Shown piece by piece: positions 1-42,262 of a DNA stretch of 42,262 bases. The position numbers were made by a program, and so were the translations under genes. The DNA lies in NCBI GenBank assembly GCA_020721815.1, contig DYMA01000002.1, positions 1 to 42,262 of the forward strand. Direction: 5' to 3'. Source of the DNA: Sulfurovum sp. GTDB lineage: Bacteria; Campylobacterota; Campylobacteria; Campylobacterales; Sulfurovaceae. Each line of letters opens with the position of its first letter. The first letter of the stretch is position 1. The notes beneath the pieces were generated by a model, which saw nothing but the letters and a program-made list of their open reading frames with translations, did not search any database and was not told the DNA's origin.

Positions 1-29
1 GTTTTTTACTTTAATTTTGGCTTAGGTGA

Positions 30-254
30 TGGGGTGAGTGGTTACAAAATATTTATAAAGATGATATCCGTAATTATATAGGAGAAGATGGATATAAAGA
101 TTTTTTATATGATTGTATGGTTTCTCAAAAAACAAAATTCGCTCCTTTTATTGCCCAAGAAATTGCAATATCTCAAAAAGCATTACCTTCAAAAGTCATC
201 TCACTCTTTGAAAAAATCAAATCTATCCTAAATATAGAGGGGGTCTCCTCGTGA
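30..254 (+). CDS. C-terminal fragment of probable OLD-family (GajA-like) nuclease
   Basis: A reading frame runs in from the left and ends at TGA 252-254, overlapping the GTG start of the helicase gene, so the two are translationally coupled. The visible tail contains KTKFAPFIAQEIA followed by a lysine-rich helix, which resembles the C-terminus of OLD-type ATP-dependent endonucleases (ATPase plus TOPRIM). This frame has a stop at 27-29, while frame 1 is open from position 1 to 81, so the gene appears frame-shifted near the GGGG run at 31-34, or the upstream part lies in the other frame. The pairing with a UvrD-like helicase is the gene order of Gabija defence systems. The family call is inferred mostly from the neighbour; most of the gene is outside the window. 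Confidence 0.4.
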   Translation, partial: WGEWLQNIYKDDIRNYIGEDGYKDFLYDCMVSQKTKFAPFIAQEIAISQKALPSKVISLFEKIKSILNIEGVSS

Positions 255-2104
255 ATTTATCTGAAAAACAAAAAGAGATAGTCTATGCTGATGATGGTGC
301 TATTTATGTAGAAGCAAGTGCAGGAAGTGGTAAAACTAGGGTTATTACTGAAAGAATACGATATTTATTGACCAAAACAAAAAAACAAATATTGGCATTA
401 ACATTCACAAACAAAGCGGGTCAAGAGATAAAAGATAGACTCAGAGATTCAAATATAGAAAATGTAGATGAACGACTGTTTGTAGGTACTTTTCATAAAT
501 TTTGTCAATATGTTTTAGAGCATCATGGAAGTGCTATAGGATTATCGCCTATGCCTCATATCTTTGAAGAGAGCAAGGATAGACTAGAACTTATGGCACA
601 AGCGATAGAGCAAGTACCTCTCTATTGGGAACAATACAACTCTTACAATGAGAAAGAAAAAAGCTCATTTAAGTACCGTGCGTTAGATTTCATCTCTGAA
701 ATGAAACGAAAATTTATACTTCCTGAAGATTCTTATAATATGACAAATAATAAAAACTTCACTTTACTGTATAAAAATTATGATGAGTTATTGAGTATTC
801 AAAATGGTATAGATTTTGATGATTTACTCAAATTGACATATAGATTATTTAACAATTTCCCTCGTATTGCAGCACTCTACAGAAGAAGCTTTTATGCTAT
901 CTGTATCGATGAGGCACAAGACTTGAATAATGCACAATATAAACTGCTTTTATCGTTAGTTAATGGTGAGTTTAAAAATGTGATGATGGTAGGTGACCCC
1001 AATCAATCAATTTTTCACTTTACAGGTTCATCTTCTCTCTATATGAGTCAAAAATTTAAAGAGGATTTTTCGCCCATAGTGTTTAAGCTCAATGAAAACT
1101 ATCGCTCTTCAAGAAAAGTGCTAGAGGCAGCCAACAAAATTTTACCCAATAGCAAAGATATTGCCAATGTAGCCTTGGAAGGTGAATTTGTATTGCATCC
1201 TTGTAGTGATGAGTTGGCTGAGGCGGAGTGGATTATAACAAAGATACAAGAGCTTATCAGTTTGAAACGACATAATGATATAGAGGGTGAAATCACTTAT
1301 GAAAAAATAGCGGTTTTAGCTCGAAATAAATATGTATTCAAAGAGCTTGAAAATAAACTAGAAATTGCATCAATTGCACATTATTATAAGATGACCCCTG
1401 GTGCAATACAGTTTGAAACGGAGTATATGAAGCTTTTTGATTTGGCACTGCGTTTGAAGTTAAACTCACAAGATATACTGCACAAAGAACAGCTACTTAA
1501 AGCACTCAAACTGCAATTTGAACAAAACCACTCATTAGAAACCATTATTGGCAAACTAGATAATGGAGTTCAAAAAGATATTTTGCAAATAGCTTTAAAT
1601 TTAAATGATGATGGAAGCAATATCAAGCCACTTTTTGAGACTTTTAAAAACGAGAAAGAAAACATTGAGTTAGAAAATGATGAAAAGAAAAAAATGCTTT
1701 TTGATGATATTGATGAGCTTTTAGAGCATTGGCATAATTATGCAACACAAACCGATAATAAATCTCTGCATCAGTTCAAAAACTCTATGGCATTAGGTCA
1801 AACTCATAGTCTTAAAGAGTATAAAGGAGTTACATTAAGTACAGTTCATACTATGAAAGGTCAAGAGTATGATATTGTATTCTTGATGGGTATGGATGAG
1901 GGGACATTTCCTGATTATAGAGCCAAAAGTGATGTTGAACTCGATCAAGAAAAGAATAATCTTTATGTAGCGTTTACACGGGCAAAGAGGTTTTTGTATG
2001 TAACCTATCCCCAAAAAAGAACGATGCCGTGGGGTGGGTTTAGAAACAAAAGGATTTCGAGATTTTTAGAAATTTTTGAAAATGAGATACAATTAACCCC
2101 ATAG
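251..2104 (+). CDS. UvrD/PcrA-like superfamily 1 helicase, GajB-like
   Basis: A 617-residue SF1A DNA helicase. All hallmark motifs are visible: Walker A ASAGSGKT (residues 22-29), motif Ia LTFTNKAG (about 50-57), GTFHKFC (79-85), Walker B DEAQD (220-224), motif III GDPNQSIF (248-255), NYRSS (283-287), motif V TVHTMKGQEYD (531-541) and motif VI YVAFTRAK (572-579). It is shorter than housekeeping UvrD/PcrA (about 720) and somewhat longer than the best known GajB (about 494). The GTG start overlaps the stop of the preceding nuclease-like gene, which favours a two-gene defence operon over a housekeeping repair helicase. DNA is visibly more A/T-rich than dnaB downstream, hinting at transfer. Helicase identity is firm; the Gabija assignment rests on gene order and is moderate. 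Confidence 0.85.
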   Translation: MNLSEKQKEIVYADDGAIYVEASAGSGKTRVITERIRYLLTKTKKQILALTFTNKAGQEIKDRLRDSNIENVDERLFVGTFHKFCQYVLEHHGSAIGLSPMPHIFEESKDRLELMAQAIEQVPLYWEQYNSYNEKEKSSFKYRALDFISEMKRKFILPEDSYNMTNNKNFTLLYKNYDELLSIQNGIDFDDLLKLTYRLFNNFPRIAALYRRSFYAICIDEAQDLNNAQYKLLLSLVNGEFKNVMMVGDPNQSIFHFTGSSSLYMSQKFKEDFSPIVFKLNENYRSSRKVLEAANKILPNSKDIANVALEGEFVLHPCSDELAEAEWIITKIQELISLKRHNDIEGEITYEKIAVLARNKYVFKELENKLEIASIAHYYKMTPGAIQFETEYMKLFDLALRLKLNSQDILHKEQLLKALKLQFEQNHSLETIIGKLDNGVQKDILQIALNLNDDGSNIKPLFETFKNEKENIELENDEKKKMLFDDIDELLEHWHNYATQTDNKSLHQFKNSMALGQTHSLKEYKGVTLSTVHTMKGQEYDIVFLMGMDEGTFPDYRAKSDVELDQEKNNLYVAFTRAKRFLYVTYPQKRTMPWGGFRNKRISRFLEIFENEIQLTP

Positions 2105-2107
2105 TAG

Positions 2108-2113
2108 TATAAT
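2108..2113 (+). promoter_or_regulatory. -10 element for the DUF4177-like gene
   Basis: A perfect TATAAT starts four bases after the helicase stop codon and 20 bases before the next ATG, with an AAAGGAG ribosome site between. No clear -35 hexamer is present, which is common for sigma-70 promoters in this phylum. Confidence 0.45.
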
Positions 2114-2132
2114 CACAAAAAAAGGAGAAAAA

Positions 2133-2366
2133 ATGACACTATTGGATGAAGATGTGGAGTACAAATCGATTATTTATCAAGAGGGGATGTTGGGGTCGTT
2201 GGTGTTGGGTGGTTCTAAGGTTGATCCTGTGAAATTTAGTGAGTTTATCAACCGTAATGCCCAAAACGGTTGGCGTGTGGTAACCATGGAGAAGGATATT
2301 CGCCGTATGTTGCTCTTTTTTAAACGAGAAGCCTATGTGGTTTTGATGGTCAGGAGAAAGCGATGA
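2133..2366 (+). CDS. DUF4177-like small protein
   Basis: A 77-residue soluble protein. The segment FINRNAQNGWRVVTME followed by a beta-rich end with FFKREAYVVLMVRRK looks like the DUF4177 fold, where a helix with N..GW leads into a strand pair; the function of that family is unknown. A strong ribosome site (AAAGGAG, six bases before ATG) supports the start. The stop overlaps the start of the next small membrane protein by four bases (ATGA), so the two are probably co-translated. Family assignment is by pattern recognition and moderate. Confidence 0.65.
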   Translation: MTLLDEDVEYKSIIYQEGMLGSLVLGGSKVDPVKFSEFINRNAQNGWRVVTMEKDIRRMLLFFKREAYVVLMVRRKR

Positions 2367-2575
2367 AGATAGCGACCATTGTCTCTTCGATTTTGCTCTT
2401 TGTGTGGGTGATTTTGACTATGCTTGTGATTTGGACGGATAGTCTCAATGAAGCACTCTATATCAAACTATCCATGACGATAGGTATTGTCGTGGTAGCT
2501 ACTATCCTTATAGCCATAGCCATTAGGGAGTATGGGCAAGAGAAAGCGATGAAGGATCACAACTATTTGGATTAG
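2363..2575 (+). CDS. small two-helix membrane protein
   Basis: A 70-residue protein not recognised as a named family. It has two hydrophobic helices (about residues 5-24 and 36-54) with a short linker and a charged tail ending HNYLD, so it should sit in the inner membrane with both ends on the same side. It overlaps the DUF4177-like gene by ATGA, implying translational coupling and possibly a joint function. Confidence 0.6.
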   Translation: MKIATIVSSILLFVWVILTMLVIWTDSLNEALYIKLSMTIGIVVVATILIAIAIREYGQEKAMKDHNYLD

Positions 2576-2582
2576 AACACAT

Positions 2583-2766
2583 TTAAGCCAAATGGTCATT
2601 GAGATATTCAATCAAAAATTGGGTATGATAGTGTTTGAATGTTTGAAGGGCATTTCCAAAACCTAGATTGCTTTGCCGTTTGTGCTTTGTTGTAAACGCT
2701 TAATCTATCAAAAGAGTTTTTGGAGATCTCTTTGACGAAGCTATAAACTCCCACATTAGGAAAGAC
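2583..2766 (-). pseudogene. possible remnant of a minus-strand gene
   Basis: The gap before dnaB has no intact gene. Read on the minus strand, two frames give protein-like text: one containing VGVYSFVKEISKNSFDRL and, after a frame change, one ending FLIEYLNDHLA before a TAA at 2583-2585. This looks like a decayed C-terminus, perhaps of a transposase or other mobile gene, but I do not recognise the family. It could also be chance in A/T-rich DNA. Confidence 0.2.
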
Positions 2767-2767
2767 T

Positions 2768-5218
2768 TTGCAAGATAATCTCTACAATCTCAATATCGAA
2801 AGAGCCGTACTCTCTTCGGTACTCTTTGACCCCAATACCTACGAAGAGGTAGCCGCCAAACTCAACAGTGAGGATTTTTATCTCCCTTTTCACCAGCATA
2901 TTTTTAGGGCAATGGAGCAACTTTTCATTGAAGATAAGCCTATTGATGATGAGTTTTTGCGTCAGCGACTCCTCAAAGAGAAGCACTTTGACGAAAGAGC
3001 CATGCTTGATATTCTCTCCTCCAATCCCATTACCAATACCGCCGCCTACATCGATGAAATCAAAGCCAAATCGACCAAAAGACTCCTAGCTACTCTGGCA
3101 ACGGAGATCAAAAAAGTCACTTTGGAGGATGATTTACCCGCCCTTGATGTGATGAATTTGGTGGAAAAAAAGCTCTATGAGATAACCCAAAACTCTACCA
3201 ATAACGATTTTCGTGCCGCTCAAGAGATTACCCTCTCGATGCTTGATGATATTAATCGCCTCAAAGCTTTGGGCAACTCCAAACTTATCGGTGTCGATAC
3301 AGGATTTAAAAACCTCAACGACAAAACCAGCGGATTTGGCAAAGGGGATTTGGTCATTGTCGCCGCTAGACCAGCGATGGGCAAATGTCTTGGAAAGGGT
3401 ACAAAAGTACTGATGTTTGACGGTACGCTCAAAAATGTAGAAGATGTAGTCGTTGGCGACAAGCTTATGGGGGATGACTCTACGCCTCGCAATGTTATCT
3501 CCTTGGCACGGGGGCAAGAGGAGATGTATTGGGTTCGTCAAAACAAAGGGATAGACTATCGTGTCAATAAATCCCACATATTATCGCTCAAACGTTCACG
3601 CAATGAGGGCAATCACCAACACGGGGATGTGCTAAATATCGCACTGTGCGACTACATCAACACGAGTGATAAGTTTAAAACAAACTACAAAGGCTACAAA
3701 GTAGCTGTAGAGTATCCCCAAAGTGACGTGGATATTGAGCCTTACTTTTTGGGCTTGTGGCTAGGTGATGGGCGTAATTGCGATGTGCGTATTGCAACAC
3801 AAGACAAAGAGGTAGTAAGCTACCTAGAGGAGTATGCGCACAGATTGGGCAAAAAAGTCACGCTTTATGAGGCTCAAGAGAAGTGTATAATGTATGGCAT
3901 TACCAACAAAGAGGGCACCAAAGACTCCCTACAAGCCAAACTTAGAGCCTTGGGAATCATGGAGAACAAACACATACCCCACGCCTATCTTGTTAATAGT
4001 ACACAAAATAGAGCCGCACTTCTAGCAGGACTCATAGATAGCGATGGCTACTATGACGATAGGTTTCATGTGATGGAGATAGTGCAAAAAAACAAAACAC
4101 TCGCTACCCAAATCAAGCTATTGGCCGATTCGTTGGGCTTTAGGGTTTCGCTCAAAAAGAAAAAGGCAACTATCAAATCTATGGGTTATGTGTGTGAAGT
4201 CTATCGATTGAGAATTGTGGGCAATTTAGAGAGCATACCCACACGCATAGAGAGAAAAAAGGCAAGACCACTAGCCTCCAAAAGAGACCATCGCCACACA
4301 GGTATAAAGGTTGAGTACGATAAAGTCGATGACTACTACGGATTTGTTTTGGATGGCAATCATCTTTTTTTGCTTGAAGATATGACGGTGACACACAACA
4401 CCGCTCTTGTTCTCAACATGGCACTCAAAGCTATTGAGCGTGATGAGGGAGTGGCTATCTTCTCGCTTGAAATGCCCGCAGAACAACTGATGCTACGGAT
4501 GCTTTCGGCCAAAACCTCTATTGCGTTGCAAAATTTGCGTGTGGGGGATCTCAACGATGATGAGTGGAGCCGCCTAGCCAATGCAACGGATTCTATGAGC
4601 AAAAAGAGGCTCTTTGTCGATGATGGAGGGTATGCTACAATCCACCATGTACGCAGCAAATTGCGAAAGCTCAAATCGCAAAATCCGCAAATTAGTATGG
4701 CGATTATCGACTACTTGCAACTTATGAGCAGTGACAATCGAGAGTCGAGACAACAAGAGATTTCTGAGATTTCACGGGGGCTTAAACAGTTGGCACGTGA
4801 GCTTGAGATGCCCATCATCGCCCTTTCGCAGCTCAACCGTGGGCTTGAAGCACGTGACAACAAACGCCCCATGCTAAGCGACCTTAGGGAGTCGGGAGCG
4901 ATTGAGCAAGATGCCGATATTATTTTGTTTGTTTACCGTGACGATGTTTACCGTGAAGCCAAAGAGAAAGAGAAAGAGATGAAAGCCAAAGCCGACGGCA
5001 AAGAGTACAAGAGCGAGTATCAGCGAAAAGAGGAGGAGGAGACTGAACTCATTATCGGCAAACAGCGAAACGGCCCTACGGGTACGGTTGATTTGCTCTT
5101 CCAAAAACGCTTCACCCGTTTTGTCGATAAGATGTACGGCTCAACCCCCCACGAGATTGTCTTCGATGAAAACAGCATCGATATGCGTGAAGGGACGATT
5201 AGTATGCCACCAATTTAA
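2768..5218 (+). CDS. dnaB: replicative DNA helicase DnaB with intein
   Basis: The 816-residue precursor of the hexameric replicative helicase. Residues 1-206 and 545-816 form DnaB; removing the 338-residue intein leaves 478 residues, the normal DnaB length. The N-terminal DnaG-interacting domain begins NIERAVLSSVLFDP. The RecA-like core shows the P-loop ARPAMGK, split from its threonine by the intein, then IIDYLQLM (Walker B), LSQLNRGLE and LRESGAIEQDADI. A lysine/glutamate-rich insert lies between FVYRDDVYRE and ELIIGKQRNGPTG. The start is TTG at 2768, with AGGA seven bases upstream; it gives the expected N-terminus. The gene lies in the dnaB-comEC neighbourhood known from Helicobacter, here separated by a defence-like pair. 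Activity requires protein splicing, because the unspliced form has a broken Walker A loop. Confidence 0.95.
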   Translation: MQDNLYNLNIERAVLSSVLFDPNTYEEVAAKLNSEDFYLPFHQHIFRAMEQLFIEDKPIDDEFLRQRLLKEKHFDERAMLDILSSNPITNTAAYIDEIKAKSTKRLLATLATEIKKVTLEDDLPALDVMNLVEKKLYEITQNSTNNDFRAAQEITLSMLDDINRLKALGNSKLIGVDTGFKNLNDKTSGFGKGDLVIVAARPAMGKCLGKGTKVLMFDGTLKNVEDVVVGDKLMGDDSTPRNVISLARGQEEMYWVRQNKGIDYRVNKSHILSLKRSRNEGNHQHGDVLNIALCDYINTSDKFKTNYKGYKVAVEYPQSDVDIEPYFLGLWLGDGRNCDVRIATQDKEVVSYLEEYAHRLGKKVTLYEAQEKCIMYGITNKEGTKDSLQAKLRALGIMENKHIPHAYLVNSTQNRAALLAGLIDSDGYYDDRFHVMEIVQKNKTLATQIKLLADSLGFRVSLKKKKATIKSMGYVCEVYRLRIVGNLESIPTRIERKKARPLASKRDHRHTGIKVEYDKVDDYYGFVLDGNHLFLLEDMTVTHNTALVLNMALKAIERDEGVAIFSLEMPAEQLMLRMLSAKTSIALQNLRVGDLNDDEWSRLANATDSMSKKRLFVDDGGYATIHHVRSKLRKLKSQNPQISMAIIDYLQLMSSDNRESRQQEISEISRGLKQLARELEMPIIALSQLNRGLEARDNKRPMLSDLRESGAIEQDADIILFVYRDDVYREAKEKEKEMKAKADGKEYKSEYQRKEEEETELIIGKQRNGPTGTVDLLFQKRFTRFVDKMYGSTPHEIVFDENSIDMREGTISMPPI
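3386..4399 (+). mobile_element. DnaB intein with LAGLIDADG homing endonuclease
   Basis: An in-frame 338-codon intein (precursor residues 207-544). It starts with Cys207 in CLGKGTKVLMFDG (block A), has a block B-like NKSH in place of the usual TxxH, and ends MTVTHN with the terminal His-Asn pair; the +1 residue is Thr545, an acceptable nucleophile. Two dodecapeptide endonuclease motifs are visible: FLGLWLGDG (327-335) and LAGLIDSDG (419-427), each with an acidic residue, so the homing enzyme may be active. Insertion is between GK and T of the Walker A motif, not at the SIEQDAD site used by the Synechocystis DnaB intein. Confidence 0.93.
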
Positions 5219-5240
5219 CCCTAAGTAATGGTTATTGAGG

Positions 5241-5246
5241 TACAAT
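5241..5246 (+). promoter_or_regulatory. possible -10 element for the Septu-like pair
   Basis: TACAAT lies 32 bases upstream of the ATPase start, with GAGGAG between. No good -35 is seen. It would let the pair be transcribed independently of dnaB. Confidence 0.3.
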
Positions 5247-5277
5247 TAAAGTGAATTTGAAAGAGGAGTGAACCGCT

Positions 5278-6684
5278 ATGAAAATCAAAAAAATAGAACT
5301 CAAAAATTATAAGCAATTCAAAGATTTAACACTTGATTTAATCTATCCTGAGGGGCATGAAAAAGCAGGTGAGCCATTGGATAAAATCTGTATTATTGGG
5401 CAGAGTGGTACGGGGAAGACGAATTTGTTGGAGGCTATTAGGGATAAGCTATATAAAACAGAGGTTAAAGTTTCTTTTCTTGATGAAGAAAAGTCAAATG
5501 TTGAAGAAATATATTTTTCGGATATAAATAAAATTTGTTCCAAAAATAATAATCATGATATTAAATACTTAGATAGAGTTAAAGGTAATATGAAGAAGTT
5601 GATATGGAATGCTCTACCATTTGTGCTTATTTATACTTTAATTTATGGTATTTTACAATTAACAAATTTTTTTCTTAAAAACTCGTATTTAGAATCTATA
5701 ATCAAGTTAATTTTTTTATTAGTCATTCCTTTGCTAATACTATTTGCTATACTTTTTATTTTAGTATTAATTGTAGCAGTGATTATGGATAATATTCAAA
5801 AAATATTTAATATTACATCTCAATATGTTAGCAATAAATATTATATAGAGTTAGATGAAAGTGCTTGGTATCTATTGATACCAAAAATAAACAATTATTC
5901 GAGAGAGCGTGATGAATATCAAGTTAGAAAATCTCAACAATTATTAGTTGATGGTGATTATGAAAAAGAAGATTTTCAAAGAGATATAAAAGCGTGGGAT
6001 GATAAAAATGTAAATATTTTAGATGAAATCTCATTTAGTGTAAATAATATTTTGAACAAATTTAATCTAGAACTATTACCAATAGATAAAAAAACGAAAA
6101 AATATAATGATTTAACTTTTCAAGATTTATCAAATGATAACATAATAAAATATGATGATTTAAGCACAGGAACCAAAAATCTAATTGCCACCTTTATCCC
6201 TCTTAAAATCCACAATCCAAAAGACTCTATTATCCTCATTGATGAACCTGAAAACTCTTTTTATCCCGATATTCAACGCAAACTTACAGAGCTTTATATG
6301 GAAGTAGGGGAGAATAATCAGGTGATTTTTGCCACCCATTCTCCACTTATCGCATCCAGTTTTGAGCCGTGGGAAGTTGTGGAGCTAAAGTTTGATAAAA
6401 ATAATCAAGTCTATAGAGAGAAATATTTTGAAGGGGATATTGACCATATAGATAATTACACGCTAGACCCTCGTATGCTTACATGGACGGGGATTTTGAC
6501 CGATATTTTTGATATAAAGAGTAGTTCAAATTCAGACTTTAGAGAAAATGCACTAATAGAATTTAATATTTTAAAAGAAGAGATAAAAAATATAGAGGAT
6601 ATAGAAAAAAAGAAGAATTATTTAAAAAGTTACAAAATTTGGGTAAAAAATTGGGAATCTATAATCAATGAGAAAAATAGATAA
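5278..6684 (+). CDS. AAA/ABC-type ATPase with internal membrane segment, PtuA-like
   Basis: A 468-residue ATPase of the RecF/SMC-like AAA15/AAA21 type. The N-terminus IKKIELKNYKQFKDL is the usual first strand; Walker A is GQSGTGKT (41-48), the ABC-like signature LSTGTK (295-300), Walker B IILIDEPE (318-325) and the H-loop ATHSP (352-356). The place where PtuA-type proteins have a soluble helical insert instead carries two strongly hydrophobic stretches, about 110-133 and 141-170, so the protein should be anchored in the inner membrane. The start has GAGGAG upstream. Its end overlaps the HNH gene by 17 bases, giving an ATPase plus HNH operon as in Septu. A/T content is well above dnaB and comEC on either side, consistent with transfer. 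Septu assignment is inferred from domain pairing; the membrane insert is unusual. Confidence 0.8.
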   Translation: MKIKKIELKNYKQFKDLTLDLIYPEGHEKAGEPLDKICIIGQSGTGKTNLLEAIRDKLYKTEVKVSFLDEEKSNVEEIYFSDINKICSKNNNHDIKYLDRVKGNMKKLIWNALPFVLIYTLIYGILQLTNFFLKNSYLESIIKLIFLLVIPLLILFAILFILVLIVAVIMDNIQKIFNITSQYVSNKYYIELDESAWYLLIPKINNYSRERDEYQVRKSQQLLVDGDYEKEDFQRDIKAWDDKNVNILDEISFSVNNILNKFNLELLPIDKKTKKYNDLTFQDLSNDNIIKYDDLSTGTKNLIATFIPLKIHNPKDSIILIDEPENSFYPDIQRKLTELYMEVGENNQVIFATHSPLIASSFEPWEVVELKFDKNNQVYREKYFEGDIDHIDNYTLDPRMLTWTGILTDIFDIKSSSNSDFRENALIEFNILKEEIKNIEDIEKKKNYLKSYKIWVKNWESIINEKNR

Positions 6685-7357
6685 GAGTACCATACTCTCT
6701 CAAAATTATAAACATTCAGTTCAAAAATTCAAAAAAGATGAACATGAACCCTATGAGAGTAAATATAAAAGAGACTATTATACAGATATGAAAATGAGTC
6801 TTTTATATTGTCAAAAAGGTCTATGCGCATATACTGAACAGATGCTTTGTGAACCAATCTTTATTGCCGAAAACAATTGGGACAATGAAAAGTATAAAAA
6901 TTTAGAAAGATTAGAAAAAGATAAGATTCAAGGTGATATTGATCACTTTAATAAGAGTCTAAAGTCTAAAAATGCGTTTTTATGGGATAATCTCTTTGTT
7001 GTTGCAACCCATGTAAATTGTAGGATAAAAGGTAGACAAGAAATTATTGAAGGTATATTAAAACCTGATAGTAATGATTATGACCCTTATAAATGTTTAT
7101 CTTGGATAAAAGATGACACAAATAAAGATATGGATATTTATATTTTCAGTCCAAATAAAAACTTATCTATTGATAAACAAAAAAAGATTCAAAAAATGAT
7201 AGATATTTTAGGGTTAAATTGTATAGATAGTCTAAGACAAAGACAACTAAATGAGTGGAGTGATAGGTATGAAATGGGTTTTGAAGTAAAGCCTCATCAA
7301 TATATAACCGCATGGAATATGACTCTAACACAACTTCAAGTAGCCAACAAGCAGTAG
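6668..7357 (+). CDS. HNH endonuclease, PtuB-like
   Basis: A 229-residue protein with the hallmarks of the PtuB/retron-Ec78 HNH nuclease family: GLCAYTE (51-57), DIDHF (90-94) carrying the catalytic histidine, and WDNLF followed by NCRIKG (106-122). It would cut DNA as the effector partner of the upstream ATPase, with which it overlaps by 17 bases. In many relatives the first motif is CAYCE; here the second cysteine is threonine and the later CN pair is reversed to NC, so zinc binding may be altered or lost. Length fits PtuB. Very A/T-rich. Function as an anti-phage effector is inferred from family and operon. Confidence 0.78.
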   Translation: MRKIDKSTILSQNYKHSVQKFKKDEHEPYESKYKRDYYTDMKMSLLYCQKGLCAYTEQMLCEPIFIAENNWDNEKYKNLERLEKDKIQGDIDHFNKSLKSKNAFLWDNLFVVATHVNCRIKGRQEIIEGILKPDSNDYDPYKCLSWIKDDTNKDMDIYIFSPNKNLSIDKQKKIQKMIDILGLNCIDSLRQRQLNEWSDRYEMGFEVKPHQYITAWNMTLTQLQVANKQ

Positions 7358-7366
7358 ATTGTACCG

Positions 7367-8638
7367 ATGAAACTCGAAAAACCGCCTCTTTTTTTGGATT
7401 ATCGGGAGTTTTTGGTGTTTGTGGGGGTGTTTTTGGTGATTATTGGGGTGCGTTTGGGGTTTTATTATCAGGAGTATCGAGCCTTTATTGCCAAACCCTT
7501 TTATTACACCTACGCCGATGTAGTGCAAGAGTTTCCCAAGGAGTCGCAAAGTGGTTACTACAAGATTTTGAAATTGCACACGCAAGAGAATCTTACACTT
7601 TTTTTGAACGCCCACGATTACGATTTCAAAGACAAACGGGTGCGTATTCAAATTTTTCCCAATAGCACCATCACTTTTGCTCACTATTTAGGGAGTTTTT
7701 ATGTCGAAGGATTTGTAAAAGAGAGGCTAAGTAAACCTCCCAATCGCACCAAACAATCAATTCAAAAGGCGATTGAAGCACAACACACTCATCCTACCTT
7801 GGCGGAGTTTTACAACGCCATCTTTTTAGCCACACCGCTATCCAAAGAGTTTCGCACTCAAGTTGCCACACTAGGCATTAGCCATCTCATCGCCCTAAGC
7901 GGTTTGCATCTCTCCATTTTATCGGCAGTACTCTTTTTTGTCTTGTGGTTGCCCTACCATCCGTTGCATCGACGCTATTTTCCCTATCGCAACGCCTTTG
8001 TTGATATTGGTTTGGGAGTTTTGATAGCTTTGGGAGTCTATACCTACTTTGTCGATATGCCACCCTCTTTGCTACGTTCCTATGCGATGCTTGTGGTGGG
8101 TTGGATATTGTTGGTACTAGGATTTGAGCTACTTAGCTTTGCGTTTTTGGCGGTGGTGACGCTTATGCTTGTGGCACTCTTTCCCAAGCTTATTGTCTCT
8201 TTGGCTTTGTGGTTTTCTATTAGCGGCGTTTTTTATATCTATTTGCTAAGCTACCATACTCAAATGATTCGCCCTAAAATATTGCTCTTTGTGCTTTTTC
8301 CTATCGCTATCTATCTTTTTATGTTGCCCATTACCCATCTTGTTTTTGATACCGCATCGCTCTATCAGTTGAGTTCGCCTCTGAGCAGTACTCTTTTTAC
8401 CTTTTTTTACCCCTTGTCGATTGCGTTGCATCTTGTAGGTTTGGGTGGACTACTCGATGAGTATCTTTTGGATTTTTTTGAGCTAGGAGAGGCACAAAAT
8501 TACGCCATGGGATTGGATGTCCAAAGCTTTGTTCTCTACCTTACGCTTAGCATCGCTTCGATTTGGAGTCGATTGAGCTTTTACGCTCTAGTGGGTGTTT
8601 CGATGGTGTATGCTTTGAGTCTCTATGTGCCTCTTTAG
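7367..8638 (+). CDS. comEC: ComEC/Rec2 DNA uptake channel, short form
   Basis: A 423-residue inner-membrane protein that should import single-stranded DNA in natural transformation. The competence-domain signature ATLGISHLIALSGLHLSI (167-184) and the later MPPSLLRSYAM segment are clear, followed by many hydrophobic helices. An N-terminal helix (about 13-31) precedes an OB-like periplasmic part. The C-terminal metallo-beta-lactamase domain of Bacillus ComEC is absent, as in Helicobacter ComE3. In Helicobacter this gene follows dnaB directly; here the Septu-like pair intervenes. No good ribosome site is visible before ATG 7367, nine bases after the preceding stop, so expression may depend on coupling with the inserted pair. 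Confidence 0.88.
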   Translation: MKLEKPPLFLDYREFLVFVGVFLVIIGVRLGFYYQEYRAFIAKPFYYTYADVVQEFPKESQSGYYKILKLHTQENLTLFLNAHDYDFKDKRVRIQIFPNSTITFAHYLGSFYVEGFVKERLSKPPNRTKQSIQKAIEAQHTHPTLAEFYNAIFLATPLSKEFRTQVATLGISHLIALSGLHLSILSAVLFFVLWLPYHPLHRRYFPYRNAFVDIGLGVLIALGVYTYFVDMPPSLLRSYAMLVVGWILLVLGFELLSFAFLAVVTLMLVALFPKLIVSLALWFSISGVFYIYLLSYHTQMIRPKILLFVLFPIAIYLFMLPITHLVFDTASLYQLSSPLSSTLFTFFYPLSIALHLVGLGGLLDEYLLDFFELGEAQNYAMGLDVQSFVLYLTLSIASIWSRLSFYALVGVSMVYALSLYVPL

Positions 8639-8652
8639 GGTGTTTTTTAGCC

Positions 8653-8806
8653 TTTCTCGTTCCACCTCTCCCGAGTTTGTGAAATAACTGCTAAAAAAGT
8701 GCTTCGACAAGCTGGGCACGAACGGTTTTACGCTATCCGTTCACCCTGAGCCTAGTCGAAGGGTTTATTATTTCGCACTCTCTCCCGAGGTGGAACGAGA
8801 GAGAGA
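8653..8806 (+). repeat. nested palindromic repeat, full-length copy
   Basis: An outer inverted repeat (TCTCGTTCCACCTC on the left, its complement at the right end) encloses an inner one with arms CTTCGACAAGCT and AGCCTAGTCGAAG, separated by CGGTTTTACGCTATCCG. Partial copies occur at 16341, 16981 and 38822. Similar CTTCGAC/GTCGAAG palindromes are common REP-like elements in bacteria. It abuts the truncated CHAT gene. Confidence 0.85.
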
Positions 8807-8812
8807 GCTAAG

Positions 8813-9163
8813 ATGATCAAAGATACCCAAGGTATCGCCACCGCCATGACCCTATCAACTTTGGATTTAACCAACACTCAACTTGTCGTTCTTTCGGCTT
8901 GTGATACGGGACTAGGCAAAATTGAAAACGCTGAGGGAGTCGTAGGATTGCCCAAAGCTTTCATCCAAGCAGGAGCCAAAAATATCATCATGAGTTTATG
9001 GAGCGTCAATGATGCCAAGACCGCCACACTGATGAAAAAGTTTTATCACCATCTGCACAAAGATAAAAAGCAAAACTATAGCGAGGCGTTGCGAAAAGCC
9101 AAACTAGAGATGACAAAGGAACACCCCTACTACTGGAGTGGATTTGTGTTGAGCGGGATTTGA
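8813..9163 (+). pseudogene. truncated CHAT-domain caspase-like protease
   Basis: A 116-codon frame matching only the C-terminal half of a CHAT domain: VVLSACDTGLG with the catalytic cysteine, then EGVVGLPKAFIQAGAKNIIMSLW and the ending HPYYWSGFVLSGI. The catalytic histidine (HxxTHG-type motif), normally some 45 residues before the cysteine, and any N-terminal sensor repeats are missing. The frame upstream runs only into the nested palindromic repeat and stops at 8753-8755. It is probably a gene relic cut by repeat insertion or deletion. An ATG with AGAGAG upstream could still allow translation, but the product should be catalytically dead. Confidence 0.75.
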
Positions 9164-9221
9164 TTTATCGTTGTTTTTATTTTCTTCTGATGAACGTAAG
9201 CACAGAGCCTTTGTGGTTGCC

Positions 9222-9259
9222 ATTTTGGGGATACCATTGATAGGTATTTTCCCCAAAAT
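9222..9259. terminator. stem-loop between convergent genes
   Basis: ATTTTGGGGA pairs perfectly with TCCCCAAAAT, with a secondary TACC/GGTA pairing inside. It sits between the CHAT relic (plus) and the RND genes (minus) and may terminate both. There is no long T-run on either side, so this is tentative. Confidence 0.4.
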
Positions 9260-9277
9260 TACCATTAGATGGCTTCA

Positions 9278-11014
9278 CTAGCGAGTAATGGCAATATGGT
9301 CTTTTTCAAAGCTAGGGTGGCAATCGCTCTCTTTGTGAGCATCCATGGCTTTGGTACCATCCATCAAAATAGGGATAAATAAAAGCGAAACAAAGACCGC
9401 CGCAACCGTCCCCGATATCAAAGCAACGCCCAAACCACCAAAAACAGGGTCACTTGCCAAAAGTGCCGAACCCAAAATAATGGCTACAGCAGTAAGCATA
9501 ATAGGTTTAGCACGCGTCGCTGCTGCAACGGCAATGGCACGTTTTTTCTCCATGCAGTGATCATTAATAAGCGATTTGGCAAAATCGATAAGCAACAAAG
9601 AGTTGCGTGAACTAATCCCCATCAAAGCAATAAATCCAATGAGCGATGTTGCCGTAAGGAAAAAGGTCTCACTGGTGACCAAATCGGCTACCCAGTGACC
9701 CACAATCACCCCAATGAGCGAAAGGAAACTTCCTAGCAAAATGATACCGCTTAGTGCAAAGCTTTGATAATAAACCACCAACAACAAAAAGATTAAAATA
9801 AGTGCAGCAATAAAAGCACCGCCCAAATCTCTAAAGGTATCCAAAGTAACCTTCATCTCCCCATCCCATCGCAAGAGGTATTTTTTGCCGTTTGCTTTAT
9901 CCGTTAGCTCCAAATCAAACATATAGGTAGAAAAGCCCGATGCTTTTTCGACTTCAAAATCTTTGCTAAAGGCTTCAATCATTTGGCTTCGTGCATCAAG
10001 AAGCGGATAGACTTGCGATACCATATCGGTTTCGGCTACGACATTGACCATACGCTTAAGGTTTTTGTGCATAATCATTGGACGTGATTTAACCTTTTTG
10101 ACCGTTACCACTTCACTCAAAGGCACCATCATCCCTCTTTGGTTCATCAAATTAAGCGATGAGAGTTTGCTTTGCAAGGCATCTTTGTTGTCGCTTTGCA
10201 GCTCTTTGGTGTCGTCGCTCAAAATCAAAAAGATACCAATTTGATCGGCATCGTTTTGAGAGTTTTTGGAGGCAATTACCATTCCCTCAAAGGCTAGATA
10301 GAGGATTTGATTGACTTGGGCAATCGCTAATCCACTGCGTGCAACCTTCTCTTTGTCGGGAATGAGTTCATATTTGTTGTAAATTTCATCAAGCATTACA
10401 TCGACATCTACCAACCCCTCGGTTTTGGTGAGGATATTGGCGACTCTTGTCGATATTTCCCGTGTCTTTTGGGTATCATCCCCGTGAACTTCCACCACAA
10501 TAGAGGCCAACGTAGGAGGACCTGCGGGTTGTTCAATCAATTTAATATTCGTACCTTGTACCAAATTGCCGCACGACTTTTTAAGTTCGGGGCGTAAACG
10601 TTGCGTCATCAAAAAAGAGGGCTCATCTCGGTGGTGTTTGTCGGTTAAATTGACCGAAATCTCCGCTACGTTTTCACTCATTTTCATCGATGAGCCTTTG
10701 ACCAATCCTGCATAATCGAGCGGAATACCATGCCCCAAAAAGAGGCTTACATTGAGTACTTCGGCTTCTTGGATTAATTGATCAATAATACAGCTTGTGA
10801 CCTTTTTGGTTTGTTGTATCGAACTTCCTGTGGGCGTATCGACATAGACCGAAAAGGTGTTGTCGCTTTTGCCAGGTAGCATCTTGGCCAATACCAACTG
10901 AGTAGGAAACATCAGCAGCGAACCAAAAAATGCCAATGCCGTAATAACAATAACTTGCATCTTTTTCTTTTTGCTTTGCAAAGTGGAATAGACAAAATTT
11001 TCTAACTTTTTCAC
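9278..11014 (-). CDS. RND efflux pump, C-terminal half
   Basis: A 578-residue protein equivalent to transmembrane helices 7-12 and the second periplasmic porter loop of an AcrB/CusA-type resistance-nodulation-division pump (a full pump is about 1040 residues). After a first helix (about 19-43) comes the porter region starting VYVDTPTGSSIQQTKK, then helices containing LIGFIALMGISSRNSLLLIDFAK and RAKPIMLTAVAIILGSAL, typical of the RND second half. The gene overlaps the N-terminal half by four bases (ATGA), so the halves should be made together and assemble as one protomer. The proton-relay lysine seen in AcrB helix 10 appears as arginine here (SSRN). Substrate unknown. Confidence 0.88.
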   Translation of the reverse strand: MKKLENFVYSTLQSKKKKMQVIVITALAFFGSLLMFPTQLVLAKMLPGKSDNTFSVYVDTPTGSSIQQTKKVTSCIIDQLIQEAEVLNVSLFLGHGIPLDYAGLVKGSSMKMSENVAEISVNLTDKHHRDEPSFLMTQRLRPELKKSCGNLVQGTNIKLIEQPAGPPTLASIVVEVHGDDTQKTREISTRVANILTKTEGLVDVDVMLDEIYNKYELIPDKEKVARSGLAIAQVNQILYLAFEGMVIASKNSQNDADQIGIFLILSDDTKELQSDNKDALQSKLSSLNLMNQRGMMVPLSEVVTVKKVKSRPMIMHKNLKRMVNVVAETDMVSQVYPLLDARSQMIEAFSKDFEVEKASGFSTYMFDLELTDKANGKKYLLRWDGEMKVTLDTFRDLGGAFIAALILIFLLLVVYYQSFALSGIILLGSFLSLIGVIVGHWVADLVTSETFFLTATSLIGFIALMGISSRNSLLLIDFAKSLINDHCMEKKRAIAVAAATRAKPIMLTAVAIILGSALLASDPVFGGLGVALISGTVAAVFVSLLFIPILMDGTKAMDAHKESDCHPSFEKDHIAITR

Positions 11015-12681
11015 TGTTTATGCTCCTCGTGATGCGCACCATCATGATGCTTGTGGTGATGTTTATGCACTGGTTTTTTGAGCAGTTTGAGGCTCAAATA
11101 GGGTGTAAAGATATAAGCAACCACCAACGAAGCAAAGAGGGCTACAGGGACATTGTAGGGGATAGGTTTCATAAACGACCCCATCATTCCCCCTACAAAC
11201 GCCATAGGTACCATCGTCATAATAATAGCAAACGTGGCGATATTGGTAGGCGCTCCAATCTCATCGGTAGCTTCAATGAGCAACTCCTCCATCTCTTTTT
11301 CATCGACGTTGTGTGCATGGAGGTGTCTATGGATATTCTCAATGACAATAATAGCCGCATCCACCAGTAGCCCCAGTGAGAGCAAGAAAGCAAAAAGGGT
11401 AATACGGTTAATAGTCTGCCCTGTCATATAGGCAATAAAGAGCGTAACCGCCAAAATAGCAGGAACGGTAAAGGTAACAATAAGCGACTCTTTCCATCCC
11501 AAAGCATAGACAAGCATCACCGCAATGATAATAATCGTAATCACAAGGTGGTGCATGAGTTCATTGACCGCCTCATTGGCTCGATTGCCGTAGTTTCGGG
11601 TGACAATATAGCCAATACTCTCAGCGGCCAACTCTTTTTCAAACTCTTTGAGAACTTCTAGTACATCTTGTGCTACAAATACAGCGTTGGTCCCTGCCGA
11701 TTTGGCTACGGTCATGGTGATTTGCTTGTATTGCGATGTGGTAGCGGAGGTTGGTTTGGCATCGTGGGTCTCTTCGCCCTCTTTGGGTTGCTCTTTGTAG
11801 GTAATTTCAGCACTTTTGAAGTTTTGCTTATCAATGCCTTGTACTACCGTAGCAACATCTCTTAGATAGATAGGCGAACCCATGTATTGGGCTACTATCA
11901 CACTTCCTACATCTTCAACCGTTTCGATAGCGTTTTCGACTCCAAAGATTACCAATTTTCCATCATTGATACGTCCTTTGACATCGGGTACATTGACCGC
12001 CAAAGATTGTACGGCTTGCATGATTTGTCCCAAAGAGAGGTGATAGGCGGAGAGTTTATTGATATCGACTTCGATGTTAAATTGTTTTTTGTGGTCTCCT
12101 TGCAACGTCGTTTTGGCTACGTTTTCAACTCCATTGATACGTTGTTGGATTTTGCGTACCTTCTCGAAAAGTTCGGCTTCATCGACTTTGGAGGTGTGTT
12201 TGGCATAAAAAGCAAAGGTGAGAATGGGTACATCAATATCTATATCAAAAGGTTTAATGATGGGTTGCATGACCCCTTGGGGCATCAAATCCATATTTTG
12301 CATCACCTTATCATAAAGCTTTAAATTGGAATCCTCTCGATTTTCGCCGACATAATACATGACATTGACAATTCCTACATTGTCCATCGCCATACCGTAA
12401 ATGTGTTCAATTCCCTTGACTTCACGGAGCTTTCGTTCAAGAGGATTGACAATAATATTTTCAACCTCTTGGGGTGTAGCCCCAGGCATAGGGACAATAA
12501 CGCCCCCACCGCTAATAGCAATTTGAGGATCCTCTTCTCGTGGCATAACTGCCAAAGCAAGATAACCCATCAAAAGCAAAAAAGCTCCCAAAACAGAGGT
12601 TAAAGGGCTTTTGAGAAAACCTTTGGCAAGTTTACCCGCTATATCGGTAACTTCATACCCTTTTTTTATCTCTTCTTCCAT
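11011..12681 (-). CDS. RND efflux pump, N-terminal half with His-rich tail
   Basis: A 556-residue protein carrying helices 1-6 and the first porter loop of an RND pump. Visible are the first helix (about 30-47), PREEDPQI and PGATPQEVENIIVNPLE at the start of the porter domain, and helix 4 with LGLLVDAAIIVIENIHRH; the second aspartate of the AcrB pair is alanine, as in CusA-type metal pumps. After helix 6 (VALFASLVVAYIFTPYLSLK) the protein ends in a tail with ten histidines, KPVHKHHHKHHDGAHHEEHK, a possible metal-binding extension. It ends exactly at the natural midpoint of an RND protein. Operon order is tolC, adaptor, N-half, C-half. Transport substrate, perhaps a metal or hydrophobic compound, is not determined. 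Confidence 0.9.
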   Translation of the reverse strand: MEEEIKKGYEVTDIAGKLAKGFLKSPLTSVLGAFLLLMGYLALAVMPREEDPQIAISGGGVIVPMPGATPQEVENIIVNPLERKLREVKGIEHIYGMAMDNVGIVNVMYYVGENREDSNLKLYDKVMQNMDLMPQGVMQPIIKPFDIDIDVPILTFAFYAKHTSKVDEAELFEKVRKIQQRINGVENVAKTTLQGDHKKQFNIEVDINKLSAYHLSLGQIMQAVQSLAVNVPDVKGRINDGKLVIFGVENAIETVEDVGSVIVAQYMGSPIYLRDVATVVQGIDKQNFKSAEITYKEQPKEGEETHDAKPTSATTSQYKQITMTVAKSAGTNAVFVAQDVLEVLKEFEKELAAESIGYIVTRNYGNRANEAVNELMHHLVITIIIIAVMLVYALGWKESLIVTFTVPAILAVTLFIAYMTGQTINRITLFAFLLSLGLLVDAAIIVIENIHRHLHAHNVDEKEMEELLIEATDEIGAPTNIATFAIIMTMVPMAFVGGMMGSFMKPIPYNVPVALFASLVVAYIFTPYLSLKLLKKPVHKHHHKHHDGAHHEEHKQ

Positions 12682-12696
12682 GACTTGGTATCCTCC

Positions 12697-13494
12697 TTAA
12701 TATTTAATGACGACTTTGGCATACATTCCAGGATAGATAGATTTGTTTTTCATATCAAACTCTAATTTCATCTTAAATTTGTGCGTCATAGGATTGGAGC
12801 TTGGGATAATGGAACTCACTTTGCCTACTGTGTTGAATTTAATCGAGGGGATCTCAATATCGACAGCTTTGCCCAAATTGACATATTTCAAATCGGTTTC
12901 GCTAATCTCAACAATGATTTTAAGTCGTGTCAAATCGGTCAAGATGACAGCGGGCATTCCAGGGATAGCCATTTCACCCTCGTTGAGTCTCTTTTCGACA
13001 ATAACCCCATTATTGGGAGCGGTAATTTTGAGATAGTTGTATTGATTGAGTACCTCTTCTTTTTTGGCTTGTGCTTGTGCGACTTGTTGTTGTGCAATTT
13101 CAACCATATCTTTGAGGTTGGTTGCAGCCAATTGCAACGTTTCAAGTTCGTATTTACTTACCATATTTTTGCTATAAAGGCGTTGGTGACGAGCCAAATT
13201 GGTCAAAATGTTAGTGTATTGACTCTTGTTCATTTGCAGTGCCAATCGTGCTTGTGAGATTCCCAAATCGACTTGTCTCTCAGCTGCTTCTATCTCTTTG
13301 GAGTCAATCTCGTAGAGCAGTTGCCCTTTTTTGACAATATCGCCATCGGCTACTGCCATGGTTTTGACGTGACCCATGTATCGGCTTGTAATCATCTTTT
13401 GATTATCAGAAACAACCGAACCGCTTAGTACCAACTCAAAAGCACTTGCTTGTGCCATGAGTAGCAGTGTCATTATAACTATTTTTCGTAACAT
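12697..13494 (-). CDS. RND periplasmic adaptor (membrane fusion protein)
   Basis: A 265-residue HlyD/AcrA-type adaptor linking the inner-membrane pump to the TolC-like channel. It has a signal peptide (MLRKIVIMTLLLMAQASA), a split lipoyl domain (GHVKTMAVADGDIVKKGQLLYEID and later ITAPNNGVIVEK with GEMAIPG), a coiled-coil hairpin rich in Gln/Ala (about 75-150) and a beta-barrel region ending PGMYAKVVIKY. It is short, lacking most of the membrane-proximal domain. It lies 15 bases upstream of the N-half pump gene and four bases after the TolC gene, clearly one operon. Confidence 0.9.
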   Translation of the reverse strand: MLRKIVIMTLLLMAQASAFELVLSGSVVSDNQKMITSRYMGHVKTMAVADGDIVKKGQLLYEIDSKEIEAAERQVDLGISQARLALQMNKSQYTNILTNLARHQRLYSKNMVSKYELETLQLAATNLKDMVEIAQQQVAQAQAKKEEVLNQYNYLKITAPNNGVIVEKRLNEGEMAIPGMPAVILTDLTRLKIIVEISETDLKYVNLGKAVDIEIPSIKFNTVGKVSSIIPSSNPMTHKFKMKLEFDMKNKSIYPGMYAKVVIKY

Positions 13495-13497
13495 CTT

Positions 13498-14889
13498 CTA
13501 TCCTCTGTTTAAAATACTATTAAGCTCAAAAACTTTGTAGTTTCGGGTATTTTTAGCGCTAAGCAGTTGAAGCAACATCTCAAGTTGCTTGGATTGCTTC
13601 ATAAGCAAATCGCTAATAGAGACCATTCCCTCTTTGTAGCGTGCATGGTAGTTGTTGTAAACTTTGGTTGCAAAATGGTATTGAGCTTGGTAGCTTTTGA
13701 TATTAGCATTGGCGGTATTGATTTCACTTTGAAGCTTTTTGACGTGCAATGCAATACCCTTTTTGGCAAGTTGGGCTTGGTCGTGGGCTTGCATCTGTTT
13801 GAGTTTGGCTTTTTCAAGAGCGTATTTGTCCATTCCGCCGTTGAAGATATTCCATTTGAGCTGTACCCCTACGGTGTAGAAATCTTTTTGACCAAACTCA
13901 TTGAGGAATTTATCATCAGCACTTCCATACTCTGCAAATGCTCCAATTTGAGGCAAAAAGTTACTACGCTCCACATTGACCCCCATGGTAGCCATCTCAT
14001 AGCCGTGGAGTGCTTTTTGGATATCAAGGTTTTTGGAAATATCGGCTTGGGTGACATGAGGAGTAGGTGCGACATCGCTTACAGGCTTGATAGAGCTTAC
14101 TTCACGATTGAGCAAAAACGAGAGGTATTGATAGGCAAGTTCACGATTGAGTTTGGCTTGTTCGTACATACTTTGAGCTTCGGCTTTTCGGGCTTGAACC
14201 TCTAGTAGGTCAATATCTTTGGCATACCCCTCATGCTCCATATTTTCAACTACACTCTCTAGGCGGTTAATATTGGTCATAATGAGGCTTAGATTGCGAA
14301 TATAGTTATCTACAAGCGAAATATCGTGAAATGTTTTTTTGGTTTCAAAAATCTTTTTGTTGCGTACTTTTTTGGCATCGAGTTTGCTCAACTCATACAT
14401 ACGATGCATAATTTTGCGATAGTTGTGTAGCTTCCCACCTGTAAAAAGTGGCATGGTAAAGGTGAGTTTGCTTACATAATGGTTACGCTCCTCTGGAAAG
14501 TTGAGCATTTTGGGTTGTTGGTTGAGCAATCCACTCATATCGCTAGGAGCTATCCCTTGTGAAGCTCCATAAATCGCACCGCCCAAAGGCCCCAAAAACT
14601 CATCAAATCCAAAATCGCCAAATGTGGCTTCACGGCTTTGAAGCTTGAAGCCAAAAACATTCCCTGCATCATTAGAACGCATCCCTTGAAGTGTCAAATC
14701 AAGCTTTCCGAAGCTATGCCCCTGTGCAATTTTGGTTTCATATTTTTGCATCAGTGCATCAAATTGAGCAATTTTTATGTCCAAATTCTCTTTTTGCACA
14801 ATCTTTAAAGCTTGGTCAAGAGAGAGATTCTCCATACCAGCAAAGAGCGGAAACGCAATGAGAAAAATGAAAATGGTTTTGATATTCAT
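13498..14889 (-). CDS. TolC-family outer membrane channel
   Basis: A 463-residue outer membrane efflux protein and first gene of the tripartite pump operon. A signal peptide (about residues 1-17, MNIKTIFIFLIAFPLFAG) is followed by NLSLDQALKIVQKENLDIK, the usual start of the OEP repeat, and long amphipathic helices; the second repeat includes FLPQIGAFAEYG and VGVQLKWNIFNGG, a standard OEP beta-strand motif. AGGAGA lies ten bases before the ATG, and a good promoter is found upstream. It should trimerise and dock with the adaptor and RND halves downstream. Confidence 0.9.
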   Translation of the reverse strand: MNIKTIFIFLIAFPLFAGMENLSLDQALKIVQKENLDIKIAQFDALMQKYETKIAQGHSFGKLDLTLQGMRSNDAGNVFGFKLQSREATFGDFGFDEFLGPLGGAIYGASQGIAPSDMSGLLNQQPKMLNFPEERNHYVSKLTFTMPLFTGGKLHNYRKIMHRMYELSKLDAKKVRNKKIFETKKTFHDISLVDNYIRNLSLIMTNINRLESVVENMEHEGYAKDIDLLEVQARKAEAQSMYEQAKLNRELAYQYLSFLLNREVSSIKPVSDVAPTPHVTQADISKNLDIQKALHGYEMATMGVNVERSNFLPQIGAFAEYGSADDKFLNEFGQKDFYTVGVQLKWNIFNGGMDKYALEKAKLKQMQAHDQAQLAKKGIALHVKKLQSEINTANANIKSYQAQYHFATKVYNNYHARYKEGMVSISDLLMKQSKQLEMLLQLLSAKNTRNYKVFELNSILNRG

Positions 14890-14922
14890 CTATCTAACTC
14901 TCCTAAAATATATTAAAGCACT

Positions 14923-14950
14923 ATTATATCCATATAAGTTTACGATACAA
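14923..14950 (-). promoter_or_regulatory. promoter of the efflux operon
   Basis: On the minus strand TTGTAT (-35, at 14945-14950) and TATAAT (-10, at 14923-14928) are 16 bases apart, 34 bases before the tolC ATG. Just upstream, AATCAT and ATGATT form a short inverted repeat that could bind a regulator. Confidence 0.6.
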
Positions 14951-14979
14951 TTAATCATTTTCAAAAAGATGATTTTTTC

Positions 14980-15048
14980 TCATAGCGTTTATCTTGAAAG
15001 AAATGCTTATATTAATTATAATGTTTCTCCCAAACGCTATTGAGAGAG
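14980..15048. repeat. long inverted repeat between tolC and pdxH
   Basis: CTCATAGCGTTT and its near complement AAACGCTATTGAG flank about 37 A/T-rich bases. It may form a stem-loop ending the pdxH transcript or act as an operator for the efflux operon. No T-run supports a terminator directly. Confidence 0.35.
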
Positions 15049-15055
15049 CTTGGAT

Positions 15056-15691
15056 TTAGGGAGCTAGGCGGTGAATCTCCCAATGGTTTTGGTTTAGACG
15101 ATACTCAAATCTATCGTGGAGTCTATCTTTGCCACCTTGCCAAAACTCCATAGTAAGAGGCTTGACGATGTAGCCACCCCAAAAATCGGGAAAGGGGATT
15201 TTGCCCTCTACAAATTTCCTTTTCATCTCTTCAAATTTGGCTTCAAGCAGACTGCGAGAGCTAATGATTTGGCTTTGGTGCGATACCCATGCCCCAATTT
15301 GGCTTCCTTTGGGACGAGCGAGGAAGTATTTAAGCGAAGCACTTTTGCTTATTTTGGTCGCAATGCCTTCAATTTTGACTTGTCGTTCAAGCCCCAACCA
15401 TGCAAAATGCAAGGCAACGTTGGGGTTTTGGTCTATATGCTGCGCTTTTTTGCTGTTGTAGTTGCTAAAAAAGATAAATCCCTCCTCATCGTAGCTTTTG
15501 AGCAAAACACTACGAATAGAGGGCAAACCTTCGTTTCCAACAGTAGCCAAACTCATTGCATTGGGTTCGATAAGTTGGGCTTGAAGGGCTTGATTGAACC
15601 ACAATTCAAACTGCTTGATGGGGCTTGGATGCAAATCTTTGCGATGGAGTCCTTGCATCATGTATTCGTTGCGCATAGCAAAAAGATTCAT
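15056..15691 (-). CDS. pdxH: pyridoxamine 5'-phosphate oxidase
   Basis: A 211-residue FMN enzyme that oxidises pyridoxamine or pyridoxine 5'-phosphate to pyridoxal 5'-phosphate in the cytoplasm, the last step of vitamin B6 salvage. Typical motifs: EPNAMSLATVG, PSIRSVLLKSYDEEGFIFFSNYNSKKAQHIDQNPNVAL (FMN binding), RQVKIEGIA, RPKGSQIGAWVSHQS and the C-terminal FWQGGKDRLHDRFEYRL...WEIHRLAP. Full length. Its start overlaps the stop of the glutathione peroxidase gene by four bases, so the two are coupled. Confidence 0.95.
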   Translation of the reverse strand: MNLFAMRNEYMMQGLHRKDLHPSPIKQFELWFNQALQAQLIEPNAMSLATVGNEGLPSIRSVLLKSYDEEGFIFFSNYNSKKAQHIDQNPNVALHFAWLGLERQVKIEGIATKISKSASLKYFLARPKGSQIGAWVSHQSQIISSRSLLEAKFEEMKRKFVEGKIPFPDFWGGYIVKPLTMEFWQGGKDRLHDRFEYRLNQNHWEIHRLAP

Positions 15692-16230
15692 CGAAGCAGT
15701 GCCTCAATATCTTTTTCAAGTGCTTTGGGCTGGGTAGATGAGCCGTAGCGTTTGATAACTTTTCCCTCTCTATCGACTAAAAACTTTGTAAAGTTCCACT
15801 TAATATTGGTACTTCCTAGTGTCCCTTTGGCTTGATTTTTGAGGTATTGATAGAGCAGATGAGCGTTGTCGCCATTGACCTCAATCTTGCTAAACATATC
15901 AAATTTCACCCCAAAGGTAGTCATGCAAAAGCTCTTGATTTGGGCTTCATCTTTGGGTTCTTGTCCCAAAAATTGATTGCACGGAAAACCCAAAACCCTA
16001 AGCCCCCTAGCGTGATACTTTTGATGCAACTCTTGCAAACCGCCGTATTGATTGGTGTAGCCACACTCACTGGCGACATTGACGATAAGCAACACTTTGT
16101 CTTTGTAGCGTTCTCCTAAGGTTATCTCTTTGCCCTCGATGGTGGTGACCTTTATGTCGTAGATTGAGGTTGCATTCTCCCCTATAAGTGGTGCAAACAT
16201 AAGCATGATAGATGCTATAACTTTTTTCAT
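15688..16230 (-). CDS. glutathione peroxidase family thiol peroxidase, exported
   Basis: A 180-residue peroxidase. The catalytic tetrad context is intact: Cys56 in NVASECGYTNQY, FPCNQFLGQE (82-91) and KWNFTKFLVDR near 144. The catalytic residue is cysteine, not selenocysteine, so a thioredoxin-dependent hydroperoxide reductase is more likely than a true glutathione enzyme. A hydrophobic N-terminus (residues 3-16) ahead of the domain suggests export to the periplasm, which is less common for this family. It overlaps pdxH by ATGA. Confidence 0.92.
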   Translation of the reverse strand: MKKVIASIMLMFAPLIGENATSIYDIKVTTIEGKEITLGERYKDKVLLIVNVASECGYTNQYGGLQELHQKYHARGLRVLGFPCNQFLGQEPKDEAQIKSFCMTTFGVKFDMFSKIEVNGDNAHLLYQYLKNQAKGTLGSTNIKWNFTKFLVDREGKVIKRYGSSTQPKALEKDIEALLR

Positions 16231-16340
16231 TTAAATCTCCCGTAATGGTTTTGACCTATCATACCCAATTTAATCTTTGATGCTGTATGGAGTCGATTGA
16301 TGCATCAAACTCTATCTTGCAACTGTAATAGATTGGCATA

Positions 16341-16415
16341 TCTCTCTCGTTCCGCCTCTCCTGAGCCTAGTCAGGGTTTATTATTTCACACTCTCTCCTG
16401 AGGTGGAATGAGATA
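16341..16415. repeat. nested palindromic repeat, internally deleted copy
   Basis: Same outer arms as the 8653 copy (TCTCGTTCCGCCTCTC at left, GAGGTGGAATGAGA at right), but the inner hairpin is reduced to GAGCCTAGTCAGGG. It fills much of the 294-base gap before the next gene; the rest of that gap shows only a promoter region. Confidence 0.75.
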
Positions 16416-16456
16416 AAATTATAAATTTCATTCAGTGCTTTGTGCTACAAATTTGA

Positions 16457-16493
16457 TATAATATTTTCAATTGAATTGTATTGACAATTGTCA
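16457..16493 (+). promoter_or_regulatory. promoter with two palindromic sites
   Basis: TATAAT at 16457-16462 is followed by two perfect palindromes, TTCAATTGAA (16466-16475) and TGACAATTGTCA (16482-16493), just downstream of the expected transcription start. Both look like operator sites; the binding protein is unknown. Confidence 0.4.
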
Positions 16494-16524
16494 TAAAAAC
16501 TAACACCGTAAGGAGTATTTCTCT

Positions 16525-16953
16525 ATGACACATTCATCCCGTATCTTTGCATCTAGCATCTTTGTAGCCATTGCTATATTTTTGTTAAACTATACATGGT
16601 TGCCGTCACTCTCTAGTATGCAAAATGAGAAAGGCACGGTAAGCAACATCCTCTCTCAGACCAATACATGGTATGAAGTCGAAATGATTGCCACAAGCGG
16701 TACACGGATTACTTGCAGAACAAGACGTGGCTGGTCACTTATGGGACCGAGTCGTTGCCCACTTGAAAAATTTGAAACTTTACTTGGTCAGACTGTGAAT
16801 ATTCTCCATGACAAGAAGCATCCGTACGAGGTCACAGATAGTAGTGGCAATATAATCATTGAGTACTCTGCCCATAAAAAAGTACGCACAATCTCTATCG
16901 CTCTTGCCACGCTTATGCTGTTGATGGCTTTTTTGGTTTGGAGACGAAAGTGA
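16525..16953 (+). CDS. DUF3592-like small membrane protein
   Basis: A 142-residue protein with an N-terminal helix (about 9-29), a beta-rich central domain (KGTVSNILSQTNTWYEVEM through KHPYEVTDSSGNIIIEY) and a C-terminal helix (about 121-138) ending WRRK. The arrangement resembles DUF3592 proteins, whose function is unknown. The central domain would lie in the periplasm. An AAGGAG ribosome site nine bases before ATG supports the start. It stands alone between repeat copies and has its own palindrome-rich promoter. Confidence 0.6.
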   Translation: MTHSSRIFASSIFVAIAIFLLNYTWLPSLSSMQNEKGTVSNILSQTNTWYEVEMIATSGTRITCRTRRGWSLMGPSRCPLEKFETLLGQTVNILHDKKHPYEVTDSSGNIIIEYSAHKKVRTISIALATLMLLMAFLVWRRK

Positions 16954-16980
16954 CAACACAAGAGTCTATTCATCAAAAGA

Positions 16981-17023
16981 TTTCTCTCGTTTCACACTCT
17001 CTCCTGAGGTGGAATGAGAGAAA
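16981..17023. repeat. nested palindromic repeat, minimal copy
   Basis: Only the outer arms remain: TTTCTCTCGTTTCAC and GTGGAATGAGAGAAA around ACTCTCTCCTGAG. This looks like a deletion derivative of the 16341 copy 570 bases away. Confidence 0.7.
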
Positions 17024-17062
17024 TTTACTTCAATCAAAAGATGAACTTATTAATATAACTTT

Positions 17063-17098
17063 TTGCAATATCTTCGCATAAGTCTATTGCGATATAAT
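17063..17098 (+). promoter_or_regulatory. metY promoter region
   Basis: TATAAT at 17093-17098 lies 27 bases before the metY start. TTGCAATA (17063-17070) and TATTGCGA (about 17085-17092) form an imperfect inverted repeat directly upstream, a candidate operator for a sulfur or methionine regulator. Confidence 0.4.
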
Positions 17099-17125
17099 CA
17101 TAAAAAATCTTAATAAGGATTCATT

Positions 17126-18394
17126 ATGGAACAACAAACTCTCGCTTTGCATGCTGGTTATGAAAAAGAGGCTCAAGGTACTATGGCAGTACCGCTCTAC
17201 ATGACAACCGCTTACGACTTTGGGTCGGCCGATTTTGCTGCAAGCAGCTTTAATTTGCAACAAGGAACGGATCATGTTTATACTCGTGTAGGCAATCCCA
17301 CGACGGCTATTTTGGAGCGACGTTTTGCTACGATTGAGGGGGGTAGTGCGGCATTGGCTATCTCAAGCGGCATGGGGGCTATTTTTTATGCCGTGCTTAA
17401 TATCGCAGGGGCGGGAGATAACATTATCGTAGCCAGTAAACTCTACGGTGGTACGATTACGCTCTTTACTCAAACCCTTAAGCGATTGGGTATTGAGGCA
17501 CGTTTTTACGATGTGCATAACCCCGATGAGATTACGCCGCTTATTGATGAACGTACCAAAGGTATCTTTTTTGAAACCATCTCCAATCCAAGCATTGACG
17601 TGCCTAATATTGAAGCGATTGTGGCTATTGCCAATGCACACGGTATCCTTACTATTGTGGATAATACCGTAGCAACGCCCTTTTTGTGCCAACCGCTTTT
17701 GCTGGGTGTGGATGTGGTTGTTCATAGTGCCAGTAAATACACGACAGGACAAGGGTTGGCTATTGGCGGTTTGATGGTAGAACGCAACGATTTGGTAGCC
17801 AAAATTCTAGAAAATCCTCGTTATCCCTTTTTTAACGAACCCGAAACGAGTTATCACGGGCTTGTTTTTGCCAATTGTCCTGCAAGTGCCGTTTTGTTTA
17901 CCTTTAGGGCGCGTATGATTTTGTTGCGTGATACGGGAGCGGTTTTGAGTCCCTTTAATGCGTGGCTCTTTATCCAAGGATTGGAGACAATGAGCTTACG
18001 CATGAGACAACACAGTGATTCGGCACTAAAAGTAGCTCAATTTTTAGAAAAACATCCAAGGATACAAAAGGTAAACTACCCACTCCTTCCTAGCGATAGA
18101 AGCTATGCCAATGCCTCCAAATACCTCACCAAAGGGGCTAGTGGATTGGTGAGTTTTGAAGTAGAGAGTTTTGAGGTGGCCAAAAAGATACTTGATGGTG
18201 TCAAACTCTTCTCGATTGTTGCCAATATCGGCGATAGCAAATCGATTATCAACCACTCAGCCTCAACAACGCACCAACAACTTAGCCCCCAAGAGCTTGA
18301 AAATGCAGGGATTAATGCAGGGCTTATTCGATTGAGTATTGGCTTAGAAGATACGCAAGATTTAATCGAGGATTTGACACAAGCCTTAAGCTAA
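17126..18394 (+). CDS. metY: O-acetylhomoserine sulfhydrylase
   Basis: A 422-residue PLP enzyme of the Cys/Met metabolism family that makes homocysteine from O-acetylhomoserine and sulfide. The PLP lysine is Lys204 in HSASKYTTGQG; other marks are YTRVGNPTT (52-60), ISSGMGAI (79-86), KLYGGT (105-110), VDNTVATPFLCQP (178-190) and the C-terminal GDSKSIINHSASTTHQQL. Length near 420 and the long insert before LSLRMRQHS favour MetY over MetB/MetC (about 390). AAGGA lies nine bases before the ATG. Direct sulfide assimilation suits a sulfur-metabolising host. Confidence 0.93.
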   Translation: MEQQTLALHAGYEKEAQGTMAVPLYMTTAYDFGSADFAASSFNLQQGTDHVYTRVGNPTTAILERRFATIEGGSAALAISSGMGAIFYAVLNIAGAGDNIIVASKLYGGTITLFTQTLKRLGIEARFYDVHNPDEITPLIDERTKGIFFETISNPSIDVPNIEAIVAIANAHGILTIVDNTVATPFLCQPLLLGVDVVVHSASKYTTGQGLAIGGLMVERNDLVAKILENPRYPFFNEPETSYHGLVFANCPASAVLFTFRARMILLRDTGAVLSPFNAWLFIQGLETMSLRMRQHSDSALKVAQFLEKHPRIQKVNYPLLPSDRSYANASKYLTKGASGLVSFEVESFEVAKKILDGVKLFSIVANIGDSKSIINHSASTTHQQLSPQELENAGINAGLIRLSIGLEDTQDLIEDLTQALS

Positions 18395-18403
18395 ACCCAC
18401 AAC

Positions 18404-18424
18404 GATACCCCCCTAAAGGGTATC
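18404..18424 (+). terminator. probable terminator after metY
   Basis: GATACCC and GGGTATC pair around a seven-base loop, ten bases after the metY stop. The T-rich stretch TTTATTTTT follows about 15 bases later, so termination efficiency is uncertain. Confidence 0.5.
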
Positions 18425-18514
18425 TTAGCAATCACTGTTTATTTTTAGAGACTCAAAATCTTGTATCAGTATAAGGGTTTTGCTTAAATCAATGCGGGTT
18501 TAAAAAAGATATGG

Positions 18515-18520
18515 TAAAAT
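18515..18520 (+). promoter_or_regulatory. possible -10 element before the receiver-like gene
   Basis: TAAAAT lies 27 bases before the GTG at 18547, with TAGGAG between. No clear -35 is seen. Confidence 0.3.
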
Positions 18521-18546
18521 TAGCACCAATTTATAGGAGTGCGTAG

Positions 18547-18996
18547 GTGAATATTTTACTCATAAACAAAAATATGGTAGTTTCAAGATTGGTTCAACTT
18601 TGCACCAAGGAGCTAAACGCCACGCTTGATGAGAGAGCCTCGATTGATGGCATTGCCAAAGCCTATTACGATGTTGCCATTGTCGATGAATCGGCTCTCA
18701 CCCCACAGCTCGAATCCTCTTTGGAAATGCTTAGCGTAGGCTCTACGGTGGTGCTTAGCAACAATCCGCTAGAACTGATGCGTCGTTACGATTTTGAACT
18801 CAAAAAGCCCTTTTTGCCTCGTGATTTAAGCTCTATTTTGCTAGAGATTACCCACGCCCAACCCACCGCTGCTACATCCAGCCCCAACGATTGGCTTGAA
18901 AAGGTTTTGATGCTCGAGCCCTCCAAAATCAAAGCCATTTTAGCAGGTGCCAAAGTCCATATTACTATCGAATTTCCAAAGGAATTATCGCAATGA
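18547..18996 (+). CDS. receiver-like protein of unknown function
   Basis: A 149-residue protein. The N-terminal 100 residues resemble a degenerate response-regulator receiver: MNILLINKN (first strand), YYDVAIVDESAL (where the phospho-aspartate strand would end), STVVLSNNP and LKKPFLPRDLSSIL (the K-P motif). After a Pro/Thr/Ser linker it ends with a helix and IEFPKE. It opens the operon with gmk; an acidic receiver-like protein upstream of gmk also occurs in relatives, as far as I recall, so a conserved partnership is possible. Start is GTG with TAGGAG upstream. Confidence 0.55.
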   Translation: MNILLINKNMVVSRLVQLCTKELNATLDERASIDGIAKAYYDVAIVDESALTPQLESSLEMLSVGSTVVLSNNPLELMRRYDFELKKPFLPRDLSSILLEITHAQPTAATSSPNDWLEKVLMLEPSKIKAILAGAKVHITIEFPKELSQ

Positions 18997-19064
18997 AACC
19001 CTCATCTTTCAAAAACACAAACAAAACCAAAAGTTCGAGAATTTACAAGGAGCTTTATAGATGA
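18993..19064 (+). CDS. possible 23-residue coupling peptide
   Basis: An ATG overlapping the stop of the receiver-like gene (ATGA) opens a 23-codon frame whose TGA overlaps the gmk start (ATGA again). The product, starting MKPSSFKNTNKTK, is strongly basic. Four-base overlaps at both ends suggest that ribosomes may travel through it to reach gmk; gmk also has its own AAGGAG. It could be chance. Confidence 0.3.
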   Translation: MKPSSFKNTNKTKSSRIYKELYR

Positions 19065-19672
19065 AAGGAGCTATTTTAGTGCTTTCGGGTCCCAGTGGAG
19101 CGGGTAAAAGTACGATTATACACAAAGCAGGTGAGGCGATTGGCGACTACTACTTCTCCATCTCAACGACTACGAGAGCGCCACGAGAGGGAGAGGTGGA
19201 TGGAGTCGATTACTATTTTGTATCCAAAGAGGCGTTTGAGGAGGGGATTAAAGCGGGGGATTTTTTGGAATACGCTACCGTACACGGCAACTACTACGGC
19301 ACCTCCATGCTACCCGTACAAAAAGCACTTGATGAAGAGAAGCTTGTGATTTTTGATATTGACATTCAAGGACATAGGCTTGTGAGGGCTAAGCTGGGCG
19401 ATGTAGTCACCTCTATTTTTATTACGCCGCCAACGCTTAGTGAACTTGAAAAGAGACTCTACGGTCGTTCAACCGAAAACAATGAAGTCATTCTCAAACG
19501 CCTCAAAAGTGCAACCAACGAGATTAAGGCGATTGCTGAGTATGATTTTTTGATTGTCAATGACGATATTCAAAGAGCCGCACAAGAGTTTATCCTTGTA
19601 GCCAACAGTGCCAGGCTCAAACATTGCAAAGAAGACCTCAATGGCTTCATATCCCAATGGCTTGAGGGATAA
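19061..19672 (+). CDS. gmk: guanylate kinase
   Basis: A 203-residue cytoplasmic enzyme phosphorylating GMP to GDP with ATP. It shows the P-loop LSGPSGAGKST (7-17), SISTTTRAPREGEVDGVDYYFV with the GMP-binding residues, FLEYATVHGNYYGT, VIFDIDIQGHRLVR and the lid region RLYGRSTENNEVILKRL. Full length, with an AAGGAG ribosome site. It is the last gene of a short operon and is followed by palindromic repeats. Confidence 0.96.
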   Translation: MKGAILVLSGPSGAGKSTIIHKAGEAIGDYYFSISTTTRAPREGEVDGVDYYFVSKEAFEEGIKAGDFLEYATVHGNYYGTSMLPVQKALDEEKLVIFDIDIQGHRLVRAKLGDVVTSIFITPPTLSELEKRLYGRSTENNEVILKRLKSATNEIKAIAEYDFLIVNDDIQRAAQEFILVANSARLKHCKEDLNGFISQWLEG

Positions 19673-19688
19673 GAGATTGCCAATTTAG

Positions 19689-19761
19689 CTGTAGGTTCGG
19701 CTTTAGCCGAACATTTGGAAGTTGTTGAATGCTTCAAACTCGGCTAAAGCCGAGGCTACAG
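19689..19761. repeat. double palindrome repeat after gmk
   Basis: CTGTAG and CTACAG form the outer arms; inside are two separate palindromes, TTCGGCTTTAGCCGAA and CTCGGCTAAAGCCGAG, with about 28 bases between them. A related single palindrome occurs at 39036. It could also end the gmk transcript. Confidence 0.7.
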
Positions 19762-19781
19762 ATTTATGGACAAAATTTAAA

Positions 19782-19808
19782 ATAGATTGCTTCTTGCTTT
19801 GCAATGAC
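19782..19808 (-). repeat. half copy of GTCATTGC/GAAGCAATC repeat
   Basis: On the minus strand it reads GTCATTGCAAAGCAAG then AAGCAATCTAT. The same ends form the palindrome at 41553. Elements with CGTCATTGCGA and GAAGCAATC ends are widespread dispersed repeats in bacteria. Confidence 0.5.
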
Positions 19809-19826
19809 TAGCTCAAGGATGATGGG

Positions 19827-20864
19827 TTAAAATAGCCCCATCTCGTAGAGTAGATTGTTGGTGATGGTTTGATAATAGGCTTTAATCTCCTCGCTGCACA
19901 TGGCAACAGCAGGTTTACCCTCATCGCAGGAGCTTCTAATCTCCATCAAAAGCGGTACTTTTCCTAGCAACGGCACACCGTATTGGGTTGCGATAGCCTC
20001 CCCTCCGCCTGTACCAAAAATGTCGTAGCGTTGGTGGGTATCGGGGGCGATAAAGTAGCTCATATTCTCCACAATGCCACCAATGGGTACTTTGATATCT
20101 TTAAACATCATCACCGCACGGCTTACATCATCGGTAGCTACTTTTTGGGGTGTTGTAACAATGACTCCCGCACCAATGGGCAACTCTTGAGCCATAGTAA
20201 GCTGAATATCGCCCGTACCAGGAGGCATATCAATGACCAAAAAATCAAGTTCACCCCAATCAACATCTTCCAAAAACTGAATCAAAGCTGAAATTGCCAC
20301 AGAGCTACGCCAAACCAGTGGGGTATCGGGGGTGGGGGTAGTGAGTCCAACGCTCATCACTTTGATACCAAAATTTTCGCTGGGGATTATTTTGTTGTTG
20401 TCGTTCCATTGGAGTTTTTCATGGGCTACTTGAAGCATTCGTTGGGTATTTGGGCCATAGACATCGGCATCGAGTAGCCCCACTTTGTAGCCTTTTTGAG
20501 CTAAGGCGATGCTAAGATTGACCGCAACCGTTGATTTGCCAACTCCTCCTTTGCCGCTTGTGACGGCTATCACATTTTTGGCATACGCAGCACGATTGTT
20601 AGGTTTGGCGGTTGTACCGTAAGTCGTTGATGGGGTTTGTTTGGCTTGAAAAACCACCTCAATCTTGTCAAAATGCAAACCCAAAATATCAATGATTTGA
20701 TCTTCGATTGAGAGATAGACCTTTTCGTTGTTGAGCAAAAGTTTAATCGTGATGCTTTTGTTGGCAATGGCTATATCACCAATAGCCCCCAATGAGAGAA
20801 TATCTCTATCGAGTTGGGGATAGATGACCTTTTGAAGCAGTGCTTTGACTTCATCCGTTTGCAT
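19827..20864 (-). CDS. mrp: Mrp/NBP35-type Fe-S cluster carrier ATPase
   Basis: A 345-residue P-loop ATPase that delivers iron-sulfur clusters to target proteins. An N-terminal DUF59 (MIP18-like) domain (about 4-75) precedes the deviant Walker A KGGVGKST (105-112), LLDADVYGPN, DFLVIDMPPGTGD and the terminal GVPLLGKVPL with SCDEGKP. ATG 20864 is chosen because AAAGGAGG lies eight bases upstream and the sequence then starts directly with the DUF59 domain; an in-frame ATG 24 codons earlier lies inside the preceding gene and adds unrelated residues. It overlaps the upstream gene by 14 bases. Loading Fe-S clusters into the molybdoenzyme subunits encoded divergently at 23 kb is possible but not specific. 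Confidence 0.92.
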   Translation of the reverse strand: MQTDEVKALLQKVIYPQLDRDILSLGAIGDIAIANKSITIKLLLNNEKVYLSIEDQIIDILGLHFDKIEVVFQAKQTPSTTYGTTAKPNNRAAYAKNVIAVTSGKGGVGKSTVAVNLSIALAQKGYKVGLLDADVYGPNTQRMLQVAHEKLQWNDNNKIIPSENFGIKVMSVGLTTPTPDTPLVWRSSVAISALIQFLEDVDWGELDFLVIDMPPGTGDIQLTMAQELPIGAGVIVTTPQKVATDDVSRAVMMFKDIKVPIGGIVENMSYFIAPDTHQRYDIFGTGGGEAIATQYGVPLLGKVPLLMEIRSSCDEGKPAVAMCSEEIKAYYQTITNNLLYEMGLF

Positions 20865-21237
20865 GGGTAGCCTCCTTTTGCGCTTCGTGTTTGAGCAATC
20901 TATCGGTCGAAGCGGCTTTTTGCATCCATACGCCAATCACCTCTCGTGCATCTAAATGTTGGTTGCCCAGTCGTATGTAGGCGGTGGTTCTATCTTTGAA
21001 CAAAAGCATAAAATGAGCCAACAGTTCGCCCAAACGATTGTGGGCTTTCATCTCTCCAAAGAGTTTTCGTATCAATACATCGCGCTCTTTGAGAGGCAGT
21101 TCCAAGCCCAACTTTGCCCCTATTTGCACCAAATCAAACGAAGAGATATAAACCCCGCTTGAATAGGTTGAAAGGAGGTGCTTCTCTAGGCTTTCGTAGT
21201 CGTTTTGGCGGTTGTGAAAGGTTGCTTTTTTATGCAT
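20851..21237 (-). CDS. helical protein of unknown function
   Basis: A 128-residue soluble, mostly helical protein that I do not recognise, with segments YESLEKHLLSTYSSGVYISS, LPLKERDVLIRKLFGEM and LLAHFMLLFKDRTTAYI. The start at 21237 is preferred because its ATG overlaps the stop of the upstream LRV gene (ATGCATAA); earlier ATGs in frame lie inside that gene. It ends inside mrp with a 14-base overlap. The tight coupling of three genes suggests a joint role with Mrp. Confidence 0.6.
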   Translation of the reverse strand: MHKKATFHNRQNDYESLEKHLLSTYSSGVYISSFDLVQIGAKLGLELPLKERDVLIRKLFGEMKAHNRLGELLAHFMLLFKDRTTAYIRLGNQHLDAREVIGVWMQKAASTDRLLKHEAQKEATHANG

Positions 21238-21811
21238 CTTTTTGCCCATTTTTGGCTTCCCAATTGATTTGGGCGGCTTTTTGCACATCTTTATCCTCAT
21301 CATCAAGGAGTCGATTCAAAATCTCTTGCGTAGCGGAGGGATTTTCAGCTACACGCATACGCACCATCTTATCGCTATCATCGGCCAAAATCAAGAGAAG
21401 AGGGGAGGGCGTATGGATGTTGCCAGAGAGTCCATCGCGCACAATCTTCTCATCGTTAAAGAGGGTTTCTAGGATGGATACAGGAGTGTTGGGGTTGGTA
21501 GCTACCAACGCACGTACCAAATTGATCTCATCAAGAGCCAATTGAGTGAGTATATGGGCGGGTGTGTGGTGATTTTTGGCTACTGCCCAACGACTTCCCA
21601 TATCTTTGACACGGCTAAGCTCAATGAGCAGTTCAACAAGCGTATCGCTTTTGCCAATCTCGTGGTCATAGACACTCGTTCGTCGGCTTAGGTTCATAGC
21701 AACCATGCCTGTAACCTCAGCGTTATCTTTGAAAGTATGAAATATGGTTTTTACTTCATGGATAGAGAGCTCTATATTATCCAAAAGCTCGGTAGCTTCA
21801 TTAATAGTCAT
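21230..21811 (-). CDS. leucine-rich variant (LRV) repeat protein
   Basis: A 193-residue solenoid protein. Four or so repeats of the LRV type are visible, such as RWAVAKNHHTPAHILTQLA, VRALVATNPNTPVSILETL, VRDGLSGNIHTPSPLLLIL and VRMRVAENPSATQEILNRL. LRV proteins bind partners through stacked helices; the Azotobacter founding member also carries an Fe-S cluster through an N-terminal cysteine cluster, which is not present here. It begins the operon with the unknown helical protein and mrp. Confidence 0.75.
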   Translation of the reverse strand: MTINEATELLDNIELSIHEVKTIFHTFKDNAEVTGMVAMNLSRRTSVYDHEIGKSDTLVELLIELSRVKDMGSRWAVAKNHHTPAHILTQLALDEINLVRALVATNPNTPVSILETLFNDEKIVRDGLSGNIHTPSPLLLILADDSDKMVRMRVAENPSATQEILNRLLDDEDKDVQKAAQINWEAKNGQKDA

Positions 21812-22173
21812 AAAATATCCTAATAGATTGTAATTTTTTTGAAGTATGATTGTTGAGTTTCAATCCAAAAAAAGGTTAGTATTGAATTCAATCATTAAAT
21901 ATAGCATCTTAATACTGAAAAAAGAGAAAAAATAGAAAAAATTGTTTCAACTTCATCAAGCCTATCTTTTTGATAATCAGATAAATTGAATAATTGTAAC
22001 GATTTGAGTCAATACAATAGATTTACGTGTTAAAAAAGGGAGCATTTGAATAATATTTGAGGAGTTGCACGGTTTTTTACGTCAATTTAAGTATATCAAA
22101 CTTATAATTGACCTCGAAGAAAAGGTACTTTAAATAAAATAATAGGTACTTATTAAAGTCATAAGGAGATAGT
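21812..22173. promoter_or_regulatory. A/T-rich divergent control region
   Basis: A 362-base gap between the LRV operon (minus) and the rhodanese-molybdoenzyme operon (plus). No protein-like frame was found. TATAAT at 22103-22108 is a candidate -10 for the plus operon. Two copies of AGGTACTT followed by A/T (near 22122 and 22144) lie 22 bases apart, about two helical turns, suggesting a regulator site. TTTAA-N4-ATCAA at about 22087-22099 is a weak half-match to an FNR/CRP site. Confidence 0.35.
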
Positions 22174-23253
22174 ATGAGAAAAGCAGCTCTTGCTGTTATT
22201 GCTTGTTTAACGGTTGTTTCAAGCAATCTTTTTGCATCAGAAGTTAAGCTAATTGACCCCAAAGAGGCGATTAAGCTTATTGGTGATAAAAACGTGGTTT
22301 TTGTATCGGGAGATAGTCACGATACCTACAACAATAACCACATTATCGGTTCGGTTGAGATGTATGCACACCATTTACATCACTCAGATATTATGGGGAA
22401 TATGCACTGTGAGCCTCTCTACCGATGCGTTGATGATGCTCAAAAGTATATCCGTTCAAAAGGAATACGAAACGACCAGCTCATTATTGCCTACGACAAC
22501 TATCGTGGTCCTAATGCCACGGGTGTTCACAGCTTTTTTGAGAGTTTTGGACACGAAAAGGTTGTGGTGCTAGATGGCGGATTTGATGGAATCAAGGCAC
22601 TAGACCCCAACCAAAAGATCTACGACAAGCTTAATGAGGAGCGTAAAGCTATCAAAAAAGAGGTCAAAGATGCAAAAAAAGCGGGAAGCGATGACAAGGT
22701 AAAAGCACTCAACGACAAAGAGAAAGAGATTAAGGCAAAAATGGATGCCATTAAGCCCAAACTTTTGATACAAGCGGGTGAAGAGCCAAAGCATGAGGAG
22801 AGCGACTACACGATTGATGCAGCAAAAATCAATAAAAAGTACATCGCCGACAAATACGAAGTCAAAAAAGCCGTCGATGATATCGCTCAAAAGGGCAAAG
22901 ATAGCCAATACGTTATCATTGATACGCGCGGTATGATTGAGATTATCGGTGAGCGAAAGATGGACAATGTGGCTCGTGGTGGACATATCCCAGGAGCCAC
23001 GTTCCTTGAGTGGACCAACATTACCGATGAAGAGAAGAAGATGAGCTTCAAATCCAAAGAGGAGATGCAAAAAGTCTTTGACCGCTACGGTGTCAAAAAA
23101 GATCAAACCATCTATGCCTACTGTATGGTGGGTGCGGGTCGTAGTTCGCATATCATTTCAGCCCTTAGACTTTTGGGATATGAAAACGTAAAAGTATTTA
23201 CAGGTTCATGGGATACATGGGGTAACGATATGAATTTACCTATTAGACGATAA
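22174..23253 (+). CDS. periplasmic tandem-rhodanese sulfurtransferase
   Basis: A 359-residue exported protein with a clear signal peptide (1-22, ending LFASE) and two rhodanese domains. The first (about 24-145) has aspartate at the active-site position (IAYDNYRGPNATG, Asp108) and should be inactive; the second (about 212-358) keeps the loop CMVGAGRSS with Cys317. Between them is a long charged coiled-coil insert (about 148-195) unusual for rhodaneses. It would bind and transfer sulfane sulfur in the periplasm. It begins the operon with the molybdoenzyme, only a few bases before it, suggesting sulfur delivery to or from that enzyme; a rhodanese feeding sulfur to a molybdoenzyme has precedent in Aquifex. 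AAGGAG precedes the ATG. Confidence 0.88.
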   Translation: MRKAALAVIACLTVVSSNLFASEVKLIDPKEAIKLIGDKNVVFVSGDSHDTYNNNHIIGSVEMYAHHLHHSDIMGNMHCEPLYRCVDDAQKYIRSKGIRNDQLIIAYDNYRGPNATGVHSFFESFGHEKVVVLDGGFDGIKALDPNQKIYDKLNEERKAIKKEVKDAKKAGSDDKVKALNDKEKEIKAKMDAIKPKLLIQAGEEPKHEESDYTIDAAKINKKYIADKYEVKKAVDDIAQKGKDSQYVIIDTRGMIEIIGERKMDNVARGGHIPGATFLEWTNITDEEKKMSFKSKEEMQKVFDRYGVKKDQTIYAYCMVGAGRSSHIISALRLLGYENVKVFTGSWDTWGNDMNLPIRR

Positions 23254-23268
23254 GAGAGGATGAGTAGC

Positions 23269-26166
23269 ATGACAAAAAATATGTTTAATGACAAAAGAAG
23301 AAATTTTCTTAAATTTTCAGGTGTAACGGCTACGATGGTAGCTTCGCAAGGAAGCCTATTTGCCAAAACAGGTGCTGTGAAAATAGAAAACGCCAAAGAG
23401 GGCTATCCCAATACAAACTATACCGAAGCGATGTATCGAAATGAGTTTAGTTTCACACGGGGCAATGTAGAGGATACAGGGTATGCCTATCACTGTGTAA
23501 ACTGCCAAGGAAACTGTGCGTGGGAGATTTGGTCACACAACGGTGTGGTGACGCGTGAAAACCAATCGGCAAAATACCCCTCCATCAACCCAAAAATCCC
23601 CGATTTTAACCCACGAGGATGCAACAAAGGGGTGCAACATTCGCAAGTAATGTATGAAAAAGATAGAATACTCTATCCTATGAAGCGTATGGGCAAACGA
23701 GGCGAAGGCAAATGGAAACGTATCAGTTGGGATGAAGCTGCTACTGAAGTAGCCCAAAAGATTTTTGATGTCATGACAGACCCTACCAAGGGGCCCGATA
23801 AATTGATGGTTCATGCTGGAACAGGACTTTTGACAGAAGGTCGAAGAGGTGGACCACTTAGATTTTCGACTCAATTGGGGGCAAACAGAATCTATCCCTC
23901 TTCTTATCTAGGGGATATGTTCTCGGGTGCTGCGATTGCTTATGGAGAAGGAAACGTTGGATGTACATGGGATTTTATGTACAACGTTGATACAGCCGTT
24001 ATGTGGGGTGGTAACCCTTCGGTCTCTCGTATTCCCGATGCTCACTATGTATGGGAAGGGAAATACAACGGTGCAAAAGTTATCGTTATTACGCCTGAAT
24101 TTAACGGTACAGCCAAATCGGCGGATCTTTGGATTCCTATCAAGCCAGGAAGCGATAATATTTTGGCAGCATCGGTAATCCATGAAATTCTCAAAGAGAA
24201 GATGTATAAACCTGAATTTATGAAACGCTTTACCGACCTTCCTTTCCTTGTCATCAAAGAGAGCAAAAAACTTCTAAGACGTAGCGATATGCAAGAGGCT
24301 GGTAATGAAGAGGAAGAGGTGAGCTTTGAAGAGCAGTTCTATGCTATGGATAACCACACCAAAAACCCTGTACTTATGCCAGGAACTGAGGGAAGCGGAC
24401 AAAAATCGATTCGGATGGATCACATTGACCCTATTTTGGAGGGCGAGTGGGATGTTACACTCAAAGATGGCAAAAAAGTCAAAGTAACCACTGCATTTGA
24501 GATGCTCAAAGCCAATATCGAACCTTTTGCTCCCGAAAAGACAAAAGATTTAACAGGCGTTCATCCCGATACAACCAGACAATTGGCAAAAGATATTGCA
24601 TTGCCCAAAGTCGTATCTATTACCACAGGTTTTTCACTCAACAAATACTTCAATGGTGTTATGACGCTTTGGAATATTGCTTCTATTTGCGGTTTGACGG
24701 GTCGATTGGGGCCTTATGGCGGACTCAATACCGAAAATGAGTTCCAACTCACAGGACTAGGAGAGCTTTCAGGCTTTGCAGGTAAATACGCACCACGATT
24801 TGGTTCAGGATTTGTGGGCGAGTTTGTATTTGGTGATGGACTTAAGACCTTTGATAAGTACTTTAACGACGAAGATGTAAAACGTGCTCAAAACGGTATG
24901 GGCAAAAAAGAGTACATGGAGATTATCAAAGAGATGCTAGCACTTGGCGAGAATGACAAAGGCAACAAAGATGCTAAGCATGGCAATGTCGTCAAACCAT
25001 GGTGGCAACCTGAAGTCTGTTTGGTCGTAGCCGATTCCAAATTTAGAAGAAACAAAGGAACCGATTATCGTGAAGCTTTCTTCAAAAAGATCTCCTATTT
25101 TGCCTATTCTGATTACCGAATGAGTGAAACGGCAGTCTATTCCGATTTGCTTTTGCCTGCAAAATCTCACTATGAGGTATGGGATTTAAGAACCTCTCCA
25201 GGGTATCATCGATTTACCAACCTCGCTCAACCTATTGCCAATATGAAGCCTGTAGGTGAAGCCAAAGATGAGTGGTCGATGATGGAGATTATTGCCAAAA
25301 AGCTCGAAGAGATTGCCAATTTGCCTGAAAATATCGACAAAGCAAAAGTCAAAGATGATAAGAAGTTTGCACGGGAAGGTTTCCATGACCTTACTATCGC
25401 CCACAAAGAGTTTACCAATACCGATGAGGAGTCTGAATCCAATATGGAGCCCTATCTTGGTACGGATAAATTGGCTCTTGAGGCGGCTTTAGCCAAATGT
25501 GAGCAGTATGAGCCATGGACGGTTGAGAAGATGTACAAAGCGGGTGGATTCTTGCAAATCAATGAAAAAGGTGGAAAAATCTCTCCGCTCTATTCGGATA
25601 GACCCTACAACACCTTTGAAAATATGCTCTATAAGGGTGAGCGATTTGAGACGGTTTCGGGTCGTCAAACATTCTATGTTGATCATGAGATTTACATTCG
25701 CATGGGAGCGCATACCAATACCGCTATGGAGGGAATACGCCCAATAGATCCTAAGCGATACCCTTTTACGCTTATGACACCTCATGCACGATGGTCGATT
25801 CACTCCAACTATAAGGCGAGTCGTACACTTCAAAGACTCCAAAGAGGAGTGCCTTATATGCAAATCAACCGCTTGATTGCAGAGCAAAGAGGCATAAAAG
25901 ATGGTGATACCGTCAAGGTTTACAACGCTTTGGGTGAATTTTATGTCATGGCAAAAGTATCAAGTTCGTGTCCGCCCGATAGTTTGGTGATGGAACATGG
26001 ATGGGAGCCATATATGTATAAATACAATCGTGGTCACAATGAGTGTGTGCCTACATCGTTGAATTTGCTTGAGATGGCAGACGGTTGGGGTCACTTGAAG
26101 TTTGGTGGACTTTGGGATGGTAACCAATACGCTTATGACGGTGCAGTACAAATAGAGAAAGCTTAA
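23269..26166 (+). CDS. type II DMSO reductase family molybdopterin catalytic subunit
   Basis: A Tat-exported catalytic subunit of about 965 residues. Numbered from the first ATG (23260), the twin-arginine motif is RRNFLK (13-18). The FS0 cluster ligands follow the NarG spacing: His78, Cys82, Cys86 (YHCVNCQGNCAW) and Cys121 (NPRGCNKG). SSYLGDMFSG (Asp219) supplies the likely molybdenum aspartate ligand of type II enzymes, followed by AVMWGGNPSVSRIPDAHYVWE and the C-terminal pterin domain (HARWSIHSNYKASR, LVMEHGWEP). The family includes nitrate, selenate, (per)chlorate reductases, dimethylsulfide and ethylbenzene dehydrogenases; the substrate cannot be told. ATG 23269 is chosen because GAGAGG is nine bases upstream, while it directly abuts ATG 23260. 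Confidence 0.9.
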   Translation: MTKNMFNDKRRNFLKFSGVTATMVASQGSLFAKTGAVKIENAKEGYPNTNYTEAMYRNEFSFTRGNVEDTGYAYHCVNCQGNCAWEIWSHNGVVTRENQSAKYPSINPKIPDFNPRGCNKGVQHSQVMYEKDRILYPMKRMGKRGEGKWKRISWDEAATEVAQKIFDVMTDPTKGPDKLMVHAGTGLLTEGRRGGPLRFSTQLGANRIYPSSYLGDMFSGAAIAYGEGNVGCTWDFMYNVDTAVMWGGNPSVSRIPDAHYVWEGKYNGAKVIVITPEFNGTAKSADLWIPIKPGSDNILAASVIHEILKEKMYKPEFMKRFTDLPFLVIKESKKLLRRSDMQEAGNEEEEVSFEEQFYAMDNHTKNPVLMPGTEGSGQKSIRMDHIDPILEGEWDVTLKDGKKVKVTTAFEMLKANIEPFAPEKTKDLTGVHPDTTRQLAKDIALPKVVSITTGFSLNKYFNGVMTLWNIASICGLTGRLGPYGGLNTENEFQLTGLGELSGFAGKYAPRFGSGFVGEFVFGDGLKTFDKYFNDEDVKRAQNGMGKKEYMEIIKEMLALGENDKGNKDAKHGNVVKPWWQPEVCLVVADSKFRRNKGTDYREAFFKKISYFAYSDYRMSETAVYSDLLLPAKSHYEVWDLRTSPGYHRFTNLAQPIANMKPVGEAKDEWSMMEIIAKKLEEIANLPENIDKAKVKDDKKFAREGFHDLTIAHKEFTNTDEESESNMEPYLGTDKLALEAALAKCEQYEPWTVEKMYKAGGFLQINEKGGKISPLYSDRPYNTFENMLYKGERFETVSGRQTFYVDHEIYIRMGAHTNTAMEGIRPIDPKRYPFTLMTPHARWSIHSNYKASRTLQRLQRGVPYMQINRLIAEQRGIKDGDTVKVYNALGEFYVMAKVSSSCPPDSLVMEHGWEPYMYKYNRGHNECVPTSLNLLEMADGWGHLKFGGLWDGNQYAYDGAVQIEKA

Positions 26167-26177
26167 GGAGAGGATAG

Positions 26178-27329
26178 ATGTCAAAAAGACAATTAGCAAT
26201 GGTAATGGATCTCAACAAATGTATCGGGTGTCAAACCTGTACAGTTGCGTGTAAGACCCAATGGACCAACAGAAACGGTAGAGAGTATATGTACTGGAAT
26301 AATGTTGAGACATATCCAGGAGAGGGTTATCCAAAAAAATGGATGGAGTTAGGCGGCGGCTTTGACGCTGCGGGTGATTTGCAAGATGGTATTATCCCCA
26401 ATATAGAAGCCGATTACGGGGTGCCTTGGGATTACAACTACGAATCCCTTGCGTCGCAAAACCTTTTGGGTAAAGATGCCGACAAAGATGGATACAGTGT
26501 GCTAGGAGCTTCAACTCCAGGATTTCATCCCACTTCGCAACCCACTTGGGGACCAAACTGGGATGAAGATGAGGGTGCAGGAAACTTTCCTAGTGATAAC
26601 TACTTCTTCTATTTACCTAGAATTTGTAACCACTGTACCAATCCAGGGTGTTTGAGTGCGTGTCCACGAGATGCTATTTTCAAACGAGACGAAGATGGTG
26701 TTGTATTGGTTGATTTGGATAGATGTCAAGGGTATCGCTATTGTATCGCAGGGTGTCCGTACAAAAAAATCTATTTCAACCCAAAGATTTCAAAGTCTGA
26801 AAAGTGTATTTTGTGTTTCCCTCGTGTAGAGGTAGGTCTTCCACCCGCATGCGCCCAACAGTGTGTAGGACGTATCCGATTTGTAGGATTTTTGGATGAT
26901 GAGGAGTCGCAAGTTTACAAATTGGTCAAAAAGCACAAAGTTGCATTGCCATTGCGAAGCGATTACGGTACACAACCCAATATCTACTACATTCCACCTA
27001 CCGAATCTCCTGCCAAATTTGATGAAAATGGCAAGATTATTGAGGGTTCGACAAGAGTACCTATGGAGGAGCTTGAAGCTCTCTTTGGCAAAGAGGTACA
27101 TGAGGTTGTTAAGACGCTAAAAGCCGAACAAGCCAAACGCAAAGAGACAGGCGAGAGTGAAATATTGGATCTTTTGATTGCCTATCACCACTCTGAAATG
27201 TTTAGATTGGACAACAACTACTATCAAGAGGTAGCCAAAGCCAAAGGACAAAATCCCTTAGCACCTATTGATACACGATACATCAAAGGTAAAAATACCA
27301 AAGTACTCTTCGGGGGAGGTCATCACTAA
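26178..27329 (+). CDS. type II DMSO reductase family Fe-S (beta) subunit
   Basis: A 383-residue NarH/SerB-like electron-transfer subunit with four cysteine clusters: CIGCQTCTVAC (15-25), CNHCTNPGCLSACP, CQGYRYCIAGCPYKKIYFN and CILCFPRVEVGLPPACAQQC. Together these would hold three [4Fe-4S] and one [3Fe-4S] cluster. It has no signal peptide and should be carried through the Tat pathway bound to the alpha subunit, moving electrons between the alpha FS0 cluster and the heme subunit. GGAGAGGAT lies before the ATG, 11 bases after the alpha stop. It ends in GGGHH and touches the start of the gamma gene. Confidence 0.92.
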   Translation: MSKRQLAMVMDLNKCIGCQTCTVACKTQWTNRNGREYMYWNNVETYPGEGYPKKWMELGGGFDAAGDLQDGIIPNIEADYGVPWDYNYESLASQNLLGKDADKDGYSVLGASTPGFHPTSQPTWGPNWDEDEGAGNFPSDNYFFYLPRICNHCTNPGCLSACPRDAIFKRDEDGVVLVDLDRCQGYRYCIAGCPYKKIYFNPKISKSEKCILCFPRVEVGLPPACAQQCVGRIRFVGFLDDEESQVYKLVKKHKVALPLRSDYGTQPNIYYIPPTESPAKFDENGKIIEGSTRVPMEELEALFGKEVHEVVKTLKAEQAKRKETGESEILDLLIAYHHSEMFRLDNNYYQEVAKAKGQNPLAPIDTRYIKGKNTKVLFGGGHH

Positions 27330-28540
27330 TGAAAACACTTAAAACACTTCTAGCCGCATCCTTTGTGGCTACTACGGCAATGGCAAATTCATCCATTAGT
27401 GCGGTAAAAGTTGATGATGGTGTTGATCTATCAAAGGTCAAAGCAGATGATAAGATATGGAGCAAAGCAAAAAGTGCAAATATTGTTCTCTATCCGCAAA
27501 CCACTATCAAAATGAATGATAAAAATGCCAATGAGATGAACGCTCAAAATATGGCAAAAGAGGCTAAGGTATTGGCTATCTACAACAAAAATGATGTAGC
27601 CTTCAAAATCAAGTGGAAAGATGAGACGCAAAATGCCACCGATATTAACTCCTCGTCCAATGAGTATGCCGATGGTTTTGCGGTGCAGTTGCCAACCAAT
27701 TTTAGCGACCCGCAAAAACTTCCCTATATCGGCATGGGTTCGGAGGGGCGACCTGTGTTGGTGCATTTGCAAAAAGCCGTTAGGACGCATTATGAGCCAA
27801 ATGGCAACCAAACAGTAGCTTTGCAAGTCAATCGTGACAATACCAATGCCTTTGAAGAGGATTTGGCGGCGTTTGACAAAAATGTGAGCGACGCTGCGAT
27901 TAGCGATTACCAAAGAGCCTATATCGCAGAGGGCTTTCGCTCTATGACGCAAATTCGTGATAATGATAGTGCATTTGCTATGGATATGAGTTATAATAAA
28001 GAGGGATGGAGTGCCATCATGAGCAAAAAGCTAAAAGATGGTTATCTTGATTTGAGTGCATCGGGTGCATTTCCTGTAGCACTTGCGGTTTGGGATGGAG
28101 CAAAATTTGGGCGAGACGGTCTCAAAAATCTCTCGACTTGGGTAGCGGTTGATTTTGAAGATAAAAAGGGTGACGAAGCACTCGTGGCGGAACTCACCCA
28201 AAAACCCGAAGGTGATGCCGTTGCAGGTAAAGCATTAGCCGATACCATGTGTGCTAGTTGCCACTCGTATGGTGATAAAGTAGCAGCAATGCCCACCATG
28301 GCTCCAAATCTTAGTAATATTGGTGGATACTCAACCCATGCCTATTTGGTCGAATCGATTAAAGAACCCAGTGCCGTTGTGGTGCCAGGTTACAATCGAA
28401 ACGCACATAAAAATACAGCGTGGTACACCCTTGGCGAAAAAGGTGAGAGAGTATCAACCATGCCACCAATGATGAGCGACGAGAAGCAAATTGCTGATAC
28501 GGTTGCTTATCTATTGACACTAAAAGCAGAGGTGAAGTAA
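27329..28540 (+). CDS. gamma subunit: heme b domain fused to cytochrome c
   Basis: A 403-residue exported protein with a signal peptide (1-19, ending AMA). Residues about 30-275 resemble the heme b subunit of type II enzymes (ethylbenzene-dehydrogenase gamma type), with IGMGSEGRPV around Met136 a likely heme ligand region and LSASGAFPVALAVWDG near the end. The C-terminal 110 residues form a class I cytochrome c with CASCH (308-312) and a distal methionine in STMPPM (376-381). EbdC, SerC and DdhC carry heme b only, so the fusion gives a direct exit to periplasmic c-type carriers. It overlaps the beta stop and the next start by single bases. Confidence 0.85.
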   Translation: MKTLKTLLAASFVATTAMANSSISAVKVDDGVDLSKVKADDKIWSKAKSANIVLYPQTTIKMNDKNANEMNAQNMAKEAKVLAIYNKNDVAFKIKWKDETQNATDINSSSNEYADGFAVQLPTNFSDPQKLPYIGMGSEGRPVLVHLQKAVRTHYEPNGNQTVALQVNRDNTNAFEEDLAAFDKNVSDAAISDYQRAYIAEGFRSMTQIRDNDSAFAMDMSYNKEGWSAIMSKKLKDGYLDLSASGAFPVALAVWDGAKFGRDGLKNLSTWVAVDFEDKKGDEALVAELTQKPEGDAVAGKALADTMCASCHSYGDKVAAMPTMAPNLSNIGGYSTHAYLVESIKEPSAVVVPGYNRNAHKNTAWYTLGEKGERVSTMPPMMSDEKQIADTVAYLLTLKAEVK

Positions 28541-29019
28541 TGAAAAAATTAGTATTATTCGTAGCAACATCGCTACTTCTTGCTACAGGCGCACAAGCCA
28601 GTAGTACCGATGAGAAAAAGGTAAGCGTATCGACTGTGCCACCTACGCATACCACACCATTAGCCAAAGCATCTTTTGAAAAAAAAGGTTTTTTGACGAC
28701 AAAATGGTGTGCGCAAGAGGGAATGTTTAGCGATTGCCGACTTGAAACGATAGTGTGCGGCGAGGGTGAATGTTTCAAAAAATGGGAGTTTGGCGACAAA
28801 GAGAAGCTGGAACTTGTACTTTTTGTTCATGAAGAGGGAAAATATTATGAAATCACACCGCAAGAGGGATTTCATGTCTCTCATGCTATTGAAGAGGGAT
28901 TGAGTCGAAACGAAGTGACCATCTCAGGTAGCTACGATAGCAACAAAAACATGATTTTAGCTACAGGCTTTGAAGCTCCACCACCACCCAAAAAGTCTTT
29001 CTTTAAGGGCTGTCTATAA
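28540..29019 (+). CDS. small exported cysteine-containing protein
   Basis: A 159-residue periplasmic or lipid-free exported protein of no family I recognise. It has a signal peptide (1-20, ending GAQA), cysteines in TKWCAQEGMFSDC and IVCGEGECFKKW, a beta-rich remainder and an odd tail PPPPKKSFFKGCL with a penultimate cysteine. It follows the gamma gene with a one-base overlap, so it is part of the molybdoenzyme operon and occupies the slot where a NarJ/TorD-like chaperone is usually encoded, but it is exported and cannot be that chaperone. A role in electron transfer, assembly or sulfur binding is possible. Confidence 0.65.
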   Translation: MKKLVLFVATSLLLATGAQASSTDEKKVSVSTVPPTHTTPLAKASFEKKGFLTTKWCAQEGMFSDCRLETIVCGEGECFKKWEFGDKEKLELVLFVHEEGKYYEITPQEGFHVSHAIEEGLSRNEVTISGSYDSNKNMILATGFEAPPPPKKSFFKGCL

Positions 29020-29097
29020 TCCAAAAGGTGACTCTTGTCACCTTTTTCAATTTTACTATCTAGCCTTACACACTTGCTTGGTTTATTTTTGGTACTG

Positions 29098-30447
29098 TTA
29101 CTGTGCAATCAAACAATTTTGTGCTGCTTTGATAATAGGATAGGTGGTAGGTGCCGCCGTAAGAAGGGGTTGGGTGGCGACTTGCAATGAGATGATATTG
29201 TGAATCGTAAGTCCCGCTTCAATCGCCAATCCAATGATATTGATAATCTCCCCTGCCTCTTTGTCGCCAATCACTTGTCCACCGATAACTTGACCGCTGT
29301 TTCGCATGGCGATAAGTTTGACCGATTGTTTGGAGGCATCGCCAATCGTACTGGGGTGGCGATTCATCCCTTCAAAATAGCCCGTGACATAATCAATATT
29401 TTCATCTTTGGCTCTATCTTGCGTCACACCCGCACTCGCAAAGGCTCTATCGCCTATCATCGTAGAAAAGATAGCAATCGTACCGTTAAAACCTTTGAGA
29501 TTTTTAAGCTTATAGAGTGAACTGCCCGCTACTCTTGCTTCAGCCGCTGAGGTAGAAGCCAACATGACTTTGGAGGGGTCACGGGTAATAAAGTCTCGTC
29601 TTCCGCAACAATCGCCTACAGCAAATATATCTTTGTTGCGGGTACGCATGTACTCATCGACCCAAATACCGCCGTATCGAGCCAATTTTAGCCCTGCCTC
29701 TTGAGCCAACTGCGTATTGGGTTTGTAGCCTGTTGCTAGGATAATGACATCGGCTTCGATGGTATTGCCATCAAAAAGCTCAATGCCACTAGCCCTATTG
29801 TCGTGATGTAGGATGGTTTTGGCGTGTTGTCCAAGGGCAAGGCGGATACCTTTGCTGCGCATAATCTCTTCGGCTTTGATAGCCATATCGGCATCAAAAG
29901 AGTTTGCTAAAATATGTCTTCCGCCTATGATAGTAACCTCTTTGCCCACGCTTTGGAGCTGTTCGGCCAACTCTACACCGATAAATCCTGTGCCGATAAT
30001 GACAACTTTTTGTTTGCCTTGAAGATACTCTTTGAGTCGTTTAACCTCTTCGTATTTTTTCTCAATAGTAAAGACATTCTCAAGTGTAACAGCATCTTCA
30101 AAGCTAGGATGCACAAAGGAGATAGAACCCGTCGCAAAGATAAGCTTATCAAAAACAATAGAGTGTTCCAATCCCGTAGCGGTTTTGGCATCAATATCGA
30201 CACTTTGGATAGTATCAACAATTTTGGTGACATTAGCCACATCCCCACCGCAAGGCATAGCGTTTTTCTCTACATCGTTTAAAATCTCCCCAAATACATA
30301 GGGAATCCCACACGGTACTTGCCCTTTTTGATCCTCTTTGACAACAACAATGGTTTTGTCTGGGTAATTTTCATGTGCCGTAGCTGCTGCGACAAGTCCT
30401 GATGGTCCTGCACCAATAATCAATATATCTGTAGTTATGCTATTCAT
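29098..30447 (-). CDS. CoA-disulfide reductase/NADH oxidase-like flavoprotein
   Basis: A 449-residue FAD- and NAD(P)H-binding enzyme. The FAD motif is IIGAGPSGLVAA (10-21), the single redox cysteine is Cys46 in VPCGIPYVFGE, the NAD motif is VVIIGTGFIGVELAE, and IFAVGDCC marks the second FAD contact; the C-terminal dimerisation domain ends TAAPTTYPIIKAAQ. The single active cysteine matches CoA-disulfide reductases, NADH oxidases and NADH-dependent polysulfide/persulfide reductases rather than dithiol enzymes. There is no fused rhodanese domain. It points toward the molybdoenzyme operon from the other strand. A persulfide or polysulfide substrate is plausible from context but not shown. Confidence 0.87.
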   Translation of the reverse strand: MNSITTDILIIGAGPSGLVAAATAHENYPDKTIVVVKEDQKGQVPCGIPYVFGEILNDVEKNAMPCGGDVANVTKIVDTIQSVDIDAKTATGLEHSIVFDKLIFATGSISFVHPSFEDAVTLENVFTIEKKYEEVKRLKEYLQGKQKVVIIGTGFIGVELAEQLQSVGKEVTIIGGRHILANSFDADMAIKAEEIMRSKGIRLALGQHAKTILHHDNRASGIELFDGNTIEADVIILATGYKPNTQLAQEAGLKLARYGGIWVDEYMRTRNKDIFAVGDCCGRRDFITRDPSKVMLASTSAAEARVAGSSLYKLKNLKGFNGTIAIFSTMIGDRAFASAGVTQDRAKDENIDYVTGYFEGMNRHPSTIGDASKQSVKLIAMRNSGQVIGGQVIGDKEAGEIINIIGLAIEAGLTIHNIISLQVATQPLLTAAPTTYPIIKAAQNCLIAQ

Positions 30448-30621
30448 ATCCTATCCTTATGTTAATACGCAATAATAGTCTTTTTTAGTTACAATTTAAT
30501 TAATGAGAGAGTTGCGGTGGGACGAGATGCCCATTGAGATGGTTTTTAATCGACGGCTTACCATTTTTTAGCTAAAATCTTAGGCAATGAATTTCTCAAT
30601 TATAGACTAGGATACAACGTT

Positions 30622-32670
30622 ATGCAAAAACCATTATTGATAGAGATTGGGGTTGAAGAACTGCCCGCCATACCGCTTCTCAAGACTCTTACATCCATTG
30701 AAAAAAGCTGGGCGGATATTTTAAAAGAGTATGCACTTGCAAGCGAATTTAAATTTCTCTACACTCCTAGACGATTGGTGTTGCTCCATGCCAATATAGC
30801 TACCAAACAAGAAGATAGTGTCGTAGAGCTTTTTGGTCCTCCGCTTTCCATTGCTTTTAAAGAGGGCGAACCAACCCAAGCAACGCTTAGTTTTGCCTCC
30901 AAATGCGGTGTAGCACTCGAAGAGTTGGGGCGTATCTCCAAAGGGGACAAAGAGATACTCTACTGCAAAAAAGTCATTGAGGGGCGTTTGCTTGTTGATT
31001 TGCTTCAAGAGATGCTTAGCAAGTGGCTAGGGTCAATGAGCTTTGGCAAAATGATGCGATGGGGGAGTAGGAGTGAGGAGTTTATCCGCCCTTTGCGTTG
31101 GCTTCAAGTGCGATTGGGCGATGATGTGGTACCTATGTCGCTTTACGGTGTGGAGAGTTCAAATCTCACCTATGTGCATCGCATGGTGGACTTTGAGCCC
31201 AGAGTGGTTACTTCTATTAATGACTATCACGATATTTTAAAAGAGGGAGCGGTTATACTCAATCCCAAAGATAGAAAAGCTCTAATTGAACAACAATTTG
31301 ATGCCATTGAGGCGCAACACAATATCTTGATTGAGCGAGATGAAGCGTTGCTTGATGAAGTCGTGGCGATTACGGAGTATCCAACGGCATTGATGGGAGG
31401 CTTTGATGAACGCTTTTTGGAGTTGCCCCCTGAGGTGATTACTACCTCCATGAAAGAGCATCAACGCTACTTTGCCGTCTTTCAAGCGGGACACTTAAGC
31501 AACCAATTCATTGTCGTAAGCAACGCCAAAACCTCCGATTTTTTCAAAGTCGTAGCGGGAAATGAGCGGGTACTCAAACCTCGTTTGGCTGACGGAATGT
31601 TTTTTTACTACAACGATTTACGCCGTGGTCTTAGCACCAATGGGCTAGAGAAGATTCAATTTATGGATGGATTAGGAAGCCTTAAAGAGAAAATTGAGAG
31701 AGAGGCCAATATTGCCATACGATTGTTGCATATCTACGATGAGATGCTCCAAAAAGATACCCGCAAACAGAGCGTCGAACTTGCCAAACTCCTTAACCGT
31801 GCTGTTTTCCTCTCCAAAGCCGATTTGATGAGTGAAATGGTCTATGAGTTTACTGAGCTTCAAGGACTCATGGGCTACTACTACGCCAAAGCCATGGGCG
31901 AAGAGGCTTTGGTGTGTAACGCTATCAAAGAGCAGTATATGCCTATAGGCGATGGTGCCCCGTTGCCTAGCTCTATCTTTTGCGCTATTGTATCTATCTC
32001 TATCAAGCTTGATACCATCATAGGACTCTTTAGCGTGGGCAAAATCCCTACGGGTTCAAAAGATCCCTATGCGTTGCGTCGTGCCGTCAATGGAATTGTT
32101 CGTATGGTGATACATTTTGATTTACCTTTTGACCTCAATGATATTATCGATATGCTCAAAGAGGGGTACGTTGCTTTTGATACCCATGTGCTCAAAACCT
32201 TTATTTTGGAACGTGTCAATAAGCTAAGTCTTGCCAATCCATCGCTTATCAATGCGGTGTTGGCTTCGGGCGAAATGGATATCAATAAACTCTTCAAAAA
32301 AATCAACGCACTTGATACCATCGTAGCCCAAGAGGATTTTGATGAGCGTTTCTCAACCTTTAAGCGAGTTGCTAATATCTCCAAAGATATTAATCTTAAT
32401 GTGCCACTACCTATTGATACGACGCTCTTTGGTCACGAGGCAGAGGTCAAACTCTACAACCATTACATCCAAATCACAAACAAAACATACGCCAACTATA
32501 TTGAAGAGCTTGAAGCTCTCTTTACGCTCAAAGAGCCTTTGGATCGCTATTTTGATGAAGTGATGGTTAATGTCGAGGATGAAGCTATCAAAATCAACCG
32601 CCTCCACACGGTAGCCTCTGTCTATAAAAGCTTTAAAAATATCGCCGATATTAAAGAGATTTCGATTTAG
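30622..32670 (+). CDS. glyS: glycyl-tRNA synthetase beta subunit
   Basis: A 682-residue beta chain of the bacterial alpha2-beta2 glycyl-tRNA synthetase, responsible for tRNA binding; the alpha chain (glyQ) is not in this window. Recognisable: MQKPLLIEIGVEELPAIPLL at the start, FLYTPRRLVLL, SFGKMMRWGSRSEEFIRPLRW, FLELPPEVITTSMKEHQRYF, HD-like LLNRAVFLSKADLMSEMVYEFTELQGLMGYYYA, GDGAPLPSS and SKDPYALRRAVNGIVRM. Full length. It is followed by rpmI after 79 bases. Confidence 0.96.
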   Translation: MQKPLLIEIGVEELPAIPLLKTLTSIEKSWADILKEYALASEFKFLYTPRRLVLLHANIATKQEDSVVELFGPPLSIAFKEGEPTQATLSFASKCGVALEELGRISKGDKEILYCKKVIEGRLLVDLLQEMLSKWLGSMSFGKMMRWGSRSEEFIRPLRWLQVRLGDDVVPMSLYGVESSNLTYVHRMVDFEPRVVTSINDYHDILKEGAVILNPKDRKALIEQQFDAIEAQHNILIERDEALLDEVVAITEYPTALMGGFDERFLELPPEVITTSMKEHQRYFAVFQAGHLSNQFIVVSNAKTSDFFKVVAGNERVLKPRLADGMFFYYNDLRRGLSTNGLEKIQFMDGLGSLKEKIEREANIAIRLLHIYDEMLQKDTRKQSVELAKLLNRAVFLSKADLMSEMVYEFTELQGLMGYYYAKAMGEEALVCNAIKEQYMPIGDGAPLPSSIFCAIVSISIKLDTIIGLFSVGKIPTGSKDPYALRRAVNGIVRMVIHFDLPFDLNDIIDMLKEGYVAFDTHVLKTFILERVNKLSLANPSLINAVLASGEMDINKLFKKINALDTIVAQEDFDERFSTFKRVANISKDINLNVPLPIDTTLFGHEAEVKLYNHYIQITNKTYANYIEELEALFTLKEPLDRYFDEVMVNVEDEAIKINRLHTVASVYKSFKNIADIKEISI

Positions 32671-32749
32671 TTCAATTCATTTTAAAACTATTTGGGTAAA
32701 ATATTGTTTCCATTTCTGCTAATTTGGAAATTTTATAAAGGAGTCATTC

Positions 32750-32941
32750 ATGCCTAAAATGAAGAGCAAAAAAGGTGCGGTTAAGCGATTTAAAGTCAAA
32801 AAAAGCGGTTTAGTCAAACGAGGAACAGCTTTTAGAAGCCACATCTTAAGTAAAGTAGATGGTAAACACCACCGACAGATGCGTTCGGCTAAGTATCTTA
32901 ACGCAACCGATGCAAACAAAATGAAAGATATGATTGTCTAA
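32750..32941 (+). CDS. rpmI: 50S ribosomal protein L35
   Basis: A 63-residue basic protein matching L35: MPKMKSKKGAVKRFKVKKSG, then GTAFRSHILSKVDGKHHRQMR. It belongs to the large ribosomal subunit. An AAAGGAG site lies before the ATG. infC, the usual upstream partner, is absent; the order here is glyS-rpmI-rplT. Confidence 0.97.
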   Translation: MPKMKSKKGAVKRFKVKKSGLVKRGTAFRSHILSKVDGKHHRQMRSAKYLNATDANKMKDMIV

Positions 32942-32964
32942 TCAATCCAACCCTAGGTAGCACT

Positions 32965-33000
32965 CCCGCAAAACGGGGCAAGTTCAAATATGCAATTTGA
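32965..33000 (+). promoter_or_regulatory. two small hairpins between rpmI and rplT
   Basis: CCCG/CGGG (32965-32977) and TCAAAT/ATTTGA (32984-33000) form adjacent stems in the 99-base spacer. In other bacteria L20 represses its own operon by binding RNA here; whether these stems do so is a guess. Confidence 0.25.
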
Positions 33001-33040
33001 CACCTAATAGTACACAGATACATTACGGTAAAGGAAAAAA

Positions 33041-33397
33041 ATGAGAGTAAAAACAGGCGTTGTAAGAAGACGACGACACAAAAAACTATTAAAACAAGCC
33101 AGAGGTTTCTATAGCGGTAGAAGAAAACACTTCAGAAAAGCCAAAGAGCAACTTGAGAGAAGCTTAGTCTATGCCTATAGAGACAGAAGAGCCAAAAAAA
33201 GAGACTTTAGAAGACTTTGGATTACACGTATCAATGCAGCGTGCCGACTCAATGACATCAACTATTCACGATTTATGCACGGATTGAAACTGGCTACTAT
33301 TGAACTCGATAGAAAAGTATTAGCAGATATGGCAATGAATGCTCCCCAAAGTTTTGCCAAAGTAGTAGAGGCTTCCAAAGCTGCTCTAGCAAAATAA
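33041..33397 (+). CDS. rplT: 50S ribosomal protein L20
   Basis: A 118-residue protein matching L20 throughout: [41 protein letters not shown] and [23 protein letters not shown]. It is an early assembly protein of the large subunit and may autoregulate the operon. AAAGGA precedes the ATG. Confidence 0.97.
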
Positions 33398-33417
33398 AAC
33401 ACAAAACCCTTTTCACT

Positions 33418-33439
33418 ATCCCAAGCGTGTTTTTGGGAT
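33418..33439 (+). terminator. stem-loop after rplT
   Basis: ATCCCAA pairs with TTGGGAT around an eight-base loop, 21 bases after the rplT stop. No U-run follows, so it is only a probable terminator. Confidence 0.45.
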
Positions 33440-33611
33440 TGTGGATTAACGCCGCAATGAGAAAAGAAGAGACCCCCCCAAAAAAATTCCCCCGCTCTGC
33501 TTTTTAGAGCTTTTGTATCAAAACAATCCTAGCAATATCTTTTTGAGGTGCAAATCATTAGCCATTGCTATGCAAAATTTCATTACAATACCAAACAAAA
33601 GCGAGAATAGA

Positions 33612-34370
33612 ATGAACGATTCACAAGAGTATCTCAACAAAAAAAACTTCTTTGACAAGATGCTTACACTCTACGGGCGTAATGCGGTGCTAGAGGCTTT
33701 GAGTGATGAGACGATTACGATTTATAAACTCCATCTAAGCCAATCCAATCAAGAAGCAGGAGTGATTGAGCAAATCAAAACTCTAGCAACAAATCGCCGT
33801 GTCGAAATAGCCTATCACGACAAAACCGCTCTTTCACGAATCTCCAAAAACGCCAAACAAGACCAAGGGGTGGCGTTGGATATTGTATTAAACCACTCCA
33901 GTAACGAAGATGATTTTATAGCCAAGAGCCAAAGCTATCGTATTTTAGCCCTTGATGGAGTCCAAAATCCGCAAAATTTGGGGATGATTATTCGCTCGGC
34001 GGCGGCGGGAAATATCGATGCTTTGATTCTTCAAGAGGCTTTTGGTGCTAAAATTTCGCCTTTGGTTATCAAAGCAAGTGCAGGGACGCTCTTTAGGCTT
34101 CCTATTATCAAAAGCAAATCGCTCGTAAAGACACTCAAAAAGTTTAAAACAAGCGGTGCTAATGTCTATACACTCTCCTCTCATGCCCTTCAAAGCTACA
34201 AAGCAATGCACTACCCAGACAAAACCATCTTTGTATTGGGCAATGAGAGTGAGGGGGTTTCGCAAGAGATAGAGAAGCTCTCAAATGCCTCTATCGCTAT
34301 TCCTATGCGTCGAGGCGTTGAGTCGCTCAATGTTGCCGTTACGGCTTCGTTGTTGGCATTTTTGGACTAG
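33612..34370 (+). CDS. rlmB: TrmH/SpoU-family rRNA methyltransferase (RlmB-like)
   Basis: A 252-residue SAM-dependent 2'-O-ribose methyltransferase, probably modifying 23S rRNA (G2251 position in E. coli numbering). An N-terminal substrate domain (YGRNAVLEAL, 21-30) is followed by the SPOUT motifs ILALDGVQNPQNLGMIIRSA (111-130), FVLGNESEGVS and IPMRRGVESLNVAVTASLLAF. ATG 33612 is preferred over an in-frame ATG 33 codons earlier, since the family starts just before the YGRNAVLE motif and the extra residues look non-coding. Its 3' end overlaps the convergent kinase gene by 32 bases. TrmH-like tRNA modification is the alternative. Confidence 0.87.
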   Translation: MNDSQEYLNKKNFFDKMLTLYGRNAVLEALSDETITIYKLHLSQSNQEAGVIEQIKTLATNRRVEIAYHDKTALSRISKNAKQDQGVALDIVLNHSSNEDDFIAKSQSYRILALDGVQNPQNLGMIIRSAAAGNIDALILQEAFGAKISPLVIKASAGTLFRLPIIKSKSLVKTLKKFKTSGANVYTLSSHALQSYKAMHYPDKTIFVLGNESEGVSQEIEKLSNASIAIPMRRGVESLNVAVTASLLAFLD

Positions 34371-35586
34371 GCTTAAAAACAATAGAGAAGATATTGCTCC
34401 CCTCTTTGTAGGCATACTCTAGCTTGTAGCCCAGTTTCAATACAATGCTATTGACGATATAGAGTCCCAAGCCAAATCCACTGGCACGTTTTTGTTCTTG
34501 TGAAAAAGGCTCAACGTAGTACTCAAGGGGATGGATAAGCGGTTCACCTTTGGAAGCTACGTCGATACGATGAGGATTGGCACAAAAAGAGGCTTTTTTG
34601 TCTTTGGAGTATTTTATGGCGTTGTCAATAAGATTTTTGAGTGCCAGTGAGAGCAATTTACTATCGCTATAGAGAGTAAAATCGTTGCAAGAGGCATCGA
34701 TTGTGGAGCTTTCTAGTAGCATCTTTTGGGCTTGATGAAAGATTTCGCTCATCTTTGTATGCTCATTGATAGGCTCAAAACTGCTTGTGGTGATGCGTTC
34801 GACCTGAGCCAATTCACTAATAAGCTCATTCATTCTATCAAAAGCACGGATTAAAATGGTCTTAAATTTATTCTCTTCGATGGTTTGAGCGATAATGCGT
34901 CCTTTGGTGATAGGCGTTTTGAGTTCGTGCATGATGTTACGCATAAAGAGATTTTTGGAAGCGGTGAGTTGATTGATGTGCTGTATTGCTTTATCAAAGC
35001 TGCGTGCGATTTTGCCAATCTCATCGTTATTGCCATGACAAGGAATATCGATGTTGGTTTCACCGTTGGCAAATTTTTCAATCTCTTTGTGGAGTTTTTT
35101 GAGCGGATAGAGTTTGCGTAAAATAGCCAAATAGAGTACCAAAAGTAGCGAAATCAAGAGCAATCCAATCGAGACTACCATGTGAATCGTGTAGTTTTTG
35201 GGACGGGCATCTTCTAGCATAATGTTGTACCCCATACGCTCCACATAGATGTAGTGATTGGTAGGGGTTTGAAAAACACGCACTTGACCGTAAACCGATT
35301 TGCCCGTAAAGATGGTTTTGCCGCTTTGGGCTATTTGGTGTGCCGATTGTTCATTGGGGATAGGGCGTACCGAAAAATCCTCGTAGAGTTTTTCAAGCTT
35401 CTCTTTGGAGGGATTGAGCTGTACTTTGGACAAAAAGGCATCGGCGATAAGTTTGTAGTGGTTAATCTCTTTGATTTGATTGGAGTCTTTATCCCATGAG
35501 ATAAAGATAAAAAGCGTAGCAATCAAAATCGCAATCGCCAAAGAGAAGAGAATATGAATAAAGGTGGTGACGGAGAGATTGTTCAT
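34339..35586 (-). CDS. arsS: ArsS-family sensor histidine kinase
   Basis: A 415-residue membrane kinase. Helices at about 7-30 and 134-156 flank a small periplasmic sensor; a HAMP linker (157-210) leads to the H-box FMRNIMHELKTPITK with His220. The N-box is NLIDNAIKYSKD; the ATP lid carries SKGEPLIHPLEYYVEPFSQ in place of the usual DxGxG, followed by GFGLGLYIV. This altered G1 region is typical of the Helicobacter ArsS (acid-sensing) family. The response regulator gene ends four bases upstream on the same strand. The signal sensed here is unknown. Its last 32 bases overlap rlmB on the opposite strand. Confidence 0.88.
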   Translation of the reverse strand: MNNLSVTTFIHILFSLAIAILIATLFIFISWDKDSNQIKEINHYKLIADAFLSKVQLNPSKEKLEKLYEDFSVRPIPNEQSAHQIAQSGKTIFTGKSVYGQVRVFQTPTNHYIYVERMGYNIMLEDARPKNYTIHMVVSIGLLLISLLLVLYLAILRKLYPLKKLHKEIEKFANGETNIDIPCHGNNDEIGKIARSFDKAIQHINQLTASKNLFMRNIMHELKTPITKGRIIAQTIEENKFKTILIRAFDRMNELISELAQVERITTSSFEPINEHTKMSEIFHQAQKMLLESSTIDASCNDFTLYSDSKLLSLALKNLIDNAIKYSKDKKASFCANPHRIDVASKGEPLIHPLEYYVEPFSQEQKRASGFGLGLYIVNSIVLKLGYKLEYAYKEGSNIFSIVFKPSPKMPTTKP

Positions 35587-35590
35587 ATTT

Positions 35591-36265
35591 CTATTTGGTC
35601 GTCAAAAGGTAGCCCACCCCACGGATAGGTTTGATGTAGCTTTTGGAATCATCAATGTGCGCAATTTTTTGGCGAATACGGGAGATAATGACATCGATGT
35701 TTTTGATGGAGCTATCATCATCGATGTGTTGGCTCTCATAGAGGAGTTGCTCTCTTGAAACCGATCCGTTTTGGTGATGCACAAGCATTGAGAGAATATC
35801 GTACTCTGCGGCGGTAAGATCCATTAGATTACCTTTAAAAGTAATAATGCGGGACTTCTCATCCACGGTAAATAGCTCCTCTTTTTGCTCTTTGGGTTGG
35901 GCTACAACCATTCTTCTTAAAATCGTCTTGATGCGTGTGACAAGCTCACGGGGGTCGTAGGGCTTTGGCATATAGTCATCGGCTCCTCGTTCGAGTCCAA
36001 TGACTTTGTCGGTAATATCGTCACGTGCAGAAGAGATGATGATGGGAATATTGGAGTTTTCACGAATCTTTTGCACCACTTCAAGTCCATCCATTCCAGG
36101 CAGTGTCAAATCCAAAATAATCAAGTCAAATTGATGTTGGGTGAGAAGCGATAGTCCTATGTAAGGCTCTTCGGCACAAATTACCTCCATATCGTATTGC
36201 GTAAGGTAGCTAGAAAGCACCAAAGAGAGTTCTGGGTCATCTTCTATAATGAGTATCTTTATAAT
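35591..36265 (-). CDS. arsR: ArsR-type OmpR-family response regulator
   Basis: A regulator of about 224 residues with receiver and winged-helix domains, partner of the adjacent kinase. The phospho-acceptor is Asp52 in LIILDLTLPGMDG; acidic pair IIEDDPEL (7-13), KPYDPREL and the C-terminal wing NIDVIISRIRQKI...IRGVGYL are all present. The first canonical start in frame (TTG at 36223) would remove the first strand and acidic pair. The frame continues to an ATT at 36265, placed six bases after GAGGAG, giving M-IKILIIEDD, the normal N-terminus. I therefore take ATT (or ATA 36262 or ATC 36268) as the start. H. pylori ArsR has nearly this length. Confidence 0.85.
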   Translation of the reverse strand: MIKILIIEDDPELSLVLSSYLTQYDMEVICAEEPYIGLSLLTQHQFDLIILDLTLPGMDGLEVVQKIRENSNIPIIISSARDDITDKVIGLERGADDYMPKPYDPRELVTRIKTILRRMVVAQPKEQKEELFTVDEKSRIITFKGNLMDLTAAEYDILSMLVHHQNGSVSREQLLYESQHIDDDSSIKNIDVIISRIRQKIAHIDDSKSYIKPIRGVGYLLTTK

Positions 36266-36371
36266 GATAGACTCCTCAAAAATTTTTCAAAATAGTAGCA
36301 TAAGTTTGTAAATAGTTGCCACGCATTAAGCATGGAGTTGATAGAGTACGTAAAAACAAGAGAGAAATACC

Positions 36372-37184
36372 ATGACCACTATCGTAATTACAGGCTGCAA
36401 CAGCGGCATAGGTTTGGCAACCGCTCATTATCTTAAAACCAAAGGTATCAAAGTCTATCCAACCGCACGCAAAAATGAAGATGTAGCGATGCTTCAAGCG
36501 CTAGGATTTGATGAGGCGATGGTGCTTGATGTGACCCAAGCACACGATATTGCTAGAGTGATTGAGGCGGTGTTGGCAAAAGAGGGTCGCATTGATGTGT
36601 GGTTTAACAACGCAGGATTTGGACAAGCAGGAATGCTCGAAGATATTTCAACCAACGCACTTAGAGAGCAATTTGAGACCAATGTGTTGGGTTTGCATGA
36701 AGCCACAAGGCAAATTTTACCCATTATGCACGCCCAAGGATACGGCAAAATTATCCAACATAGCTCTGTTTTGGGGCTTGTAGCACTCACAGGACGAGGG
36801 GCATACAATGCCAGTAAATACGCCATAGAGGGATTGACCGATACGCTTCGTTTGGAGCTAAAAGGGAGTAATGTTTACGCTGTACTGCTCAATACAGGTC
36901 CTATTACGAGTGATTTTAGAAAAAATGCTATAGCCAAACTCCAAGCCAATGTCGATATTGAACATTCACGCTTCAAGGCTCAATACCTTGAAAATATCCA
37001 AGGCAGTGCCAAAAAAGTCCCTTTTAACGAAGAAGCGATTGCCGTTGCCCAAGTCGTGCATTCCATCATCCAATCCAAACGCCCCAAACCTCGCTACTAC
37101 ATCACCAAAGCCACCTACATTTTGGGCTATCTTAAACGCTTTTTGAGTACATCGTTGCTTGATAGGGTTTTGGTAAAAATTTGA
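36372..37184 (+). CDS. short-chain dehydrogenase/reductase
   Basis: A 270-residue NAD(P)-dependent oxidoreductase of the classical SDR type. Motifs: TGCNSGIG cofactor loop (8-15), NNAG, the catalytic serine in QHSSVLG and YNASK with tyrosine and lysine. The C-terminal RPKPRYYITKATYILGYLKRFLSTSLLDRVL tail resembles SDRs close to retinol- and steroid-dehydrogenase-like forms; the substrate is unknown. It stands alone, divergent from the ArsR-type regulator, which might control it. Confidence 0.88.
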   Translation: MTTIVITGCNSGIGLATAHYLKTKGIKVYPTARKNEDVAMLQALGFDEAMVLDVTQAHDIARVIEAVLAKEGRIDVWFNNAGFGQAGMLEDISTNALREQFETNVLGLHEATRQILPIMHAQGYGKIIQHSSVLGLVALTGRGAYNASKYAIEGLTDTLRLELKGSNVYAVLLNTGPITSDFRKNAIAKLQANVDIEHSRFKAQYLENIQGSAKKVPFNEEAIAVAQVVHSIIQSKRPKPRYYITKATYILGYLKRFLSTSLLDRVLVKI

Positions 37185-37224
37185 TTGTTGACCTTTTTGA
37201 TGAAAAACGTCCGTTTCACGCTTC

Positions 37225-37314
37225 AACGAAATAAGTCCCAATTTTATAGAGATAATTCGTAAGAATCATTATTTTAACGAAATAAGTCTTGTTTTTATAG
37301 AGATAATTCGTTAC
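37225..37314 (+). repeat. tandem inverted-repeat pair upstream of ATPase gene
   Basis: Two copies of a 39-base unit with a 51-base period. Each begins AACGAAATAAGTC and ends GAGATAATTCGT, which are near-complementary, so each unit is an inverted repeat. The second copy covers the promoter of the ATPase gene. They look like operators or iterons. Confidence 0.65.
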
Positions 37315-37317
37315 AAT
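37289..37317 (+). promoter_or_regulatory. promoter of the DUF234-type ATPase gene
   Basis: TTGTTT (37289-37294) and TACAAT (37312-37317) with a 17-base spacer, 27 bases before the ATG, and GGAGAT as ribosome site. It lies inside the second inverted repeat, which suggests repression by a protein that binds the repeat. Confidence 0.55.
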
Positions 37318-37343
37318 AAACTTATCAATGCAATGGAGATAAG

Positions 37344-38792
37344 ATGTTTGTAGCACGAGAACATGAATTAAAAACACTGGGTAGTTTATTAAAAGTTGAT
37401 AAATCAAGTTTATGTGTAGTGTATGGCAGAAGAAGAATAGGAAAAACTGAAACTATACGATATTTTATAAAATCAAATAATCTTCAAGCTTTAGAGATTA
37501 CAGGAGTTTATAAAGAGGCAAAGAAAAATCAAATCAAATCATTTGTAAGAGCAATAAATAGATTTGATTTACAAAAAAGTGAAACCTCAAGTCCACCCTT
37601 GAATGATTGGGGTGATGCTTTTTATCTTTTAGAAGATACTATCGAAAAACTTCCATCCAAAGAAAAAAAAGTTATATTTTTGGATGAATTTCCTTGGCTG
37701 GATAGTCCAAAATCTGGCTTTTTTGAAGCATTTTCCTATTTTTGGAATAATTTTTGTACAAATAGAGATGATTTATTGGTAATCGTTTGCGGTTCAGCTG
37801 CTTCATATATGATGAATAAAATCATAAAAAATAAAAAAACACTTCACAATAGAATTGCTCAAAAAATATCTCTCAACTCTTTTGATTTAAAAGATGCAAA
37901 AAGACTTATCGATTCAAAAGGTTGTCATTACTCAAATAAATCGATTGTAGATATTTATATGGCTCTTGGTGGTGTAGCAAAATACTTGGATGATATTGAT
38001 TGTTCACTTACTCCAAATGAAAATTTGCAAAATATGTGCTTTTCAAAAGATGGTATTTTAGTCAATGAGTATGAAGATTTGTATGAATCTTTATTTGAAA
38101 GAGCAACAACTCATAGAAAAATAATGAATCTTCTTGCCTTAAAATGGAGTGGATATTCGCAAAAAGAGGTAGCAATACTACTAAAAACTTCCCCTTCATC
38201 GGTAACTATTCCATTCAAAGAACTCGAAATCTCTGGATTTATATCCTCAATGACAAAGTTTGGACAAAAATCAAGAGATAAAATTTATAGAGCAACAGAT
38301 TGTTTCTCATATTTTCACAATAAATGGATGAAAGATATTAATAATGACTGGAATACTATTTTTCTATCTCAAAGCTATAAAAGTTGGGCTGGATTTGCAT
38401 TTGAAAATATTTGTCATATTCATACTGATACCATCAAACATATCTTAGGAGTATCTGGTGTAGCGACACAAACACACTACTGGAACTATAAAAGTGAAAA
38501 TGAATCGGGTAGTGGAGCACAAATCGATATGATGCTTGAATACACAAATGGAAGCAAAAATATTGATATCATAGAGTGTAAATATCATAATAGTGAATAT
38601 ACAATTACAAAAGAGTACAGAGATGAATTGATAAATAAGCTCAATATTTTTAATCAACAAACAAACAATAGATACAATATTCGACTAATATTTATAACAG
38701 CAAATGGATTGGTAAAAAATCAGTACTACAATGAAATTGTCCATAAAGAGCTAACTATTGAAGAGTTATTGATAGGAGATAAGAGACAATAG
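37344..38792 (+). CDS. archaeal-type ATPase with DUF234 nuclease-like C-terminus
   Basis: A 482-residue STAND-like ATPase of the family named for archaeal members. Walker A is GRRRIGKT (28-35), Walker B VIFLDEFPW (110-118) and VCGSAAS is the sensor region. A winged-helix part follows (SGYSQKEVAILLKTSPSSV), then a C-terminal DUF234 domain with a PD-(D/E)XK look: QID (Asp395) and IDIIECK (Glu411, Lys413). Members are often patchily distributed and mobile, and are suspected to have toxin, defence or element-maintenance roles; none is proven here. Codon use is A/T-rich compared with the SDR gene upstream, suggesting transfer. Paired inverted repeats cover its promoter. Confidence 0.85.
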   Translation: MFVAREHELKTLGSLLKVDKSSLCVVYGRRRIGKTETIRYFIKSNNLQALEITGVYKEAKKNQIKSFVRAINRFDLQKSETSSPPLNDWGDAFYLLEDTIEKLPSKEKKVIFLDEFPWLDSPKSGFFEAFSYFWNNFCTNRDDLLVIVCGSAASYMMNKIIKNKKTLHNRIAQKISLNSFDLKDAKRLIDSKGCHYSNKSIVDIYMALGGVAKYLDDIDCSLTPNENLQNMCFSKDGILVNEYEDLYESLFERATTHRKIMNLLALKWSGYSQKEVAILLKTSPSSVTIPFKELEISGFISSMTKFGQKSRDKIYRATDCFSYFHNKWMKDINNDWNTIFLSQSYKSWAGFAFENICHIHTDTIKHILGVSGVATQTHYWNYKSENESGSGAQIDMMLEYTNGSKNIDIIECKYHNSEYTITKEYRDELINKLNIFNQQTNNRYNIRLIFITANGLVKNQYYNEIVHKELTIEELLIGDKRQ

Positions 38793-38821
38793 GCTATTTG
38801 AGACTCTTTGGAGCTTCGTAA

Positions 38822-38972
38822 TTTCTCGTTCCACCTCTCCCGAGAGTGTGAAATAACTGCTAAAAAAGTGCTTCGACAAGCTCAGTACGAACGGTTTTAC
38901 GCTATCCGTTCACCCTGAGCCTAGTCGAAGGGTCTTGGATTTGATGTACTTCGACAAGCTCAGTACGAACGA
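38822..38972 (+). repeat. nested palindromic repeat, copy lacking right outer arm
   Basis: The first 110 bases closely match the 8653 copy (TTTCTCGTTCCACCTC, the GTGAAATAACTGC spacer, CTTCGACAAGCT and AGTCGAAGG arms). The right outer arm is missing; instead a second CTTCGACAAGCTCAGTACGA half-element follows. It occupies much of the 415-base gap between the ATPase and the porin. Confidence 0.8.
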
Positions 38973-39035
38973 TAAATTAAATATGTCGTAGAGTGAGCAA
39001 AACAGCTCTCTTTTAATCCCTTATTTCCATTAGAC

Positions 39036-39052
39036 GTTTGGCAGTGCCAAAC
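39036..39052. repeat. short palindrome related to the gmk repeat
   Basis: GTTTGGCA and TGCCAAAC pair around one base. On the minus strand it is preceded by GTAG, as is the TTCGGCTTTAGCCGAA palindrome at 19695, suggesting the same repeat class. The remainder of this gap (38973-39156) shows nothing else. Confidence 0.5.
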
Positions 39053-39156
39053 CTACGAAAATCCCCTTGAATAGAAAAAAGATAGTCTATTGAGTGATAA
39101 AATTATAGTTGGTTGTGTCAAAAATGTCAATAGGAGAAAAAATATAAAAGAGAGAT

Positions 39157-39184
39157 AAACCCCTACGCCAAAGCGTAAGAGTTT
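39157..39184 (-). terminator. terminator of the porin gene
   Basis: Read on the minus strand, AAACTCTTACGC pairs with GCGTAGGGGTTT around TTTG (some G-U pairs), 24 bases after the porin stop, followed by a T-rich run. A convincing intrinsic terminator for a highly expressed gene. Confidence 0.7.
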
Positions 39185-39207
39185 AAGAGGCTATAGAAAA
39201 TCTATAA

Positions 39208-40671
39208 TTAGAAGTTCCATTTAGCCCATACACGAACGATTTGTGTGTCAATTTCGTTAGAACCAACAGCAAGGCTATTGTCTTGAGTTTGATTGACATA
39301 AGCAGCCAATACTTCAGCACCACCAAGTTTAGTTGTAGCTACAACATCCAACTCTGCAAAATCATTTTCGTTAATAACTGCAGCAAATGGAGCAGCACCT
39401 GTGATACCATTTACAATCTCTGTAGTTGAGTAAGCAACAGAAAGACCTACGTTTCCAAGAGCAGGAAGATCATAAGTAGCAGAAGCTTTGATCATCATAG
39501 TGTTTGCTTCACCAAAGTTAGACATATCGCCAGAAATATAGTTTTGGTTTGCTACCATTTGTGTATAGAGTGGAGTTTTTACACCTGTACCAACGTTTAC
39601 GATAGAAGCATTAAGCATACCGCCCATATCTACACCTGTGTAAGCAGCACACAATGCAACATTTCCAAATGCTGGGAAGTTGAATTTGCCCATAGCTTTT
39701 GCACCGTAAGCGATGGTAGGATCTGTGTTACCTGCATCAACCATACCACCTTGAACACCAAATCCAATATCATGACCCGCTACTGGCATCATAAATTTAG
39801 CATCACCCCAAAGAGCCATTGCATCTTTAGCGTCACCTAGGCCACCAGCCCAAGCTGCAAGTGCATTGTTTTTACCAGCCAATGGGCTTGATTCTGCAAT
39901 GTAATAGAATGAACCTGTAAGCTCAAGACCTTGAACAGATTTATTTTGAGCCGTTACCATAAAGGCACCATCGTTGCCTGGTCTAAGACCACCGTTTACA
40001 CCAATTTCATCCCATACACTTAAGTTGCCGATTTGGTTAGAGTTAAGAACGTATGCAAGTACCAATGTAGTATCTGGTAAGTCTGTATTTACAAGAAGAG
40101 CAGCATCAAATGTGTTGGCAAATACGTTCCATGTTTCAGAGAATGCAAAAGGAGAAAGAGATTGTGGAAGCTCCATTCTACCTACTTTAACCGTTGTGTT
40201 ATCCATTGTATAAGAAAGGTATGCTTGTGTTAATTCGCCACTATCAAGCTCACCAGTTTCACTTGCAAGTTGCATTACGTTTGATACATAATTATTTACG
40301 ATACCATCAGCACCACCATCAACGAAACCTGCCGCTGGAACACCAATTGCATCACCATCATTTTCAAGACCAAGTGAAGTAAGATAAACAACTTCTGCAC
40401 CAAATCCAAGACCTGTACCAAGAAGGTTAGAACCTGTTACACCCAATTTAAGACCAGCGTTTGCTCTTGCTACGTCACCATCAAACAATTTGTTATCAGC
40501 TACTGCATTGATGTTCTCTTGTGTTTGATAATATAATACAGTTTGACCATACCATTTGAGGTTAGATGTTGCGCATGGTGCAGCTTCTGTTATTGGGGTT
40601 GGCTCGACGATGTCACCACCAGCAAAAAGTACTGCTGAAGCAGCGATTGAAAGTAAAAGTGTTTTTTTCAT
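39208..40671 (-). CDS. major outer membrane porin
   Basis: A 487-residue beta-barrel protein. It has a signal peptide (MKKTLLLSIAASAVLFAGG, cleaved near residue 18-19) and repeated amphipathic strands (for example LTQAYLSYTMDNTTVKVGRM, VGLSVAYSTTEIV), and it ends in phenylalanine (VWAKWNF), the signature of outer membrane barrels. It matches the Campylobacterota OprD/Omp50-like porin type with VGRMELPQSLSPFAFSETWN. It should allow diffusion of small solutes. A consensus promoter and a strong terminator suggest high expression. AAGGAG precedes the ATG. Confidence 0.88.
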   Translation of the reverse strand: MKKTLLLSIAASAVLFAGGDIVEPTPITEAAPCATSNLKWYGQTVLYYQTQENINAVADNKLFDGDVARANAGLKLGVTGSNLLGTGLGFGAEVVYLTSLGLENDGDAIGVPAAGFVDGGADGIVNNYVSNVMQLASETGELDSGELTQAYLSYTMDNTTVKVGRMELPQSLSPFAFSETWNVFANTFDAALLVNTDLPDTTLVLAYVLNSNQIGNLSVWDEIGVNGGLRPGNDGAFMVTAQNKSVQGLELTGSFYYIAESSPLAGKNNALAAWAGGLGDAKDAMALWGDAKFMMPVAGHDIGFGVQGGMVDAGNTDPTIAYGAKAMGKFNFPAFGNVALCAAYTGVDMGGMLNASIVNVGTGVKTPLYTQMVANQNYISGDMSNFGEANTMMIKASATYDLPALGNVGLSVAYSTTEIVNGITGAAPFAAVINENDFAELDVVATTKLGGAEVLAAYVNQTQDNSLAVGSNEIDTQIVRVWAKWNF

Positions 40672-40709
40672 AATTTAACTCCTTAAAATATTTTGATTAT
40701 GATGACGAG

Positions 40710-40739
40710 ATTATAACATAGCGTTCTTTAAAATGTCAA
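40710..40739 (-). promoter_or_regulatory. strong porin promoter
   Basis: On the minus strand a perfect TTGACA (40734-40739) and a perfect TATAAT (40710-40715) with an 18-base spacer, 38 bases before the porin ATG. A full-consensus -35 is rare in this phylum and predicts high expression. Confidence 0.75.
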
Positions 40740-40756
40740 GTTTTTTTGGCTTTAAA

Positions 40757-40883
40757 TTAACAATTGGTTAATGATTTGTTAATAAATGCCCATTTCATGG
40801 GGGTTTTGATTAATAAAAAAAGCGTTCAACCCATCGAAAATTAACCAATAATTACCCCTTTTTGCTATAATTAACCAAAAATT
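40757..40883. promoter_or_regulatory. repeated TTAACC/GGTTAA motifs and mqnA -10
   Basis: The divergent region between porin and mqnA contains several related motifs: TTAACAATTGGTTAAT, TTGTTAAT, ATTAACCAATAATTA and AATTAACC. TATAAT at 40866-40871, overlapping the last one, is a likely -10 for mqnA. They may bind one regulator acting on both genes. Confidence 0.4.
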
Positions 40884-40897
40884 TAAGCGAACAATCC

Positions 40898-41563
40898 ATG
40901 AAATTTGGTTCTATTGAGTATCTCAACCTCCTCCCTTTTCGTCTCTTTTTGAAAAAATATCTCAAAGGAGGTGCTGCCTTCCAAGCTTTGCATTACAAAA
41001 GCGGCGTACCTTCAAAAATCAATCGTGATTTTCACGCTAGACGCATCGACAGTGCCTTTATTTCGAGTATCCAATCTAGGGGCAAAAAGTGCAGCGATAT
41101 AGGCATCCTAGCCTACCAAGAGGTGCGTAGTGTTTTTGTAATCCCTTATAATGTGAGCAAAAGTGATAATGCCTCGGCTACTTCTAATGTATTGGCTAGA
41201 GTTTTGGGGCTTAGGGGTGAGGTAATCATAGGCGATAGGGCGTTGAAGTTTTTTCTTCAAGGGGGTGAAGCGATTGATTTGGCGACACAATGGTATCAAA
41301 AGTACCAATTGCCCTTTGTTTTCGCACGGCTTTGCCACAACCGCCTCACACCCTCAACGCAAAAGCTTGTGCGTACTTTTGAACGCAACCAACCAAAGAT
41401 ACCCCAATATATCCTCAAAAAAGAGTCCGCCAAACTTGGCATAAGCAAACATGCGCTTGAAGAGTATCTTCAATGTATCCATTACACCATGGACTACAAA
41501 GCCAAACGCTCTTTTAAGCTCTTTTTGATACTCGCCCAAAAATCTCAAACCTCGTCATTATGA
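40898..41563 (+). CDS. mqnA: chorismate dehydratase MqnA, futalosine pathway
   Basis: A 221-residue enzyme with a periplasmic-binding-protein fold acting in the cytoplasm; it dehydrates chorismate to 3-enolpyruvylbenzoate, the first step of menaquinone synthesis by the futalosine route. Diagnostic parts are KFGSIEYLNLLPF at the start, RIDSAFISSIQSRGKKCSDIGILA, SVFVIPYN, EVIIGDRALKF and LPFVFARLC. The Campylobacterota form is short, as here. The last codons and TGA lie within a dispersed palindromic repeat, so the C-terminus may have been altered by the repeat. Menaquinone would serve the respiratory enzymes in this window. Confidence 0.9.
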   Translation: MKFGSIEYLNLLPFRLFLKKYLKGGAAFQALHYKSGVPSKINRDFHARRIDSAFISSIQSRGKKCSDIGILAYQEVRSVFVIPYNVSKSDNASATSNVLARVLGLRGEVIIGDRALKFFLQGGEAIDLATQWYQKYQLPFVFARLCHNRLTPSTQKLVRTFERNQPKIPQYILKKESAKLGISKHALEEYLQCIHYTMDYKAKRSFKLFLILAQKSQTSSL

Positions 41564-41604
41564 GACACGAAGCAATCTACAATGTTTGGGATTGCTTCAT
41601 GACG
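41553..41604. repeat. palindromic repeat overlapping the mqnA stop
   Basis: CGTCAT/ATGACG outer arms and GAAGCAATC/GATTGCTTC inner arms form a long stem-loop. Ends of this kind belong to a widespread class of dispersed repeats; a half copy is at 19782. The left arm contains the last codons and stop of mqnA, and the whole may also act as its terminator. Confidence 0.7.
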
Positions 41605-41636
41605 TATTGACAAACCAAAAAACAACCAATCTATGC

Positions 41637-41642
41637 TATAAT
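41637..41642 (+). promoter_or_regulatory. -10 element for a leaderless transcript
   Basis: TATAAT is only seven bases before the ATG of the Rpn-family gene, so transcription would start at or next to the start codon. No ribosome site is visible in front of the ATG. Confidence 0.45.
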
Positions 41643-41649
41643 CCACTCC

Positions 41650-42262
41650 ATGAAAAAAGACATCACCACCAAAGATACCATCAAAACCATCACCCAAGAT
41701 ATAGCCAAATATATTTTGGAGATTGAAGTAACCGATATAGAGTTTGTCGAACAAGAACTTAAACGCATAGAAAAAAGAGAAGCAGATATTGTAGCTCATT
41801 GCAAAGTAAACGGCATTGAAGCTATTTTGCACTTAGAGATTCAAAACGACAACGACAAAACCATGCACCGTAGAATGCTAAGATACTACAACGATATAAG
41901 TTTACACTTTGAACGACTGCCTATCTTTCAATATCTTGTCTATATTGGCAAACCCAAACTCAAAATGAAAAGTAGCATAGTTGAAGATAATCTAAAATTT
42001 CGTTATACTATCATCGATATGCACACCATCGATTGTGAAAAGTTTCTCACCATGGATAGCCCCGATGCTTTGGTATTAGCCATACTGTGTGATTTTAAGG
42101 GCAGAGATGAAAAGGATGTGATTACCTACATTCTTACAAGATTACAAGAACTCACACAAGGTAATAGCCAAAAACTGGGTCAATGTATGTTTACACTAGA
42201 AGAGCTATCAACCAATAGAGATTTACAAACCAAACTAAAGGAGGTAGAGAGTATGTTGCGAG
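41650..42262 (+). CDS. Rpn/PD-(D/E)XK transposase-family nuclease, partial
   Basis: The first 204 codons of a gene that runs off the right edge. It matches the Rpn family of recombination-promoting nucleases and putative transposases: the N-terminal part has ADIVAH (Asp46) and EAILHLEIQ with Glu63-x-Gln65, the PD-(D/E)XK core, then MHRRMLRYYNDI, YLVYIGKP and a helical region ending in ELSTNRDLQTKLKEVE. Family members cut DNA and promote RecA-independent recombination; many are narrowly distributed and mobile. The start follows a -10 box by seven bases with no ribosome site. The position next to a dispersed repeat is consistent with a mobile region. Confidence 0.8.
   Translation, partial: MKKDITTKDTIKTITQDIAKYILEIEVTDIEFVEQELKRIEKREADIVAHCKVNGIEAILHLEIQNDNDKTMHRRMLRYYNDISLHFERLPIFQYLVYIGKPKLKMKSSIVEDNLKFRYTIIDMHTIDCEKFLTMDSPDALVLAILCDFKGRDEKDVITYILTRLQELTQGNSQKLGQCMFTLEELSTNRDLQTKLKEVESMLR

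Follow-up and report, generated by a model that had tools for sequence, protein, structure and literature searches.

Introduction

We know of very few bacterial genes that start with a codon of the AUU class. One of them is infC of Escherichia coli, the gene of initiation factor 3 (IF3), in which a conserved AUU start is preceded by a Shine-Dalgarno sequence and used in autocontrol by IF3. A lineage-wide non-canonical start is also found in sigR of Streptomyces, a master regulator gene that has a strong Shine-Dalgarno sequence and forms an operon with the gene of a partner protein (PMC5472188). SigR and its partner are a sigma factor/anti-sigma pair, and the start codon is GTC or GTT. IF3 represses initiation at both the GTC of sigR and the ATT of infC (PMC5472188). 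Changing the start codon of E. coli RpoS from ATG to ATA lowers the amount of the protein up to 5-fold (PMC12864459).

ArsRS of Helicobacter pylori (HP0166-HP0165) combines an OmpR-type regulator with an ArsS-family kinase. H. pylori ArsR is an acid-responsive, essential regulator (PMC6083042), and CprR of the CprRS system of Campylobacter jejuni is essential (PMC7887314). CprR is likely a relative of the arsR-type regulators, as a putative orthologue.

The locus described here lies in a 42,262-nucleotide stretch of Sulfurovum sp. DNA, referred to as the window. It contains an arsR-type gene whose translation very probably starts at the ATT at position 36265. The gene resembles infC in being a regulatory gene with a conserved AUU-class start and an upstream Shine-Dalgarno sequence. 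In contrast to infC, arsR encodes a two-component response regulator, and the codons AUU, AUC, and AUA interchange at its start; it differs from sigR in having ATH instead of GTC or GTT. The arsR start is an unusually broad and codon-flexible case beside the known AUU-class genes, and a search of open-licence papers found no earlier report of an AUU-type start in arsR.

Results and discussion

The ArsRS locus of the window

The product of the regulator gene (Table 1) matches the Pfam models Response_reg (PF00072, 8.8e-28) and Trans_reg_C (PF00486, 5.4e-18), both over the cut-off. It has the receiver and winged-helix output domains of OmpR/PhoB-type regulators, and its orthologues are found across the order. 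The adjacent kinase matches the NCBIfam model ArsS_fam_HK (NF038389) with 406.5 bits against a cut-off of 250. The regulator is therefore of the arsR type and the system is ArsRS, which bears out the name given in the original prediction. The short gap between the two genes (35586-35593) and the lack of an evident Shine-Dalgarno sequence of the kinase's own suggest coupling. The kinase is probably coupled translationally to the regulator, so that the output of ArsS would follow that of ArsR.

Table 1. Positions of the arsR start region and neighbouring features in the window
Feature	Positions	Strand	Remarks
arsR-type OmpR/PhoB-family response regulator gene	35591..36265	-	start ATT 36265-36263, stop TAG 35593-35591; 224 aa; fMet-IKILIIEDD...
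ArsS-family sensor histidine kinase gene	34339..35586	-	ATG four bases past the regulator stop
Start codon ATT	36263..36265	-	ATT, ATC, or ATA in orthologues, ATG in eight; first two bases invariant, third free
Shine-Dalgarno sequence GAGGAG	36272..36277	-	6 nt spacer; conserved A-rich GGA/GGAG at equal distance in orthologues
In-frame stop TGA	36287..36289	-	sets the upstream limit for the start
TTG, first canonical start-like codon in frame	36221..36223	-	inside the receiver domain; rejected as start
Possible extended -10 element TGCTACTAT	36292..36300	-	found by eye, weak; short 5' leader if real

The regulator gene lacks a canonical start codon

Read on the minus strand, the codons that follow the TGA are AAA ATT TTT GAG GAG TCT ATC ATT(36265) ATA(36262) AAG ATA CTC ATT ATA GAA GAT GAC, and no ATG, GTG, or TTG occurs in frame between this stop (36289-36287) and the TTG at 36223. 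The conserved N-terminus of the receiver domain, KILIIEDD, is encoded within this interval, and no canonical start is compatible with the conserved protein. The missing start had been noted in the original prediction, as had the GAGGAG six bases ahead of the ATT, at 36277-36272; all its coordinates agree with ours.

Standard gene callers would pick the TTG at 36223 or, in the second family analysed (f8), an ATG that is always present three codons after the K of the motif, and would give a shorter protein. However, a start at the TTG would remove KILIIEDDPELS, which comprises beta-strand 1 and the acidic EDD. Residues that a downstream start would skip are conserved with synonymous variation, and the position of the next canonical codon varies within Sulfurovaceae. 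Furthermore, with translation from the ATA at 36262 the Pfam receiver match begins at residue 3, and in the ATT-started form solved response regulators align from residues 2-3. Initiation at a downstream canonical codon is thus highly improbable, and both the TTG and the f8 ATG were rejected as starts. The codons flanking the ATT were rejected as well. The ATA at 36262 is excluded because the codon is ACA, ACT, or GTT in some relatives, with ATG one codon earlier. The codon corresponding to the ATC at 36268 varies among relatives (GCT, CCC, AAG, ACC, and others).

To our knowledge, gene callers never propose AUU-class codons, and the regulator is therefore probably mis-annotated in public genomes of both families, as a truncated protein with a damaged receiver domain.

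The candidate -10 element ahead of the gene is absent from the list of the consensus scan. The fold of the regulator leader, with a z-score of 0.42, gives no indication of unusual structure.

Start codons of arsR orthologues

The 5' ends of 143 orthologues were read, 110 from members of Sulfurovaceae and 33 from f8, which is, we presume, Arcobacteraceae. The start codon is ATT, ATC, or ATA in 112/143, and 106 of these genes lack any in-frame canonical start further upstream. In the other six, a canonical codon overlaps the Shine-Dalgarno sequence or sits further upstream. This comparison of orthologue start codons, suggested in the original prediction, gives strong support to the ATT at 36265 that it favoured. 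None of the five genomes of the window's genus has a canonical start; the start codon is ATT or ATC and the next codon ATA or ATT. Counted by group, genes without a canonical start upstream of K make up 5/5 in g1, 8/10 in g2, 1/1 in g5, 4/8 in g8, 39/45 in g9, 16/18 in g11, and 33/33 in f8. In genera g3, g4, g6, and g7, a canonical start lies at the site or close to it.

Several of the genes with a non-canonical start come from single-contig genomes. The same state recurs in 5/5 genomes of the genus and in 106/143 orthologues, including those from single-contig genomes. It therefore goes beyond a chance occurrence, and a sequencing error that hides an ATG, which the original prediction had considered, is excluded. 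In some relatives, an in-frame stop precedes the start by two or three codons (TGA ACC ATT in L017, TAA GCC ATT in L025, and TAA CAC ATA in L271), so that no alternative start is left there.

Eight Sulfurovaceae relatives, four in g8 and four in g9, have ATG at exactly the start codon. The register is thereby fixed, and the start codon is kept within it among relatives. The same eight genes imply that the rare start is not indispensable everywhere and, together with the canonical starts of g3, g4, g6, and g7, that low output is not a general requirement. The occurrence of three interchangeable codons across the family, together with AUG in relatives at the same site, provides a ready-made comparison for studying the purpose of such starts.

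Single genes of families f6, f11, f14, and f22 have ATT or ATA, and other families have ATG or GTG at the equivalent codon. Relatives in f13, which we take to be Helicobacteraceae, and in f10, presumably Campylobacteraceae, start with ATG, in which ArsRS of H. pylori and CprRS of C. jejuni would differ from the system described here. The window's own genome also encodes a paralogue (L002, 49% identical) in which the equivalent start codon is ATG. The AUH start of arsR is almost certainly a long-kept feature of two bacterial families, judged from the 5' ends read, with ATT, ATC, and ATA interchanging. Its conservation across families is notable because only about 1 in 61,000 starts switched from AUG to AUU in a broad survey (PMC5622118).

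Evolution and specificity of the start codon

A tree of 58 genes, all with ATN as the start codon, shows 0 changes in the first two bases and 14 in the third. The same comparison shows strong conservation of AAGGA, variation in the six-base spacer, and the onset of coding periodicity at the start codon. A third base that is T, C, or A, and G only in a few lineages, is the pattern that would be expected if the first two bases are what is recognised in the start codon. The share of G at fourfold sites is 4% in f8, against 25% in Sulfurovaceae (f1). Because G is so rare at these sites in f8, the missing ATG there is not by itself proof of selection against ATG. We do not claim avoidance of ATG as proven, and Sulfurovaceae hold the eight ATG cases.

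The AUH start could be real and have no regulatory role, if an ancestral loss of AUG persisted by drift, tolerated thanks to a strong Shine-Dalgarno sequence and little demand for the protein. The several ATG cases inside g8 and g9 are consistent with drift, as is the TTG start of infC in these families, so that infC in the clade lacks AUU-type autocontrol by IF3. However, a single change of the third base restores ATG, yet the 14 third-base changes on the tree gave none in the set. The feature has also been kept across two families in a regulator of the essential type, and start-codon switches genome-wide run towards AUG (PMC5622118). We therefore consider persistence by drift rather unlikely.

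The specificity of the feature was assessed in 400 kb of each of two Sulfurovaceae genomes (G062 and G063), in which 191 conserved genes were testable; 16 genes flagged by a script were read by eye. Among the 191, arsR is the only gene without a canonical start in both genomes. A molybdate-permease-like gene of G063 (C1 near 339,870, in L352) has ATC where its G062 orthologue has ATG, and may be an isolated second non-canonical start.

Possible control of arsR by IF3

We propose that the conserved Shine-Dalgarno sequence would position the ribosome at the ATT at 36265, where the ordinary initiator tRNA (anticodon CAU) would pair with AU, the first two bases of the start codon. The third base has been U, C, or A, and seldom G, across most of Sulfurovaceae and the second family. 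Because IF3 rejects AUU, AUC, and AUA starts, production of the regulator, and of the kinase that is probably coupled to it, is likely to be low and would rise when the IF3 activity per 30S subunit falls. Taken as a whole, the explanation that the ArsRS regulator starts at ATT by means of the Shine-Dalgarno sequence and the CAU tRNA, with a low and IF3-tunable output, is probable. The complete f8 genome G251 contains the ordinary CAU initiator tRNA, and those of its tRNA loci that were read included no initiator with an unusual anticodon.

Low output and IF3 control of arsR, as suggested in the original prediction, are plausible by the precedents of E. coli infC and Streptomyces sigR, the IF3 dependence being carried over from other phyla. 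IF3 dependence, demonstrated for sigR, is a prediction for arsR. On this comparison, a regulatory role of the start via IF3 is a tentative reading, with slightly less than an even chance of being right. It is somewhat unlikely, but conceivable, that the level of ArsR would be a read-out of free IF3, wiring an essential-type envelope or acid-stress regulator to the state of the translation machinery. The control would then sit on arsR, not on infC, in Sulfurovaceae and the second Campylobacterota family.

Termination-reinitiation after translation of an upstream gene could also relax the need for AUG. In f8, about 10 nt separate the end of an htrA-type protease gene from the regulator start. 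However, the upstream neighbour in the window (36372-37184) lies on the other strand, and no gene ends within about 10 nt of the start in the other Sulfurovaceae read, yet the start type is identical. Reinitiation is therefore a very unlikely general explanation; it could help the arsR start in f8, but not in the window with its divergent upstream gene. The position of the regulator directly downstream of the protease gene was seen in L271, L275, and L285 of f8, and not in the window or in the other Sulfurovaceae read. The htrA-regulator-kinase order of f8 resembles that of C. jejuni, which makes CprRS a likely relative.

The genes rpmI and rplT are present in the window (32750-33397) without an adjoining infC, which is on another contig (C226) of the same genome. 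Its location there and its TTG start led us to reject infC as a neighbour under the same control as arsR. Unlike infC of E. coli, the infC genes of Sulfurovaceae and f8 have a conserved TTG start (L144, which is G000 C226; L118-L145; L366-L373). In Sulfurovaceae, this TTG, examined by eye, appears to overlap the stop codon of thrS (TTGA), which suggests coupling of the two genes.
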